Part shown: piece after piece, positions 1 to 64,000 of the stretch | How positions within the stretch are numbered: position 1 is the first letter of the stretch | How the letters are laid out: the number at the start of each line of letters is the position of its first letter | Source of the DNA: Acidobacteriota bacterium | GTDB lineage: Bacteria > Acidobacteriota > UBA890 > WLXD01 | Direction of reading: 5' to 3' | Assembly: GCA_012103255.1 (NCBI GenBank) | Contig: WLXD01000003.1 | Coordinates: forward strand, 391,984-455,983 | DNA: 64,000 bases | Made by a program: the position numbers and the translations under genes | Notes under the pieces: model-generated | What the model saw: the letters and a program-made list of their open reading frames with translations, nothing else | Databases searched by the model: none | Told to the model about the DNA's origin: nothing

Positions 1-1281
1 GGGATGCGGTTCACCGCGCACTATTCGGGCAGCGCCGTTTGCGCGCCGTCTCGCGCCACCTTGCTCACGGGCAAGCATTCCGGCCACGCCTACATCCGCG
101 ACAACAAGGAGTTGGGTGGCTGGGGCCCTGACGAGCCCGAGGGCCAATGGCCACTGGCCGCCGAAGAGGTAACGCTGGCGGAACTGCTGAAGGCGGAGGG
201 CTACGCGACGGCCGCGATCGGCAAGTGGGGACTTGGCGGGCCCGACGACCACGGTCACCCCAATGCACAGGGATTCGACCTGTTCTACGGCTATCTGTGC
301 CAGCGCGTGGCCCACAACTACTACCCGACTCATCTCTGGCGCAATCGCGACAAGGACATGCTGCCCGGCAACGAGTGGTTCTCTGCGCACCAACGGGTCG
401 ACGCGCCACCTGCGAACGCCGAGGGTTGGGGCGAATACGCGAGTGAGACATACGCCCCCGATCGGATGGTCGACGAGGCGCTCAAGTTCATACGCGACAG
501 CGCGGATAGCCCGTTCTTCCTCTACTTCCCAACGGTCGTGCCCCACGTGGCCATCCAGGTGCCGGAGGACTCGCTCGCCGACTACGCCGGCACTCTCGAC
601 GATGCGCCCTACCTGGGTGAGCGTGGCTGCCTTCCCCACCCCGAACCACGCGCCGGCTACGCGGCGATGGTCACCCGGATGGACCGCGACATCGGCGAGA
701 TCCTCGACCTGCTCGATGAACTCGGCCTCGCCGAGAACACCGTGGTGATGTTCAGCAGCGACAACGGGCCGACGTTCAACGGCGGTACCGACTCGACCTT
801 CTTCGGCAGCGCGGCCGGCATGCGCGGTCTGAAGACCGAGCTCTACGAAGGCGGCATCAAGGCTCCGATGATTGCCAGATGGCCCGGCCGCATCCCTGCG
901 AATGCGACCAGCGATCATCTCTCGGCCCAGTGGGACGTCTTGCCGACTGTTCTTGACCTCGTTGACGCACCCGGAGTGGCGAGCGACGGGCTCAGCTTCG
1001 CACCGACGCTACTCGCGTCCGGACGGCAGGAACTGCACGAGGCGATGTACTGGGAGCTGGGTCGACAACAAGCGGTTCGCGCGAACGGCTGGAAGCTTTA
1101 CCGCCGCGCCGATCGCGACGGTGCGATCATCACGACCGAGCTGTTTCATCTGGATGAGGACCCCAACGAAAGAACGGACCTCGCCAGTGACCTCCCGGAG
1201 CGCGTTGAAGCGCTGATCGCGCTGGCCGACGCCACGCGGACGCCGTCAGAGCTGTTCCCGTCGCCGTTCGACCCACGCTAG
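1..1281 (+). CDS. Sulfatase, 5' end outside window
   Basis: The reading frame is open from the first base, so the N-terminus lies upstream. The first ATG at base 4 is unlikely to be the true start because the sulfatase nucleophile motif C-A-P-S-R begins only 13 residues later; in complete sulfatases it sits some 50-90 residues in. The Cys (bases 40-42) in C-x-P-S-R is the residue matured to formylglycine, followed by the usual L-L-T-G-x-x. A metal-binding segment with S-D-N-G-P lies near residue 253. The product should hydrolyse a sulfate ester, probably in the periplasm or outside, on an unknown substrate. Its stop codon shares four bases with the stop of the convergent next gene. Confidence 0.9.
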   Translation, partial: GMRFTAHYSGSAVCAPSRATLLTGKHSGHAYIRDNKELGGWGPDEPEGQWPLAAEEVTLAELLKAEGYATAAIGKWGLGGPDDHGHPNAQGFDLFYGYLCQRVAHNYYPTHLWRNRDKDMLPGNEWFSAHQRVDAPPANAEGWGEYASETYAPDRMVDEALKFIRDSADSPFFLYFPTVVPHVAIQVPEDSLADYAGTLDDAPYLGERGCLPHPEPRAGYAAMVTRMDRDIGEILDLLDELGLAENTVVMFSSDNGPTFNGGTDSTFFGSAAGMRGLKTELYEGGIKAPMIARWPGRIPANATSDHLSAQWDVLPTVLDLVDAPGVASDGLSFAPTLLASGRQELHEAMYWELGRQQAVRANGWKLYRRADRDGAIITTELFHLDEDPNERTDLASDLPERVEALIALADATRTPSELFPSPFDPR

Positions 1282-3707
1282 CGCATCTGCTCTAGTCGCC
1301 GGCGTGCTGCGGCAAAGTGCGCCTCCAGGCGCGGGATCTCGGCGCCCTGGTAACCGAGGCGGAGCCGTTCCGTCGAGACGTCCAGGGCTCGTAGCAGGTC
1401 CGCCGCGGCGGCCGCCCGCGAAGTGGGTTCGGTACTGCCCACACTTCCGATCCAGATCGGTGCGGTATGTGCCCATGGGTACGAGTCCATCGCCGGCCAG
1501 GCCACCTCGCCACCACGAGCGCGGGCCGCAACCCAGCCGCCTGATGGCAGGTCGACGGTACCGGTGATCAACCGCGAGCCGGGTTCCACCAGCCCGTCCC
1601 AGGTCTCAACGACCTCACCGTTCACGATCAACTCCACGACTTCCACTTCGCTGGCGGTCGCGACGTCGAGCTCGAACGTGACCGACTCACCCGAGACAAC
1701 GTCACCCGGTCGCGCAACTACGTTGCCTCCCGTGACACGAAGGTCGAGCAACGGCCCATTGGTCACGAAGCTCCGGCCGGCCCGCAGGCCGTCGAGATAG
1801 CCGTTCCAAGTGAGACCATCGGGCTGCTGCACGTACACGCGTGTCGTGCCGAATGCCATGGTCCGCACCAGGTTCAGCATCACATCAGTGCCCGCGCTCG
1901 GCGCCACAGGGATTCCCGCATTCAGGAATCGGTACCAGAGTTCTGCGGTCCCGATCTCGTCGCTCCACAGGCACACGACCTCGAGGGCATCGAGTTGTCC
2001 GTGTACGGCGTCCGCGACGATGCCGGGCGGCACACCGCGCACCGTTTCACCACCGAAAGGATCCGAGTTCGTCACGGGGTGGACGTAGAAACCAACCGCT
2101 CCATCGTCACGCGCTGCTTCCAACATCTCGCCATTGATGCGGTCCTCGTTCCCGTAGACCTCGTAGCCGGGGCCCCAGATCCAGGGCCACAGCATCTCCT
2201 GGTTGCCGATCGTTCCGATGTGTCCAAGGAAGTGCGACCGGATCTCCTGGCCGAAGCGGACCATCGGAACTCGCGAGTTGCTCTCCCAACTCCAGAGCTC
2301 GGCGTCTTCAAAGCGGTTGTGCAGGTTCGCGGTCAGCGGCGTGGGCACATCGAGCGCCTCGCCCGCTGCCATCCCTTCCATCACCGCCGGAGGGAGCTGA
2401 TAGATGCCGCCGTAATTGAGGTGGAAGTGGTGATCGCCCGATGCCCACCCGGTCTCGGCAGGCCACACCGACTCCAGCTCCAGTTCGATCACGACGGTCT
2501 CACCGGCCACCAGTTCAACGGTCTGCTGCACAGGCACCACGCTGAGGCCCCGTGCTGCCACAACGCGCACGGAGCCTGCAGGTACCGTGACCTCAACGTC
2601 GCCATCGGAGTACGCGAACGGCCAACCCACGCTGCCGTCGAGGTAGGTAATGCCCGAATCGAGCACGATCGGGTGTCCGTCGCCGGTCCATAGCGAGAGT
2701 CGCGACGGCGTGAACCCGATCCGGCCCACCTGACGAGTACGCACGCGCAGAGTCGCCGTGGGCGCGCCCCAATCCCAGTCGCGCACAACGATTTCTTCGG
2801 CCGGCGCTCCCGATAGGGGCGCAGCATAAAGCCGCATCTGCTGACGCCCGTCGGCCTCGCTGTAGAGCACCTCGCGACCGTCCGGCGTCCACGTCGGCGT
2901 GAGTGGATTGATGGCATTGGGCGCAAGCCGCATCGGCGCGGAGGGTCGCGCCAGTTCGATCACCTGCAAATGCGTTGCGTCGCCGAGGGGCGCATTCACA
3001 GCCACCGCCGTACCGGCGACGTTCAGAGCGGGCCGGGCAACCGACGCGATCCTCCAGGAGGCAACCACACTCTCCGTGTCGCCTCGACGCCATCGGAGTT
3101 CATCAACTCCACCGCGCGTCTTGGCCAGATAGACGATCGCGCCATCGGCCGTTGGTCGCGCCGCGACCTCCAGGCCAGCTTCATCAGTGAGGCGCGAGCT
3201 CTCTCCACCATCCACCGCAACCGCCCACACATCGAGATCGCCGCCCTGCGCCGATACATGGATCACTGTACTGCCATCCGGTGTGAAGACCGGATCCATG
3301 TCGATCGCACCGGTGTCCACGAGAGTCGTCTCGGCGCCAGTCCCGAGGTTCAGCAGAACGATCGTGGTGTCGTTGTCCTGATCGCGGACGAACCCCACTG
3401 TGCCGCCGTCAGGCGAGAACGCCGGTCGAGCGTCGATACCAGCGCCCATGGTCAAGCGGCGGGCGATTCCGGTCTCACGATCCATCACCCAGATCCAGCC
3501 GCGGGAGGCAAAAGCGATCTGGCTACCATCCGGGCTCACGGTCGGGTCGATGGGCCCGTTGGTGAGCATGGGCAGTTCGTATCCCTCCAGGTAGACGTGG
3601 TGCCCGTAGCTTGCGACCCGGGGATAGCGATTGGTCCACTGCGCCATGGCGGGCGACGCGATCACGACGCACATTGCAACAACGAGCAGGCGGAGGATGG
3701 TCTTCAT
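1278..3707 (-). CDS. Secreted beta-propeller fused to CehA/McbA-type metallohydrolase
   Basis: 809 residues with a clear signal peptide ending A-M-A-Q. Residues about 50-300 hold repeated PD40/TolB-type blades (S-P-D-G-S, F-S-P-D-G, F-T-P-D-G, W-T-P-D-G). From about residue 420 comes a PHP-like metallohydrolase domain of the CehA/McbA type, opening with G-D-H-H-F-H-x-N-Y-G-G and continuing with H-N-R, Y-V-H-P and S-A-G-T-D, all plausible metal ligands. CehA/McbA are known as carbaryl hydrolases, but most homologues have no known substrate. The propeller may bind substrate or wall. Convergent with the sulfatase; a role in degrading an ester or amide outside the cytoplasm is inference. Confidence 0.82.
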   Translation of the reverse strand: MKTILRLLVVAMCVVIASPAMAQWTNRYPRVASYGHHVYLEGYELPMLTNGPIDPTVSPDGSQIAFASRGWIWVMDRETGIARRLTMGAGIDARPAFSPDGGTVGFVRDQDNDTTIVLLNLGTGAETTLVDTGAIDMDPVFTPDGSTVIHVSAQGGDLDVWAVAVDGGESSRLTDEAGLEVAARPTADGAIVYLAKTRGGVDELRWRRGDTESVVASWRIASVARPALNVAGTAVAVNAPLGDATHLQVIELARPSAPMRLAPNAINPLTPTWTPDGREVLYSEADGRQQMRLYAAPLSGAPAEEIVVRDWDWGAPTATLRVRTRQVGRIGFTPSRLSLWTGDGHPIVLDSGITYLDGSVGWPFAYSDGDVEVTVPAGSVRVVAARGLSVVPVQQTVELVAGETVVIELELESVWPAETGWASGDHHFHLNYGGIYQLPPAVMEGMAAGEALDVPTPLTANLHNRFEDAELWSWESNSRVPMVRFGQEIRSHFLGHIGTIGNQEMLWPWIWGPGYEVYGNEDRINGEMLEAARDDGAVGFYVHPVTNSDPFGGETVRGVPPGIVADAVHGQLDALEVVCLWSDEIGTAELWYRFLNAGIPVAPSAGTDVMLNLVRTMAFGTTRVYVQQPDGLTWNGYLDGLRAGRSFVTNGPLLDLRVTGGNVVARPGDVVSGESVTFELDVATASEVEVVELIVNGEVVETWDGLVEPGSRLITGTVDLPSGGWVAARARGGEVAWPAMDSYPWAHTAPIWIGSVGSTEPTSRAAAAADLLRALDVSTERLRLGYQGAEIPRLEAHFAAARRRLEQMR

Positions 3708-3837
3708 GGCGGACTCCTTGGGGTTTCTGGCGCGCCTACGCTAACGGCTCGGCGACCGCTCGCCAACCGTCCTGGAAATCGACCTACCCGACAGGGCACA
3801 ATGGAAACGGGTCGAGGTGCAGTACCGGAGACCGTCC

Positions 3838-4335
3838 ATGCTCGATCGACACTGCACCCGTAGGCGGGGTCTGTACCTCGCAATCTTGGCGCTAGCCATA
3901 CTTGTGGCCGCACCCTCCGCGGACGCTCAAACCGTGATCGAGGGCTACCAGGTCACCCTGAGCCGTTTTGGCGGCGATGCCACGCTGCCTCCGAACCTGG
4001 GATTCCTTTGTTTCTGGGACGACGGTATCTGGACGATGACCGACTACATCGACGCCGGGTACTTCGTTTGGGTCGGCCGGAAGACGTACCTCATCGGTGG
4101 GGTCGAGGGCGAGGAACACATGTCGATGGTGTTCCGAAAGCGCAAGGGCGATCTGGTGCTCGGCGCGCCAGCGAACTCCACTGAGCTGCCGGGACAGGAC
4201 GTCCTGATCGTCGCGGCGGCGAAACTCACGCGCCGCGACGCCGGTTGCGTGAGTCGCACGGCTCGGACCAGCGCCACGCTGCTGTCCAAGGCAACGCCGC
4301 GCGCCGATCGCGCCGCCAAGGCGGAGATCCGCTAG
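3838..4335 (+). CDS. Small secreted protein of unknown function
   Basis: 165 residues from the ATG at 3838, which has a GGAG seven bases upstream; an in-frame ATG at 3817 is less well placed. The N-terminus is a signal peptide (basic stretch, about 18 hydrophobic residues, then A-D-A-Q). The mature part contains aromatic clusters (F-C-F-W-D-D, W-T-M-T-D-Y, Y-F-V-W-V-G) and a basic tail. I recognise no family. Its stop abuts the stop of the convergent sulfatase-like gene. Confidence 0.6.
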   Translation: MLDRHCTRRRGLYLAILALAILVAAPSADAQTVIEGYQVTLSRFGGDATLPPNLGFLCFWDDGIWTMTDYIDAGYFVWVGRKTYLIGGVEGEEHMSMVFRKRKGDLVLGAPANSTELPGQDVLIVAAAKLTRRDAGCVSRTARTSATLLSKATPRADRAAKAEIR

Positions 4336-5685
4336 CTACTGGATGTAGCCGAGAGCACGCAGACGTTCTGCGAGTTCCGGCGACATCTCGACAGCCTGCC
4401 CTTCGCGCGCCTGCCGAATGGCCCGGATCTCGCGCCGCATCGAATTAACGAGGCGGGCGGTATCCGGGTCGTCCGGATCCCACAGGTTGTCTGTTTCGCC
4501 CGGGTCGACCTCAAGATCGTAGAGTAGCCGCTCCTGGGTGCCGTGGTCCTGGATGAACTTGAGCGGCCATCGGATGAGCGCCGTGAGATCTCTCCGATAG
4601 AAGTTGTTCTGCGCGAAGATCGCTCGACTTGGAAGATCCTCGCCGCGCAGAAATGGCAGCAAGCTGACCCCAGCGAGCCCCTCCACCGGTTCTCCGACCG
4701 CTTCGAGCACCGTGGGCTTGAGGTCAACGGTCGCCACGGGCCCGACCCGTCGACCTCGGTTGAGCCGTCCAGGTTCCCAGATCACCAGCGGGACGCGAAT
4801 CACCTCGTTGTGAAGGCACGATCCGTGCCCGATCGAGTGCTCGTGATCTCGGAAAGCTTCGCCGTGGTCAGAGGTCAGAATCACCAGCGTGTCGTCGAAA
4901 GTGCCGCGCTCCTGCAAGGTGAGAAAGAGCCGGTCGAGTTGCATATCCAGCCACAGAATCTCTTCGTCATACGCGGCAACATGAAACTCCAGGTCACCCC
5001 GTCGCTCGGCTTCGATGCGGCTTGCCATCGTCGCGAGACTCCCGGGCTCGTAACGATCCGCGAACTGCTCGGTGAAGGTGCCGCGAGCCGGTTCCGGCGC
5101 GTCGTAGTGCCGGTGCGCATCGAACATGTGCAGCATAAAGAAATAGGGCTGTTCCTGAGCTGCAATCCACTCCAGCGCGATGTCCACATTGGCATCTGCG
5201 GGTCGGAGTCCGCCGTCGTCCGCCGCGGGATGGAAATCGTAGAGGTCGAAGCCTCTGTGGAGACCAAAATGATCGGTCAGGAAGCTCACGTTGGCCGTCG
5301 CGCCGGTGGCGTAGCCCTGCTCCTTCAGGCGCTCGGCCAGAGTCGGAATGTCGTCGTGCATCGGGCTCGGGACGCCATTGCCAGCCCCGTGCTGCGCCGG
5401 ATACAGGCCGGTGAGAATCGAAGAAACGCCCGGTAGCGTCCACGCGGCAGCTGAGAAAGCGTTCTCCACGACCGTGCCCGATTCTGCCCACTCTTTCAGG
5501 CGGGGAGTCGTGTCCCGCTCGTAGCCGTAGAGGCTCATGTGGTCGGCCCGCACGGTATCGATCACGATGAGCAACACCGGAGGCGGACTGCTCGCCGCGG
5601 GCGCGCACGCCACCACGCCCGCCGCCAAGCCCAGCGCCAGTACCCCGGTGATTTGATGCAGAAACCGCGGCCGTCCAGTTCGCAT
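4336..5685 (-). CDS. Sulfatase-like lipoprotein lacking the formylglycine cysteine
   Basis: 449 residues. The N-terminus is a lipoprotein signal with Cys27 after A-G-V-V-A. The alkaline-phosphatase superfamily core is clear: an I-D-T-V-R-A-D-H metal-binding segment near residue 42, W-T-L-P-G-V-S-S-I-L-T-G at the nucleophile site, and T-S-D-H-G-E near residue 270. At the position of the sulfatase Cys there is Thr and the following Arg is Val, so formylglycine maturation is not expected. Related Thr-type enzymes are phosphoesterases or phosphotransferases. It probably acts on an ester at the cell envelope; substrate unknown. Confidence 0.85.
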   Translation of the reverse strand: MRTGRPRFLHQITGVLALGLAAGVVACAPAASSPPPVLLIVIDTVRADHMSLYGYERDTTPRLKEWAESGTVVENAFSAAAWTLPGVSSILTGLYPAQHGAGNGVPSPMHDDIPTLAERLKEQGYATGATANVSFLTDHFGLHRGFDLYDFHPAADDGGLRPADANVDIALEWIAAQEQPYFFMLHMFDAHRHYDAPEPARGTFTEQFADRYEPGSLATMASRIEAERRGDLEFHVAAYDEEILWLDMQLDRLFLTLQERGTFDDTLVILTSDHGEAFRDHEHSIGHGSCLHNEVIRVPLVIWEPGRLNRGRRVGPVATVDLKPTVLEAVGEPVEGLAGVSLLPFLRGEDLPSRAIFAQNNFYRRDLTALIRWPLKFIQDHGTQERLLYDLEVDPGETDNLWDPDDPDTARLVNSMRREIRAIRQAREGQAVEMSPELAERLRALGYIQ

Positions 5686-5728
5686 GCGCTCAGTATGCCT
5701 TGACTCCTGTTTGCCTTCTAACTACTCT

Positions 5729-5751
5729 GGTTTCCGGAACATCTGGAAACC
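5729..5751. promoter_or_regulatory. Inverted repeat upstream of padR 1
   Basis: GGTTTCC at 5729-5735 is repeated in inverted orientation as GGAAACC at 5745-5751, with a nine-base spacer. It lies 12 bases before the PadR start codon, where an autorepression operator would be expected. There is no T-run, so it is not a terminator. Assignment to PadR binding is inference. Confidence 0.4.
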
Positions 5752-5762
5752 GGAATAGACAC

Positions 5763-6107
5763 ATGCAAGACCTGCCGCTGACACCGCGCGTGATGCTGAT
5801 TCTTTGGGCCCTCGACACGGGTCCCAAACACGGCTACCGACTTCTTTCCGAAGTCGAGACCCTCGGACGCGGCCGGGTGACCATTGGCCCCGCTTCACTC
5901 TACGAGTCGATCCAGAGTCTGCGGTCCAAGGGCTGGATCGAGCCGGCGGAGATCCCCGCCGAGGCCACGAGCCATGACAGGCGCCGCCGATACTTCCAGC
6001 TCACGGGTGACGGCCAGGGCGTGCTGCGAGCCGAGGCGTTGCGACTCGCCGAACTGGTCGACGACCTGCGCGCCAACGGAATCGTGGACGAGGCAGGCGC
6101 ACAATGA
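5763..6107 (+). CDS. PadR family transcriptional regulator (pair 1)
   Basis: 114 residues from the ATG at 5763; an upstream in-frame ATG at 5700 would add 21 residues unlike the family and read through the inverted repeat. PadR winged-helix hallmarks are present: L-T-P-R-V-M-L-I-L-W-A-L, H-G-Y-R-L, G-P-A-S-L-Y-E-S-I recognition region, and a wing ending R-R-R-Y-F-Q-L-T. The stop overlaps the start of the ADOP permease by four bases (ATGA), so the two are translationally coupled. PadR proteins usually repress their own operon until a small ligand releases them. Confidence 0.92.
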   Translation: MQDLPLTPRVMLILWALDTGPKHGYRLLSEVETLGRGRVTIGPASLYESIQSLRSKGWIEPAEIPAEATSHDRRRRYFQLTGDGQGVLRAEALRLAELVDDLRANGIVDEAGAQ

Positions 6108-8794
6108 CTCGCTCCCCCCTGCTCACGCGTCTCTGCCTCTACTCGTTTCCGCCTCAAGTACGAGACGAGTATGGCGCCGACCTCGCAGATCTGATCCACG
6201 AGCGTCGCGCCCAGGAAGCCAACGCCGGCCTTTCTGCACTCGCCCTTTTCTACGCGCGGACCATCCGCGACGCCCTCGGAGTCGCGTGGCGCCGGCGCGT
6301 GCGGCGACAGCCTTTTCACAACCAACCGAACATTCCGCCCGAACTCCCCCACTGGAAATACGACATGCTCCTGCAGGACGTGCGATACGGCATCCGGACG
6401 CTCTGGCATCGGCCCTGGTTCTCGCTCGCGGTCATCGCAACGCTAGCGCTGGGCATTGGCGCCAACACGTTGATCTACTCGACGGTCGACGCGGTGATTC
6501 TCAATCCGTTCGACATGCCGGATCCCGACCAGGTGGTGATGATCGGCACCGAGTACCCCAGACTCGCGCAGCCTCTGCAGTTCTTCGAGGTTCTGTCTGG
6601 TCCGGAGTACACCGACATCGTCGACGGGGCCAGCACGCTCTCACATGCCGCGGGCTTCGATCTCGGGAACCGTCAGGTGATGGGCGGCGATGTGCCTCAG
6701 AACGTCTTCACCGCCTTCTGGTGGATCGACCCGTTGCCGACTCTGGCTCTTCAACCGGTCGTCGGACGATCGTTCAATACCGCCGAGATCGCGGAGCGCG
6801 AACCGGTCGCGATGCTCTCAGAGCGCGTGTGGCTCAACCGCTTCGCCGGCGATGAAGACGTCGTCGGCACGACCATTCGGATCGACGACGATCCCTACAC
6901 GCTGATCGGGGTCTTCCCGAATGAAGCGAATATCTACGGCACCGACTTGTGGATGCCGATGTACTTCCCGGCCGCGGAGCTGCCCCGAGGACAGCGGCGG
7001 CAATTCAACGCGATCGGCCGGCTGGACGACGATGTCTCGCTCGCCGACCTGAATGCCGAACTGGAGGGAATCGCGCGCCGGACCGAGCTGGAATTCGGCG
7101 ACGAACTCCCCGAGTACAGTGGCTGGCGTATCCGTGCGCTGACCTACACCGACGCGCAGGTCAGCACGATGAAGCCGGCCGGAGTCATCCTCCTCGGCGC
7201 CGTCGGGTTCGTATTGCTGCTCGTGTGCGCCAACGTGGCGAGCCTGCTTCTGTCGCGATCCGCCAGTCGTCAGCGCGAGATCAGCGTGCGAATCGCGCTC
7301 GGCGCAGGCCGACTGCGCGTGCTTCGGCAACTGATGTCGGAAAGCCTGGTTCTCGCAGTTGTGGGGGCTAGCCTCGGCATCGTCTTCGCCTGGTTTGGTC
7401 TCGAATGGCTCCAGGCCAACGTGCCATCGAATCTGCTCCCGACTACTCGCGGCCTGAGCATCAATAGCAACGTGCTCGGCTACACGGCCATCATCACGGT
7501 GGCGTCGGCAATCCTCTTTGGCCTAGCACCCGCCCTGCACGCCACCCGAGTGGACCTGCAGCGTACTCTCGGATCGGGGGTCGCCGGAGGCGGCGGCGCG
7601 CGCAAGCTCCTCCACAGCGTCTTCGTGGCAGTCGAGGTCGCGCTGGCCTTGGTCCTGCTCACCGGGGCCAGTCTCTTCATGACCAGTCTGTGGCGCCTCC
7701 AGCAAGTCGACCTCGGATTCGCGCCCGACAACGTGCTCACGATGCGGCTCACTCTGCCGTGGTCCAAGTACGAGGGTGACGGCATCGCAGAGTTCTTCAA
7801 CGAGTTGATCGAACGATCCGAGGCGATTCCAGGCGTGACTTCCGCCGCCGCCGTCTCACAGCGCCCGCCGAACGGGTTCAGCACGCGGCAGTTCTCGCTA
7901 CCAGGCACGGTCGTCGAGAACGACTCCGAACTCCCCAACGCGCTCCTGACCATCGCCTCGCATACGTACTTCGACACGCTCGGCGTGCCCATCACGCGCG
8001 GCCGTGCTTTCAATCAACTGGACCGCGGCGGCGCGACACTGGTCGCGGTAATCAACGAGACCTTTGCCCAGCGTCACCTCGAGCGCTCAGGGGAAGAGGT
8101 CATCGGACAGCGCATCAAACTCGGGCGTATGGAAGATCCCGAACTGCCCTGGCTCGAAGTCGTGGGGGTTGTGGACGACATGCGCAACGGCGGCCTGCAA
8201 AACGCGACACAGCCGGAGATCTTCGTCAGCCTCGACCAGGTGGGCGGAGTGTTCAACCAGCTCTTCATGGTCATCCGGACGGATCGATCGCCCCTTGCGG
8301 CGCTCCCGGCCGTTCGCGAGGCCGTTGCCGGAATGGATCCGGACCAACCCATCTACGCAATCGGCACGATGCGCGACGTGATGATGAGCGGCTTCGCGAT
8401 CGAAGCGTTCGCAATGGTCCTGCTGGCCGCCTTCGGTGTAACTGCGCTCATCTTGGCCGCCTCCGGGATCTTTGGCGTTGTCGCCTACGGGGTCAGTCAG
8501 CGCTCCCGCGAGATCGGGGTACGGATGGCACTCGGCGCGGGGGGCACGCAGGTGCGCCAACTCATCGTCCGCCAGGCCGCCCTACCGATTGGCATCGGAG
8601 CGCTTGTTGGGCTCGGCATGTCGATAGCGCTGGGCGTCGCCGCCACCGGGTTCCTGAGCGAGGTGGGTTCGTTCGAGCCTCTCGCTCTGATCGGAGTGGG
8701 CACGGTGCTTACGTTGGTAGCGCTGAGCGCGAGCTACCTGCCGGCCCGTCGCGCGAGCCGCGTCGATCCCGTTCGCGCGCTACGCGCCGACTAG
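6104..8794 (+). CDS. ADOP-type ABC transporter permease (pair 1)
   Basis: 896 residues. It opens with the short soluble helical region (residues 1-85) typical of acidobacterial duplicated orphan permeases, followed by two copies of the MacB-periplasmic-core plus FtsX permease module. Membrane helices are near residues 108-130, 360-385, 410-430, 455-480, 510-530 and three at the C-terminus; the S-R-S-A-S-R-Q-R-E-I-S-V-R-I-A-L-G-A-G and S-Q-R-S-R-E-I-G-V-R-M-A-L-G-A-G loops mark the two halves. No ATPase gene is adjacent, as is usual for this orphan class. Coupled to the PadR gene. Transported substrate unknown. Confidence 0.9.
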   Translation: MTRSPLLTRLCLYSFPPQVRDEYGADLADLIHERRAQEANAGLSALALFYARTIRDALGVAWRRRVRRQPFHNQPNIPPELPHWKYDMLLQDVRYGIRTLWHRPWFSLAVIATLALGIGANTLIYSTVDAVILNPFDMPDPDQVVMIGTEYPRLAQPLQFFEVLSGPEYTDIVDGASTLSHAAGFDLGNRQVMGGDVPQNVFTAFWWIDPLPTLALQPVVGRSFNTAEIAEREPVAMLSERVWLNRFAGDEDVVGTTIRIDDDPYTLIGVFPNEANIYGTDLWMPMYFPAAELPRGQRRQFNAIGRLDDDVSLADLNAELEGIARRTELEFGDELPEYSGWRIRALTYTDAQVSTMKPAGVILLGAVGFVLLLVCANVASLLLSRSASRQREISVRIALGAGRLRVLRQLMSESLVLAVVGASLGIVFAWFGLEWLQANVPSNLLPTTRGLSINSNVLGYTAIITVASAILFGLAPALHATRVDLQRTLGSGVAGGGGARKLLHSVFVAVEVALALVLLTGASLFMTSLWRLQQVDLGFAPDNVLTMRLTLPWSKYEGDGIAEFFNELIERSEAIPGVTSAAAVSQRPPNGFSTRQFSLPGTVVENDSELPNALLTIASHTYFDTLGVPITRGRAFNQLDRGGATLVAVINETFAQRHLERSGEEVIGQRIKLGRMEDPELPWLEVVGVVDDMRNGGLQNATQPEIFVSLDQVGGVFNQLFMVIRTDRSPLAALPAVREAVAGMDPDQPIYAIGTMRDVMMSGFAIEAFAMVLLAAFGVTALILAASGIFGVVAYGVSQRSREIGVRMALGAGGTQVRQLIVRQAALPIGIGALVGLGMSIALGVAATGFLSEVGSFEPLALIGVGTVLTLVALSASYLPARRASRVDPVRALRAD

Positions 8795-8866
8795 GCGGCC
8801 GAGGTCCACGCTATACACTCCGCCCTGATGGGCGTCATTTCCGGCGCCCACCGGGGAGTTCTGATA

Positions 8867-9295
8867 GTGCGCATCGCAATCGCCGCGGACCATGCCGGAT
8901 TCGACATGAAGAAGCACGTGAAGGAGCGACTTCAGACATGGGGACATTCCGTCGAGGACTACGGCGTCCATGACACGCGGTCGGCCGACTACGCCGACTT
9001 CGGTCGCCCGGCAGCCCAGGCAGTGGCGTACGGCAAGGCGGATCGCGGCATTCTGATCGACGGAGCGGGGGTGGCGATGAGCATCGTCGCGAACCGAATA
9101 CCGTTCGTCCGGGCCGTGGTCTGCAACGAGGCGTACATGGCGGAAATGGCGCGCTCCCACAACGATGCCAACGTGCTCTGCCTCGGCGGACGCATGATCG
9201 GCGTCCAGATGGTCGACCGCATTCTCGAGACGTTCCTCAACACGGAGTTCGAGGGCGGTCGGCACGAACGGCGGATCGCGAAGATCGAGGAATAG
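8867..9295 (+). CDS. RpiB/LacAB-family sugar-phosphate isomerase
   Basis: 142 residues from the GTG at 8867, chosen because GGGGAG lies eight bases upstream and homologues begin with this strand; an ATG at 8828 would add 13 residues. Family features: A-D-H-A-G-F at the N-terminus, S-H-N-D-A-N-V-L-C-L-G-G-R-M-I-G, and F-E-G-G-R-H-E-R-R at the end. In ribose-5-phosphate isomerase B the catalytic Cys lies in I-C-G-T-G-I-G; here it reads I-D-G-A-G-V-A, so residue 65 is Asp. The fold and sugar-phosphate binding are secure, but the exact substrate is not; a symbol is withheld for this reason. Confidence 0.85.
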   Translation: MRIAIAADHAGFDMKKHVKERLQTWGHSVEDYGVHDTRSADYADFGRPAAQAVAYGKADRGILIDGAGVAMSIVANRIPFVRAVVCNEAYMAEMARSHNDANVLCLGGRMIGVQMVDRILETFLNTEFEGGRHERRIAKIEE

Positions 9296-9301
9296 CCCCC
9301 G

Positions 9302-10504
9302 CTATCGGAGCGGGTCGGCCTCCAGTTTCACCGCCTCGGCGAATCGCAGTAACGCCCCCTCGGCAGCGCTCCGGTGTCGCGGGTCCGGGTCCGATTGCTC
9401 CCAGTGATTCGAACAGACTTCCAGACGCCCCTGGCGATGGTGGGCCTTCAGGTCGATCCTGCCGACGAACCGATCGCCGACAAGTACGGGCAGGCAGTAG
9501 TAGCCGAACCTGCGCTGAGCAGCCGGCTTGTAGATCTCGATTTTCTGGTCGAAGTCGAAGAGCAACTCGGTGCGATCGCGATCCCAAATGAGCGGATCGA
9601 ACGGAGATATCAAGACGCCTCGATCCTGACGCGGGCGAGTCCGGCGTAGCTCGACGGCCAATTCCGCGTCCTCGGGTCGAATCCATCCATCGCGCAACCC
9701 ATCATCGGTCTGCAGTTGGGCCGCGCAGATCGCCCCGTCGGCCTCGAGAGCTGCCAACGCATCCAGGATCTCCTGCCTCATGTTGCGCAGTCGCCAGGTC
9801 GCCGCCAGCGTGCCGGTTGTCGCCCAGCCATGACCGGCGAGCGCGCGCAGCAGCAGCCACCGCACCGCGCCGTCGCGCGGCACCGCTTCGCGCCGGTAGT
9901 TCTCGGGGATCACCTTCTCGGCCAGGTCAAATTCGCGCTGAAATCCGACGCGCCGCCTCACGGCGATTTCGCCGTGCAACCACAATCCGGCGAGCACCTT
10001 CTTGACGTCGCTGTGATTCCACCATCCGGCACCCTTCGACTCAGTCTTGAAAGCGGCGCCCCTCACTGGCCCCTCGGCGGCGAGCCGCTCGAGAACATGG
10101 TCTACGACCTGTGGATGCTCGCCGAGAACATCGCCCCACCAAGGGTGCACGGCGTACTCGTCCCGGCGGAACGCCATCACCGGATAGAGCTCGAGTGGGA
10201 GCCAGCATGCCTCGTGTCCCCAGTACTCGAAGATCGAGGCGCCAGGCTCGAGCAGCGTCTCGCCCACCGCAGGATCGATGCCCTCAATCCGCGACATCAG
10301 CACGATCGATTGTGTTCTGGCACCAGTGACGCAAACGCTGTCGAGTTGCAGATACCCGAAGCGTCGCACCACGTCGGACGCAGCCCTACGGGCGCGCACC
10401 CCGCTGCCGGCAGCGCGCCGCGACAGCCCGGTGCGCTCGGGGAGGCCAAGGCCGGCTCGCGCCACCGCGAGCCGCCGTACTGCGCGACGATCGAGTTGAA
10501 TCAA
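9302..10504 (-). CDS. AlkX/YcaQ-type DNA glycosylase (HTH_42 superfamily)
   Basis: 400 residues. The start is a TTG with GGAG five bases upstream. The sequence matches the winged-helix YcaQ family: the Q53-L-D55 triplet in Y-L-Q-L-D-S-V corresponds to the Q-x-D catalytic motif of YcaQ (AlkX), as opposed to Q-x-Q of AlkZ. Further family blocks are E-Y-W-G-H-E-A, S-P-F-D-P-L-I-W-D-R-D-R and V-G-R-I-D-L-K. Members excise alkylated bases and unhook interstrand DNA cross-links. It is convergent with the isomerase, six bases away, and divergent from htrA. Confidence 0.83.
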   Translation of the reverse strand: MIQLDRRAVRRLAVARAGLGLPERTGLSRRAAGSGVRARRAASDVVRRFGYLQLDSVCVTGARTQSIVLMSRIEGIDPAVGETLLEPGASIFEYWGHEACWLPLELYPVMAFRRDEYAVHPWWGDVLGEHPQVVDHVLERLAAEGPVRGAAFKTESKGAGWWNHSDVKKVLAGLWLHGEIAVRRRVGFQREFDLAEKVIPENYRREAVPRDGAVRWLLLRALAGHGWATTGTLAATWRLRNMRQEILDALAALEADGAICAAQLQTDDGLRDGWIRPEDAELAVELRRTRPRQDRGVLISPFDPLIWDRDRTELLFDFDQKIEIYKPAAQRRFGYYCLPVLVGDRFVGRIDLKAHHRQGRLEVCSNHWEQSDPDPRHRSAAEGALLRFAEAVKLEADPLR

Positions 10505-10559
10505 GGCTTCTCCGGTGCCGGGTGCGAACGTGCCGAGGATGTTTTACTAAGGAGACACC

Positions 10560-10607
10560 GTGACGTCATATCACCGATCGCACGAGCAAGGGTCGTCCGA
10601 TGTCTGA
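10560..10607 (+). CDS. 15-codon leader reading frame overlapping the htrA start
   Basis: A GTG at 10560 follows a strong AAGGAG (10549-10554) at five bases. The frame encodes MTSYHRSHEQGSSDV and stops with TGA at 10605-10607, just inside htrA whose ATG is at 10600. The ribosome site of this leader is better than that of htrA itself, so translation of the leader may deliver ribosomes to htrA by coupling. No function of the peptide is implied; translation is inferred from sequence only. Confidence 0.45.
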   Translation: MTSYHRSHEQGSSDV

Positions 10608-11850
10608 CAACCGCGCCAAGTTTCTGCTATTTCCGCTCGCTCTGGGTCTCGTGCTGGGCCTCGGATTTTTCGTCGGCCTCGGCCTGACCAGAAGCGGCGA
10701 CGCGGCCGCGCGCGAGGAGCCGGCACCCGAACGGGCGACCGCGGCCGTGACGGTCGAGCCGCCCGCGGATGGACCCGTCGATTCGGCGCCGATCGAGAGC
10801 GAGGCCAGCCCTGTCAGCGCTACCGAGCAACAGGTCGCGCCGGCACCCATCGGCGGGTTTCCGGACGGACGCGAACGCCTCACGATGGCTGAGCGCTCGA
10901 CGATCGAGATGTTCGAGAGTCTCTCTCCGTCGGTCGTGTTCGTAACGTCGATTGCTGAACGCAGAGATTTTTTTAGTATGCCCATTGGCGAATACGAAGC
11001 CGGTCGCGGGTCGGGTTTTGTTTGGGACAAGGACGGGCACATCGTCACGAACTTCCACGTCGTTGCGAGCGCGACGGCCGGCCTGAAGGTGACCCTCGCC
11101 AACCAGACCGTGCTGGATGCCGACATCGTCGGGATGGCCCCCGAGAAGGACCTTGCGGTGTTGCGGGTCTATCATGATCCGACTGAGCTGGAGCCTATTC
11201 CAGTGGGCCGCTCCGATGACCTCCTCGTCGGGCAGAACGTGCTGGCAATTGGCAATCCGTTTGGTCTGGATCAGACGCTGACCACCGGCATCAGCAGCGC
11301 CCTTGGCCGGACCATCGCTTCGGCCGACAACGACTCCGACATCAATGACGTCATCCAGACGGACGCCGCAATCAACCCGGGCAACTCGGGCGGGCCGCTG
11401 ATCGACTCGTCGGGTCGCCTCATCGGGGTGAACACCGCCATCGCCAGTCCTTCCGGCGCCTATGCCGGTGTGGGCTTCGCCATCCCCGTGGATACTGTGA
11501 GATGGGTCGTGCCCGACCTGATTCAGCACGGGCGGGTTCAGCGACCCAGTCTTGGTTTCACACACTGGGATATCAGTGTGAACCGGCGGTACAACTTCGC
11601 GGGAGTGATGGTCAGAACGGTCACTCCCGAGGGTTCAGCCTCGACGGCGGGCTTGCAAGGCACGTATCGGGACGAGCGCGGCAGAGTGGTGTTCGGTGAT
11701 GTGGTCACGTCAGTAGCTGGCCAGCCTGTCGGAACGCCCGGCGACCTACTCCTGGTACTCGAATCTCTCGAGATCGGCGAGACGGTCCGCGTGACTTACA
11801 TGCGGCAACGTCGCGAGTACACCACAGAGATCGAGCTCGTCGAGCAGTAG
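10600..11850 (+). CDS. HtrA/Deg-type S1C serine protease with PDZ domain
   Basis: 416 residues. An N-terminal membrane segment (residues 8-30, rich in Gly and Leu) is followed by a Pro/Ala/Glu-rich linker to about residue 95. The trypsin-like domain carries the triad H153 (T-N-F-H-V-V), D184 (K-D-L-A-V-L) and S263 (G-N-S-G-G-P-L). A PDZ domain covers about residues 310-410. The single PDZ and uncleaved anchor resemble DegS or DegQ/HhoA types: a periplasmic protease for misfolded proteins or envelope-stress signalling. Divergent from the DNA glycosylase gene; preceded by a coupled short leader frame. Confidence 0.9.
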   Translation: MSDNRAKFLLFPLALGLVLGLGFFVGLGLTRSGDAAAREEPAPERATAAVTVEPPADGPVDSAPIESEASPVSATEQQVAPAPIGGFPDGRERLTMAERSTIEMFESLSPSVVFVTSIAERRDFFSMPIGEYEAGRGSGFVWDKDGHIVTNFHVVASATAGLKVTLANQTVLDADIVGMAPEKDLAVLRVYHDPTELEPIPVGRSDDLLVGQNVLAIGNPFGLDQTLTTGISSALGRTIASADNDSDINDVIQTDAAINPGNSGGPLIDSSGRLIGVNTAIASPSGAYAGVGFAIPVDTVRWVVPDLIQHGRVQRPSLGFTHWDISVNRRYNFAGVMVRTVTPEGSASTAGLQGTYRDERGRVVFGDVVTSVAGQPVGTPGDLLLVLESLEIGETVRVTYMRQRREYTTEIELVEQ

Positions 11851-11883
11851 GGCGTCTGGCCTCGGCGGCCTTCCGGCCCCATA

Positions 11884-13914
11884 ATGCCGGGCATGCTGAA
11901 AACCGCTGTTCGCACACGTGTAGCACTCACCCTCCTTGCCGCCACAGCTACCGCCTGTGGCGCGCCTCCGACCACCGGCCGTGAGGGGCTGCATGCCGTC
12001 ATCGTGGCGGATGACCAGCGGGGTGGCGGCGATGCGCCGCAGGTCTTGCAGGCCGCGATCACGTCGTCTGACGCGACGGTGCGGGCGGCCGCCGCAACGG
12101 CTCTGGGACGCCTCGAGCAACCTGAGTACGCCATCGACCTTGCGGCTCTGGCGAGCAAGGATACGGACCTCAGCGTGAGGCTCGCGGCCACCCACGCAGT
12201 GGCTCAGGCCGGGTCGACGAGCGACGGCGCGCAGGTGGGCGACCTCCTCGTCCAGGTCCTCAACACTGATGGCGACTACACAGTGCGTGGAGCCGCAGCG
12301 GCTGGACTGGGCCGCCTCCGATATGCCGATCCTGCTCGCGTCGGCCAGGTGGAGGGATTGCTACGGGACATTCTAGGGGCCGGTGACCCGGCAGGAGTCG
12401 AAGGCGCCGCGCGTGGACTGGCAGCTCTCTTCCGCAATCATCGAGAGCACGCGGCAGCCGACACAACGGTGACCGCACTGTCCGCAGCCATGGCATCCGA
12501 CGGCAGCGATCTCGCGCGCGTCGCATCCGTGGCCGCGCTCGCTGCGCCCGGTCAGCTCACCGGGGATGCGCTCAACGCCGCACAGGCCAGTCCAATCACC
12601 GAGATCAGGCGACGCGCCGTAGCGGCTGCGCCCAGCGACGACGCGGCGGTGGCCCTGCCGGCGATTGACGCCGCGCTCGGCGACGCCGAAGGCGCGGTCC
12701 GGCTCGAAGCAATCCGTGCCCTGCGCGGGCAACCCGACGCGCAACGCTGTGCCCGCCTTCTGACAGCGCTCGAGGATGCATGGCCGCCGGCACAACTCAC
12801 GGCCATCGCTGGCCTCGCGAGTTGCCCTGGCGCCGCTATCGCGTTGGAACCGATCGCCGACGGCGCGTGGGACGAAATGGGTTGGCAGCCACGGGCGCGG
12901 GCGTTGGCCAGCCTCAGCAGACTCTCGCCAGCGGCGGCCGGGATGCGGCTGGAAGCTGCGGCGAGCGCCGAGCCCTGGCAAGCCCGAATGTACGCGGCGC
13001 GCGCTGCCGGCGAGATCGGCGAGCAGGCTGTGCTACGAGAACTCGCGGCCGACGGCCAACATCCGAACGTGCGCGAGGCGGCTCTTCGTGGACTCGACGC
13101 AAACGCCGATGTCGAACCCTTCGTCGACGCGCTGTCGAGCCCCGACTACCAGCTCGTGATGACCGCTGCCAACGCACTCGCTGACACGGACGATGCGCAT
13201 ATCGAGCCACTTCTCCTCGCTCTCGAACGCATCTCGGCGGAGCAGCGCGAAACGTCGCGAGATCCCCGCATGGCGTTGCTTCGTTCACTCGACGCTTTCG
13301 GTAGCGCACTCGAGTACGAGCGCCTCGAGCCCTATCTGAGTGACTTCGACCCGGAGATCGTCGCGCGAGTGACCGCGATGGTCACAACCCGGAACGGCGG
13401 GCGTCCCGTGATCGGCGAGGCTCGGCCGCTGCCGCCACTCCCCTTTCCAACACTCGAGCAACTCGACGAGATCGCCTCCACAACCGCCACGCTTCGCATG
13501 TCGAGCGGCCGTAACATCCAGCTCCGGTTTCTCCCCTTCGAGGCGCCGACACACGCCGCTCGTTTCACGCGTCTCGCGGCGGATGGTTATTTCGACGGGC
13601 TGACCTTGCATCGCGTGGTGTTCAACTTCGTTCTCCAGGGTGGCAGCCCGGGTGCGAACGAGTTCATGGGCGACGGTATGTACACCCGTGACGAGATCAC
13701 CGCGCGCGCACACCTGCGCGGCACAGTCGGAACATCAACTCGCGGTCGAGATACTGGCGACGGCCAGATCTTCATCAATCTGATCGACAATCTGCGCCTC
13801 GATTTCAACTACACGATCTTCGCTGAAGTGATCGGGGACGTCGACGCAATCGATGCCGTGCTGGAAGGCGCGGTGATCGAATCTGTGACGCTCGACCGAT
13901 CCGAAGGCCCCTAG
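11884..13914 (+). CDS. HEAT-repeat lipoprotein with C-terminal cyclophilin-type PPIase
   Basis: 676 residues; an ATG at 11893 is an equally possible start. The N-terminus is a lipoprotein signal with Cys25 after A-T-A-T-A. Residues about 40-480 are Ala/Leu/Asp-rich HEAT-like repeats (V-R-A-A-A-A-T-A-L-G-R-L, V-R-G-A-A-A-A-G-L-G-R-L, V-R-L-E-A-I-R-A-L-R-G). The last 170 residues resemble a bacterial cyclophilin: G-Y-F-D-G-L-T-L-H-R-V-V, F-V-L-Q-G-G-S-P-G, and G-D-G-Q-I-F-I-N. It should isomerise prolyl bonds or chaperone proteins at the envelope, with the HEAT solenoid as binding surface. Its stop shares CTAG with the convergent exporter gene. Confidence 0.85.
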   Translation: MPGMLKTAVRTRVALTLLAATATACGAPPTTGREGLHAVIVADDQRGGGDAPQVLQAAITSSDATVRAAAATALGRLEQPEYAIDLAALASKDTDLSVRLAATHAVAQAGSTSDGAQVGDLLVQVLNTDGDYTVRGAAAAGLGRLRYADPARVGQVEGLLRDILGAGDPAGVEGAARGLAALFRNHREHAAADTTVTALSAAMASDGSDLARVASVAALAAPGQLTGDALNAAQASPITEIRRRAVAAAPSDDAAVALPAIDAALGDAEGAVRLEAIRALRGQPDAQRCARLLTALEDAWPPAQLTAIAGLASCPGAAIALEPIADGAWDEMGWQPRARALASLSRLSPAAAGMRLEAAASAEPWQARMYAARAAGEIGEQAVLRELAADGQHPNVREAALRGLDANADVEPFVDALSSPDYQLVMTAANALADTDDAHIEPLLLALERISAEQRETSRDPRMALLRSLDAFGSALEYERLEPYLSDFDPEIVARVTAMVTTRNGGRPVIGEARPLPPLPFPTLEQLDEIASTTATLRMSSGRNIQLRFLPFEAPTHAARFTRLAADGYFDGLTLHRVVFNFVLQGGSPGANEFMGDGMYTRDEITARAHLRGTVGTSTRGRDTGDGQIFINLIDNLRLDFNYTIFAEVIGDVDAIDAVLEGAVIESVTLDRSEGP

Positions 13915-15155
13915 CGTTCGGAGCTGCGCTCGGACGGCAACAACAAGTTCGCCAGCAGCAGGCCGGTAGACAGCGTCGTAGCGACGATAAGCATCGAGAA
14001 CACGGTTCCGAGTGCCGACACCACATCGTCGTGCAGCATGAGATCGATTGCTCGGAGCCCAAAGCTCCCGGGAACCAGCAGGATCAAACCCGGAATCATC
14101 ATCACCATCGACGAGGTACCCGACCACCGCGCCCGCGCGTTGGCTGCAAGTCCTACACCCAGCGCCGCAATCAGCACGCCGAGATCAGGCCCCAGCACCC
14201 TGCCGCCGGCCTGAGCACCCACCCAACTCACGAAGCAGGCCAGCGCTACCCAACCGATATCGCTGCGGTGAGCGCGAAACCGCATCGCAAAGCCAATCGC
14301 GGCCACCGCGAGCGCAGCCCAGAGTGTCCACTCGGGAAGCTGTACGACGGCTGCGGCAGTCGCCGGCCCCAGAGCCACCGTGGCCACTCGGGTTCCCAGC
14401 GCCACACCGAATGCGAGGAGAAGGAAGTCGCCGATCGCGGAGGTCAGCCGGGCCGATCCTGATACCAGGTTCTCCGTGGAGATCTCTTTCACGGCGAGAG
14501 TAAATTCGAGTCCCGGTACCAGGACGATCAAGCTAGCTACCAAGGCCAGCGTTGGATTCAGAGTGGGCAGGAATCCAGCGCAGGCAGCCACTCCGAAAGC
14601 CGATACCGCAGCCGCGACTGGAGGAACCAGGCGATCACGGCTGCCCCGTCGAGCGGCACGATCTTCGAGTGCGGCGATGAACGCGCCGGCCAGTGCTGCC
14701 ACGACGATCTCCGCGAGGCCGCCGCCGAGGAATCGTGCAGCGGCAGCCGAAATCAGCACGGCTGGAAGTAGATTCCGCCATAGCGCCGGCTGGGTCTGCT
14801 GCTCTAGGGCACGCAGCACGTCGACTGCGTCTCCGAGGTCAAGCCGTCGGTCGCAGACCCGACGGCCAAGGCGCTCAAGATCGGCCAGTCGGCCGAGATC
14901 GACTCCACCAGGACGAGCCCTTACCATATCGGCGTAGGGCCGACGCTTCCCGGGCAGCCGGTACTGCGCCATGATCGCCGTCGGTGTGGCAAAGAACTGC
15001 CCCGGAACGCCAAGAGCGTTGGAAACATGTTCGAGCCGCTGCTCGAGTCGCATCGCCGGACTTCCAGATTCGTGCATGGCACGGCCGAACGCCGTGCAAA
15101 AGCGCACGGCGCGCAATGGCGTTGCCTGCTGTTCTGAGCTCTGGGGCGTATCCAT
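13911..15155 (-). CDS. Threonine/serine exporter family (ThrE-type) membrane protein
   Basis: 414 residues from the ATG at 15155; a longer frame to 15212 adds 19 residues without family likeness. The N-terminal 140 residues are soluble and contain a motif resembling the exporter family (M-H-E-S-G-S-P-A-M-R-L-E-Q-R-L). About ten hydrophobic helices follow, with the conserved-looking L-V-P-G-L-E-F-T-L-A-V-K-E-I and a later M-M-I-P-G-L-I-L-L-V-P-G-S. The family exports threonine and serine in Corynebacterium; the substrate here is inferred only from family. Both halves that are separate genes in some bacteria are fused here. Confidence 0.83.
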   Translation of the reverse strand: MDTPQSSEQQATPLRAVRFCTAFGRAMHESGSPAMRLEQRLEHVSNALGVPGQFFATPTAIMAQYRLPGKRRPYADMVRARPGGVDLGRLADLERLGRRVCDRRLDLGDAVDVLRALEQQTQPALWRNLLPAVLISAAAARFLGGGLAEIVVAALAGAFIAALEDRAARRGSRDRLVPPVAAAVSAFGVAACAGFLPTLNPTLALVASLIVLVPGLEFTLAVKEISTENLVSGSARLTSAIGDFLLLAFGVALGTRVATVALGPATAAAVVQLPEWTLWAALAVAAIGFAMRFRAHRSDIGWVALACFVSWVGAQAGGRVLGPDLGVLIAALGVGLAANARARWSGTSSMVMMIPGLILLVPGSFGLRAIDLMLHDDVVSALGTVFSMLIVATTLSTGLLLANLLLPSERSSER

Positions 15156-15334
15156 GGAGCCTAGATAGCATGCTCCCGAGCCGATTGCTCGCGTTGACGA
15201 AGAACTTGTCACGAAGGTGTCAAAACAGGATTTGGCGTCGCGCGATACCCCTACGGCTGGCCGCTAAGATCGGAGGTTGAGGTTCGAGGCCATCGGGCCC
15301 ACCGCTTCCTCCCGAAACAGACCCGGAGATTGCC

Positions 15335-16465
15335 TTGCTGCCCCGTCGTATGACGCTTCTTGCCCTGCTCGCTGCATGTCTCATCGCGCCCGCTCCCAGT
15401 AGCGCACAGCAGGACGACGGCTACGACGAATCCAGCTTCATGTCGCGCTCCCGCCGCATCACGTTCGACGGCATGCGCGCCGGCGAAGGCTACTTCTCGC
15501 CTGACGGGGCCCAGATGGTGCTGCAGAGCGAGCGCGAGCCCGGCAACCCCTTCTACCAGATCTATCTGATGGACATGGCGACCGGCGACTCGACGCTGGT
15601 GTCGCCGGGCATGGGCAAGACAACATGCGCTTTTATCCGGCCGGGCACCGGTGAGATCCAGTTCGCCTCGACGCATCACGACCCGCTCACGCAGGAACTC
15701 GCGGATGATGAGTACCGCGTGCGCAACACGGGCGAGGAGCGTCGTTACGCGTGGGACTACGACCCGGAAATGGAGATCTACGTCACTGATCCCGGTTCGA
15801 ACGAGTTCACACGACTCACCGACGCTCGCGGCTACGACGCAGAAGCCAGCTACTCGCCCGATGGCGAGTGGATCGTATTCGCCTCCAACCGGAACGCGTA
15901 CAACCGTGAGTTGTCGGCAGAAGAAACTCGCCTGCTCGAGGTGGATCAGTCGTACTTCATCGATCTGTTCCTCATGCGGGCGGATGGCAGCGAGGTCCGT
16001 CAGCTAACCGAAACACCCGGCTACGATGGCGGCCCGTTCTTCTTCCCCGATGGCTCACGCATCATCTGGCGTCGCTTCGACGAAGCCGGCCTGATCGCCG
16101 ACGTATGGTCCATGCGCCCCGACGGATCCGATCAGCGGCAGCTCACCGACTTCGGCGCAATGAGTTGGGCACCCTACGTCCACCCGTCGGGTGAGTACAT
16201 CCTTTTCGCGTCCAACAAACTCGGGTTTACGAACTTCGAAGTCTTCATGGTCGATGTGGAAGGAACCAAAGAGCCCGTGCAGATCACGCACACCGACCGT
16301 TTCGACGGGTTACCCGTGCCTACGCCGGACGGGGAGCGGATCGTATGGACGTCCCAGCGTCACGGCGACGAAAACGGTCAGCTGTACATGGCCGATTGGA
16401 ATCACGACGCCGCCATGGCGGCACTCGCCGCCGCGCCAGCGCGCGTCGCGAACTCGGAGAGCTAG
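15335..16465 (+). CDS. Secreted TolB-like beta-propeller protein
   Basis: 376 residues from a TTG at 15335 with GGAG six bases upstream; the ATG at 15350 is an alternative. A signal peptide ends A-P-S-S-A-Q. Five or six PD40-type blades follow (Y-F-S-P-D-G, Y-S-P-D-G-E-W-I-V-F-A-S-N-R, F-F-P-D-G-S-R-I-I-W, V-H-P-S-G-E-Y-I-L-F-A-S-N). No catalytic domain is visible. It is only three bases from the M28 peptidase gene, so the two are probably co-transcribed and may work together on peptides in the periplasm. Confidence 0.85.
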   Translation: MLPRRMTLLALLAACLIAPAPSSAQQDDGYDESSFMSRSRRITFDGMRAGEGYFSPDGAQMVLQSEREPGNPFYQIYLMDMATGDSTLVSPGMGKTTCAFIRPGTGEIQFASTHHDPLTQELADDEYRVRNTGEERRYAWDYDPEMEIYVTDPGSNEFTRLTDARGYDAEASYSPDGEWIVFASNRNAYNRELSAEETRLLEVDQSYFIDLFLMRADGSEVRQLTETPGYDGGPFFFPDGSRIIWRRFDEAGLIADVWSMRPDGSDQRQLTDFGAMSWAPYVHPSGEYILFASNKLGFTNFEVFMVDVEGTKEPVQITHTDRFDGLPVPTPDGERIVWTSQRHGDENGQLYMADWNHDAAMAALAAAPARVANSES

Positions 16466-16468
16466 ACC

Positions 16469-18265
16469 ATGCGATTTCGTGGACTCATGGCCCTCGCGGT
16501 ACTCACCGCCCTCGTCGCCGCACCCGCTGCGCTCGCACAGGACACTGCCGAGGATGCACGTCGTCACGTCGAGTTCCTGGCCGATGACGCGCTAGGCGGA
16601 CGCGGCACCGGCACCGAGGGAGCGGCGGAAGCGGCGCGCTACCTGATTGCGCAGCTTGAAGCGTTGGGTGCGCGCCCTCTCCCGGGCGCGGATGGCTTTC
16701 GCATTCCGTTCGAGTTCACAGCCGGCGTGCGAGACGCGGGAAGCCGGATGGCCGGCCTTCGTCACAACTGGGATGAGGCCGAGTCGATCCAGGCTCTCGC
16801 CTTCTCCGAAGACGGTGAAGTCAGCGGCGCGCAGGTAGTTTTCGCCGGCTACGGCATCACGCCACCTGAGTCGGCTGACTACCCGTACGACAGCTACGCC
16901 ACACTCGACGTGACCGACAAGATCGTCGTGATACTGGAGGGCTATCCGCAGGACGCGGACGACGACGCGCGGCGAGTGCTGTCGAACTTCGCCGACGTCC
17001 GGTTCAAGGCGTTCCTGGCTCGCACCAAGGGTGCCTTGGGCATCCTCGTGGTTTCGGGACCGCTGAGCCAGGGCGACGGAGCCGTGCGCGCACCGCGGGC
17101 AGGAATGGCAGGCGCCGGCGCAGGCATCATGGCCGCAAGCGTGAGCCGCGCGGTGGCGAGCCAGCTGTTCGAGCTCGCCGGCCACGACCTGGCCGCCTCG
17201 CAGGCTGAGCTCGACACGGGCAATCCGCACGCGGCGGGCTACGACCTCGGCGTCGAACTGACGCTCGAGACCAAGCTGAATCGCGACCGCCGCGAGGGTT
17301 ACAACGTAGTGGGGCACCTTCCCGCCGCGGCGCCGGCGGGGGCCGCGAAGCCCTACGTTTTCCTGGGTGCTCACTACGACCACCTTGGCCATGGTGAATT
17401 CGGCGGATCGCTCGCCGGAGCCTCGCAGGCGGGCGAGATCCACAACGGTGCCGACGACAATGCCTCCGGCGTTGCCGCGGTGCTTCTCGCGGGCGCGCGC
17501 CTCGCCGCCGCCGAACGCCAGCGCCACGTCGTGCTGGGGTTCTGGTCGGGCGAGGAAATCGGCATCGTCGGCTCCAACGCCTTCCTCACCGACGGCGCTC
17601 TGCCGGCTCGCGAGATCGCCGGGTACTTGAATTTCGACATGGTCGGCCGGTCGCGCGACAACAAGCTTTCGATCCAGGGAGTGGGCTCTAGCGAGTCATG
17701 GCGCGGCCTGATCGAGCGCAGCAACTTTCCGGTCGGATTCGATCTCACGCTCACCGAGGACCCGAACCTCCCGACCGACTCCACAGCGTTCAATCTGGCC
17801 GAAGTACCGTCGATCGCCTTCTTCACGGGAAGTCACGTCGACTACCACAAGCCCACGGATGACGCGGAGTCGATCAACTACGACGATCTCGCCCGCGTGG
17901 CCGAACTCGGCGCGTTGGTGGCAGGTCGCGTGGCAAATGGAGACGCCCCGGAATTCGTCGCGTTCCAGTCGGAGGTGCGCGGGGCCGGACGTGGCGGCAG
18001 CCAGGTATTCACGGGCACGATCCCGGACTACGCCGCCGATATCACCGGACTCCTGCTCGGCGGAGTTATCGAAGGAGGCCCCGCAGAGGAGGCCGGCCTT
18101 CAGGGCGGCGACGTGATTGTGAACTTCGGTGGCGTCGAAGTTGGTGACATCTACGACTACATGTTCGCGCTCGAGTCGGCGAAGATTGGCGAGCCTCTGG
18201 AGGTCACCTTCGAACGCGACGGCGAGACGATGACCGTCACGCTGACGCCGCGGGCGCGCGAGTAA
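16469..18265 (+). CDS. Secreted M28 zinc aminopeptidase with C-terminal PDZ domain
   Basis: 598 residues. Signal peptide to A-L-A-Q at residue 24. A protease-associated insert lies about residues 100-250. The M28 di-zinc core has the ligands in H301-Y-D (G-A-H-Y-D-H), the Asp of G-A-D-D-N-A-S-G, the E-E pair in S-G-E-E, N-F-D-M-V-G and the late His in G-S-H-V-D-Y-H. A PDZ-like domain occupies about residues 500-595, unusual but recurrent in environmental M28 proteins. It should release N-terminal amino acids from peptides outside the cytoplasm. Probably in one operon with the propeller protein upstream. Confidence 0.9.
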   Translation: MRFRGLMALAVLTALVAAPAALAQDTAEDARRHVEFLADDALGGRGTGTEGAAEAARYLIAQLEALGARPLPGADGFRIPFEFTAGVRDAGSRMAGLRHNWDEAESIQALAFSEDGEVSGAQVVFAGYGITPPESADYPYDSYATLDVTDKIVVILEGYPQDADDDARRVLSNFADVRFKAFLARTKGALGILVVSGPLSQGDGAVRAPRAGMAGAGAGIMAASVSRAVASQLFELAGHDLAASQAELDTGNPHAAGYDLGVELTLETKLNRDRREGYNVVGHLPAAAPAGAAKPYVFLGAHYDHLGHGEFGGSLAGASQAGEIHNGADDNASGVAAVLLAGARLAAAERQRHVVLGFWSGEEIGIVGSNAFLTDGALPAREIAGYLNFDMVGRSRDNKLSIQGVGSSESWRGLIERSNFPVGFDLTLTEDPNLPTDSTAFNLAEVPSIAFFTGSHVDYHKPTDDAESINYDDLARVAELGALVAGRVANGDAPEFVAFQSEVRGAGRGGSQVFTGTIPDYAADITGLLLGGVIEGGPAEEAGLQGGDVIVNFGGVEVGDIYDYMFALESAKIGEPLEVTFERDGETMTVTLTPRARE

Positions 18266-18271
18266 ACGCCG

Positions 18272-19105
18272 CTACTGTTCTTGCTGCGCCACGTCGGTGT
18301 AGTTGACGGTCGTATCGATGATGCCTACCTCGACGCGGCGGTTGCGGGCTCGCGCAGCGTCGGAAGTACCGGGCACCAGCGGCTTCGACTTGCCGAAACC
18401 CTTGGTCGTGACGATCGCCGGATCGAGACCGGCCTCCACGAGGTAGTCGCGCACCGATTGCGCACGGCGCTCCGAGAGTCCGAGATTGTGGTCGACTGTG
18501 CCCACGTCGTCCGTGTGGCCGAACACTTGTAGCCGGAAGCCACGCGATGTCAGCAAGACACCGGCGATCCTGGCGAGTAATTCTCGATCCGCCGCCTTGA
18601 GATCGGCCTTGTCGGTATCGAAGTTGATCGTGTCATCGCCGAGATTCATCACCAGCCCCAGCGCGGTGCGCTGAGTCTCTGCGATATTGCCGAGCGCATC
18701 CTCCAGACGTTGCATCTCGAGGTCGCGCTCCTGGCGAATCTGCTCAGCCTCGGCTTCTGCGTCGGCTGCCCGCTGATCCGCGTATTCCGCCTCGAGCCGC
18801 GCCAGGTCAGCATCGCCCTCCGCGACGAGGCGAGCGTCTTCGGCCGCCTCACGCGCCGTGCGTTCGCTGCTTGCGGCCTCCTGAGCACGCTGGGCCTCAC
18901 GGGCCGCCGATTGTGCGGCTTCCTCGGCCTGCAACGCGCGCGACGCCGAACTGGCCGCACGATCGTCTGCGGCCTCGGCCTGCGCGCTCAGATCGTCGAT
19001 TCGTGCTTCGAGGCCCCGGATGTAGCGCACCCCAAAGAAGGCGCCAGCGGCGACCACCACGATCAGGATCACGAGAGCGATTGTCGGAACGCGAGAGGAA
19101 TTCAT
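18272..19105 (-). CDS. OmpA-family protein with coiled-coil region
   Basis: 277 residues from the ATG at 19105. One N-terminal membrane helix (residues 8-27) is followed by a long Ala/Glu/Arg-rich coiled coil (about 30-125). The C-terminal OmpA peptidoglycan-binding domain is clear: I-N-F-D-T-D-K-A-D-L, F-G-H-T-D-D-V-G, N-L-G-L-S-E-R-R-A-Q-S-V, and R-N-R-R-V-E-V. The protein is anchored in the inner membrane and reaches the cell wall. A -10-like TATAGT ends six bases before the ATG, suggesting a leaderless transcript. Six bases separate its stop from that of the M28 gene. Confidence 0.88.
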   Translation of the reverse strand: MNSSRVPTIALVILIVVVAAGAFFGVRYIRGLEARIDDLSAQAEAADDRAASSASRALQAEEAAQSAAREAQRAQEAASSERTAREAAEDARLVAEGDADLARLEAEYADQRAADAEAEAEQIRQERDLEMQRLEDALGNIAETQRTALGLVMNLGDDTINFDTDKADLKAADRELLARIAGVLLTSRGFRLQVFGHTDDVGTVDHNLGLSERRAQSVRDYLVEAGLDPAIVTTKGFGKSKPLVPGTSDAARARNRRVEVGIIDTTVNYTDVAQQEQ

Positions 19106-19111
19106 ATATCG

Positions 19112-19117
19112 ACTATA
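19112..19117 (-). promoter_or_regulatory. -10-like element close to the ompA-like start
   Basis: On the minus strand TATAGT is followed by six bases and then the ATG at 19105. This TANNNT placement is typical of leaderless transcripts. No Shine-Dalgarno sequence is present, which fits. Confidence 0.4.
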
Positions 19118-19168
19118 TCGCGGGGCTCGGGTGGCACGCCGGATGGCCTCGACCCTTACGATGGCCGC

Positions 19169-19876
19169 ATGAACCGACCTGCCGACCGTTTTCCTGCCGC
19201 GCTGCGCTTCGTCGCCATTGCCGGTATCGTGGCGCTGCTCGGGCTCATCGCGTGGTCCTGGTGGAGCGGCGGACTTGTCGGGGTTCTGCTCGACAGCTCG
19301 ATCGACAATGCCGCCAAGCTCGAACATGTTCGCAACGTGTTCGCCCGTTTCGGCGCCCTCGCCCCGGTTGCGTACGTCGCCGCCGTGACTATCGAGGTCG
19401 TCATCGCGCCGTTGCCAGGCCTGGCGCTTTACGCACCCGGTGGCCTCATCTTTGGTGGGTTCTGGGGAGGACTGCTGTCGCTCATCGGGAACGTCATCGG
19501 GGCCGCCATCGCCTTCGGCATTGCGCGCGTCCTCGGACGGGCGAGGGCCCAGCGTTACCTGGAATCCGGCGAGCTGGCACGCATCGAGCAGAAGCTGACG
19601 GCACGCGGTGGCTGGGTCGTGTTCCTGCTACGCATCAACCCGCTCACCTCGAGCGATCTCGTGTCGTACGCCGCGGGACTCACGTCGATGCGACTGCGAA
19701 CGCTGCTCATCGGCAGCGCGATCGGCCTGGCACCGCTCAACTTCATTCAGTCGTACGCCGCCGCCGGTCTGGTGGAGGCCTTCCCCTGGCTCATCGAGCC
19801 GCTGCTCGCGCTCGCAGTGATCTACGTGATCGCCGCGATCTGGCTCCTACGTCGACTCGGCCGACCCGCTCCCTAG
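19169..19876 (+). CDS. DedA/TVP38-type (VTT domain) membrane protein
   Basis: 235 residues from the ATG at 19169; the open frame reaches further upstream but that part runs antisense through the OmpA-like gene. The VTT core is present: hydrophobic segments near 16-36, 62-82, 85-130 with the reentrant Y-A-P-G-G-L-I-F-G-G-F-W-G-G motif, and R-I-N-P-L-T-S-S-D-L-V-S-Y-A-A-G-L, followed by C-terminal helices. Relatives scramble or flip lipids such as undecaprenyl phosphate or take part in membrane homeostasis. Its stop shares CTAG with the convergent membrane protein gene. Confidence 0.85.
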   Translation: MNRPADRFPAALRFVAIAGIVALLGLIAWSWWSGGLVGVLLDSSIDNAAKLEHVRNVFARFGALAPVAYVAAVTIEVVIAPLPGLALYAPGGLIFGGFWGGLLSLIGNVIGAAIAFGIARVLGRARAQRYLESGELARIEQKLTARGGWVVFLLRINPLTSSDLVSYAAGLTSMRLRTLLIGSAIGLAPLNFIQSYAAAGLVEAFPWLIEPLLALAVIYVIAAIWLLRRLGRPAP

Positions 19877-20694
19877 AGCAAGCCGCTCCGCGGGCCCATG
19901 AAGCCGAGAACGATGCTCGCGATCACGCCGATCCAGATCGCCACGTACACCGGGACGAAGAAGAAACGCCGCGTTTCCCATTCCGGGTGCAGCACTGGCA
20001 TGCCCTGGAACTTGCCGCGCGGGCGACTCAGGAAGAAGAACGTCTTGTAGGTCTCGGTGGTGGCGATGGTGTAGCCGAGTGCGGTACCGGCCAACACGAT
20101 CCAGTTGTCGGTGAAGTGCGCCATGACGTAGGCGAAGGCGGCGGCCATTCCTGGGCTGCGGAAGAACTTGAAGGTCTGGAAGCCTTCCTTCGGAGCGTCC
20201 TTCCACGCGCCGCCGAACGCCGACAACCAGCCACCGACGGCACCGATCGTGACGACCACCAACAGGCCCGGAAGTTCCACGGTCTGTTGAGCCCATGCGA
20301 GCACGTAGCCGATTACCAGCACGACGACCGCGTAGCCGGCACCAACGGCCAGCTGGGTCGCACGGCTCTCGACGACGTTGCCAAACACCGAGAACTGCAT
20401 CGGGATGAAGTACTTCGACTGATCTTCGACGCGAATGAACGTCTTCCATCCCTCGGTGAGAGCCCGTTCGAGCACGTAGCAGCCACCGAAAAACACGGCG
20501 ATGTTCGATGCCAGGCTCAGATCGAACTGCATGAAGTACTGCAACGCCACGCCCGCGAAAGCGCCGACGATCGTGCTGCGGAAGTACTTGGGCCACGCGA
20601 AGCCCTCGTGCGGAGCGTCCTTGTACATGCCCCACGTCGAGGTGTGTAGACCGGCAGCCGTGCCCACCAGCAGGGCGATCATTTCGTTGCTCAT
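19873..20694 (-). CDS. Membrane protein with internal duplication (K-D-A-P-x-E-G-F repeats)
   Basis: 273 residues, about six hydrophobic segments. The two halves repeat: KDAPHEGF at residues 25-32 and KDAPKEGF at 165-172, with Y-F-R-S (37-40) matching F-F-R-S (177-180) and E-G-W-K-T-F (81-86) near E-T-Y-K-T-F (214-219). The constant offset of 140 residues across the first two motifs indicates an ancestral tandem duplication. I do not recognise the family. It is the last gene of a likely operon after the GMC and Gfo/Idh oxidoreductases, 21 bases downstream of the latter, so a role in the same pathway is possible. Confidence 0.75.
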   Translation of the reverse strand: MSNEMIALLVGTAAGLHTSTWGMYKDAPHEGFAWPKYFRSTIVGAFAGVALQYFMQFDLSLASNIAVFFGGCYVLERALTEGWKTFIRVEDQSKYFIPMQFSVFGNVVESRATQLAVGAGYAVVVLVIGYVLAWAQQTVELPGLLVVVTIGAVGGWLSAFGGAWKDAPKEGFQTFKFFRSPGMAAAFAYVMAHFTDNWIVLAGTALGYTIATTETYKTFFFLSRPRGKFQGMPVLHPEWETRRFFFVPVYVAIWIGVIASIVLGFMGPRSGLL

Positions 20695-20715
20695 TCTTCC
20701 GTCCGGAAACGTTGT

Positions 20716-21669
20716 TTAGGAGACCCCGGCTGTCGCGTAAGCCTGCTCGACAAGCTGCAGGTCGCGTTCGGCCAGGTCCAGGTCGTAAGAGGGTTTTGTG
20801 TTCTCACGCATGCTGCGCAGGAAGTCGTCGAACATTCCTCCGTAGCCGGCGATGTCTCGCAGCCCCGGGAAGATCACGCGCTTCCTGCGACCGCGAACCA
20901 GCACGTAGATGCCGTTCGATTCGAATGTGATGCTGCCTTCGCGACCCCAGATCCGCGAGATACGCAGACCATGGAACAGCGAAGGAACTTCCCATGAGTA
21001 GTAGAGAGAGCCCACGGGACCAGCGCCGTACTCGAGCGTCAGAAGCATGCTGCGCTCCGGTCGCTCATCCGCAGCGGGTCGTGCCCCTCGCACCGTCAAT
21101 TCCGGTAGACCGAGGCTCGCCGCGAAGCTCACCCAGTGTATGCCGCCTTCATAGAGCGCGCCGCCCCCAGCGACGGTCGTGTCATCGCGCCAATCGTCGA
21201 TTTGCTGGGTCTTCAGGGCGTTGAACGCCAGAAACAACGGATCGCCCACCACACCTTCGGCGAGAAGATCCTGAAGAACGCGTAGGAGTGGCTTGTAGAA
21301 GTAGTTCTCTGCAACACAGACCTGGCGGTCGGCAGCGCTGGCCGCCGCGCGGACCTGCGCGAAGTCCGAGCTGTGCAGCAACGGCGGCTTCTCCACGATC
21401 ACGTGCTTTCCGGCCTGCAAAGCGGCGAGCGTCAACTCCAGGTGAGTGTCGGGAGGTGTCGCCACCAGCACGGCATCCACGTCCGATGCGATCGCGGCCT
21501 CGTAGCTGTCGAATGCACCCGCGCCGTTGAACTTGGCGCGGTACTCCTCGGCCCGCGCGCCATTTCGACTGGCGTAGTAGCGCGCAGCCGGTCGCTTCGC
21601 GAGCGTCTTGGAATGCATCCGCGTGGCGTTGCCGCAGCCAAGAAACGCCAGCTTCAGGGGATCTGCCAC
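20716..21669 (-). CDS. Gfo/Idh/MocA family oxidoreductase
   Basis: 317 residues from a GTG with GGAGGT just upstream. The Rossmann start L-A-F-L-G-C-G-N-A-T-R binds NAD(P); V-A-T-P-P-D-T-H-L-E and the catalytic-type E-K-P-P follow at the usual spacing, then the alpha/beta C-terminal domain with Y-E-G-G-I-H-W-V (His of the family's Lys/His centre). Members oxidise or reduce sugars, inositols or related cyclic compounds. It lies 12 bases after the GMC oxidoreductase and upstream of the duplicated membrane protein. Substrate not determinable. Confidence 0.88.
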   Translation of the reverse strand: MADPLKLAFLGCGNATRMHSKTLAKRPAARYYASRNGARAEEYRAKFNGAGAFDSYEAAIASDVDAVLVATPPDTHLELTLAALQAGKHVIVEKPPLLHSSDFAQVRAAASAADRQVCVAENYFYKPLLRVLQDLLAEGVVGDPLFLAFNALKTQQIDDWRDDTTVAGGGALYEGGIHWVSFAASLGLPELTVRGARPAADERPERSMLLTLEYGAGPVGSLYYSWEVPSLFHGLRISRIWGREGSITFESNGIYVLVRGRRKRVIFPGLRDIAGYGGMFDDFLRSMRENTKPSYDLDLAERDLQLVEQAYATAGVS

Positions 21670-21681
21670 GCTACCTCCAGA

Positions 21682-23262
21682 TCAGCGTTCGGCCGCGAGT
21701 TGCTCGCCAACTCTGAGCGCGTTGGCGGCAACGGTCAAGCTGGGGTTCACGCCACCACCGGAAGGCAGGATGCTGGCATCGACGACGCGTAGGTTATCCA
21801 CGCCCCGGAATCGGCAGTATTCATCCAGCGCGGACGTCGCCGGATCGGTGCCCATACGGACCGTACCGGCAGCGTGAGAGAAGGTGTGGATGTAGTGGGA
21901 GTAGCACCAGAGGGCACCTGCCTCGCCGAGCACCTCACGGGCACGCAAGAGGAGCGCATCACGAGCCGCCAGGTCGCGGTCTGTATAGGTGTGACGTATC
22001 TCGGCGGCCGGCAAACCGAACTGGTCGGCGTCGCCGTCGCGCAGCATCACGCGGTTGTCGTGGCGCGGTTCGTCCTCTGCCATCACCAGCAGACCGGTCA
22101 TGCGCGGCACGATGAGCGCCCCCACCAGATGCGCGAAGCCTGCTGGAAGATGCTGGTGCACCAGACCCACGGGGGGCGAGTGCAGCTGCTGGATCCCACC
22201 CAGCTTGCCGAGCTCCGGCTGCTTCATGTCGCCGAAGTAGAAGTCGTGCAGGCCGATCTGCTTGTGAAACTCCTGCGCGGGGTTGACCTGCCGCGGGAAG
22301 AGTCCGAACGCGATCGCGTTGCAGTGGCGCGTGAGGTACCGGCCAACAACATCCCCACCCGGGTTCAGCTCTTCGATGCCCGAGGCCAGCAACAGGTGCG
22401 GGGTACCAAGCGCGCCGGCCGAGAGGATGAACTGCGCGGCCTCGAACCGCAGCTGCTCGCCGGTCTGGCGATCGACGGCTTCCACACCCACGACTCGACT
22501 GCCTTCGGTCACGAGTCGCGTGACGACGGTGTTCGGACGCAGTTCGAGCCCAGCGGCCAGCAGCGGATCGAGCACGCGGGTCGCGACGTCGTTCTTGGCG
22601 CCGATCGCGCATGCGTAGGTGTCGCAGGTTGTGCAGGCGACGCAGGCGCTGCGCGAGTCACTCTCGCTGTAGTTGATGGCCAGCGGGAGCCGGAACGGCT
22701 TCATGCCGCGCCGTGCGGCCGCGTCGGCGATCATGCGCGAGGTCGAAGAGAGCGGCGCCGGTGATGCCGGGTAGTCGCTGGAGCGCGGCGGGTCGGTGGG
22801 GTCCGTGCCTGCTTCGCCTGCGACACCGAGAAGCCCCTCGGCGGCACCGTAGTACGGCTCCAGCGTGTCGTAGTCGAATGGCCAAGTGGCGCCGGAATCG
22901 CCGAGCACCGCGTCGCCAGTGAAGTCGCGGGGCCTGAGCCGCAAAGAAACGGCGCCGTAGAACACGGAGGGCCCACCCACGCAATAGCAGCTGGCCACGG
23001 ACTTGGCCGCGGTGCGTTTGGTCAGGAGCTTGTCGAGTTTCGAAGCCGTGCGATCGATCTCGTCGGCCACCGCGTAAGGCGTTTCCTTCGAGTAGAAGGG
23101 CGTCAGGTCGAGGCTTCCGTCGAACTCCCAGTTCTGCGGCCCACGCGGCACGCGATCGCCACGCTCGAGCATCAGCACGCGTTTGCCTGCCGCTACGAGC
23201 TCGTGCGCGACACCGCCGCCGCCGAAGCCCGAACCGATGACGATGGCGTCGTGTCTGTCCAA
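21682..23262 (-). CDS. GMC family FAD-dependent oxidoreductase
   Basis: 526 residues from a TTG at 23262 with GGAG upstream; the frame is open further but the extension runs into the divergent glucokinase gene. The FAD-binding motif I-G-S-G-F-G-G-G (residues 9-16) and the C-terminal H-A-A-G-T-V-R-M-G and G-G-G-V-N-P-S-L-T blocks hold the GMC catalytic His/Asn region. A Cys cluster C207-x2-C-x2-C-x4-C218 followed by A-I-G-A-K-N resembles the Cys-rich segment in some GMC dehydrogenases and might bind an Fe-S cluster. It oxidises an alcohol or sugar hydroxyl. First gene of a three-gene minus-strand unit. Confidence 0.87.
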   Translation of the reverse strand: MDRHDAIVIGSGFGGGGVAHELVAAGKRVLMLERGDRVPRGPQNWEFDGSLDLTPFYSKETPYAVADEIDRTASKLDKLLTKRTAAKSVASCYCVGGPSVFYGAVSLRLRPRDFTGDAVLGDSGATWPFDYDTLEPYYGAAEGLLGVAGEAGTDPTDPPRSSDYPASPAPLSSTSRMIADAAARRGMKPFRLPLAINYSESDSRSACVACTTCDTYACAIGAKNDVATRVLDPLLAAGLELRPNTVVTRLVTEGSRVVGVEAVDRQTGEQLRFEAAQFILSAGALGTPHLLLASGIEELNPGGDVVGRYLTRHCNAIAFGLFPRQVNPAQEFHKQIGLHDFYFGDMKQPELGKLGGIQQLHSPPVGLVHQHLPAGFAHLVGALIVPRMTGLLVMAEDEPRHDNRVMLRDGDADQFGLPAAEIRHTYTDRDLAARDALLLRAREVLGEAGALWCYSHYIHTFSHAAGTVRMGTDPATSALDEYCRFRGVDNLRVVDASILPSGGGVNPSLTVAANALRVGEQLAAER

Positions 23263-23362
23263 CTGCTCTCCAGGGGTAGACTGGGCCGCGATCGGGCGTG
23301 CCCGCACTGCCCGAGAGAATATCGCTGCTGCCCGCCACCCGCTCATTACAGAGGAGTGCGAG

Positions 23363-24343
23363 TTGTTCATCGCCGCGGATATTGGTGGAACCCACGCGCG
23401 GTTCGGGCTCTTCGAACCCGCGGGAGGTCCCGCCCCACGCCTCATCCGCTCGGGCAACCTGGCCACCACGGGCGCAGCCGACCCGGCCGAACTCGTCGCT
23501 GAGTTCGCCACCGGCGATCAGTACGACGCGATCCACCTCGCGGTAGCAGGTGCCGTGGTCGACGGGCTAGCACACGGCTCCAATCTTCCCTGGATCGTCA
23601 ATCGGGCCGCACTGCAAGATCGGTTTGGCGTGCCCGTCGAGCTGATCAACGACCTGGCCGCGATCGCGAATTTCGTCCCGCATGCAACGCCGGAACAGTT
23701 CGCGGTGCTCCAACAAGGAGAACCAGTCGCTGGCGGGCCGATAGGAGTGATCGCGCCAGGGACCGGTCTGGGTCAGGCGATGCTGTTTGTCGAGCCGGAT
23801 GGGGCGTATCGCGCACGCCCCTCCGAAGCCGGCCACCTGGACTTCGCTCCGAACAACACCCTCCAAGACGCCTGGCTCGGCCACCTCCGAGCCCGGTACG
23901 GCCACGTGAGCCTGGAACGCGCCTGCTCAGGCAGCAGCTTGCCCGCCATGTACGTGTTCATGCGCCATGCCGACGAGGCCAAGCCCAACCCGGAGATAGC
24001 GGCGGCGATCGAGGGCTCCGATGCGGCGGCGACGATCACCGCTGCCGCGCTGGAGAACCACTGTCCGGTGTGCCGGGCCACTCTCGAGATGTTCGTGGAG
24101 ATTCTCGGTGCCGCCGCGGGCGACCTCGCCCTTCAGATCGTCGCCACGGGCGGCATCGTGCTGGCGGGCGGTATTCCCACGCGCATCCTGCCCGCGCTCC
24201 GCGGTCCAGGGTTCCTCAGAGCCTTTCGTCACAAGGGCCGCTTCACGCACCTGACCGCCCGCACGCCGGTCTCGGTTCTCATGGAAGACGACGCCGGCCT
24301 GTGGGGCGCCGCGCTCGCGTTCAATCAGTCGGGCGATCGCTGA
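23363..24343 (+). CDS. glk: Glucokinase (ROK-unrelated, proteobacterial type)
   Basis: 326 residues from a TTG at 23363, preceded at six bases by GAGGAG; longer starts overlap the divergent GMC gene. The ATP-binding phosphate-1 motif A-A-D-I-G-G-T-H-A-R opens the protein; the sugar-binding and catalytic segment L-I-N-D-L-A-A-I-A, the G-P-G-T-G-L-G-like I-A-P-G-T-G-L-G-Q-A loop, E-A-G-H-L-D-F and C-terminal G-G-I-V-L-A-G-G-I follow in the order known for Escherichia coli Glk. It phosphorylates glucose with ATP in the cytoplasm. Divergent from the oxidoreductase operon, sharing a 100-base promoter region, which hints at linked sugar metabolism. Confidence 0.9.
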   Translation: MFIAADIGGTHARFGLFEPAGGPAPRLIRSGNLATTGAADPAELVAEFATGDQYDAIHLAVAGAVVDGLAHGSNLPWIVNRAALQDRFGVPVELINDLAAIANFVPHATPEQFAVLQQGEPVAGGPIGVIAPGTGLGQAMLFVEPDGAYRARPSEAGHLDFAPNNTLQDAWLGHLRARYGHVSLERACSGSSLPAMYVFMRHADEAKPNPEIAAAIEGSDAAATITAAALENHCPVCRATLEMFVEILGAAAGDLALQIVATGGIVLAGGIPTRILPALRGPGFLRAFRHKGRFTHLTARTPVSVLMEDDAGLWGAALAFNQSGDR

Positions 24344-24416
24344 CCTGACCCCTGGCCGCGCTGCTAGGATGAACGCAATCGTCCATCGCGACCCATCGGC
24401 CGAGGAGCAGCGATCA

Positions 24417-24977
24417 GTGCGGAACCCAAGAACGATCATCCTGTGCGCGACGATTCTCGGAGTAACCGCCGCAGCCGTCGGCGCCGCCCCGGCAAACGCA
24501 GCGCGCCAGGATCACCGGCATCAGGACAAGATCGACCGCGTGCTCGGGACCATTGCCGACTTCAAGCACGACGACGAGTCCATGGCGCAGTGGTTCGAGA
24601 GCTCCGTCGGGTACGCCGTGTTCCCTAGCATCGGCAAGGGTGGACTCGGCATCGGTGGGGCCCATGGCACCGGCGTGCTTTTCGAGGACGGCGAGCCGAT
24701 TGGCGCCACCGACATGAAGCAGATCACCATCGGCTTTCAGTTCGGCGGTCAGTCGTTTGCCGAGGTGATCTTCTTTGAAGACGAGATCGCCCTGGGCAAC
24801 TTCAAGAAGGGCAATTTTGAACTCGCCGCTCAGGCGAGCGCAGTCGCAGTCACCCTCGGTGCCGCCGCCGAGGCCAACTACGAGAAGGGTGTGGCCATCT
24901 TTACACGTGTCAATGGCGGCCTGATGTACGAGGCGGCGGTGGGCGGCCAGAAGTTCGACTACGACCCATGGAACTGA
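24417..24977 (+). CDS. Secreted SYLF-domain (YSC84-like) lipid-binding protein
   Basis: 186 residues from the GTG at 24417, chosen for the GAGGAG about eight bases upstream; an ATG at 24369 is possible. A signal peptide ends A-N-A-A. The SYLF domain shows V-G-Y-A-V-F-P-S-I-G-K-G-G-L-G-I-G-G-A-H-G-T-G, Q-I-T-I-G-F-Q-F-G-G-Q-S-F-A-E-V and V-N-G-G-L-M-Y-E-A-A-V-G-G-Q-K-F-D-Y. Family members bind phosphoinositides in eukaryotes; bacterial ones are secreted and poorly understood. The last ten bases overlap the next gene. Confidence 0.87.
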   Translation: MRNPRTIILCATILGVTAAAVGAAPANAARQDHRHQDKIDRVLGTIADFKHDDESMAQWFESSVGYAVFPSIGKGGLGIGGAHGTGVLFEDGEPIGATDMKQITIGFQFGGQSFAEVIFFEDEIALGNFKKGNFELAAQASAVAVTLGAAAEANYEKGVAIFTRVNGGLMYEAAVGGQKFDYDPWN

Positions 24978-26257
24978 ACCTCACTCCCGGTATCGGTTCC
25001 TGGACTCGCCCCCGCGTCCCGCGATCCAAGTTGCATCGGCTGCTTCTGGCGGCAGCCTTGTGCGTCCCGGCGGCGGGCGTCGCTGCGCAAAACACAGACT
25101 CCTCGCCCCGAACCGTGACCTCGAGCCTGTACGAGGATGACTGCGAGATGATCGCGTTCAGTGAAGAGGAAGCGAGTTCAACAAGCGCATGCGCAGGCGC
25201 CGGCGGATATCGACTGCTGGTGCACGACGGTGACGCGCGGCAGTCCATCACGATCGTGCGGCCTGACGGCACCGAATGGCCGCTGGACTACTGGAGCACC
25301 GTCACACAGGGGTTCTCGGCCGTCGGGTGGGAAGCGGAGTGGCGCGTCTCCGGACGCGGTGGGGACGCGGTCCCTACGGCACTGATCGTTCCGGTCAACG
25401 CCAGCGAATGGAGCGACGATCAGGACGAAGTCCCGGTTTCCTATCTCGCGATCGCCAAGATCACGGCGGACACCGCTTGTGTGACCGACGTCCTGACGCC
25501 GGCCCTACATCAATCCGACCGTGCGCGACGTCTGGCCGACTCCGCGGCCCAGCGTCAGTGCCTCGACGGTTTTTCCGAGCGCGACGATGATGTCCCGACC
25601 GGCCGTTACTGCTATGCGCACTCAACGCCGACGGTGACTTCGAACTTGCTGTTGAGCGTCGACGCGGCCGGCAGCTTCCGCGGCCGCGCCGAGAGTGCGG
25701 TGCACGACGAGGCGAACAGCTATTTCACATCCTATGCCCAGCGGATCGAAGGGCGGTTCGGGGCAACACTGTCGGGTAGCCATGCGGGCACGGCCGACAT
25801 CACCACCTGGATCGAATACGACGTGCAGAGGGTTCAGGAGCACTGGCTGCTAACACCTGATGGCCTGGATGCCGACGGCTCGCAATACGAACGAGTTGCC
25901 TGCGACCCGGACTTCCCGGTGGCGTACCCGGAAGAGGTACTGGGCATCGAGGAAACGCCGACCGACACCCGCGAAGCGGACGTTGGCGAAGGTAGTTCTG
26001 TCGTCCTGGCCAACTCGGTGGTCCGGGGTTTTCGCGATCGCTGGGTTATCGATATGCCAGGCGGTCTCGTCGCTCGTCTCCACATCACGTCGCTCGAAGA
26101 CAACGCCGTTTTCGACGTCATCGATCCGAGTGGACTCGTCCTCGTGACGGAAGGCGTTGAACAGGAGCTGCTCCTACCCCACAACGGCCGCTACGAAATC
26201 GTGGTCGGCGGGATCCGGGGCAACGCAAGTTATGAACTCAGGGTCACGCTCGAGTAG
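24968..26257 (+). CDS. Secreted protein of unknown function with PPC-like C-terminal domain
   Basis: 429 residues. A signal peptide ends A-G-V-A-A-Q near residue 41. Cys residues are scattered through the mature part (D-D-C-E-M, S-A-C-A-G, T-A-C-V, Q-R-C-L, R-Y-C-Y, V-A-C-D), suggesting disulfides and an extracytoplasmic location. The final 85 residues (from about 340) resemble a bacterial pre-peptidase C-terminal beta-sandwich: L-H-I-T-S-L-E-D-N-A-V-F-D-V-I-D-P-S-G and G-R-Y-E-I-V-V. No enzyme motif is visible. Start overlaps the SYLF gene, so they are coupled. Confidence 0.7.
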   Translation: MELNLTPGIGSWTRPRVPRSKLHRLLLAAALCVPAAGVAAQNTDSSPRTVTSSLYEDDCEMIAFSEEEASSTSACAGAGGYRLLVHDGDARQSITIVRPDGTEWPLDYWSTVTQGFSAVGWEAEWRVSGRGGDAVPTALIVPVNASEWSDDQDEVPVSYLAIAKITADTACVTDVLTPALHQSDRARRLADSAAQRQCLDGFSERDDDVPTGRYCYAHSTPTVTSNLLLSVDAAGSFRGRAESAVHDEANSYFTSYAQRIEGRFGATLSGSHAGTADITTWIEYDVQRVQEHWLLTPDGLDADGSQYERVACDPDFPVAYPEEVLGIEETPTDTREADVGEGSSVVLANSVVRGFRDRWVIDMPGGLVARLHITSLEDNAVFDVIDPSGLVLVTEGVEQELLLPHNGRYEIVVGGIRGNASYELRVTLE

Positions 26258-26276
26258 CTAGCGTCCAGGCGCCGAA

Positions 26277-28975
26277 TCACGAGTCGCGCAGGACGCTCGC
26301 CGGATCCGCGCGGGCAGCGCGAAGGGTTGGGACCAACGCTGCAAGCAACGCCACGGTTCCGAGCCCGACGATCGCTGCCAGGTAGGTCCGTGGGTTGAGC
26401 GGAGAAACGCCGAACAACTGACTCGAGATCCACTGGGCAACTACGACGGCCGTGGCGGCGCCGGCCAATAGACCGAGGCCCAACGCGCCAAGCCCTTCAC
26501 GAAGAACCATGTGGACGATGTCCGCGGAGCGCGCGCCGAGAGCGCGCCGCACCCCGAACTCAGAGGTCCTCACCCCCACCCCAAAACTGACAGCGGCGTA
26601 GATCCCGAGGACCGCGAGAACAACCGAGACAAGAGCGAACGCGATCAGCAGTCGTGCCGCCGCAGCCGGGCCAGCCAAGGAGCGGTCCACATAGAGATCG
26701 ACGGGTTGGATGTCGTAGACCGGCTGAGACCGGTCGACGCTCGCGACCGCTCCGCGCAACTCCGCCGCGATCGAATCCCACGGCCGCTCGGTGCTGACCA
26801 CGTAGGCCTGCGACCGGGGCGGAAACTGGCTCGCCGGTACGTAGACCTGTGGGGTGGCGGGTCGGCGAAGGTCCGTGAGTCGCACGTCTTCGGTAACACC
26901 AACTACCAGCAACTCGCTGTCTCCGGTTGTTCCCGTTCGCAGTCGGGCGCCCACGGCCTCGCGGCCGGGCCAGAGCATCTGCGCCGCCATCCGGTTCACC
27001 AGTGCGACCCGAGTACTCTCGTGATCGTCGGCGGCTCGGAGGGCTCTTCCGGATGCTAGGTTCACACCGAGTGTCTGTAGAAACCCTGGCGAAACACGAA
27101 TGACGTCGCCCAACGGCTGCTCGCCGTCGAGGTCCGGACTCTCTCCGACGACGAACAGCGACGCGCCGAGACCCGGACCTGCCGCCGCGAAGGGCATACG
27201 CGACGCCATCCCGACATCGTTGACTCCCGCGATGCCGCCCAGTGCACGCTCCACCTCATCGACGAAAGTCCGGAGCGAACCAGGTTGCTCGAAGTCTTCT
27301 CCGGCCAGCGCCACCCGCAACGACACGACGCCATCCGTTCGGAACCCAGGATCCACCTCGCGCAGACGGCGATGGGTGTCCACAAGCAGGAGCGTCGTCA
27401 CAACCAGGACCAGCGACACCGCGATCTGGCCGGCCACGAGTCCGGAGCGAAGCCTCGGCGCCATGCCTGAACCCGAAATACGCACACCGTCGCGGAGTCG
27501 GGGCGCCAACTCCGCGCGCCGAGCGCGCGTTCGCGAAAGGCCGCTCAGGAGGACGGACACACCCGCCGCTAACCCCAACCCGTAGAGCGCCGCTCGGCCG
27601 TTGAGGCGCATCGAGTCGGTCGCCATGAGGTCCCCCGGCAAGCGCGGCGCCAGAAACACCATCGCTCCCCCGGCCACGACCCAACCGATGCCCAGCGCCA
27701 TAGCGCAAAGCGTCGCTTGCTCCACGAACGACTGCAGGCGGAGCGCACGATCGTCCGCCCCGAGGGCTCGGCGCAAGGCGAACTCGGCACGCCGACCTAC
27801 CGCGGCGGACAGAAGCAGGCTCGCAAGGTTGGCGCACATGACCAGGAGCAGGGCGAGCGCCGAGGCCCACAGGAACCGGGCCGACGATGCAACATCGCCG
27901 TACACCTCAGCGCGTAGCGGTCGCACCGTGATTCGCCGGCCGTTCAGATGGGGGAATCATCCCAAATGCCCCGTGCCAGTTGCGTGAGGGAAGTCTCTGC
28001 CTGCGCGGGTGTTGTTGATGGCTCGAGCCGACCCAGCACGGTGAGCACATGAGTGGCGCGCCAGATTCTCAGGTTGCCGCCGTATTCGCTCAGCGGTAAC
28101 CAGAGCGCAGCGTCACCCGGGAATCGGAAGTCAGAGGCCATGACGCCAACCACCGTGTGGTCAACCCCGTTCACGCTCAGCGCCGTGCCGATCACACCCT
28201 CGCTGCGGCCCAACTCCCGAGTCCAGAAGTCGTAGCTCAGGATCAGCGACGGTTCGCTGCCCTCGACTTCCTCGGCCTGAGTGAACACACGCCCCAACGC
28301 CGGCGTCGCGCCAAGCGTCTGGAAGAAGTTCGAACTCACGACCTTGCCGTTGACGCGAACGCTCCGGTCGTTCAGCGTGACGTTCATTCCCACATCGCTG
28401 TATGCGGCCAATTCGTCGAATCCGGTCGCTAGATCGCGCCAATCGAGATAGTCGGGTACCGAGGCGCGCGTGCGTTCGGATCCTTCCTGCGGACCGGACA
28501 CCCATACGACGTGGAGTCGACTGGCCTCCGGATATGGCAAGGACTTCCACAAGATGGCGTCTGTCGCGACGAAGATCGCGGTGTTCGCCCCGATCCCGAT
28601 GCCGAGTGTCCCGATCACGCCCACGGCAGCCACGGGGCTACGCGACATGCGGCGCAGGGCCTGCACCAGGTGTGCACCGCATCGATCCACCATCGGACCC
28701 ATGCCGCGACGGGCTAGAGATTCCGAGCCGTCCGCCGCGATCGCGTCCAGCCCCCGCACTCCGTGCCTGAGGTCGAGCGCATCGCGAAGCGCTCCGACAA
28801 GGAATCCCGGCAGGCGCCGGCCACCGCCTGGCGAACGCCCCAACCCGAGTCGCAACTCGCTCACCCATTCCTCCAACCAGGATTGGCGACGTGCCTCCGG
28901 GACCAGTCTCGCGACTCCGCGGAGCCAATACGCCGCGGCCTCTATCGCCAACGATCTTCCGCGCCGCTCAGCCAC
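26277..28975 (-). pseudogene. ADOP-type permease (pair 2) split by a one-base frameshift
   Basis: Two frames together make one ADOP permease of about 899 residues. The 5' part (28975-27944) starts at a GTG overlapping the PadR stop by eight bases and ends at TGA just after W-D-D-S-P-I; the 3' part (27943-26277) continues with N-G-R-R-I-T-V-R-P-L in another frame. Adding one G to the G5 run at 27950-27954 (plus strand) restores W-D-D-S-P-H-L-N-G-R-R-I without a break. Both MacB-core/FtsX modules and all expected helices are otherwise intact. It is either a fresh pseudogene or a homopolymer sequencing error. No adjacent ATPase. Confidence 0.85.
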
Positions 28976-29273
28976 TGGGTAGCCGCTCCGCGAATGGGTT
29001 CGCTCGACGGGCGTAGCGCGCTGCGACGCGCGCCAGCGTCTCCTCACCGGTTTGCGTGAGCTCGTAGTACCGACGCCGCGGCCTTCCAGTACCAGCCGAC
29101 TCCGCGCTCTGCTCCCACTGCGAGCTAACCAATCCGGAACACTCGAACCTACGGAGCACCTGATACACGGTGCCGGAGGCCAAGTCGGTCGCTTCCATGA
29201 TCGAGAACCCATAGCCGGCGCCGTCGGCTATGGCCTGGAGGACGCTGGCGGCGGGCAGTGTGACTCGTTGCAT
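28968..29273 (-). CDS. PadR family transcriptional regulator (pair 2)
   Basis: 101 residues from the ATG at 29273. PadR features: L-P-A-A-S-V-L-Q-A-I, G-Y-G-F-S-I-M, A-S-G-T-V-Y-Q-V-L-R-R-F recognition helix and the wing R-P-R-R-R-Y-Y-E-L-T. A longer in-frame extension to 30170 is antisense to the aldolase and was not taken. A TAATAT box ends seven bases before the ATG, so the mRNA may be leaderless. It overlaps the start of its ADOP permease. Confidence 0.9.
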   Translation of the reverse strand: MQRVTLPAASVLQAIADGAGYGFSIMEATDLASGTVYQVLRRFECSGLVSSQWEQSAESAGTGRPRRRYYELTQTGEETLARVAARYARRANPFAERLPSG

Positions 29274-29280
29274 ATATCTT

Positions 29281-29286
29281 ATATTA
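29281..29286 (-). promoter_or_regulatory. -10-like TAATAT just upstream of padR 2
   Basis: On the minus strand TAATAT is followed by AAGATAT and the ATG at 29273. The surrounding 20 bases are almost pure A/T in a GC-rich context and contain ATAT half-sites, so operator and promoter may coincide. No ribosome site is present. Confidence 0.4.
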
Positions 29287-29483
29287 CATAGGTAGAGTTT
29301 CGAAGTCACGATTCCAGGGCCAACTGCGGGAACCACAGGAACCACATCGATTTGACACCCTCGCCGGGGCCGGGGAAGATGCATCGACCCCCCTCTAGAG
29401 ACAGGTACGGCGGGGATGTTCCTCGCAGCCCGGACCGCCTCCACCCAGACTCCGCAAGCGCAAGCAGCCGAGAGGGAACCCGC

Positions 29484-30494
29484 ATGACTTTGGCAGAGAT
29501 CGCGCAGCACATCGTTGGCCCGCAGAAGGGTGTACTCGCAGCCGACGAGAGTTCGCCGACTATCAAGAAGCGTTTTGACTCGATCAATGTCGAGTCGACC
29601 GAAGACAACCGTCGCGACTATCGAGAGATGCTCTTCCGGACCGAGGCGGCAGCCCCGTACATCGGTGGAGTGATCCTCTTCGATGAGACCCTGCGTCAGA
29701 ACGCTGCCGACGGCACCCCGCTGGCAAAGCTTCTGACCGACCAGGACATCGTTCCGGGCATCAAGGTCGACAAGGGCGCGAAGCCGCTCGTCGGCGCCGA
29801 CGGCGAGACCGTCACCGAGGGCCTCGACGGCCTGCGCGAGCGCCTGGCCGAATACTACGAGTTCGGTGCGCGCTTCACGAAGTGGCGCGCGGTGATCAAG
29901 ATCACCGATAACCTGCCGAGCCGTTACTGCATCGAAGCCAATGCGCACGCGCTGGCCCGCTTCGCCGCCCTCACGCAGGAGGCGAACATGGTGCCGATCG
30001 TCGAGCCCGAGGTTCTGATGAACGGGTCGCACACGATCGAGCGTTGCGCCGAGGTTACCGAGGCTACGCTGGCCGAGACCTATCACCAGCTGCACATCCA
30101 GCGGGTCGAGCTCGAGGGCACGCTGCTGAAGCCGAACATGATCGTTTCGGGTGACGAGTGCTCTGTGCAAGCTGACACCGAGACCGTGGCGGCCATGACG
30201 GTTCAGACGCTGAAACGGACCGTGCCGGCCGCAGTGCCCGGCATCGTGTTCCTCTCGGGCGGCCTGTCCGAGGTCGACGCGACGGCCAACCTCAACGGCA
30301 TGAACAAGCTCGGCCCCCTGCCCTGGGAGCTCAGCTACTCGTTCGGTCGTGCTCTGCAGGCTTCCGCGCTACAGGCGTGGGGCGGCAAGGCCGAGAACGT
30401 CGAGGCCGGCAAGGCTGCTTTCGCGCACCGCGCGAAGTGCAACGGCCTGGCGCGCACGGGCGACTACAACGCTGAGGTCGAAGGCGCCGCCTAG
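29484..30494 (+). CDS. Fructose-bisphosphate aldolase, class I
   Basis: 336 residues from the ATG at 29484 with AGAGGGA seven bases upstream. The eukaryote-like class I aldolase signature is strong: G-V-L-A-A-D-E-S, the N-terminal lysines, F-T-K-W-R-A-V-I-K-I, and the Schiff-base Lys region L-E-G-T-L-L-K-P-N-M, then L-S-G-G-L-S-E and L-S-Y-S-F-G-R-A-L-Q. It cleaves fructose 1,6-bisphosphate to two triose phosphates in glycolysis, or the reverse, without a metal. It fits with the glucokinase 5 kb away. It ends at a good intrinsic terminator. Confidence 0.95.
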   Translation: MTLAEIAQHIVGPQKGVLAADESSPTIKKRFDSINVESTEDNRRDYREMLFRTEAAAPYIGGVILFDETLRQNAADGTPLAKLLTDQDIVPGIKVDKGAKPLVGADGETVTEGLDGLRERLAEYYEFGARFTKWRAVIKITDNLPSRYCIEANAHALARFAALTQEANMVPIVEPEVLMNGSHTIERCAEVTEATLAETYHQLHIQRVELEGTLLKPNMIVSGDECSVQADTETVAAMTVQTLKRTVPAAVPGIVFLSGGLSEVDATANLNGMNKLGPLPWELSYSFGRALQASALQAWGGKAENVEAGKAAFAHRAKCNGLARTGDYNAEVEGAA

Positions 30495-30514
30495 GCACCG
30501 ATTTTCTGAGAATT

Positions 30515-30549
30515 GCGGCGGGATGGCCTCGGGCCGTTCCGCCGCTTTT
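30515..30549 (+). terminator. Intrinsic terminator after the aldolase
   Basis: GCGGCGG (30515-30521) pairs with CCGCCGC (30539-30545), with a GGCC/GGCC inner stem, directly followed by TTTT. It sits 20 bases after the aldolase stop and 12 bases before the stop of the convergent flavoprotein gene. Confidence 0.8.
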
Positions 30550-30560
30550 CTGTGCGCGGA

Positions 30561-31229
30561 TCAGACGCGCGTGCGGATCTCGTCGAGCGGCTTCCGACTG
30601 ATGTCCGGGACCTCGCAGTCCTCAGCCGGATGTCCGACAACGAGCAGCAGAAACGGCGTCTCGTTCTTCGGCCGGCCCAGGATCTCGTTGAGGAACCCCA
30701 TCGGACTCGGAGTGTGGGTCAGCGACGCCAGGCCGGCGTGGTGTACCGCCGCGATCAGCAGTCCCGTTGCCAGACCAACGCTTTCAGTGGAGTAGTACTG
30801 CTTCACGCGACCGCCGTCAGGCAGTTCATCCCACCGCCTTGCGAACACGGCGATCAACGCAGGCGCGGTCTCGAGAAACGGCTTGTGCTCGTCTGTGCCG
30901 AGCGGAGCAAGCGCGTCGAGCCACTCCTGCGGCGCGCGGTTCTCGTAGAACTCCCGCTCTTCTTCCTCCGCAGCCACACGGATCCGGCGTTTCGCCGCAG
31001 CATCGGTCACCACCACGAAGTGCCAGGGCTGAAGGTTGGCGCCGCTCGGCGCCGTGCCTGCGGCCGCAATGCACCGATCAATGAGCGCCGCATCCACCGG
31101 CTGGTCGGAGAACTCCCGGATTGTCCGACGCCGATTCACCTCTGCGTAGAAGGCATCGGCGCGCTCCGCCATCTCCTCAGGAGGAAACTCCCGATAGTCC
31201 GGTAGGGGGATGAAGCGCGGCTCGCTCAT
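30561..31229 (-). CDS. Iodotyrosine-deiodinase-like nitroreductase-family flavoprotein
   Basis: 222 residues from the ATG at 31229 (AGAGG six bases upstream). FMN-binding nitroreductase core: [23 protein letters not shown] and the C-terminal [13 protein letters not shown]. The active-site lid of iodotyrosine deiodinase is present: E91, Y95 and K116 have the same spacing (4 and 21) as E157, Y161, K182 in the human enzyme. It should reductively remove halide from halotyrosine-like phenols, if family rules hold. Divergent from a dipeptidase gene, which could supply free amino acids. Confidence 0.85.
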
Positions 31230-31268
31230 GATGATCCTCTGACTCACGTTCGGGTCTAAAATCCAGAC

Positions 31269-32411
31269 ATGACTCTAACCGCATCCGATGTCGTCCGCCG
31301 CGTGCTGAAGTCCGTCCCCCTCATCGATGGGCACAACGACGTGCCATGGCAACTCCGCAACCGTTTCGACAACGACATCGCGGCGTGCGACTTCCACGAC
31401 ACAAGCTCCCTCCAGCCTCCGATGCATGTGGACATCACGCGACTCCGCAGTGGACTCGTAGGTGCGCAGTGCATGGCGGCATATGTCCCGATCGAGCTCG
31501 CGGGACCGGGCGCGGCCGATGTGATGTTCGAGCAACTCGCCGTGGCCACACGCCTTGTCGAGGCCTATCCGGAAGATCTCGCCCTAGCCCGCAGCGCCGA
31601 CGAGGTGGAGACGATTTTCCAGGACGGGCGCGTGGCCACTCTGCTTGCCGTCGAAGGAGGTCACGGACTCGAGAACTCGATCGCTCACCTCGAGGCGGCC
31701 TACGCCGCCGGGGCTCGGTATCTGACCCTCGTGCACAACATCCACACGGACTGGGCGGATTGCTGCCGCGTGGACCCGGTGCACAACGGTCTCACCGACG
31801 AGGGTCGCGAGATCGTCCGCAGGATGAACCAGCTCGGCATGCTGGTGGACCTGTCGCACTCCTCGACAAAGACCATGCACGACGTCCTCGATGTGAGCCC
31901 CGCTCCGGTCGCCTGCACGCACTCCGGGGCCCGTGCAATCAACGACTACCCGCGCAATGCCGACGACGAGATACTGCGTCGCATCGCCGCCGGCGGCGGC
32001 ATCGCGATGGCCACGTTCGTTCCCTACTTCGTTTCTGCCGAGGTCACGCAGCACGAGGCGGCCGAACAGGGAGAACAGGCCCGGCTGGCGATGCTCCACC
32101 CGGACGAACCCGAACGTCGCGCCGCGGCATTGGTCGAATGGAAACGCACCAACCCCACGCCTCGCGCAACCGTTGCCCAGGTCGCCGACCACATCGATCA
32201 CATGTGCGAGGTCATGGGGTTCGAGCACGTGGGCATCGGTTCGGACTACGACGGCATCGCGGACGTGCCGGACGGTCTCGAGGACGTCAGCGCCCTACCC
32301 AACCTCCTCGAGGAACTGGCCCAGCGCGGCTACGGTGAGACCAAGCTCGGGGCGATTGCCGGTGGCAATTTCCTCCGGGTGCTGCGCGCCGTCGAGGGCG
32401 CCGCCAGCTAG
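31269..32411 (+). CDS. M19 membrane-type (renal) dipeptidase
   Basis: 380 residues. Zinc ligands of the family are visible: H22-x-D24 in D-G-H-N-D-V-P-W, the bridging Glu in A-V-E-G-G-H, and the two His in D-L-S-H-S-S and T-H-S-G-A-R; then G-S-D-Y-D-G near residue 325. No signal peptide is visible, so it is probably cytoplasmic. It hydrolyses dipeptides, including L-D and D-D types in bacterial relatives. The start is 39 bases from the divergent flavoprotein gene. Confidence 0.92.
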
Positions 32412-32433
32412 TTCGCCAGCAAGATTGACCGTC

Positions 32434-35151
32434 CTAGTCCATCGACAGAGTGTCCACGAGGTCGAGCGCCGCGGCGCGTCGGGCGGGCAGCCAACTACCG
32501 AGCGCACCGGTTCCGAGCAACAGTGCGGCCAAGACCGCGAAAGTCGCGGCAGTCGGCATGCCGACCCGCAGAGCCGCCGATAGCGAACTCACGAGAAGAA
32601 ACCCAATCCCGAACCCGGCCGCCACGCCGAACGCCACTCGCCAGAGCCCCTGCCGAACCATGAGAGCCGATACCTGACGCCGTGTTGCCCCAAGCGCGAT
32701 ACGCACGCCCCCCTCGTGCTTGCGAATGCCCGTTGAGAAGGCCATCACGCCGTAGACGCCGACCGCGGAAAGCAATAGCGCCGCCGCACCAAAGACCCCG
32801 AAGAGCGTGCCCAGGATCTCGAGGAAGAAGTTGTTCTGCAGCAGCATGTCACGGAGCGTCATCGGTGCGGACAGAGGCAGGTCCGGGTCGAGGCCGGTCA
32901 GTGCGTCACGAACGCCGGCAGCGGCAGCAAGAGGCTCGGCTCCAGCCCGGGCGATCACATTGACCGCGGCTTCCGGCCGCTGAGCCAAAGGCACCACCAC
33001 GGCCTCGCGCGGCAGCGGGGGCGTCGGCACGTCTGCATAGATGTCGGGTATCACCCCGACTACCTCGATCTCGTCCTCCGGGGCCGCCGTTTCCCCGGAG
33101 CGTGGCCCGAGTACAATTCGCGCACCCACGGGATCCGACTCCAGGTAGCGTTGGGCAAAGCTGGCGGTTACGACGGCCACCCGCGGCGAAGTCTCATCGT
33201 CGGCCGCGGACAGGCTACGGCCCTGCAGCGGCACGAGATCGAGCACGTCCAAGAAGCTCGGGCTCACAGCGCTCAGTCGTGCGCGGGGCGCCTGACGTGC
33301 CTCGTAGACTTCACCTGCGAGTCCGAACGTGCTCGCGCCGAAACCGGCCACGGGCAGATCGGAGGCCAACGAAACGGCTCTCAGTCCCGCCCCACTTTCC
33401 AGCCGCTCCACCAGCGCACGATAAAACTGCCGTCGAGCCTCCGGTTCGGCGTAGTCCCGCTCCGGAAGCGTGATCGCGCCCGTGAAGATCTCGTCGGGGT
33501 CGAAAGAAAGAGCGATTGAGCGGAGTTCGCCGAGCGTTCCTCCGAAGGCCGCGGCCCCGAGCAGCAGCGAGTACGCGACGGCGACCTGGACGACAACCAG
33601 AACGCGACCGGCGCGACCCGCCGTTCTGCTGGGCCCAAGTCTGCAGCCCGACCGCAGGACGTCGTGGCTGTCCGTGCGCCCGACATGCAGAACAGGCAAC
33701 ACCGCCGACAACACGGCACTGATTGCCGCCAGCGCCACAACGAACGCCCCGACGCCGAAGTCGAGGCTCACGTCGACATAGAACGGTATCCCGAAGCTCA
33801 GCGATTCCATCGTATGGGTGAACCAACGCGAGCCCGCGGCCGCGATGCCCAGGCCGCCCAGCGCGCCGAGCCCAGCAATCACCAGCGCGTCGATCAGCGC
33901 CTGGCGCACCAGCCGGTGCCGCCCCGCGCCGAGCGCCGCCCGCACCGCGAGTTCTCGCGTGGATTGCACCGCGCGCACGAGAAGCAGGTTGGCCACGTTC
34001 GCACACGCAAGCACGAGTACCATCGACACCGCCAGCAACATGGCGAACAGCGCTTGGCGCCCCGAACTTCCCAGGAAGTCCCGGGTCCACTCGCGCACCA
34101 GGACACGCTCGTACCCACCGTCGGTGTCGGGATGCTCCTCGGCGAACTGTCCCACGAGCCCCGTGAGTTCCGCCGCTGCCGCGGTCTCCGAGACTTCTGA
34201 AGCCAATCTTCCGACCATGAAGAGCCGAGGGCCCTCGCCTCGGGCCAGTTCGGCACGATCCAGCTGCAGCGGCTTCCAGACGTCCGAGTTCCACGGAAAC
34301 CCAAAGCCTTCGGGCATCACGCCGACCACCCTCGTGGGCGTGCCGTCGAGACGTATTGAAGTGCCGAGGATATCCGGGTCGGCGCCGAAACGGCCGCTCC
34401 ACAAATCGTGCGCGATAACCACAACAGCCTCGGCCCCAACCGCCCCATCGCGTTCCGCAAAGGCGCGGCCGAGGATCGGCTGGAGACCGATTGCATCAAA
34501 GAACTCCGTCGTTACGGCCAGTCCGCCGATCGCGTCGGCCGGCTCAAGGTCGTCGGCCAGATTGACGCTCAACCCCTGCCACCCGGCCAGAGCAGCAAAA
34601 CTCGTCTGCCGGGTACGGAGATCATCGTAGGCACTGAAGTCAATCGGAACGACGCCGGACTCACCGAAGCGTGGATCGAGACGACGTACCGCCACGACTC
34701 GCTCGGGCTCGTCCACCTGCAGAGGACGCATCGCCAGGCCCTGCACAATGCTGAACATCGCTGCCGTAAGCCCGATCCCCACGGCCAAAGTCAACACGGC
34801 ACCGGCGCTCGTGGCGGGACGACGCACGATTCCCCGCACCGCGCCACGTACGTCGTGTCCCAAGCCGCGAAATCCTCCTCCGCCGGTTGCTAGCGCACCA
34901 GCGCCACGTACGGGCTCGCGTTCGGAGCCGCCCGTCTGAAGGGTGGACATCCAGACCCTGCCAAGGTTGCGCGCAAGGTCCGCGAGGACACCTCGCGTCG
35001 TCTGGTTAGACTTCGTCGCGTTGAGCTCGGCCGCGATCGCGTCGCGGATATCGGCCGCGTATTCGCGTCGGAACCAGCGCGGATGTAGTCCGATCAGGAC
35101 GCGCGACAACGCCGGAACACACCGATCCCCCAGGCTTGTCATGGCATTCAC
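32434..35151 (-). CDS. ADOP-type ABC transporter permease (pair 3)
   Basis: 905 residues, intact. The N-terminal soluble region (to about 100) is followed by the first MacB-core/FtsX module (helices near 108-128, 375-400, 425-445, 470-495) and, after a linker helix near 520, the second module with three C-terminal helices. The basic loops after the permease helices (V-Q-S-T-R-E-L-A-V-R-A-A-L-G-A-G; G-I-R-K-H-E-G-G-V-R-I-A-L-G-A) are diagnostic. Start overlaps the PadR stop by four bases. Substrate unknown. Confidence 0.9.
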   Translation of the reverse strand: MNAMTSLGDRCVPALSRVLIGLHPRWFRREYAADIRDAIAAELNATKSNQTTRGVLADLARNLGRVWMSTLQTGGSEREPVRGAGALATGGGGFRGLGHDVRGAVRGIVRRPATSAGAVLTLAVGIGLTAAMFSIVQGLAMRPLQVDEPERVVAVRRLDPRFGESGVVPIDFSAYDDLRTRQTSFAALAGWQGLSVNLADDLEPADAIGGLAVTTEFFDAIGLQPILGRAFAERDGAVGAEAVVVIAHDLWSGRFGADPDILGTSIRLDGTPTRVVGVMPEGFGFPWNSDVWKPLQLDRAELARGEGPRLFMVGRLASEVSETAAAAELTGLVGQFAEEHPDTDGGYERVLVREWTRDFLGSSGRQALFAMLLAVSMVLVLACANVANLLLVRAVQSTRELAVRAALGAGRHRLVRQALIDALVIAGLGALGGLGIAAAGSRWFTHTMESLSFGIPFYVDVSLDFGVGAFVVALAAISAVLSAVLPVLHVGRTDSHDVLRSGCRLGPSRTAGRAGRVLVVVQVAVAYSLLLGAAAFGGTLGELRSIALSFDPDEIFTGAITLPERDYAEPEARRQFYRALVERLESGAGLRAVSLASDLPVAGFGASTFGLAGEVYEARQAPRARLSAVSPSFLDVLDLVPLQGRSLSAADDETSPRVAVVTASFAQRYLESDPVGARIVLGPRSGETAAPEDEIEVVGVIPDIYADVPTPPLPREAVVVPLAQRPEAAVNVIARAGAEPLAAAAGVRDALTGLDPDLPLSAPMTLRDMLLQNNFFLEILGTLFGVFGAAALLLSAVGVYGVMAFSTGIRKHEGGVRIALGATRRQVSALMVRQGLWRVAFGVAAGFGIGFLLVSSLSAALRVGMPTAATFAVLAALLLGTGALGSWLPARRAAALDLVDTLSMD

Positions 35152-35489
35152 TCAGGATCGGGGAGGGCAACATCGCGGGCAAACAGAATCACATCCTCGA
35201 GCACGGCCATCTCGTCTCGGAGGACGCGCAGCCCGTCGGGCGTGGCTTCGTAGTAGCGTCGCGGCCGGCCTCGCCCACCCTCGTCCCGCGGTCCGTCTAC
35301 TTCGCGGATGAGATCGGCTTCACGGAGCTTGTTGACGGACCAGTACAAAGACGCGGGCCCGAGTCGAACTCGATCGTGGGAACGCCTCGCCACTTCCTGC
35401 CCCATCGCGTAGCCGTGGCTCTTTCCCTGGACAAGAGTCAGCAGCAGGTACAGCATCGGGACGGTCACTTTGACATCGGTGCCAGACAT
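35148..35489 (-). CDS. PadR family transcriptional regulator (pair 3)
   Basis: 113 residues from the ATG at 35489; a start at 35516 would run into the palindrome. PadR features: V-P-M-L-Y-L-L-L-T-L-V, H-G-Y-A-M-G-Q-E-V, L-G-P-A-S-L-Y-W-S-V-N-K-L recognition helix and R-P-R-R-Y-Y-E-A-T wing. Coupled to its ADOP permease. A 38-base symmetric palindrome begins 27 bases upstream and is the best operator candidate in the window. Confidence 0.92.
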   Translation of the reverse strand: MSGTDVKVTVPMLYLLLTLVQGKSHGYAMGQEVARRSHDRVRLGPASLYWSVNKLREADLIREVDGPRDEGGRGRPRRYYEATPDGLRVLRDEMAVLEDVILFARDVALPDPE

Positions 35490-35515
35490 GGTCGCTCGCG
35501 ATCGGGGAATCACCA

Positions 35516-35553
35516 ATTACTCTATGAATTGATATATCAATAATTAGAGTAAT
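35516..35553. promoter_or_regulatory. 38-base symmetric palindrome, likely PadR 3 operator
   Basis: Outer arms ATTACTCT (35516-35523) and AGAGTAAT (35546-35553) are perfect inverted repeats. The inner 14-base ATTGATATATCAAT (35528-35541) is itself a perfect palindrome. Both share one centre at 35534/35535. The element is strongly AT-rich in a GC-rich region and lies between the TauE stop and the PadR start, where the promoter must be. Confidence 0.65.
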
Positions 35554-35584
35554 ACAAGGACGAGCCTTCGAGGCGGCACTCGTG

Positions 35585-36340
35585 TCAGCCGAGCAGCCAG
35601 AGTCGTAGCGCAAACAGCACGATCGTCACCGAGACGAAGGCTCGGATCCAGACGTGTCCTTTGAGGACCGTCAGCCGCACACCCAGCTGGCCGCCGAGCA
35701 GATTGCCGAGACCCAATGCCAGGCCAGCCGTCCAGTGGATCGCTCCGCCACCGGCGAACACGGCGATCGTTACGAAGGCCCAGAGCAGCACGCAGGTCAC
35801 CTTCACGGCATTGCCGCGAACAAGATCGAGCCCAGCCATGGTGGTGCCTGCCAGCAACAGAAAGCCCACTCCCGCCTGGATGAACCCGCCATAGATGCCG
35901 ATCAGGAAGAAGATCCCCATGAGCAGAGGGCCGGGCTCCGTGAGCACCTCGGACTCCGGCGCGTCGCGCGGTACCGGCCGCAGCAGCGACCAGAGCGCCA
36001 TCCCGAGCATCAGCACCGCGAGCATCCGTCGGAAGGCAAAGTCGCTCACCTGCAGAGCCATCCAACTACCGATAGCAGCGCCTACGACGGCCGGCAGCGC
36101 AAGCCGGAGTGCGAGTCGCGTCTCGAGCACCTGATGGCGGCGGAATCCCCACACGGCGCCTACGTTCTGGAGCAGCAAGGCAACGCGATTGGTTCCGTTG
36201 GCCACCCCTGCGGGAATGCCCAGAAATATCATCAGCGGCAGCGTGAGGAACGAGCCCCCACCTGCCACCACGTTGAGCGTCCCGGCAATAGATCCGGCGA
36301 CGAAGAGCGCTACCAGACCCCAGCCGTCGAGCGCGATCAT
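35585..36340 (-). CDS. TauE/SafE family membrane permease
   Basis: 251 residues with about eight hydrophobic segments. Family marks are G-S-I-A-G-T-L-N-V-V-A-G-G-G-S-F-L-T-L-P at the N-terminus and the repeated-half G-G-F-I-Q-A-G-V-G-F-L-L-L-A. The family moves sulfite, sulfoacetate or other organic anions; the substrate is not clear. Its start overlaps the YjbQ stop by four bases, so they are coupled. Confidence 0.9.
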   Translation of the reverse strand: MIALDGWGLVALFVAGSIAGTLNVVAGGGSFLTLPLMIFLGIPAGVANGTNRVALLLQNVGAVWGFRRHQVLETRLALRLALPAVVGAAIGSWMALQVSDFAFRRMLAVLMLGMALWSLLRPVPRDAPESEVLTEPGPLLMGIFFLIGIYGGFIQAGVGFLLLAGTTMAGLDLVRGNAVKVTCVLLWAFVTIAVFAGGGAIHWTAGLALGLGNLLGGQLGVRLTVLKGHVWIRAFVSVTIVLFALRLWLLG

Positions 36341-36744
36341 GGGCCTACGTGAACGACGACTTCGCGCATCTTCGGGGCGTCACGGTGTTCCCAGAGGTAG
36401 ATGCCCTGCCACGTTCCGAGAACGAGTCGGCCTTCCATCACCGGGATGGAAAGTGAAACCGAGGTGAGCGCCGCTTTGATATGCGAGGGCATGTCATCGA
36501 GCCCTTCATGCACGTGAGTGAAGTGTGGATCGTCGCGTGGGACTAGGCGCTCCAGCCATCTCTCGAGGTCGTGCCGCGCCGACGGGTCAGCGTTCTCCTG
36601 GATCGTCAGGCTCGCCGAAGTGTGGCGCACAAAGACAGTGCAGACGCCTTCCAAAACCCCGGCCTGGCGCACCACCGCTCCGACCTTGTCGGTGATCTCG
36701 TGGAGCCCTGGACCTGGACTGGCTATCTGGAGAGGCTCGACCAT
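36337..36744 (-). CDS. YjbQ/UPF0047 family protein (secondary thiamine-phosphate synthase type)
   Basis: 135 residues, full length. Conserved blocks: V-F-V-R-H-T-S-A-S-L-T-I-Q-E-N-A-D, H-V-H-E-G-L-D-D-M-P-S-H-I-K-A, and G-T-W-Q-G-I-Y-L-W-E-H-R. Members show weak thiamine-phosphate synthase activity in vitro, but the true role is unsettled. Coupled to the TauE permease gene downstream. Confidence 0.92.
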   Translation of the reverse strand: MVEPLQIASPGPGLHEITDKVGAVVRQAGVLEGVCTVFVRHTSASLTIQENADPSARHDLERWLERLVPRDDPHFTHVHEGLDDMPSHIKAALTSVSLSIPVMEGRLVLGTWQGIYLWEHRDAPKMREVVVHVGP

Positions 36745-36781
36745 GCGGCGATTCTAGCGCCGGCGGACCGTTCGTGCGGCG

Positions 36782-37012
36782 CTACTCGACCCGAGGCGCG
36801 TCGCCCGGCAGCCCGTTCTCACGATTCATCTCGGCTGCCTTGTCACCGCAATGGGGACAGACGGCAACGGAATCGCGCTCGGTGAGCCACAGCTCATTGT
36901 TGGCGAACCACTCGTGCTCGCCGAAGCCGCGCTTGCAGATCGGACACGGTATCCAGAACCGTCCGCGAATCCACGCGTAGGCTCGATGTACTAGTCGGGG
37001 GCGATAAAACAT
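36782..37012 (-). CDS. Small zinc-ribbon protein
   Basis: 76 residues from the ATG at 37012; the frame is open to 37198 but the extra part lacks any zinc-ribbon likeness. Two Cys pairs, C-P-I-C and C-P-H-C, are about 28 residues apart and should bind one zinc. The N-terminus is basic and aromatic. Function unknown; it stands 37 bases upstream of yjbQ on the same strand and may share its transcript. Confidence 0.6.
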   Translation of the reverse strand: MFYRPRLVHRAYAWIRGRFWIPCPICKRGFGEHEWFANNELWLTERDSVAVCPHCGDKAAEMNRENGLPGDAPRVE

Positions 37013-37091
37013 AGTCACCGCGTGGGGAGGCGAAGGCCGGCAGGGCCCATCGTATACCCATGGGAGGCACGGCGGCCACGTTCCGTGGAAC

Positions 37092-37655
37092 CTATCGGTT
37101 CGCGCCCGGCTCCCAGAGGGGCTCTGACTCGCCCTTGCACTGGTTCTCATAGCGGGCCATGGCGAACAGCAGATCAGAAAGCCGGTTGAGATAGGCAACA
37201 GCCACGCCGGTATCGGCCTCGCGCGCCAGCGTCACTGCGTGACGCTCCGCGCGCCGACATACCGTGCGTGCTACCTGCAAGGTCGCCGCACCCGGGGCGC
37301 CACCGGGGAGTATGAAGTTCTCCAGCGGGCCGGTCGCACTGTTGAGCTCGTCAATGAGCGGTTCGAGGTGCGTCACGCTGGCGTCGTCGAGGCGCGGCAC
37401 CTCGAAACCGGGATCGGACTCGCGCGGCGTTGCCAGATCGCCGCCGAGGTCGAAGAGTTCGTTCTGGATGCGCTGCACGGCACCCGCAACCCTGGCGTCG
37501 AGATCGTGGGTCAGCGCGACCCCGAGAACGCTGTTGAGTTCGTCTACCGCACCGTAGGCCACGACCCGCGGGGAGTCCTTCGCCACCCGAGTACCATCGG
37601 CCAGCCGGGTCTCGCCATCATCGCCATCGCGCGTGTAAAGACGTGTGAGTCGCAT
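37092..37655 (-). CDS. PduO-type cob(I)alamin adenosyltransferase
   Basis: 187 residues. The ATP-binding N-terminus Y-T-R-D-G-D-D-G-E-T, the V-A-Y-G-A-V-D-E-L-N-S motif, F-I-L-P-G-G and the C-terminal R-T-V-C-R-R-A-E-R and L-N-R-L-S-D-L-L-F block identify the family. It makes adenosylcobalamin from cob(I)alamin and ATP in the cytoplasm. No cobalamin-dependent enzyme is seen in the window. First of a probable series PduO - zinc ribbon - YjbQ - TauE. Confidence 0.93.
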   Translation of the reverse strand: MRLTRLYTRDGDDGETRLADGTRVAKDSPRVVAYGAVDELNSVLGVALTHDLDARVAGAVQRIQNELFDLGGDLATPRESDPGFEVPRLDDASVTHLEPLIDELNSATGPLENFILPGGAPGAATLQVARTVCRRAERHAVTLAREADTGVAVAYLNRLSDLLFAMARYENQCKGESEPLWEPGANR

Positions 37656-37703
37656 GGCCCGATTCTAGTGGACGTCGTCGCCCAGGACCCGCGCGCCCAA
37701 GAT

Positions 37704-39102
37704 CTAGGGAACCATCACCCGCGCCAGAATCCACGCCGTCATCAGCTCGAGAGCCTCGGGTGCAAACGTCTCCTCGATCGTGCCGTACTCGGCGACCGCG
37801 CCTGTGGTGGCGGTCTGGAAGAGATGGTTGAGTCGATCCAACCGACGCACCGTCACATCGTCGTTGCCGCCGCGCGCGAGCGCTGCTTCGATCGGTACGA
37901 GGTTCTGTTCAGCGTCGACCTGAAGATCGAGCGTGCCGTTCAGTGCCAGCACAGGCGCTGCGACCTGCTCGAGGAACGTCGCCGGATCGGTGTTCAGGAA
38001 GTATTGGAACCACGGGCTGGTCGCTTGCCGCTTCGCTGGCCCCCAGGCGCTCTCCCAAGCCTGATCGCGCGCCGCACCGGTGACGCCCTGCAACTGGTGC
38101 TCGAGCAGTGCGGTCAGGAGTGCGTCGATGATCTCCTCGTCGGCCCCCTCGGCCATCGCGTCCCAGAGAGGCTGCTGGCGAGAGATCTGCGCCTCGATGT
38201 AGGCTTCGGACGCGCCCGCGGCGCGCAGCAGTAGGTCGTTTTGCAGAGCGAGCACCTCGCGACCATCGACTCCGGTTCCCGCGAGCAACACGAGGAAGGC
38301 CAGCCGCGGGTCGTCAGAGGCGACGATCGGAGCGATAAGACCGCCCTCGCTGTGACCGATCAGACCAATCTGGTCCGGATCGATGTCCGACTGCTCGCGC
38401 AGAAACGCCACTCCTGCGGCTACATCGCCCGCGAAGTCAGCACTCGTGATGTCCGCTCGCGCGCCATCGGAACCACCGATGCCGCGATCATCGACCCGGA
38501 GCACCGCGATCCCTTGCCGGGAGAGATGGTCCGCAATCACCCAGAACGGCTTGTGGTTGAAGAGAGTCTCGTCCCGATCCTGGCTACCCGATCCAGTGAT
38601 CAGGATGGCGGCGGGGTGCCGCCCGTCGCCAGGCGGCACCGTCAATGTTCCCGCGAGAGTGTTGTTGTCGATCGGGTTCGTGTAGGTCACGTCGCGGGCG
38701 GAATACGGGAAGGGTGGCTGCGGCGTCTGAGGACGTGCCGGGCCCGTGTCCTCGCCTTCGCCGAGCAGTTCCATTGCGAGGGGTATCTCGACGCCCTGCG
38801 CCAGCGTCCCCGTCGCGGTCGGCGGCGAACACGGCGCCCGCCGCGGCGAGCGTGAATTCGATTCGACTGTCGGTGTAGACCACGTCCGCGACCGGGCCGT
38901 CGGTGAGGCCCTGCGCCGGAATCGACAGGGTCGCGGTCGGTTCTTCGCCGCTCAGTTCGAACGTCACGAAGAACTCGAGCTCACCAGTGCCGCCGGCTGC
39001 GGTCAGATCAACGGCGCCGCGCCAGCGTTCCGTCTCCTGCGCCTGGAGCGGGAATCCGACGAGCGCCACCGCCAAAGCCATCACAACTCGGATCCTCTTC
39101 AT
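37704..39102 (-). pseudogene. Secreted alpha/beta hydrolase split by a one-base frameshift
   Basis: The 5' part (39102 to about 38812) has a signal peptide ending L-Q-A-Q and the beta-rich N-terminal domain typical of this family, up to V-F-A-A-D-R-D-G. The rest (to 37704) continues in another frame: T-L-A-Q-G-V-E-I-P-L, R-P-Q-T-P-Q-P-P-F-P-Y, T-G-S-G-S-Q-D-R-D, nucleophile elbow G-H-S-E-G-G and a late D/H pair (D-L-Q-V-D, L-N-H-L-F). Removing one C from the C4 run at 38808-38811 joins them perfectly. About 465 residues when joined. Real lesion or homopolymer error. Confidence 0.82.
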
Positions 39103-39176
39103 AACTTCTCTCCGCTGGGGAATGCTGCTATTGCTTACCCCGGGTGTGCCGCCCGCCAGAAATTTCTTCGCCGCAA

Positions 39177-40238
39177 TCAGCCGACACGAGCAACCAGAGA
39201 CGCCTGGTCGGGCCGCGCGAGGGAGATCACGATCGGATCGTCCGCCTGACGCTCAAGGAAGTCATCTCGATTGTGGATTCCCTGCCATCCTTCGGCGATG
39301 AGCACCTGCGCTACCGCACCGCCGAGCGACTCGCCGGGACCCAGTGCCACGATGACGTCGGGCGCGTACTCGCGCAGCGCCACCCGCACGGTCGCCGCGA
39401 AGTCGAAGGTCTCTGTTACCTGGTGACCGAGGGTGTAGCTCAGCAGCGAGTCGGTCGACGTGGTGAGGGGTCGCCATTGCCTCCCCGTGCCATCAATCAG
39501 CGGCACCCGCGGCGCCTCCAGCGGCAGGCCCGCGAGCGCCTGGCGACCCGAGGTCGAAGCGTTGGACATCAGTTGCGAGTGGAAGGCCGAGTTACCCAGG
39601 AGTCGCAGCGGATACTCGGTCTTGCCGAGCTTCACCGTCGGCAGTGCCTCGGCCAGAGCGGCGATCGCCGCGTCATCGCCCCAAAGAACCCGCAGCCCAC
39701 CGAATCGGATCGAGTCGCCGGCGGCGTGCCCGTCCTCAACCACCTGGCGCAACGCGCGGTCGACCTGAACAGCACGGTCCGGAGACGGTCGCCAGTCATC
39801 GTCGACTACCGGATAGATCGACTGTCCGCCTACGACGCCATCTCGGGTCATGGCGCCCATGGTGCCGATCAGTTCGAAAGCGCCCTCGAGATCGAGCGCT
39901 CCGGCCGCCCAGAGCGCCGAGTACCAGCCCATGGAGTTGCCGCCCACCGCCACGACGTCTACCAGTTCAGGATCCAGTCGAAGGGCCTCGAAGGCAGTTA
40001 CCGCAAAGATCAGCGGTGCCGCGTTGTGGCCCTCGAGGAACGCTGATCGGAACTTCTCGGCGCCATCCATGCCGCGCACCGTGAGATCGCCGGCTGCTTC
40101 TCGGCGGGTGTCCACAGCCGCGACGGCCTGCGCCAACTCGGAAGCGCTGGGTGTGGCGTCCAACGCGCTCAGCGAGCCCAATTGTGCCTTGCCATAACTG
40201 GCCCGACCGGGGCAAAGCACCACAGCGCGGCGGCTCAT
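39177..40238 (-). CDS. FabD-like acyltransferase with altered acyl-binding site
   Basis: 353 residues. The malonyltransferase fold is recognisable: nucleophile elbow G-N-S102-M-G-W-Y-S-A-L, catalytic His220 in S-A-F-H-S-Q-L-M, and the C-terminal L-G-P-G-E-S-L. In an ungapped match to FabD around the active site, the Arg that binds the malonyl carboxylate (E. coli R117, 25 residues after the Ser) is Met127 here, and the N-terminal P-G-Q-G-S oxyanion motif reads P-G-R-A-S. It may therefore use a monocarboxylic acyl group. Start overlaps the E1 gene by four bases. Confidence 0.75.
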   Translation of the reverse strand: MSRRAVVLCPGRASYGKAQLGSLSALDATPSASELAQAVAAVDTRREAAGDLTVRGMDGAEKFRSAFLEGHNAAPLIFAVTAFEALRLDPELVDVVAVGGNSMGWYSALWAAGALDLEGAFELIGTMGAMTRDGVVGGQSIYPVVDDDWRPSPDRAVQVDRALRQVVEDGHAAGDSIRFGGLRVLWGDDAAIAALAEALPTVKLGKTEYPLRLLGNSAFHSQLMSNASTSGRQALAGLPLEAPRVPLIDGTGRQWRPLTTSTDSLLSYTLGHQVTETFDFAATVRVALREYAPDVIVALGPGESLGGAVAQVLIAEGWQGIHNRDDFLERQADDPIVISLARPDQASLVARVG

Positions 40239-42457
40239 GGCTGATCCCCCCGCAAGAGCGCGAGCGCATGCTCAACGATGCCCTCTTCCGAGGGAAGTAC
40301 CTGCTCCCAGGCTGGCCCAAGCGGAATGAACGTGTCCTCGCCGCAGTAGCGCGCCATGCGTGGGCTCGCCCCCGCGTCGACGATCGCCGTGATGATCGCC
40401 TCGGATACACCACCCGTACGTCGGCCCTCGTCAACAACCAGCACATTGCCGGTCGCTTCCGCCTCACGCACGAGCGTGCCCTCATCGAGCGGACTCAACC
40501 AACGCAGATCGACGACCCGCGCATCGACCCCGTGATCGCGGCGCAACGTGTCGGCCGCGCGCAACGATCGCCAGAGACCATTGGACCAACTCACCAGCGT
40601 CAGATCCGCGCCCCGGCCGTAAACTCGAGCGCCGCCCAACGGCACAGCGTTCCCCGGCGCTGGATAACTATCGCGCCACCCGTCGTCGCCATCGTCCACC
40701 AGGTCGCGCGTCATGTAGAGCGCGATCGGCTCGAGGAACAACGCGACCCGACCGTCGCGACGTGCGAGTGCCATGCAGGTTCGCAGCATGCCCACGGCGT
40801 CTTCGCCCCGCGAGGGCGCTGCGATCACTACGCCTGGGATATCCCGCAGCGCCGCGATGCTGTTGTCGTTGTGGAAATGGCCGCCGAATCCCTTCTGGTA
40901 TCCGAAGCTGGCGACCCGCACCACCATCGGGTTGCTGAATTGCCCGTTCGAGAAGAACTGCAGTGAAGAGGCCTCGCCACGGATCTGATCGAGGGCGTTG
41001 TGGATGTAGGCGAGGTACTGGATCTCCGGAATCGGCAGGAACCCGAGATGCGCGGCGCCGATAGCGACTCCGAGAATGCTCTGCTCGTCCAGGAGCGCAT
41101 TGAAGACGCGGCCGCCCCCGAACTTGCGCCAAAGCCCGGCGGTTACACCGTAGACGCCGCCACGTTTCGCCACATCCTCCCCAAAGGCGAGTGCCTCCGG
41201 ATACTGCAGCAGGAGATCGTGCAGGCCCCAGGAAAGCAGCTTGGCCAGGTGTTCCGGGCCCTGGTTCTCCGGGAGCTTGGCTTCGTCTCCCCAGTGCGCC
41301 AGGCGATCCTCATCAGTCGCCGCAGAGAGAGCCGTGATGTTGACGGCGCGCGACTCGTAGGGCGCCAGCGGCTCGACAATGGTCTCCACCGAGGTGTGCA
41401 GCGGACGCGTCTCAACCTCCGCAGCCGCCGCGGACACTCGCTGCCCGATCTCCTCGTAGGTCGCGAGCAGCTCGGCTGAATCTGCCAGGCCTGTACGAAG
41501 CGCGATCTCGCAGGAGCGCAGCAACGGATCACGCGCCTCGGCGGCCCGGATCCGTTCCATTCCCATATAGGCCAGCTCCGGGTCCGTTCCCGCATGACCG
41601 AGCAGGCGCACGACCTTCAGGTGCAAGAACACGGGAGCCCGCCTTGCCCGGCAATACTCCACCGCCCTGCGAGCTTGCGCGTACGCATCGACCAGGTCTG
41701 TACCGTCGGCCTTGAAGTACGGCATCGACAGGTCGCGGGCCCAGGTCTCTTCGACCCATCCGGCCGGTGTGTTCACGGAGATCCCGAGGCCGTTGTCCTC
41801 GCACACCCACACGACCGGCATCGGCAGGTGCTGGTAGGCAGCCCACCGTGAGGCGTTGAGCGCTCCGAGCGCTGTGGAATGATTTAGCGACGCGTCGCCG
41901 AACGAGCACACCACCACCGCGTCCGACGACACCTCCGGATCGTGGCCGAGGTAGCGAGCGCGATCGATGGCAAATGCCGCCCCCATCGCCTTGGGAAGCT
42001 GTGATGCGATCGTCGATGTCTGCGGCGGAATCCACATGTCGCGGGAACCGAACACCTTGTGACGACCACCCGAAATAGGGTCGTCCATGGCGGCGCACAG
42101 CGAGAGCAGTACGTCGAAAATCGGGGTCTGGGCCTCCACCTGTTTGGCCCGCTGCGCGAAGAAGGCACCGGAGCGGTAGTGCAGGAACGCTGGATCGTCC
42201 GGCCGCAACGCCGCGGCCACGGCCGCGTTGCCCTCGTGGCCCGCGCTGCCGATGGTGTAGTAGCCGGTGCCCCGCTCTTTCAGCCGGCGAGCCTCGAGAT
42301 CCAGATGCCGGGCCTGGAATTGCGACTCGACCAGGTCGAGAAACTCTGACCCGGAGATTGCGGACGACGGGCGCTCCGTCCCATCCGCGGCGCCGTCCCA
42401 CCCCTGCAGGAAGTCCCGCAGGTTGCGGTCGACGACCTCGGCGCGAGTTCGGCTCAT
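40235..42457 (-). CDS. Fused alpha-beta thiamine-dependent 2-oxoacid dehydrogenase E1
   Basis: 740 residues. The E1-alpha half (about 30-380) has R-S-G-A-F-F, the thiamine-diphosphate motif G-D-A-S-L-N-H ending in E-D-N-G-L-G-I-S, and H-L-K-V-V-R-L-L-G-H. The E1-beta half (about 400-735) has F-G-E-D-V-A-K-R-G-G-V-Y-G-V-T, L-D-E-Q-S-I-L-G-V-A-I-G-A, P-E-I-Q-Y and the C-terminal D-L-R-W-L-S-P-L-D. Such fusions resemble branched-chain E1. It should decarboxylate a 2-oxoacid, but no E2 or E3 gene is adjacent. It lies 11 bases after the RND pump and is coupled to the acyltransferase. Confidence 0.88.
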   Translation of the reverse strand: MSRTRAEVVDRNLRDFLQGWDGAADGTERPSSAISGSEFLDLVESQFQARHLDLEARRLKERGTGYYTIGSAGHEGNAAVAAALRPDDPAFLHYRSGAFFAQRAKQVEAQTPIFDVLLSLCAAMDDPISGGRHKVFGSRDMWIPPQTSTIASQLPKAMGAAFAIDRARYLGHDPEVSSDAVVVCSFGDASLNHSTALGALNASRWAAYQHLPMPVVWVCEDNGLGISVNTPAGWVEETWARDLSMPYFKADGTDLVDAYAQARRAVEYCRARRAPVFLHLKVVRLLGHAGTDPELAYMGMERIRAAEARDPLLRSCEIALRTGLADSAELLATYEEIGQRVSAAAAEVETRPLHTSVETIVEPLAPYESRAVNITALSAATDEDRLAHWGDEAKLPENQGPEHLAKLLSWGLHDLLLQYPEALAFGEDVAKRGGVYGVTAGLWRKFGGGRVFNALLDEQSILGVAIGAAHLGFLPIPEIQYLAYIHNALDQIRGEASSLQFFSNGQFSNPMVVRVASFGYQKGFGGHFHNDNSIAALRDIPGVVIAAPSRGEDAVGMLRTCMALARRDGRVALFLEPIALYMTRDLVDDGDDGWRDSYPAPGNAVPLGGARVYGRGADLTLVSWSNGLWRSLRAADTLRRDHGVDARVVDLRWLSPLDEGTLVREAEATGNVLVVDEGRRTGGVSEAIITAIVDAGASPRMARYCGEDTFIPLGPAWEQVLPSEEGIVEHALALLRGDQP

Positions 42458-42468
42458 GGGACGGACAT

Positions 42469-45400
42469 TCAGGCGCCGGCCGGCACCGGCGCGTCGTCAT
42501 GGTCGGGGTCGCGGCGGAAGAGGCGACGAGCCTCCATGGTGAGCGAGAACACCGCAGGAACCAGGAAGAGCGTGAAGAGAGTCGAGACGGCCAGTCCGCC
42601 GACGACGACGCTTCCTAAACCTCGATAGATCTCCGACCCCGCCCCGGTCACCAGCACCAGCGGAGCCATGCCCATCACCGACGTCATGCTGCTCATGAAG
42701 ATCGGTCGGATCCGGTCGGCCACGGCATCGCGCAACGCTTCGCGATACGGCAGATGTCGGTCACGCATGTAGTTCAGCGTCTGATGCACGATCAGAATCG
42801 CGTTGTTCACCACGATGCCGATCAGGATGACGAAACCCAGCATGGCCACGACGTCCAGGGCCTGGTACGCGACAAACGCGTTCACGAGCCCGAGCCCAAT
42901 GAACCCGCCCACCGCCGCAAACGGCACAGAAAACAGGATCACAAACGGGTACACGAAGGATTCGAAGAGTGCCGCCATGAGCAAGTAGGTCACCAGCAAA
43001 GCCAGAAGGAAGTTGCCCTGCAGAGACTGCCGCGCGGCGGTGAGTTTGTCCGCCGTGCCCGCCAGCTCGGCCTGATACGGAGCCGCCAGCGAACCGTCCG
43101 CCCGCATGGGGCCGAGGATCTGATCTTCGATGTGTCGCATCGCCGCTTCGAGCGGCTGAGTCTGCGGCGGCACCACCTGGATCGTGACCGTCCGCTCACG
43201 CTCCTTGTGATTCACCTGCGTGGGGCCCGTGGTCTCCGAGATCCGGCTCACATCACCGACACTCACCACGCGCCCATTCGGAGTGGCGATGTTGAGCCCC
43301 TCGATATCCTGGCTGCGGCTGGCGTAGGCCGAGGCGCCGCGCAGGATCAGGTCAATCGCCTTGCCTTCGTACTGGTACTCACTGACTTTCACGCCGTCGA
43401 CGAGAACGTTGAGCGCGAATCCAATGTCCTGAGCTGTGAGCCCGAGCTGCGCTGCGCGCTCGCGATCTGGCACGACGCGTACTTCCGGGTTCCCGAGGTC
43501 GAGGCTCGGTAGCGGCTGAGCCTGGGCTCCTGGCATTGTCGCGTTCACAGCGCCGAAAACCCGCCCACCGAGTTCGAGGAGACGCGGCAACTCGGGGCCA
43601 GTGAGATCGATATCGATCGCACGGCCGGCGTCGGAGCCGGACTGGAACATCGAGGGCTGCTGAACGATTCCAAATGCGCCCGGGATAGAGTTCAGCACGC
43701 CCTGTAGAACCGGTACGGCCTCGCCGGTTCGGTCGGCGTATTCCTGATGCCCGATCCCGCCCATGAAGGCGCCGCCGGCGAAAGAAACGAAGAAGAAGTG
43801 CTCGATCGGTGGCCCGGCCAGATCCGCCTCGCCCGGGTCCCCGGGCGCCGTGTTCCAGTAGGGGGCAAGACGCTGCTCGACGTGATCGGCGATGTTCACG
43901 AATTCGGCAGGGTTGTATCCTGGCGGCGGGATCACGAGACCGAACGCGAAGTTCTGGTTGCCGGTCGGCAGGTACTCGGTCTCGGGCATCAGCGCATAGG
44001 CGGCAACCACAGCGCCGATGGTGAGCACCAGCACGGCGACAATCTGAACCGTGATCGATCCCGACAATCGGTAGACCGCATCGGCTATGCCTCTGGTGAC
44101 GCGAGCGCCGGCACGTGCAAGGAGACCAGGCTCGGCATCCTCGTCCCGTTTCTTCGCCGTTTTCAGCACGCGCGCGGCCATGCTCGGGATCACAGTGATC
44201 GACACAACCAGCGAGATCATCACCGCGGAACACACAGCCACCGCGATGTCACGGAAGAGCTGACCTGCCTCGTCCTGAACGAAGAGCACCGGCAGGAAGA
44301 CGACCACGGTGGTCAGAACTGAGGCCAGGACCGCGCCCCACACCTCCACAGCGCCGTCGTAGGCCGCCTGCAGGCGCCGCTTCCCCATTTCCTGGTGCCG
44401 ATAGATATTCTCCAGCACCACGATCGAAGCATCCACGATCATGCCCACCGCGAACGCCATTCCGGCGAGCGACACAACGTTGATGTTCCGACCCAGCAGC
44501 CGCATCACCAGAAAGGTCGCAACAACGCTCACCGGGATCGCGAGGCCGATCACCAGCGTGCTCGAGGCACTCCGCAGGAACAGGAACAGCACGACGACGG
44601 CCAACAAGCCGCCGATCACGATGTTGCGCTGGACCAGGCTGATCGCTCGCTGGATGTAGTCCGACTCGGCAAAGGCGACGTTGAGCTCCATCCCCTTCTC
44701 GGCCAACTCGCCGTCGTTGAGCTGGTCGACCGCTTCGCGCAGATCGTCCATAACGGAAAGTACGTTCGAGCCTTGACGCCGCAAGATGGCGAACGCCATC
44801 GATGGTTGGCCCTGATTGCGCATCACCTGGGTGGCGTCGGCGAAGCCGAGATTTACTGTGGCGACGTCGCGGACGTAAACGGGAGCGTCGGATCGCCAGG
44901 CGAGCACGACGTCCTCGACCTGCTCAGGGTCCGTGTACTGGCCGACCGTGCGCACCACGTACGCGCGTTTGCCCTCATCGAAGTCGCCGGCGCTGACATC
45001 GCGGTTCTCCGCGTCCAGAGCGGCGGCCACCTGGCTCAGAGTGAGACCGCGCACCGCCAGCTTCTGTGGGTCCACGGTGACGTGTAGTTCGCGTCCTCGG
45101 CCGCCATAGATGTTCGCCACCGCGACACCGTCGACGCGCTCCAGCCTTGGCTTGATCACGTCCTCGGCGAACTGGCGCTCGAGGTCGATATCGATGTCAA
45201 CACCATCGCGGGCCACCAGCACCATCCAGGCAATCGCCGACTGCTCGAACGGATCCTTGCTCGTGATCACGGGGCGCAATGCGTTCTGCGGGTAGCGCTG
45301 CACCTGCTGGAGCGCGTTGTTGACCCGCATCAGTAGCGCTTCTTGATCGGATCCAACCCTGAAACGTAGTCGGATCATGCCGCTCGACTGGCGACTCTCG

Positions 45401-45645
45401 CTGGTCATCTCGACCAGGCCTTCCAGCGACTTCAGTTGATCTTCCTGTTTCTGCGTGATCTCGGTCTCGATCTCTTCCGGAGAAGCGCCAGGCCACACGG
45501 TCGTGACGATGGCCTGCGGGACGTCCACGTCGGGGATCAACTGCACGGGAATGCTGAAGAGCGCGAGCATGCCGAAGAGCGCAACGAGGAGCACCGCTAC
45601 GGTGACGCTGACAGGGAACCGGATTGCCGAGTCGACGAGTTTCAT
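42469..45645 (-). CDS. RND efflux pump inner-membrane permease (HAE1-like)
   Basis: 1058 residues, full length, with twelve expected helices in two halves and two large periplasmic loops. Landmarks: the N-terminal helix V-T-V-A-V-L-L-V-A-L-F-G-M-L-A-L, the loop P-G-A-S-P-E-E-I-E-T-E-I, the TM4 proton-relay region G-M-I-V-D-A-S-I-V-V-L-E-N-I and a later I-V-V-N-N-A-I-L-I-V counterpart. It exports small molecules or lipids by proton antiport together with the adaptor encoded just upstream; no outer-membrane channel gene is in the window. Start overlaps the adaptor stop by four bases. Confidence 0.93.
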   Translation of the reverse strand: MKLVDSAIRFPVSVTVAVLLVALFGMLALFSIPVQLIPDVDVPQAIVTTVWPGASPEEIETEITQKQEDQLKSLEGLVEMTSESRQSSGMIRLRFRVGSDQEALLMRVNNALQQVQRYPQNALRPVITSKDPFEQSAIAWMVLVARDGVDIDIDLERQFAEDVIKPRLERVDGVAVANIYGGRGRELHVTVDPQKLAVRGLTLSQVAAALDAENRDVSAGDFDEGKRAYVVRTVGQYTDPEQVEDVVLAWRSDAPVYVRDVATVNLGFADATQVMRNQGQPSMAFAILRRQGSNVLSVMDDLREAVDQLNDGELAEKGMELNVAFAESDYIQRAISLVQRNIVIGGLLAVVVLFLFLRSASSTLVIGLAIPVSVVATFLVMRLLGRNINVVSLAGMAFAVGMIVDASIVVLENIYRHQEMGKRRLQAAYDGAVEVWGAVLASVLTTVVVFLPVLFVQDEAGQLFRDIAVAVCSAVMISLVVSITVIPSMAARVLKTAKKRDEDAEPGLLARAGARVTRGIADAVYRLSGSITVQIVAVLVLTIGAVVAAYALMPETEYLPTGNQNFAFGLVIPPPGYNPAEFVNIADHVEQRLAPYWNTAPGDPGEADLAGPPIEHFFFVSFAGGAFMGGIGHQEYADRTGEAVPVLQGVLNSIPGAFGIVQQPSMFQSGSDAGRAIDIDLTGPELPRLLELGGRVFGAVNATMPGAQAQPLPSLDLGNPEVRVVPDRERAAQLGLTAQDIGFALNVLVDGVKVSEYQYEGKAIDLILRGASAYASRSQDIEGLNIATPNGRVVSVGDVSRISETTGPTQVNHKERERTVTIQVVPPQTQPLEAAMRHIEDQILGPMRADGSLAAPYQAELAGTADKLTAARQSLQGNFLLALLVTYLLMAALFESFVYPFVILFSVPFAAVGGFIGLGLVNAFVAYQALDVVAMLGFVILIGIVVNNAILIVHQTLNYMRDRHLPYREALRDAVADRIRPIFMSSMTSVMGMAPLVLVTGAGSEIYRGLGSVVVGGLAVSTLFTLFLVPAVFSLTMEARRLFRRDPDHDDAPVPAGA

Positions 45646-46916
45646 TGCGCTGACTCACGCGGATCGACAGCAATCGGCCGGTCCGGATCCGCCTCCGGCA
45701 CCGCGGGCGTGCGCAGATTGGCGACGGTCACTGGCTGCCCGGGGAAAACGCGTTCATTGCCACGCACGATCAGCAAGTCGCCCGGGCTCACCGGTCCGTA
45801 GACCACCTGCCACTCGCCGCGCGCCGGGCCGGCTTCCACGCTCACCTGCGTGACCGATCCCACGCTCCCCTCGCCCAGTGGCGCGCCCGGATCGCCTCCC
45901 ATGGCGGATGGGTCGACCCGGAAGACAAGCACCTGATCGCCGCGACGAACGACCACGTCCTTGCTTACTAGCACAGCGGCCTGGGGCGAACCCAACTGAG
46001 CGCTGACCCGAGCGGCCATGCCGCCTTTGATCGCGAGGTCGCGGTTCGGAATGCGGATGAGAACGGGGAACGTGCGCGCTTCCGGGACCGCTTCAGGAAT
46101 GACCGCCTGGACTCGGCCCGTGTAGGGCCGGCCGGGCAGCGCGTCGAACGTCACGTCGACCTGGAAACCGACCGGCACCGCGGAGATGTAGCGCTCCGCG
46201 ATCTGCACAGCCACTTCGACCACCGACAAATCGAGCAGCGACAGTAGCTGGTCGCCACGACCGACCCACTCCCCGACTTCGACATGCACCGCCGCGACGC
46301 GGCCGGCGAAAGGCGCCTTGATACTGGCTCGATCGAACTGGTCCTGGAGCTGGGACACTTCGGCGTCGAGTCGCACAACCGCCTGAGAGAGTGCGTCACG
46401 ATCAGCGAGCGCCTGGTCGTACTCCCGTGCGGAAATCACTTGCCGGTCACGCAAGCTGGCGAGTCGTTCGAAGTCCGCCGTAGCACGCGCGAGGCGAGCC
46501 TGCGTCTCGTCACGCGAGGCAGCCGCAGCGGCGAGGCGTTGCTCGACAGTCGTCGTGCGCAGACGGGCCAGCACCTGGCCCTCACGCACCGCGTCGCCCT
46601 CGTCGACGAAGAGCTCGGCCGCGAGGCCGTCGACTTCACTGGCCACGGAGGAGTCGCGCCTCGGACGCGCGGTGCCCAGAAGCTGAACACGCTCTGCGGC
46701 GATGGTCTCGACGGCGGCGATGGCGTCCACCGGAGGCGCTGCCGGGAACATTCCGGCTGGCGGTCCACCTTGGCCGGCGCCAGCACCCGCGGCTCCGGCA
46801 GCGGGCAGGCCGCCAAGGGTCCACCAGGCGCCGATCAGCACGAGCACTCCACCGAGCAGGGCTCCCATGAGCACCGCAACGATCGTGGGCATACGACGGG
46901 CAGATGTATCAGTCAC
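45642..46916 (-). CDS. RND efflux pump periplasmic adaptor (membrane fusion protein)
   Basis: 424 residues from a GTG at 46916 with AGAGG about six bases upstream; the frame reaches 46973 without likeness. One N-terminal membrane helix (residues 10-30) precedes a Gly/Ala/Pro-rich linker. The lipoyl/hairpin part has V-D-G-L-A-A-E-L-F-V-D-E-G-D-A-V-R-E-G-Q and, after a coiled-coil hairpin, I-K-A-P-F-A-G-R-V-A-A-V-H-V-E-V-G-E-W-V. Beta-barrel and proximal domains follow. It links the pump to an outer-membrane channel. First gene of a four-gene unit. Confidence 0.9.
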   Translation of the reverse strand: MTDTSARRMPTIVAVLMGALLGGVLVLIGAWWTLGGLPAAGAAGAGAGQGGPPAGMFPAAPPVDAIAAVETIAAERVQLLGTARPRRDSSVASEVDGLAAELFVDEGDAVREGQVLARLRTTTVEQRLAAAAASRDETQARLARATADFERLASLRDRQVISAREYDQALADRDALSQAVVRLDAEVSQLQDQFDRASIKAPFAGRVAAVHVEVGEWVGRGDQLLSLLDLSVVEVAVQIAERYISAVPVGFQVDVTFDALPGRPYTGRVQAVIPEAVPEARTFPVLIRIPNRDLAIKGGMAARVSAQLGSPQAAVLVSKDVVVRRGDQVLVFRVDPSAMGGDPGAPLGEGSVGSVTQVSVEAGPARGEWQVVYGPVSPGDLLIVRGNERVFPGQPVTVANLRTPAVPEADPDRPIAVDPRESAQ

Positions 46917-47011
46917 AACGTCCTCTGGGGAGCTACGCGGGGAGCGGCAGCTAGAACGAGCGTACGCCCGCATAGACGCCGCGGCAAGACGGTTTCAGAC
47001 CTGCGGAACGG

Positions 47012-48748
47012 CTACTCGCCCGTGACCGAGAGGGGTCGCGACGCCGTGACGCCCTGCTGTTGATGAACGACCAGTTCGTGGTCCAGCGCGTCGGCCAGTG
47101 CCAGAGCATCTAGCTCGGTGACACTGCCGTCAGGCCACTGAATGCTCACCGAGTCGACCGCGGTGTGACCCCCCAACCCAAACGTCAGCACGAACTCGCT
47201 TTGCGATGCGTACGATGACCCAGAACGCACCATCTGGCGCTGAGTCCATTCCCCGGCAGTGACATCGACAACCGCGCCTAGGGCTCTCGTGTTGCCGCCG
47301 TCGGCCCGCAGGTCGAGCCGCAGAACGCCAGGCCTGTCGGCGGCACCGGAACGTGCGGTGTTCTCTAACAGGTATGCGGGGCCATTGTTGGTCGTTACGA
47401 CGATGTCCAGGTCGCCGTCACGGTCCAGATCCGCGTGAGCTGCGCCACGCCCAACGATCGGCAACGCGAGGGGGCCGGCGGCGCCGGCGGCGTCACCGAA
47501 GGTGCCATCACCGCGATTGCGGAACAGCAGAGGCCGCTGCTCGTAGGTGATGCTGGCTTCGATCTCGGCAATCCGATCCTCGAGATGTCCGTTCGCGGCG
47601 AACATGTCCAGCCAGCCGTCGAGGTCGTAGTCGAAGAAGAAGAGCCCGAACGTGAGGAAGGGGAAACTGCTGCGACCAATGCCGGCCTGCCCAGCCACGT
47701 CGATAAACACGCCACCGGGCTGGAGTTCGAACAGCCCGATCATCTCCTTGCTGAAGTTGCCAATCGCGAGACTCAGATCGCCGGTGTTCTTCAGGTCCGC
47801 CGTATCGATGCCCATCCCGGCGCGGGCACGGCCGGAGGCATCGAAAGCCATGCCGGAGAGCAGTCCGATCTCTTCGAAGGTGCCGTCCTGTTGGTTGCGG
47901 AAAAGGAAATTGGGCTCGGTGTCGTTGGCGACGGCGAAGTCGAGCCAACCGTCTCTGTCGACGTCCGTGACGGCGATCCCCAGAGACTTCCCGCCGGACA
48001 CGAATACGCCGGCCTCGCGACTCGCATCCACGAACGTTCCGTTGCCCTCGTTGCGGAACAGGATCGACGGCTCGCCGACGTACGACTCCGGCGTGCAATA
48101 CGACTTCTCGGTGCCGTCCAGCGAGCACCAGATGTCCTCATCAGGGGTCCAACGCACGTAGTTGGCGAGGTAGAGATCCAGGTCACCGTCGCGGTCATGG
48201 TCGAGCCAGGCAGCCGACGTGCCCCAACCGTCGTGCCCGAGTCCGCTGCTCTCTGTGACTTCCTCGAACCGTCCACTGCCATCGTTCCGGAACATGCGGT
48301 TCGGACCGTATGCGGTCACGTAGACGTCGAGATCGCCGTCGCCGTCGTAGTCAGCCGGCGCTGCTCCGAACCCATACATCGGCACAGCCAGCCCCGAAGC
48401 CTCGGTGATGTCCTGAAAGGTGCCATCGCCCTGGTTGCGGAAGAGCTGCATCGTGACATCACGCCGCTCCGCGGCGACCGCATCCTCATGCCCTGCCCAG
48501 GGGCCACCCTGAACAAAGAGAATGTCGGTCCAGTCGTCGCCATCCGCATCGAATAGCGCAACGCCCGCGCCGAGGCTCTCAGGCATCCACCGGTCGCCGA
48601 ATGCCCCACTGACGTGTACGAAGTCGACTCCCGAAGCCGCTGTCACATCGCGAAAGACGTCGTCATCGGTAGCGCCGCGCACTTCCTGCCCGGAGAGCAC
48701 GGAAAGAACGAAGCAAACCGCCATGACAGCCGCCCTCGATGCTCTCAC
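47012..48748 (-). CDS. Secreted CRTAC1-family protein (FG-GAP/VCBS propeller with ASPIC/UnbV)
   Basis: 578 residues, signal peptide to about residue 25. At least six Asp-rich calcium-binding blades: D-A-D-G-D-D-W-T-D, D-Y-D-G-D-G-D-L-D-V-Y, D-H-D-R-D-G-D-L-D-L-Y, D-V-D-R-D-G-W-L-D, D-Y-D-L-D-G-W-L-D and D-L-D-R-D-G-D-L-D. The last 110 residues form an ASPIC/UnbV domain (S-I-Q-W-P-D-G-S). Probably extracellular or periplasmic and involved in binding; activity unknown. Its start overlaps the cytochrome gene by four bases, so the two products likely work together. Confidence 0.9.
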   Translation of the reverse strand: MRASRAAVMAVCFVLSVLSGQEVRGATDDDVFRDVTAASGVDFVHVSGAFGDRWMPESLGAGVALFDADGDDWTDILFVQGGPWAGHEDAVAAERRDVTMQLFRNQGDGTFQDITEASGLAVPMYGFGAAPADYDGDGDLDVYVTAYGPNRMFRNDGSGRFEEVTESSGLGHDGWGTSAAWLDHDRDGDLDLYLANYVRWTPDEDIWCSLDGTEKSYCTPESYVGEPSILFRNEGNGTFVDASREAGVFVSGGKSLGIAVTDVDRDGWLDFAVANDTEPNFLFRNQQDGTFEEIGLLSGMAFDASGRARAGMGIDTADLKNTGDLSLAIGNFSKEMIGLFELQPGGVFIDVAGQAGIGRSSFPFLTFGLFFFDYDLDGWLDMFAANGHLEDRIAEIEASITYEQRPLLFRNRGDGTFGDAAGAAGPLALPIVGRGAAHADLDRDGDLDIVVTTNNGPAYLLENTARSGAADRPGVLRLDLRADGGNTRALGAVVDVTAGEWTQRQMVRSGSSYASQSEFVLTFGLGGHTAVDSVSIQWPDGSVTELDALALADALDHELVVHQQQGVTASRPLSVTGE

Positions 48749-51258
48749 TGCTCACCGCCGGCTTTCGTCGCGGGTCGATCGGGTCGACGCCACGGTGGCA
48801 GCGGACCCGCGTATTCAACGGGCGCGCGCCAGTAACGGCCGCCCTCGAGCCACTCGGTGAACGGGAATCGATCCGCCGCGCTGAACCTCGCACCGGGCGG
48901 CATGAGCACGTGGCTGTGAATCGACTGCGCCTCGCGGTTGATCACCGGGTTGTCGCGCTTGAACGGACCGGTGAGCTGACGAATGTCCTCGTCCTCGCGA
49001 TAGCGCAGGTACCGCGACTCGTGGATCTCCGCCTTCTCCGTTTCTCCCATCGCCCGATAGGCAAGCATCAGGTTGTAATGAGCGCCCAGTTCTTCTGGGT
49101 CGATCTGATTGATGACGAACAGCAGGGGCTCAATCGCATCTTCGTAGCGCCGCGTGAGGTAGTAGGTGTTGCCGAGGTCAATCTGCACCGCACGATCGTA
49201 GGCGTAGTCCTCGACGACCCCCTCCAGCAGTTCAGCCGCGCGAGCGTACTCGCCGAAGCCGCGCGCTACCTGGGCCAGGAAGTAGTTGGCCTTGCCGAAA
49301 CCTGGCTCGATCGCCAGCGCGCTCTGCAATGCGGTTTCGGCCTGCACGAGGTTGCCCTCCTGGAGATGCACACGAGCCTCGTTCACGAAAGCATCGGCAT
49401 AGTCGGGGGCGAGTCGCTGCACGTGACGGAACTGACTCAACGCCGCCCGCAGGTCGCCCTGTCGCAGCAGCCCGATTCCGTAATCGTTGAATCGCATGGC
49501 GTCCGACGGAGCCTCGCCAATCAGATCGCGAATCAGCGACTCGCCGTTCACAGTCGGCGACTCCGCCGACTCGGCGAAGGTCACGCTCGTCTCATCGAGC
49601 ACCACGACCGGCAACTCCGGCACCAGACTGTCGTCGTAGTCCCAGACGCGCGTATCAACCGCGGGCAGGCTGACTGCATCTGCGGGCTGCTCGATCGACG
49701 GCGTCGCGCCCATCGCCCAGCGGTTGTACGACTGCTTGTGCTTCCGGTAGTTCAGACGCGCGCGCAGAGTGAGCGGCCCCTGCACCTCCGCAGGCACCGT
49801 GAAGCTGTAGTGCGCGGTGTCGGCGGCGCCGGGCGGAATGAAGCGCACGTAGACCGGCGTGCGCCGATCCCAGCCGTTGCGCTTGTCGATAACCTGCCCC
49901 GCCTCATCCAGGAAGATCCCCCGGTACGAGTGCGCCGCCTCTTCGATGAACCGATCCTCGGCCATGCCGCCCGACATGAGCACCGGCTGGCCATTGCCAT
50001 CGAGAAGAGTCACCTCCAGCCAACTCATGTTGCTGTCGGTGGTCCCGCCGGTGAACTGGTGGCCCACGCCGCGCGTGCGCACGACGATCTCTGCTCGCAC
50101 CTCCGTGCCCGCCGGCAGGGCGAGCTCCTGATCTGCGATGGGGGCTACACGAGTGGCCGCGTCACCGCGAACTACATCGAGAGCGAAGATGTCGACTGTC
50201 ACTTGATCCGCCTGCAGGAACGCAGCCGTTTCTTCGAGCTGCTTCGTGTAGCCGTGCAGCGCCGGTAGAGCTGTGTTCGAGCCCACGAACCGGTGTGACG
50301 CCACGAAGCCGTCGTCGTTGCCGGCATCGGTGGATGCCACCTCAGGCATGTGGCAGTCCTGGCACTGGAGCGGATTCTCCGGGAAATAGAACGACCTGAC
50401 GGACGCGCCACTCACCCCGCTGTTCTGCCAGCCATCGTATTCATCGAAACCCCGGAACCACTTGTAGTTGTTGACCGGTGTGATCAGCGATTGCTTGTGG
50501 CAGGTCGCACAGAACTGCGACAGCCCGTGGAAGGTACTCCGTCGACGCGAACTGTGGCGCCGGATCAAATCGGGATCAGCGAGCAACTCCGCGTTCCCCG
50601 CCGCGCGCAGTTCGGGGTCGGTGGTCCCGGCGTTTGGCAGGGCTGCCGCCGGCGCAAGCCGGAAGGATCCGTTGGCGAGAGCCGGGTGGACCCGATCGAC
50701 GCTGTGACAGAACTGGCAGGAGATGCCGATGTTGGCCGCTGCCGAGTCGAAGTCGATCTCCTCGCCGGCCTGCATCTTCCCCGTCATCATCAAGGCGGGG
50801 TCGTGGCATCCGGCGCACCACTGCGACGTCTTCACGTCGGTGCGTTCTTGAATGAACTGCACGCTGCGGCGGTACCAGGGATCGCTCATCGAAGCGAGGT
50901 GGTGCGTCGACTCGAACCACATGTCGTAGATGTCAGGGTGGCACGACAGATCGCCACAGCGCTCTACGTCCATCAACTGCGCCTGCGAATAGAAATCGCC
51001 CGATCGCGTGGACGCCGACGACGGATACCAGGGAGAGTCGGGGTCGAGCGGCAACTCGGTGAACCGATAGCCCTCCAGGTGTGGTCCGGACTCGTAGTAG
51101 CTCGGATGACTGGTGGGGTCGGAGTAGTCGTCTTCCTGCTGGCCGAACAACGCCACGGCATCCGCCCCGAGCGCAAGAATCACGCCGGAAACGCCAAGCG
51201 CCAATGCCCATAGGCCGGCGCGCCCGCTAGGGGACAACCGAGTACGCAGGTCAGCCAT
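48745..51258 (-). CDS. Pentaheme c-type cytochrome with C-terminal TPR repeats
   Basis: 837 residues. One N-terminal hydrophobic segment (15-38) exports it. Heme-attachment motifs: an unusual C101-x4-C-H107, then C148-A-G-C-H, C181-Q-F-C-H, C250-A-T-C-H and C299-Q-D-C-H. The middle part (about 320-540) is beta-rich. From about residue 590 there are TPR repeats (G-L-L-R-Q-G-D-L-R-A-A-L-S, A-R-V-H-L-Q-E-G-N-L-V-Q-A-E, A-H-Y-N-L-M-L-A-Y-R). It probably passes electrons in the periplasm within a complex. Coupled to the CRTAC1 gene. Confidence 0.9.
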   Translation of the reverse strand: MADLRTRLSPSGRAGLWALALGVSGVILALGADAVALFGQQEDDYSDPTSHPSYYESGPHLEGYRFTELPLDPDSPWYPSSASTRSGDFYSQAQLMDVERCGDLSCHPDIYDMWFESTHHLASMSDPWYRRSVQFIQERTDVKTSQWCAGCHDPALMMTGKMQAGEEIDFDSAAANIGISCQFCHSVDRVHPALANGSFRLAPAAALPNAGTTDPELRAAGNAELLADPDLIRRHSSRRRSTFHGLSQFCATCHKQSLITPVNNYKWFRGFDEYDGWQNSGVSGASVRSFYFPENPLQCQDCHMPEVASTDAGNDDGFVASHRFVGSNTALPALHGYTKQLEETAAFLQADQVTVDIFALDVVRGDAATRVAPIADQELALPAGTEVRAEIVVRTRGVGHQFTGGTTDSNMSWLEVTLLDGNGQPVLMSGGMAEDRFIEEAAHSYRGIFLDEAGQVIDKRNGWDRRTPVYVRFIPPGAADTAHYSFTVPAEVQGPLTLRARLNYRKHKQSYNRWAMGATPSIEQPADAVSLPAVDTRVWDYDDSLVPELPVVVLDETSVTFAESAESPTVNGESLIRDLIGEAPSDAMRFNDYGIGLLRQGDLRAALSQFRHVQRLAPDYADAFVNEARVHLQEGNLVQAETALQSALAIEPGFGKANYFLAQVARGFGEYARAAELLEGVVEDYAYDRAVQIDLGNTYYLTRRYEDAIEPLLFVINQIDPEELGAHYNLMLAYRAMGETEKAEIHESRYLRYREDEDIRQLTGPFKRDNPVINREAQSIHSHVLMPPGARFSAADRFPFTEWLEGGRYWRAPVEYAGPLPPWRRPDRPATKAGGEQ

Positions 51259-51328
51259 CCGGAAACTATGCCACGGTGTCGCGGCCGTGCCACGTCCCGG
51301 CTGCGGCGCAGGAGTGCCGGGCGGACGC

Positions 51329-51700
51329 CTAGCTCTGGCGCACGGCGCCGATCACGGCTTCCATGTGCGACACGTAACGATCGAGGCTCGCCCGACCTTC
51401 CTTGGTCAAGCTGTAGACGCTGCGTGGCGATCGGCCCACGAAGCCTTTCTCACACGTCACGTAGCCGACGTCTTCCAGCTTGCGCGCGTGCACGCTGAGA
51501 TTGCCGTCACTCACACCGAGCAGTGACTTCAAATCGCCAAAGCTGAGCTCGTCGTTGACAGCCAGCGCGCTCACGAGCGCGAGGCGGACCGGCTGATGAA
51601 TCACTCGATCGAGATCGCGCGCCTCTGCCGCGCCACCCAGAACTACGTCCGGTGCTTCGTTCGCCGCCGCGGCCTGCGTCTTGCGTTTGGGCTGTGCCAT
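51329..51700 (-). CDS. Winged-helix transcriptional regulator (ArsR/MarR-like)
   Basis: 123 residues. The domain begins at R-V-I-H-Q-P-V-R-L-A-L-V-S-A-L and has the helix-turn-helix L-S-F-G-D-L-K-S-L-L-G-V-S-D-G-N-L-S-V-H followed by a wing with P-R-S-V-Y-S-L-T. It follows the membrane protein gene by one base, so it is likely to be in the same transcript and to control it. Such regulator/membrane protein pairs are common; the signal is unknown. Confidence 0.87.
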   Translation of the reverse strand: MAQPKRKTQAAAANEAPDVVLGGAAEARDLDRVIHQPVRLALVSALAVNDELSFGDLKSLLGVSDGNLSVHARKLEDVGYVTCEKGFVGRSPRSVYSLTKEGRASLDRYVSHMEAVIGAVRQS

Positions 51701-51701
51701 G

Positions 51702-52295
51702 TCAGCTGTTCCTTCGATCCAGTACCAGAACTATGAGCCCGGTGAGTAGATGCATGCCGCCGAATCCGGCGACAACGAGCCAGGTCGATGCTTCCCACGG
51801 CACAAAGGCCGCCACCGCCCCGAGCGCCATGACGGCGGCACCGGCTACCTGGAGCAACCTCGTGGAATAGCTGGATGCGACCAGCATTCCGGTGCCGTAG
51901 AGTGTCAACCAGACCGCCGGCAGGAGGTCGAACTGATCCCGCAAGATCATTGCTGCCGTCAACACTCCGCCGGCCACGACAGGTGCGCTCAGCGTCACGA
52001 CGAAACGGCGGGCGACGCCCGTTGAAAGATCGACTCCCGCCGAGCTCGCTCGGTACGCCAGGGTGACAGCTCCTAGTGGCACGGCGACCGCAGCCGCGAT
52101 CAACCAGGTGACCACCCAGTCGCGAGGCTCGGCGCCAGCACTGCCGACACCCGCGACGAACGCCACCAGCGCCATGCCGACGCCGGCCCAGCCGGGCAAT
52201 GCGGTGAACGCACCGGCGCGCTCCATGGCGTCGCGGATGACCCGCAGGTGTCCGGTTGCGTGATCGTGTATCGAGGTGACTTCGGTCATTGGCAT
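51702..52295 (-). CDS. Integral membrane protein of unknown function
   Basis: 197 residues from the ATG at 52295; ATG 52289 and a longer frame to 52322 are also possible and no start has a good ribosome site. About six hydrophobic segments with short loops. The N-terminal D-H-A-T-G-H-L-R-V-I-R-D-A-M-E-R-A-G precedes the first helix. Paired with the winged-helix regulator. No transporter or enzyme motif is seen. Confidence 0.75.
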   Translation of the reverse strand: MPMTEVTSIHDHATGHLRVIRDAMERAGAFTALPGWAGVGMALVAFVAGVGSAGAEPRDWVVTWLIAAAVAVPLGAVTLAYRASSAGVDLSTGVARRFVVTLSAPVVAGGVLTAAMILRDQFDLLPAVWLTLYGTGMLVASSYSTRLLQVAGAAVMALGAVAAFVPWEASTWLVVAGFGGMHLLTGLIVLVLDRRNS

Positions 52296-52448
52296 GATTC
52301 CGATGAGAACTTTGCGTTCCAATGTTAACCGCCGAACGAGCCCGTGGCCAATCCCCTGCCGCTAAGGCGTGGTGGCGACTCCCGCACAAGGAAGTAGAAT
52401 GCGCACTCTGCCTTCCGCCGCGATCTGCGGCACGACTTTGAACGAGCC

Positions 52449-54155
52449 ATGAACGACGACAGTGGCGCCCAGCCATACCTGATGCTCCGCGACCCGGACG
52501 GTCAGATGACCCGGGTCAGTCTGGATGATCTGCCACTCACCATCGGACGACGGAGCACCAACGCCATTCAGGTGCTCGACCCAACGGTGTCGCGCGACCA
52601 CGCACGCATCGACCGCGATGGCGAGCAGTACTTCGTTCACGACCTGGGGAGCACGCACGGGACTTTCGTGAACCAGGAGCGCATCGACCGCCACGACCTG
52701 TCGGCCAACGACCGGATCAGATTGGGCGGAGCAATGGGCCACGTCATCACGTTCCGTAGCGGCGGTGAGTTCACGATGCTCATCGGCACGACGGGCAAGC
52801 AAAACCCGACCGCCCCGGTCACCGAGACGACGCCCGCCGGCGGTGTCGCGCGACAGGAGAGCGCCCAGAGCCTCACGGCCCTGCTGGAGATCAGCAAGGC
52901 GCTGAACTCCTCGTTGCGCATCACCGACGTGCTCGAGAAGGTGATGGATGCGGTTATCGCGCTTACCGACGGCGAGCGTTGCCTGATGCTGTTGGGCGAG
53001 AGCGCCGACGAACTTGAAGTCGCGGCGCATCGCAATCTCGAAGGCGGCACCGACGAAGTCGTGTACAGCCAGAGCGTTGTCCGCAACGTGTTCGACTCCG
53101 AGGAGTCAACGATTCTCACGGACGTCGCCGAAGATGATCGGTTCAGCGCCCAGCAGAGCATCGTGGGTCTCCACCTGAAGACGGTGATGTGCGTGCCGCT
53201 GCGGTTGAGCCATTTCTCGGAGGACGCGGAGCCTCGCCTCGGCGAATACCAGACCGGGTCTGCCGAGAATTCCACGTCACGGATCCTGGGCGTGCTCTAT
53301 CTCGACCGGAAGTCGGCAACACGGCACTTCGGCGACCAGGACCTGTCTGTGCTCGAGTCGTTCGCGAGTCACGCCGCGATCGCCATCGACAACGCGCGCC
53401 TGTACGAGGAGGCGCTCGAAAAGCGACGCATGGAAGAAGATCTACGTGTCGCCAACCGGATTCAGCGCAGCCTCCTACTCTCCGATTTTCCCGAGTCGGA
53501 CTGGTATGACGTGCACGCCATCAACATCCCCTCGCGCGGCGTGGGCGGCGACTATTACGAGTTCTTCGATGTACCCGGGGGCGGACTCGGGTTCGCGGTT
53601 GGTGACGTCTCGGGCAAGGGCATCCCAGCTGCGATGCTTATGGCAACGCTTCAGGCCGCGTTTCTCGCGGCGATCCGGCTGGACTCGAACATCGCCGACG
53701 TGTGTGCACACATCAACAACTTCATCGTCGAACGCACGTCGCCCGAGCGGTACGCGACGTTCTTCGTGGGCCAGCTGCATACCGACGGTAAACTCGACTA
53801 CGTGAACGCCGGACACAATCCCGCGTTGCTCGTACACCCGGACGGCGAGACGCACGAACTGTTTGGTGGCGGCATGCCTATTGGTCTGTTCCCAGATCGC
53901 GAGTACGAAATTCAGACGGTGCAGGTGCCCGCGGGCAGTGTCATCGCGACGTACTCGGACGGCGTCACCGAAGCGAACAACCCGAAAGAAGAGGAGTACG
54001 AAATGGAACGTTTCGGCAAAGCTCTTCGAGCCCATAGCAAAGAGGGCGCTCACGGGATCATCAAGGAAGTGTTCGACGACGTCGAGAAGTTTGCCGAGGG
54101 TGTTCCGCCGTTCGACGATCTCACTCTGATGATCGTGAAGCGGCTCGGCGAGTAG
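52449..54155 (+). CDS. FHA-GAF-PP2C (SpoIIE-type) serine/threonine phosphatase
   Basis: 568 residues. An N-terminal FHA domain has G33-R-R, S48-R-D-H and G67-S-T-H-G-T-F-V-N, the phosphothreonine-binding residues. A GAF domain follows (about 140-320), then a short coiled coil and a PP2C/SpoIIE phosphatase (about 345-565) with metal-binding G-V-G-G-D-Y-Y-E-F-F-D, G-D-V-S-G-K-G and D-D-L-T-L. It should read a phosphorylated partner and a small ligand, and dephosphorylate a target such as an anti-anti-sigma factor. No partner is nearby. It lies divergent from the membrane protein gene. Confidence 0.92.
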   Translation: MNDDSGAQPYLMLRDPDGQMTRVSLDDLPLTIGRRSTNAIQVLDPTVSRDHARIDRDGEQYFVHDLGSTHGTFVNQERIDRHDLSANDRIRLGGAMGHVITFRSGGEFTMLIGTTGKQNPTAPVTETTPAGGVARQESAQSLTALLEISKALNSSLRITDVLEKVMDAVIALTDGERCLMLLGESADELEVAAHRNLEGGTDEVVYSQSVVRNVFDSEESTILTDVAEDDRFSAQQSIVGLHLKTVMCVPLRLSHFSEDAEPRLGEYQTGSAENSTSRILGVLYLDRKSATRHFGDQDLSVLESFASHAAIAIDNARLYEEALEKRRMEEDLRVANRIQRSLLLSDFPESDWYDVHAINIPSRGVGGDYYEFFDVPGGGLGFAVGDVSGKGIPAAMLMATLQAAFLAAIRLDSNIADVCAHINNFIVERTSPERYATFFVGQLHTDGKLDYVNAGHNPALLVHPDGETHELFGGGMPIGLFPDREYEIQTVQVPAGSVIATYSDGVTEANNPKEEEYEMERFGKALRAHSKEGAHGIIKEVFDDVEKFAEGVPPFDDLTLMIVKRLGE

Positions 54156-54159
54156 CTCC

Positions 54160-54666
54160 TTGGCCTCACCGCCTCAGTCGGTACGCTCCCCCTTGCGGCT
54201 CCGCGCAATGCAGCGCGGGGACGTCGACGAGATCCTCGCTATCGAACGTGCGAGCTTCCCCGCGCCCTGGCCGCGATCGGCCTTCGATCTTGCTCTTGCC
54301 GCGCCGGAACTTCTCAGCCAAGTCGCGGAGTTCGAGCGCATCGTCGGCTATGTAGTCGGGTGTCCTGATGACAACCACCTGCTGATTGCCAACATCGCCG
54401 TTTGCCCTGACGCTCGCCGACAGGGACTCGGGCGCGTAATGCTGGAGGCAGCGATCGACCACGCGCAACGGATTCATCTCGAAGGATGCGAACTCGACGT
54501 GCGGGCCAGCAACCTCGGTGCGCGGCGGCTGTATCGCGAGTTCGGTTTCAAAGTCATCGGAGTCCGTCCTGGCTACTACCAGCACCCGGACGAGGACTCG
54601 GTGGCGATGAGACTCGCCTTTGCCGGGCCGAGATCAGCGCCGGATCAGGTCTCTACGCCGCAATAG
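54160..54666 (+). CDS. GNAT acetyltransferase, RimI-like
   Basis: 168 residues from a TTG four bases after the phosphatase stop. The GNAT acetyl-CoA site is Q-G-L-G-R-V-M-L-E, preceded by I-A-N-I-A-V-C-P-D-A-R-R, and the C-terminal N-L-G-A-R-R-L-Y-R-E-F-G-F and G-V-R-P-G-Y-Y match RimI, the N-terminal acetylase of ribosomal protein S18. The first residues resemble R-x-M-x-x-x-D-V-D-x-I-L-x-I-E-R-A-S-F-x-x-P-W as in RimI. Its 3' end overlaps the convergent M20 gene by 22 bases. Confidence 0.85.
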   Translation: MASPPQSVRSPLRLRAMQRGDVDEILAIERASFPAPWPRSAFDLALAAPELLSQVAEFERIVGYVVGCPDDNHLLIANIAVCPDARRQGLGRVMLEAAIDHAQRIHLEGCELDVRASNLGARRLYREFGFKVIGVRPGYYQHPDEDSVAMRLAFAGPRSAPDQVSTPQ

Positions 54667-55919
54667 CGCATCGCGGCGACCACGAGGGCCCGCGTACAGG
54701 CGGCGAGGTCCTCGAGCGAAACGTATTCGTCCGGGGCATGCGCCTGCCGCACATCGCCAGGGCCGAACATCACAGTGGGGATGCCGGCGATGTTGTTGAG
54801 AATCCGCATGTCGGCACCATATGTAACACCACAGACGGCAGGCGTAACGCCCGTCGCACAATCGGCGGCTCCGGCCAGGATCTTGACGATTGCCGACCCA
54901 GGGGCGATCTCGGCTGACTCGAACCGACCGCCAAACCAGATCACCACCGGGGAATGCTCGCGTAACCACTCGTCGCCCGCCGCGACGGTCGCCACAGCCG
55001 CCTCGAACTCTGCACGCACGCTCGCCAGGCTCTCCCCGGGCGCCACGCCACACCTGCCCTCCAACGTCACCGAGTCCGGCACGGTCGACGGCCAGTCGCC
55101 TCCTTGAATAGTTCCGACGGCGATCGGAAGCGGATTGGCCGTATCTCGATACAGCGGGTGTTCCAATCGCGCGTTGCGCTGCGCCTCCAGATCGCGAAGC
55201 GCTACGAGCAGAGGCACCGCCTTGTCGATTGCACTGACTCCCTCATCACGCACGCAACCGTGTGCCGCCAGTCCCCGTACCTCAATGCGAAAGCACAGAG
55301 CACCGCAGTGGGCGGCCGCGATTTGAAGCTGCGTGGGCTCGAGGACAATCGCGGCGTCTCCCGTATGGCCGCGACGAACGGTCGCCAACGTGCCCGTGCC
55401 GCCATCTTCCTCGCCGACGACACTCTGTATCGACAAGGTGCCCGCAAGGCGAACGTCGGCCAACCGGAGGGCTCGAACAGCCCCGACGGCACAGGTGAGT
55501 GCTCCCTTCATATCCACGGCACCGCGCCCGTACGCGCGTCCATCGCGGCGAGTAAGTTCCCACGGAGGAACCGTCCAATCGGCTTCAATTCCGGCGCCAA
55601 CCACATCAACGTGGCCGTTGAGGATCAGGCTCCTCCCCTCGCCGGTGCCCATGCTGCCGACCAATCCCAGAGCCTCCTTCCGATCGATCTCCTCGCTGTG
55701 GTTCGGATCGCGCCGAAGCTCGTCGAGGTCAATCTCCCACTCATCGAGATCGAGCTCGAGGCCACGCATTACCGCGCTCATGGTGTGCTGCGCCGCGGAC
55801 TCGAGACCATCATCAGAGCGGGCCGCCACGAGCCGATGCAAGAGTTCGAGCTGCCAGTCGAGATCAACCGCGCCGACCGCACGAGCCTCGATTTCGGACA
55901 GATCCTCGGGCTCGGTCAC
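54645..55919 (-). CDS. M20 family metallopeptidase (ArgE/DapE type)
   Basis: 424 residues. Di-zinc ligands: His in N-G-H-V-D-V-V, Asp in G-A-V-D-M-K-G-A, E-E in V-G-E-E-D-G-G, and C-terminal H-like region with Y-G-A-D-M. Family resemblance is to the acetylornithine deacetylase/succinyl-diaminopimelate desuccinylase group. The start overlaps the DDAH-like gene by four bases, so the two are coupled; a shared role in N-substituted arginine or acyl-amino-acid catabolism is inferred from that. Confidence 0.88.
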   Translation of the reverse strand: MTEPEDLSEIEARAVGAVDLDWQLELLHRLVAARSDDGLESAAQHTMSAVMRGLELDLDEWEIDLDELRRDPNHSEEIDRKEALGLVGSMGTGEGRSLILNGHVDVVGAGIEADWTVPPWELTRRDGRAYGRGAVDMKGALTCAVGAVRALRLADVRLAGTLSIQSVVGEEDGGTGTLATVRRGHTGDAAIVLEPTQLQIAAAHCGALCFRIEVRGLAAHGCVRDEGVSAIDKAVPLLVALRDLEAQRNARLEHPLYRDTANPLPIAVGTIQGGDWPSTVPDSVTLEGRCGVAPGESLASVRAEFEAAVATVAAGDEWLREHSPVVIWFGGRFESAEIAPGSAIVKILAGAADCATGVTPAVCGVTYGADMRILNNIAGIPTVMFGPGDVRQAHAPDEYVSLEDLAACTRALVVAAMRYCGVET

Positions 55920-56785
55920 GCGCGCAGCACTGGCCGGGTCAAGCAGGTCGCCCCGCCCTCTCCCTTGTGCGAGATCTCGGCGCCGCGATAATTCAACACC
56001 TCACAGCCGGCCGCCTCGAGTCGAGCCGCAGTTTCGGTGTTGTCTTCCAGTGCCACGCATCGACGAGGCGACAGTGCCAGCACATTGGGCCCCTGGCTCG
56101 CGAACTCGGATTCCGGCACCTCAACGACTTCGATTCCTCGCCCTTGCAGCAACTGCCAGAACGGCACGGGAAGCAGAGACGGGTACGCCACGGCGAGATC
56201 ATCGTCCAGCATGCTGATCAGCGACATGAGGTGCAGGCAGGCGGCGGAACCGGTGAACACCGGCAAGGGCACCGGCACGCATTCCACGCCGAGCGGCGCC
56301 AGCGCTTCGCGTAGCTGCTCGAGGGCGTGACTGTTCGTGCGGAACCCTTGACCGACCGCGAGCGTTCGCGAGTCCAGCCATAGGAGGTCGCCGCCCTCCG
56401 CAGTTGCCGCTCCGTGCAGTCGGTAATGAATCGGCACGCCGACGGCCTCGAGAGTTGCTGCAAGCGGCTCTTCCTCTCCGCGCCGCAGCTCCTTCCCCAT
56501 TTGCAGAACGATCGTTCCCGCGTCGCACACAAGCACGGGGTCGTGAACGTAGATCGAATCCGCGAGTCCAGGGAGAGGCCCCTCATGACGAATGACCTCC
56601 GCGCCGGACGCCTCGATCAGGTCCACCAGGTGAGCGTGCTCTGCCCGTGCCGCTTCGAGGTCGGGGCGGCCGTGGTAGTTCCACGCCACCAGATCCGCAT
56701 CGGCGAAGTCTGAGTTGGGTTCCCGTACGGCCACGCGCTGTAACGGCGCCACCATGCTCTGTGAACCGAAGCTACGATCGCTCAA
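55916..56785 (-). CDS. DDAH/arginine-deiminase-like guanidino-hydrolase
   Basis: 289 residues. The beta/alpha-propeller guanidine-modifying family is recognised by D-S-I-Y-V-H-D-P (substrate Asp), E-G-G-D-L-L-W-L, the His in S-A-A-C-L-H-L-M-S and the C-terminal nucleophile C in G-E-G-G-A-T-C-L-T-R. Relatives hydrolyse dimethylarginine to citrulline and dimethylamine, or act as arginine deiminase-like or amidinotransferase enzymes. It is first in a two-gene unit with the M20 peptidase. Confidence 0.85.
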   Translation of the reverse strand: MSDRSFGSQSMVAPLQRVAVREPNSDFADADLVAWNYHGRPDLEAARAEHAHLVDLIEASGAEVIRHEGPLPGLADSIYVHDPVLVCDAGTIVLQMGKELRRGEEEPLAATLEAVGVPIHYRLHGAATAEGGDLLWLDSRTLAVGQGFRTNSHALEQLREALAPLGVECVPVPLPVFTGSAACLHLMSLISMLDDDLAVAYPSLLPVPFWQLLQGRGIEVVEVPESEFASQGPNVLALSPRRCVALEDNTETAARLEAAGCEVLNYRGAEISHKGEGGATCLTRPVLRA

Positions 56786-56963
56786 GTCAACTCCTTCGCC
56801 ACCACGGGCCTTTCCTGACGGGGCTCGACCGGCCCTAGCCTAGCCGACTCAAGACACGGTGGTCAGTCGGGTCCGAGACGGGACAAAAGGGGCAGCGCCT
56901 CCGCGCGACAGCGCTGCGCTGCTGCTAGCGTCGAACGAACCGTTTTCACCCCCCGGAGTCGAG

Positions 56964-57830
56964 ATGTCGCTGGTCCGTTCCCGCCGCCTATGGGCGGTTG
57001 TCGCATGCTGCGTGGTTTGCCTTTGCGCGCCGTCCAGCGCACCGGCCAAGCAGCCCATCACTCGTGCCCTTTGGGTCTGGGGCGAGGCCAGCCCAGCGAC
57101 CGCCACGTGGGCCGCGCGCGAGGATTTCGACACGCTCCTGCTAGAGATCCCGGGCGTCCGAATCGGAGCCACGAGTACCGCAAAGGTCATCCGTGCCGCT
57201 CGCGCCGGATCGATGAAGGTCTGGGCCCTGTCGGGCCATCCTGATTGGGCTCGCGGCACCGCGGCGGTCCGCAAGTGGACTCGGCGGGTGCGTAGAACGA
57301 AGGGACTCTCTGGGATCGTTCTCGACATCGAGCCCTACCTCCTCGATCAGTGGGACACCGCGCGGCGCCGGACAATCGAGAACTACCTCCGCTCGCTACG
57401 CGCCGCCAAACGGGCCGCAGGCCCGCTGCCCGTGATGGCGGCCGTGCCGTTCTGGTTCGACCATGACACCTATCGAGATCGAGACGGCACGCTCGCCGAG
57501 AAGATCGCCGGGATCGTCGACGAGGTCGCGGTGATGGCGTATCGCGATCGCGCGCTAGGTTCCGACAGCATTGTGACGCTGTCCCGTGGCGAAGTGGACA
57601 TCAGCAGCCGGTTGGGCAAGGCGGCTTTGATCACGGTCCAGACGGCGCCCGACAGTCTGGACAAACTCACGTTCCACGAAGAGGGCGTCGCCGAATTGCA
57701 AAAGGCACTCGACGCCACGATCGCCGCGTTCGAGTCTCAGCCCGGATTCCGCGGCATCGCAGTGCATCATTACAGCGCCTATCGCCGCTTTCTCGACAAC
57801 CGATCCGCGCACCCCTGGCCGAATTCCTGA
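56964..57830 (+). CDS. Secreted TIM-barrel-like protein of unknown function
   Basis: 288 residues from the ATG at 56964; a longer frame to 56859 adds an unlikely leader. Signal peptide to about residue 28 (S-A-P-A-K). The remainder has alternating strands and helices with barrel-like motifs: A-L-W-V-W-G, L-L-L-E-I-P-G, V-W-A-L-S-G-H-P-D-W, G-I-V-L-D-I-E-P-Y and A-V-P-F-W-F-D. D-x-E at the end of a strand is a typical acid pair of glycosidase barrels, but I cannot name the family. Confidence 0.65.
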   Translation: MSLVRSRRLWAVVACCVVCLCAPSSAPAKQPITRALWVWGEASPATATWAAREDFDTLLLEIPGVRIGATSTAKVIRAARAGSMKVWALSGHPDWARGTAAVRKWTRRVRRTKGLSGIVLDIEPYLLDQWDTARRRTIENYLRSLRAAKRAAGPLPVMAAVPFWFDHDTYRDRDGTLAEKIAGIVDEVAVMAYRDRALGSDSIVTLSRGEVDISSRLGKAALITVQTAPDSLDKLTFHEEGVAELQKALDATIAAFESQPGFRGIAVHHYSAYRRFLDNRSAHPWPNS

Positions 57831-57898
57831 GCCGATTGTCGGCCACTTGCCGCGTTTCTGGGTAAGGCACACAACCCCCTGGAACACGAGAGCAACGC

Positions 57899-58885
57899 AT
57901 GCGACATCGCTTCAGCTCCTCACTCCTCACGCTCGGCACTCTGTCGATCACCGCAATTGCCTTGCTGGCTAACTCGGCGGGCGCGCAGTCCCGCCAGATC
58001 CGCACCGCAGAACAGGTAGCGGCGGATGCAGCCGCCTTCCGAGCAGGACTGCACGCGGACACGCCGTTCGTGTCGGCAGACGGCACCATCGTGTTCGGCC
58101 ATCGGTGCGCCACGCACGATCTCACGGAGGCCGAACGTGCCGCCTCCGACGCCAAGACGGCCGCGGTGGAAGCCAGCATGGTGTTGCCCAGCGCCGAGGA
58201 ACTTCTGGCTGATCCCCGTCTCGCCAAGAAGAACGTCGTCAACGTGGTATTCCACGTGATCCACTCCGGCAATCAGGGCAACGTCTCGACCAGCGCGATC
58301 AAGGACCAACTCCGCGTACTCAACAAGGCGTTCCGCAGGCACGGCTTCCGATTCAAGATCGCCGAGATCACCCGTACCAATAATTCCAACTGGTACAACG
58401 GCTGTGCCAAGCCGGCGACCGAGCGTGCGATGACCAAGGCGCTGTCGGTTGATGCTCGCCGCACCATGAACATCTATCTGTGCAATCCGAAGGACGGTTC
58501 GCTCGGCTGGGCATATCTCCCGGGTAGCGCGGTCACCGGAACCACGCGCGACGGCGTGTTTCTTCTCTACTCGACCCTGCCGGGTGGAAGCGCCAGCCCC
58601 TACAACCTGGGCGACACCGGCACCCATGAGGTCGGGCACTACCTTGGTCTCGACCACACGTTCGCCGGCGGCTGCGGTGGCAACGGCGACCGCGTTGCGG
58701 ACACAGCTCCCGAGAAATCGCCGGCGTATGGATGCCCAGCCGGGCGGGACACGTGCAGCGGCGGAGGCCCGGACCCCATCACAAACTTCATGGACTATAC
58801 GGACGACGACTGCATGGAAGCTTTCACGGACGGTCAGCGCGCCCACATGAAGAAAGAGGTCGCGGCACACCGCTCCGAGATCTGA
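57899..58885 (+). CDS. Secreted M43 (pappalysin-type) zinc metalloprotease A
   Basis: 328 residues. Signal peptide to G-A-Q-S. A prodomain carries G-H-R-C-A-T-H-D-L-T; its Cys may act as a zinc-blocking switch. The catalytic zinc motif is H243-E-V-G-H-Y-L-G-L-D-H and the Met-turn is near F-M-D-Y-T-D-D-D-C-M. Several Cys in the catalytic part suggest disulfides. Secreted protease. The next gene is a paralogue of equal length. Confidence 0.92.
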   Translation: MRHRFSSSLLTLGTLSITAIALLANSAGAQSRQIRTAEQVAADAAAFRAGLHADTPFVSADGTIVFGHRCATHDLTEAERAASDAKTAAVEASMVLPSAEELLADPRLAKKNVVNVVFHVIHSGNQGNVSTSAIKDQLRVLNKAFRRHGFRFKIAEITRTNNSNWYNGCAKPATERAMTKALSVDARRTMNIYLCNPKDGSLGWAYLPGSAVTGTTRDGVFLLYSTLPGGSASPYNLGDTGTHEVGHYLGLDHTFAGGCGGNGDRVADTAPEKSPAYGCPAGRDTCSGGGPDPITNFMDYTDDDCMEAFTDGQRAHMKKEVAAHRSEI

Positions 58886-58914
58886 TCTCGCGCGCGTAAT
58901 TCGAGTCGCCAACA

Positions 58915-58948
58915 CTGAGCCCGGATCGTCGACACGGTCCGGGCTCAG
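58915..58948. terminator. Strong hairpin between the two metalloprotease genes
   Basis: CTGAGCCCGGA (58915-58925) is perfectly complementary to TCCGGGCTCAG (58938-58948), a 12-base loop between. There is no T-run, so it may attenuate transcription or protect the upstream mRNA rather than terminate strongly. Confidence 0.6.
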
Positions 58949-58998
58949 CCGTTACGATGGAATCTCCGACCGACGCACCCTGTCATCCTGCGAGCGAC

Positions 58999-59985
58999 AT
59001 GAATTTCACGCGCACTCGCCTGAGTCTCAGCATCGCCGCCGCCACGACCGCAGTGGTTGCAGCGGCGTCGGCTAACGCCCAGTTCCCCGGCATACGAAGC
59101 CTGGAGGAATTCGCCCGGGACGCAGAAGCACATCGCAGGAACGTGCCACGCGACTCGCCGTTTGTCGGTCCCGACGGTTCGATCATTCTAGGCGCCCGTT
59201 GCGCAACACACGATCTGACGCTGGCCGAACACAACGCCGCGAATGCTCGTGTAAGCCACTTCGAAGATGCGGACCCTGAGGCAGCAAGAGCTCTCTCGGC
59301 ATCCACGGCCTCTGGCAGGAGCGCCAAGAAGAACCGCGTGAAGGTCTACTTCCACGTGATCCACGACGGCGTGAACGGCAATCTGTCCCAGGCCGACATC
59401 GACGAACAGATGAAGGTCCTGAACCGGGCGTTCCGTAGGCACGGCTTCAGCTTCAAGCTCAAGAAAGTGACTCGCACCGAGAAACCGAGCTGGTTCAACA
59501 AGTGCGCGGCAGGCGCCACGGCGAAGAAATTCACCAAGAAGCTCGCGGTCGACCCGTTGTCGAGCCTCAACATCTACTCATGCAACCCTTCGGGCGGATT
59601 GCTCGGCTGGGCAACTCTTCCCGGCTCGCCGATCGCACAGACGAACCGCGACGGTGTGTACTTGCTGTACTCCACCCTGCCCGGCGGCACCGCGGTGCCC
59701 TATCACCTGGGTGACACCGCGACCCACGAAGTCGGCCACTACCTCGGGCTGCTGCACACGTTCCAGGGTGGCTGCGGGACGAACGGCGACTTCGTCGACG
59801 ACACGCCTCCACAGGCCTCGCCCAGTTCCGGTTGCCCAACCGGCCGCGATTCGTGCGCCTCCGATGGACTCGACCCGATCGACAACTTCATGGACTACAG
59901 CGACGACGCCTGCATGACGAAGTTCACCAAGGGTCAGCGCCTCCGGATGAAGAGCCAGGTGGCAGCCAACCGCGCCGAGATCTGA
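58999..59985 (+). CDS. Secreted M43 (pappalysin-type) zinc metalloprotease B
   Basis: 328 residues from the ATG at 58999; an in-frame ATG at 58957 lies beyond the hairpin and is unlikely. Same architecture as protease A: signal peptide (A-N-A-Q-F), prodomain with G-A-R-C-A-T-H-D-L-T, zinc motif H243-E-V-G-H-Y-L-G-L-L-H at the identical residue number and F-M-D-Y-S-D-D-A-C-M. Prodomain linker and surface charges differ (more Lys), so substrate preference may have diverged. It is a tandem duplicate, old enough to have diverged outside the core. Confidence 0.92.
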   Translation: MNFTRTRLSLSIAAATTAVVAAASANAQFPGIRSLEEFARDAEAHRRNVPRDSPFVGPDGSIILGARCATHDLTLAEHNAANARVSHFEDADPEAARALSASTASGRSAKKNRVKVYFHVIHDGVNGNLSQADIDEQMKVLNRAFRRHGFSFKLKKVTRTEKPSWFNKCAAGATAKKFTKKLAVDPLSSLNIYSCNPSGGLLGWATLPGSPIAQTNRDGVYLLYSTLPGGTAVPYHLGDTATHEVGHYLGLLHTFQGGCGTNGDFVDDTPPQASPSSGCPTGRDSCASDGLDPIDNFMDYSDDACMTKFTKGQRLRMKSQVAANRAEI

Positions 59986-59997
59986 GCCGGCCGCACG

Positions 59998-60276
59998 GTG
60001 GACATCGAAGATTCGATTGATCTGCCCATCGATGGGGTCCTGGATCTCCATACTTTCCGGCCGTCCGACGCCGCTGAACTGGTGCAGGACTACCTCGACG
60101 AGTGCCGGCGCGCTGAGGTGCTCGACGTCCGGATCATCCACGGCAAAGGGGTCGGCACCCTGAGGCGCATCGTCCACGCGGCCCTGGAAAAGCGTGACGA
60201 CGTGGCCGAGTACGGCCTCGCGGGAGACGGTTCCAGCTGGGGCGCGACGCTGGTCAGACTCCTCCCGCCCGACTAA
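59998..60276 (+). CDS. Small Smr-domain protein
   Basis: 92 residues from a GTG 12 bases after the protease stop. The Smr domain is complete: L-D-L-H-T-F-R-P-S-D-A and I-I-H-G-K-G-V-G-T-L-R-R-I-V-H. Smr domains nick or bind nucleic acid in MutS2 and stand-alone forms. The final G-A-T-L-V-R-L-L fits the domain end. No MutS part is attached. Confidence 0.88.
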   Translation: MDIEDSIDLPIDGVLDLHTFRPSDAAELVQDYLDECRRAEVLDVRIIHGKGVGTLRRIVHAALEKRDDVAEYGLAGDGSSWGATLVRLLPPD

Positions 60277-60328
60277 GATCCGCCGATCGGTCGGGCGCCG
60301 CCCGCGACCGCAATCCCCGGAGAACGCG

Positions 60329-61363
60329 ATGCTGTCCTTGCTGCCTGTTCGATCCGCCCGTTTCACACGACGTGCCGGCGCGCTCGTCATCGCGTTGTCA
60401 CTGCTGTCGAGCATTGCGGCATGCGCAACCGAGGAAGCGCCCGCGCCGGTCGAAGAGCCCAGCAGCGACACCGCGACCGTTGACGAAGGGGTGGTCGAGG
60501 CAACCTCGCTGCTTGGCGAGCCTCTGCGGCGACCTGCCCTCCCGGACGAAACACGCGCGCGCCTCGAGGCCAACCTGGCGACGGCCGAGGACGAACTCGC
60601 GGCGAGTCCTGATAGTGAGGACGCCATCATCTGGGTCGGTCGACGACTCGCTTACCTCAGCCGATACGCCGAGGCGATCGACGTATTCAGCCAGGGTATC
60701 GAGCAGTTTCCCGACTCGTACCGCCTCCGGCGACACCGAGGGCATCGCTACATCTCGACACGCCAACTGGACCTGGCGATCGCCGACCTGGACGCGGCGG
60801 CTGCCCTGGCCGCGGATCACGAAGACCAGACTGAGCCCGACGGCGCGCCCAACGCACTGGGGATCCCGCTGGGTACCGACAAGTTCAACATCTGGTATCA
60901 CCTCGCTCTGGCGCACTACCTCAATGGCGACTTCGAGTCGGCCCTCGATGCCTACGAGGAATGTCTCGCCGTGTCGGTGAACCCCGATCTGCTCGTGGCG
61001 ACCACCGACTGGATGGTCATGACGCTGCGGCGCATGGGCCGCGTCGACGAGACTGCGGTGCTACTCGAACCGATCACCGCGGACATGGAGATCATCGAGA
61101 ACGACTCCTACCACCGTCGCCTGCTGATGTACAAAGGCGAACTGCAGCCGGAAGAGTTGCTCGATCTGCGCGCCGTCGAAGACCCGGACCAGGCCGTTCA
61201 GATCGCGACGCAGGGCTACGGCGTTGGGAACTGGTACCTGACGAGCGGCGACGAGGCCCAGGCAATCGAAGTCTACGAACGCATCCTGGGCGGCACCTCG
61301 TGGGCGGCATTCGGCTACATCGCCGCCGAAGCCGACCTCGCGCGACTGCGAGGTACCGAATGA
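60329..61363 (+). CDS. TPR lipoprotein
   Basis: 344 residues from the ATG at 60329 with CGGAGAAC upstream; earlier in-frame starts overlap the Smr gene. Lipoprotein signal with Cys32 after S-I-A-A. TPR-like helices follow: A-I-I-W-V-G-R-R-L-A-Y-L-S-R-Y-A-E-A, S-Y-R-L-R-R-H-R-G-H-R, N-I-W-Y-H-L-A-L-A-H-Y-L-N-G-D and W-Y-L-T-S-G-D-E-A-Q-A. It probably scaffolds an envelope complex. Start of the esterase gene overlaps its stop (ATGA), implying joint action. Confidence 0.85.
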   Translation: MLSLLPVRSARFTRRAGALVIALSLLSSIAACATEEAPAPVEEPSSDTATVDEGVVEATSLLGEPLRRPALPDETRARLEANLATAEDELAASPDSEDAIIWVGRRLAYLSRYAEAIDVFSQGIEQFPDSYRLRRHRGHRYISTRQLDLAIADLDAAAALAADHEDQTEPDGAPNALGIPLGTDKFNIWYHLALAHYLNGDFESALDAYEECLAVSVNPDLLVATTDWMVMTLRRMGRVDETAVLLEPITADMEIIENDSYHRRLLMYKGELQPEELLDLRAVEDPDQAVQIATQGYGVGNWYLTSGDEAQAIEVYERILGGTSWAAFGYIAAEADLARLRGTE

Positions 61364-63123
61364 AGAAGTGGCCGATTCCTGCCGGAGCGGCGCTCGCAGC
61401 GGTCGCCGGCCTGACGACACTGGCCGGCGCGCAGCAAGAGGAGACCACATTTCACGTCACTCTGAGTCAGGATGCCGCCGCCGGCATCGCTGAGCTCGGC
61501 CTGGGCGTTCCGGTCGATGGTCGTCTCTTCGTGATCATCAGCCGCGACGACGTCGACGGTGAGCCGCGGCAGCAAGTGGGCGTCACGGGCGTACCGCTCT
61601 GGGGCAAAGATGTGGAAGGGCTCACGGCAGGCGCGGCCGTCGTGCTCGACACGGTGGGCGCGGAAGCGGCCGGAGAGACCTCCAACGGGGGGGTGATCGG
61701 CTACCCGCTGCATTCCTTCGATCAGGTTCCGCCAGGCGAGTACTGGGTACAGCCCTTCCTCAACGTCTACACGACGTTCGAACGGGCGGACGGACAGGTG
61801 GTGCAGATGCACCTGAACTCCGGCGCCGGCCAAAGCGCGTTCCGCGCGCCGGGGAATGCTTATGGCGCGCCCCAACGCGTCGAACTCGGTCCGAACTCCG
61901 GCCAGATCCAGCTCGTCATCGATACCGTGATTCCGCCCATCGAGCCACTGGCTCCAGGCGAGGTGCTGCAGCAGGGCAATCCCCGCGACGATGGGCTTGC
62001 CCGCTTCGTGAAGATTCGCAGCGATGTGCTGTCAGAATTCTGGGGCCGCGACATGTACATCGGCGCCAACGTTCTTGTGCCCGCTGGGTACGACGAGAGC
62101 ACCGAGAGCTATCCAACGCTGTACCTACAGGGTCACTTCCCTGGCCGCGGGGCCCCCTTGGGCTACGGCGGAGAAAATCCTCGACCGCGTGCGCGTGAAC
62201 TCACGGACTTCTGGCACTCGGACGAAGCGCCTCGGATGTTCGCGGTGACAATCCGCGATGCCAATCCCTACTACGACACCGCGTATTCGGTGGATTCAGC
62301 GAACGTCGGCCCCTATGGCACCGCCATCACCGAGGAGTTGATTCCCCATCTCGAACGCGAATTCCGGATGATCGCGGAGCCATGGGCACGCATCACCGCC
62401 GGAGGCTCTACCGGCGGCTGGGAAGCACTCGCGATGCAGATCTTCTACCCGAAGCTCTTCGGCGGCGCGTGGGGCTGGTGTCCCGATCCGGTGGACTTCA
62501 ACTACTACCAGATCGTCGGCATCTATGAGGATGACAACGCCTACTACACGGGCAGCGAGTGGCACCGCATCGAGCGCCCCAACGCACGACGTCCAGACGG
62601 CAACATCGTCTCGACCGTCCGCCAGGAAAACCACATGGAGCTCGCCCGTGGCCCGGGCAGTCGATCGGGCGGCCAGTGGGCGATCTGGGAGGCGGTGTTC
62701 GGCCCGGTTGGTGAAGACGGGCTGCCCGACCCCATCTGGGATCCCGTCACCGGCGAGATCAACCGCGACACCGCCGAATACTGGCGCGAGAACTTCGACC
62801 TGCATCGCTACTTGCGCCGCAACTGGGCCACGGTTGGCGATGACCTGCGAGGTAAAATCCATGTCGCCACTGGCGACATGGACACGTACTACCTGGAGCA
62901 GGCAGTAATCCTGCTGCAGGAGTATCTCGATGGCGTCGACAACCCGCCCGCGGAAGCTTCGTTCGAGTACGGCTGGAAGAAGCCGCATTGCTGGATCGGC
63001 GCCAGCCCGACAGGGTCCGGGGAAGACATCACGTATGCTGAGTTCCTTGATGTCGTGGCCGAACATGTTTCGAGCCGCGCCCCGGCCGCTGCGAATCTGG
63101 ACTGGCTCCCCGCACAGGACTGA
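61360..63123 (+). CDS. Secreted alpha/beta-hydrolase (esterase family)
   Basis: 587 residues from the ATG coupled to the TPR gene. Signal peptide to A-G-A-Q. An N-terminal beta domain (to about 200) precedes an esterase-D-like alpha/beta-hydrolase: Y-P-T-L-Y-L-Q-G-H-F, nucleophile S350 in G-G-S-T-G-G, and a late His in K-K-P-H-C-W. Acid Asp probably in T-G-D-M-D. It should hydrolyse an ester of a polymer or xenobiotic outside the cytoplasm. Only seven bases separate it from the kinase gene. Confidence 0.85.
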   Translation: MKKWPIPAGAALAAVAGLTTLAGAQQEETTFHVTLSQDAAAGIAELGLGVPVDGRLFVIISRDDVDGEPRQQVGVTGVPLWGKDVEGLTAGAAVVLDTVGAEAAGETSNGGVIGYPLHSFDQVPPGEYWVQPFLNVYTTFERADGQVVQMHLNSGAGQSAFRAPGNAYGAPQRVELGPNSGQIQLVIDTVIPPIEPLAPGEVLQQGNPRDDGLARFVKIRSDVLSEFWGRDMYIGANVLVPAGYDESTESYPTLYLQGHFPGRGAPLGYGGENPRPRARELTDFWHSDEAPRMFAVTIRDANPYYDTAYSVDSANVGPYGTAITEELIPHLEREFRMIAEPWARITAGGSTGGWEALAMQIFYPKLFGGAWGWCPDPVDFNYYQIVGIYEDDNAYYTGSEWHRIERPNARRPDGNIVSTVRQENHMELARGPGSRSGGQWAIWEAVFGPVGEDGLPDPIWDPVTGEINRDTAEYWRENFDLHRYLRRNWATVGDDLRGKIHVATGDMDTYYLEQAVILLQEYLDGVDNPPAEASFEYGWKKPHCWIGASPTGSGEDITYAEFLDVVAEHVSSRAPAAANLDWLPAQD

Positions 63124-63130
63124 TACACGG

Positions 63131-64000
63131 ATGAGCGACGCAGATCGCGATGGCGCCGATCAACTCGGCCGCATGTTCGAGCTTTCGCTCGACTTGCTCT
63201 GCATCGCCAATACGGACGGCTACTTCGTCCGCGTGAATCCATCGTTCAACCGGCTGCTCGGCTGGGAAGACGATGAACTCATGAGCAAACAGTTCATCGA
63301 GTTCGTGCACCCGGACGATCAGGAACCCACGCGGCAACGGCTAACGAGTCTCGCCAAGGGCCAGTCCGTGGTCGACTTCAAGAACCGCTACCGTGCCAAG
63401 GATGGGTCCTGGCACTGGCTCGCATGGCGTTCCGCACCCGCCGACGACGGACTTATCTACGCAGCGGCGCGCGACATCACCGACGCCATGCAGCAGCAGC
63501 GCCTCATCGAGCAACAGGCGCAGGATCTCGCGCGATCCAACGCCGACCTGGAAGAGTTTGCCTACGCGGCGTCTCACGATCTGAGCGCCCCGCTCCGGGC
63601 ACTCGGTCACCTCGTGCGATGGATCGACGACGACATGCCCGAGGGCATAGAAGGGCCCGTACGGCGACACGTAGAGGAGCTCGGCATCAAGGTTGAGCGC
63701 ATGCAGGAGCTCATCGATGATTTGCTGGCCTACTCACGTGTGGGACGCACCGCCCACGACGTTGTCGACGTCGACACGGACCGGATGGTGGACGAGATCA
63801 TCGATCTCCTTTCTCCACCGAAGTCCTTCCAGATCTCGCACAACGCTTTGCCCGTCATCCGCTGCGAAGCCGCGCCGCTCCATCAAGTGCTCCGTAATCT
63901 GATCGCCAACGCGGTTGCCCATCACCACCGCGACGACGGCTCCGTGCAGATCACCGCGCATGACGCCGATGATCGCTGGCGCTTCGACGTGCGCGACGAT
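63131..64000 (+). CDS. PAS-domain sensor histidine kinase, 3' end outside window
   Basis: The frame from the ATG at 63131 is open for 290 codons to the window edge. A PAS domain fills about residues 12-125 (D-L-L-C-I-A-N-T-D-G-Y-F-V-R-V-N-P-S-F, then a PAC-like R-Y-R-A-K-D-G-S-W-H-W-L). A coiled segment leads to the H-box with H149 in A-A-S-H-D-L-S-A-P-L-R, a form common in phytochrome-like kinases. The N-box begins N-L-I-A-N-A-V-A-H-H-H. The rest of the ATPase domain is beyond the window. No transmembrane helix, so cytoplasmic. No response regulator is visible. Confidence 0.9.
   Translation, partial: MSDADRDGADQLGRMFELSLDLLCIANTDGYFVRVNPSFNRLLGWEDDELMSKQFIEFVHPDDQEPTRQRLTSLAKGQSVVDFKNRYRAKDGSWHWLAWRSAPADDGLIYAAARDITDAMQQQRLIEQQAQDLARSNADLEEFAYAASHDLSAPLRALGHLVRWIDDDMPEGIEGPVRRHVEELGIKVERMQELIDDLLAYSRVGRTAHDVVDVDTDRMVDEIIDLLSPPKSFQISHNALPVIRCEAAPLHQVLRNLIANAVAHHHRDDGSVQITAHDADDRWRFDVRDD

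Follow-up and report, generated by a model that had tools for sequence, protein, structure and literature searches.

A fused 2-oxo acid dehydrogenase E1 and a FabD-fold acyltransferase (AT), encoded side by side in an Acidobacteriota bacterium, make up a two-gene pair that recurs in many phyla and is a conserved, apparently undescribed unit. We predict, with a probability of about two in three, that this pair is a bacterial 2-oxoadipate dehydrogenase unit with 2-oxoadipate as its substrate, an activity that is well supported by neighbouring genes and by genome co-occurrence; its lipoyl dependence and the step carried out by AT are inferences. 2-Oxoadipate arises in the breakdown of lysine and tryptophan, amino acids from which bacteria reach glutaryl-CoA. 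In the library searched we found no paper assigning a bacterial gene to the step from 2-oxoadipate to glutaryl-CoA, and nothing relevant on the pair itself, which is a concrete candidate for that step in many phyla. Its current annotation is only generic ('alpha-ketoacid dehydrogenase' and 'ACP S-malonyltransferase').

ORF calls in the window, a stretch of 64,000 nucleotides of contig WLXD01000003.1, place the pair on the minus strand behind the genes of an RND efflux pump, in the order adaptor, pump, E1 and AT. The coordinates confirm the spacing given in a preliminary description of this DNA (adaptor and pump overlap by 4 bases, pump and E1 are separated by 11, and E1 and AT overlap by 4), and domain profile matches agree with its reading of the four gene families. 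The same-strand run is longer than these four genes, as three further genes lie upstream. The features are the following:

51329-51700, same strand, upstream: winged-helix regulator
48745-51258, same strand, upstream: TPR/cytochrome-c554 protein
47012-48748, same strand, upstream of the adaptor: ASPIC/FG-GAP protein
45642-46973, minus: RND periplasmic adaptor (HlyD_D23/RND_mfp, RND_mfp above cut-off), kept with the pump in relatives
42469-45645, minus: RND pump (ACR_tran, E 1e-206), with orthologues in relatives without E1-AT
40235-42457, minus: 2-oxo acid dehydrogenase E1 with alpha and beta fused, 740 aa (E1_dh, Transket_pyr and Transketolase_C in one chain); proposed 2-oxoadipate decarboxylase/dehydrogenase
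39177-40238, minus: FabD-fold AT, 353 aa, with GNSMGWY and Ser102/His220 (FabD/MdcH-like, below cut-off); proposed glutaryl transferase
39118-39176, minus: boundary of the two-gene block (GAAGAAA...GGCGGCACA), from sequence comparison with the related loci L140, L141 and L145

The adaptor starts with an ATG at 46973; at 46916, the start given previously, there is a GTG in the same frame, 19 codons downstream.

A strict gene pair in many phyla

A profile scan of GTDB genomes for AT yielded 79 loci. The scan used AT motifs only, so that pairing with an E1 was not built into it. Its seeds were GNS[ML]GWY and GGQ-YP, whose conservation is therefore partly by construction; AT residues Arg12, Arg46, Trp149, His220 and Gln273, and all E1 residues, are non-seed positions. 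An E1 gene is located directly upstream of AT on the same strand in 77 of the 79 loci, which is far beyond chance, and in the remaining two the contig begins at most 243 bases before AT. The most frequent junction between the two genes is an overlap of 4 or 8 bases (28 of 48 measured). According to their records, the carriers belong to Acidobacteriota, Planctomycetota, Bdellovibrionota, Myxococcota, Marinimicrobia, Chloroflexota and Proteobacteria. The window E1 clusters with relatives of the same order with a support of 1.0, and is therefore probably native to that order.

No E2 was detected in the 83 loci scanned, and an E3-like match was present in only two; the pair thus departs from the 2-oxo acid dehydrogenase complexes in which E2 and E3 are encoded together with E1. 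E2 genes of the window genome are located on contigs C1, C2 and C8, where other E1-type genes adjoin them. The idea in the preliminary description of a unit that makes an acyl group remains plausible in view of a fused E1 that lacks a local E2 or E3, adjoins a variant AT and recurs in this order across phyla; the part in which the pump exports the product is not supported (see below).

Long ORFs in loci L066, L084 and L095 were considered as E1-AT gene fusions and rejected, because they lie in another frame than E1. In eight loci (L087, at 11002-11511, and L046, L050, L053, L063, L069, L075 and L102) the gene immediately behind AT is HD-domain phosphohydrolase-like. Three loci with the pair (L053, L088 and L089) come from MAG records whose titles give Klebsiella pneumoniae or Bifidobacterium breve as the organism, labels that look wrong.

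Residues and folds of E1 and AT

The E1 has the three domains and the ThDP/Mg and catalytic residues of alpha/beta-type 2-oxo acid dehydrogenases, and is closest in sequence to the E1 of pyruvate (PDH) and branched-chain (BCKDH) dehydrogenases. Its AlphaFold model has a pLDDT of 87.6, and 149 alignment columns reach a conservation of 95% or more among 73 relatives. It shares domains, ThDP site and the catalytic Glu and His with the alpha2-beta2 E1 of BCKDH and PDH (Thermus 1UM9, human 1DTW), but differs from these in having alpha and beta fused, in being encoded without adjacent E2 and E3, in always having AT behind it, and in an Arg-His-Lys that never varies, located where the alignment places the substrate pocket. 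Glu458, His288, His529 and Arg132-His133-Lys134 are present in 73 of 73 sequences. Besides the catalytic Glu458, the E1 keeps His288 and His529, which correspond, in an alignment by eye, to His291-alpha and His146-beta of human BCKDH. PDB titles give these two BCKDH residues a role in lipoyl acylation, which makes a lipoyl acceptor likely. Arg132-His133-Lys134 lies in the segment aligned, with a one-residue ambiguity, with Met128-His131 of the Thermus E1, which we take to be the substrate pocket, and these basic residues would suit the distal carboxylate of a substrate.

The AlphaFold model of AT (pLDDT 94.9) has FabD proteins as its best PDB folds. Ser102 and His220 are present in 77 of 77 sequences, and AT has the fold and the Ser-His dyad of FabD malonyl-CoA:ACP transacylase and of MdcH. 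It differs from both in having GNSMGWY for GHSxGE, a hydrophobic malonate-Arg position (Met, Leu, Val, Ile or Thr in the 77 ATs) and Arg for the oxyanion Gln. In FabD the Arg binds the malonyl carboxylate and the Gln serves the oxyanion. The score of AT for the curated FabD/malonyl-CoA:ACP transacylase family, 44.1 bits, is far below the cut-off of 260.9. At residue 216 (39591-39593), four residues before His220, 74 of 77 ATs have His, and the window protein has Asn.

Neighbour genes and the predicted reaction

The gene that recurs beside the pair encodes glutaryl-CoA dehydrogenase (GCDH), as judged by similarity and by the motifs SGxRS, with the substrate Arg, and YEGT[HE], with the catalytic Glu. 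Twelve of the 79 loci have it next to the pair, as do all three plasmids with the pair; gene orders vary, and at least four lineages are represented. Among the 12 loci it lies downstream in Marinimicrobia, divergent and 70 to 309 bases from E1 in Bdellovibrionota, and upstream in gammaproteobacteria. The best PDB matches of the Marinimicrobia copy are GCDHs (1e-113 or better, versus 1e-72 for the next family), and the Ruegeria copy matches a GCDH in the PDB with 1e-191. In most loci, however, GCDH is not adjacent; moreover, the enzyme also serves glutarate catabolism, and its presence is therefore no proof of a 2-oxoadipate route. Acyl-CoA dehydrogenases of L053, L063, L069, L088 and L096 were rejected as GCDHs (24-28% identity, motifs lacking).

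Two Ruegeria plasmids carry, in this order, a LysR regulator, a PLP aminotransferase, GCDH, E1 and AT, which would read as a path from 2-aminoadipate through 2-oxoadipate and glutaryl-CoA to crotonyl-CoA; 2-aminoadipate is the presumed substrate of an aminotransferase whose PDB relatives are of the aspartate type. In Amphritea an HglS-family gene precedes GCDH-E1-AT, and the characterised HglS member acts on 2-oxoadipate (PMC7286885). HglS, a 2-oxoadipate dioxygenase/decarboxylase, would thus share its substrate with E1, but it is an iron oxygenase that yields 2-hydroxyglutarate and not glutaryl-CoA. One Oligoflexales locus (L040) has an aldehyde dehydrogenase (ALDH) like 2-aminomuconate-semialdehyde dehydrogenase three genes downstream of AT, and a KynB-like cyclase with a weak PDB match to isatin hydrolase. 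The ALDHs of L045 and L082, about 30% identical to that of L040, were left out as support, and an aminotransferase-V gene in L035/L036 was rejected as kynureninase, since it matches PvdN/cysteine-desulfurase models.

At the level of whole genomes, GCDH is present in 45 of 50 pair-bearing genomes, and none was seen in the other five. These and the following counts are uncorrected for ancestry and assembly completeness, and the control genomes were unscreened for further carriers of the pair. In Planctomycetota GCDH occurs in 15 of 16 carriers versus 45 of 93 controls (p=5e-4), and tryptophan 2,3-dioxygenase in 16 of 16 versus 38 of 93 (p=4e-6). In Acidobacteria GCDH occurs in 5 of 5 carriers versus 31 of 55 relatives, a difference that is not significant (p=0.07). 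The co-occurrence of saccharopine dehydrogenase was mixed (31/55). The window genome encodes GCDH at C2:78036-79181, and a tryptophan dioxygenase at C6:450981-451754 beside a 2-aminobenzoyl-CoA-type monooxygenase/reductase. The latter cluster (L196, contig 6, 4924-10763) comprises tryptophan 2,3-dioxygenase, the monooxygenase/reductase as a fused gene, a CDGSH protein, an acyl-CoA dehydrogenase and an enoyl-CoA hydratase, and is likely to serve tryptophan/anthranilate breakdown; it suggests a 2-aminobenzoyl-CoA route, which need not pass through 2-oxoadipate.

In the reaction that we propose, E1 would decarboxylate 2-oxoadipate on thiamine diphosphate and hand the glutaryl group to the lipoyl arm of a putative carrier encoded elsewhere. 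The serine of AT, an enzyme with an altered acyl pocket, would then accept glutaryl from dihydrolipoyl and give it to CoA in place of the acyltransferase core of E2, and GCDH would convert the glutaryl-CoA to crotonyl-CoA. We put the odds of this AT step slightly below even. The broader proposal is more tentative still: many phyla would have a 2-oxo acid dehydrogenase of a new kind, in which a FabD-fold Ser-His AT replaces the E2 catalytic core on the way from 2-oxoadipate to glutaryl-CoA. Should AT indeed do the work of the E2 core, a very well studied enzyme class would have a second chemical way of releasing its acyl group. The human 2-oxoadipate dehydrogenase complex (OADHc; DHTKD1 with the shared DLST E2) catalyses the same reaction as that proposed here, and in both the E1 would rely on components encoded elsewhere. 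DHTKD1, however, is an OGDH-type and not an alpha/beta-type E1, and the human complex has no FabD-like acyltransferase. As in OADHc, a shared E2 could form glutaryl-CoA without AT.

Glutaryl-CoA might then be made by E1 and a shared E2, with AT editing or salvaging glutaryl groups stuck on lipoyl. A precedent is ABHD11, which clears such groups from the shared lipoyl E2 in mitochondria, where glutaryl-lipoyl adducts call for a Ser-His enzyme (PMC12643935), and the genomic evidence for a glutaryl substrate applies to this role equally. The likeness is one of analogy and not homology: ABHD11 is an alpha/beta hydrolase, unrelated in sequence to AT, and hydrolyses instead of transferring, whereas AT has a transferase fold. 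The strict pairing is also more in keeping with an indispensable step than with an accessory role, and we regard an editing role as unlikely, at perhaps one chance in five.

A somewhat smaller chance attaches to AT charging an acyl carrier protein with the acyl product of E1, for a lipid, a biotin-type (BioZ-like) route or a secondary product, with GCDH as a parallel drain. FabD-fold enzymes do load carrier proteins, these are encoded elsewhere in the window genome, and BioZ is fed by glutaryl-CoA in alphaproteobacteria (PMC7645780). Nevertheless, no carrier protein or ketosynthase recurs among the neighbour families scanned, a result that also led us to reject a branched-lipid or polyketide module, and the Ruegeria operon reads as catabolic. 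The branched acyl lipid suggested in the preliminary description as the product finds no support either, since the recurrent neighbours point instead to glutaryl-CoA.

It is less probable again that E1, like its nearest solved relatives, takes pyruvate or a branched-chain 2-oxo acid as its substrate and that its GCDH neighbours are unrelated: although the nearest sequences are those of PDH and BCKDH E1, this would leave aside the adjacency of GCDH in at least four lineages with differing gene orders, the HglS homologue, and the family-invariant basic residues in the pocket-aligned segment.

The pump as a neighbour

The adaptor and the pump together, an ACR_tran permease with an RND adaptor, have the make-up of a HAE1-type RND efflux pump; no outer-membrane channel was found among the neighbouring genes scanned around it. 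The preliminary description regarded pump and enzymes as one unit whose product the pump exports, a view for which the single strand and the tight gene spacing speak, but which is hardly tenable given syntenic pump loci without the pair and 79 other AT loci without the pump.

In two genomes of the same genus (L140 and L141) the run of TPR, ASPIC, adaptor, pump, hydrolase and PduO genes is intact, without E1-AT inside, and a short contig from the same family that starts within the pump gene (L145) likewise has pump, hydrolase and PduO without the pair; the syntenic pump locus lacks E1-AT in genomes G001, G002 and G003. The sequence GAAGAAA...GGCGGCACA follows the pump stop codon in L140, L141 and L145 and begins just behind the AT stop codon in the window, a shift that implies a clean two-gene block gained here or lost there. 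Orthologues of both pump and pair are present in another genome of the same order (G007), on different contigs. Pump, adaptor and ASPIC genes are absent from the flanks of all 79 other AT loci of the GTDB scan, which vary in length and extend 5 kb or more to either side in 37 loci. Among the loci examined, the four-gene order turned out to be unique to the source genome, an outcome that the preliminary description had itself named as refuting its proposal.

On the evidence of synteny we reject a functional unit of pump and enzymes: the pump neighbourhood of E1-AT is a local accident of position, and in our reading what the pair makes is not handled by the pump. The pair may here be read from the promoter of the pump operon. 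A search of 38700-47200 for sigma-70-like promoters gave none, a result of little weight as the chance expectation was only 0.8.

Behind AT, an alpha/beta hydrolase gene (37704-39102, minus) is broken up over two reading frames (38584-39102 and 37704-38774). It is a single long frame in L140, L141 and L145, and the split in the window reflects either genuine loss of an intact frame or a fault in the assembly. The run of regulator, TPR/cytochrome-c554 and ASPIC/FG-GAP genes ahead of adaptor and pump (47012-51700) is also kept in the same-genus genomes, and these genes may be the real partners of the pump.
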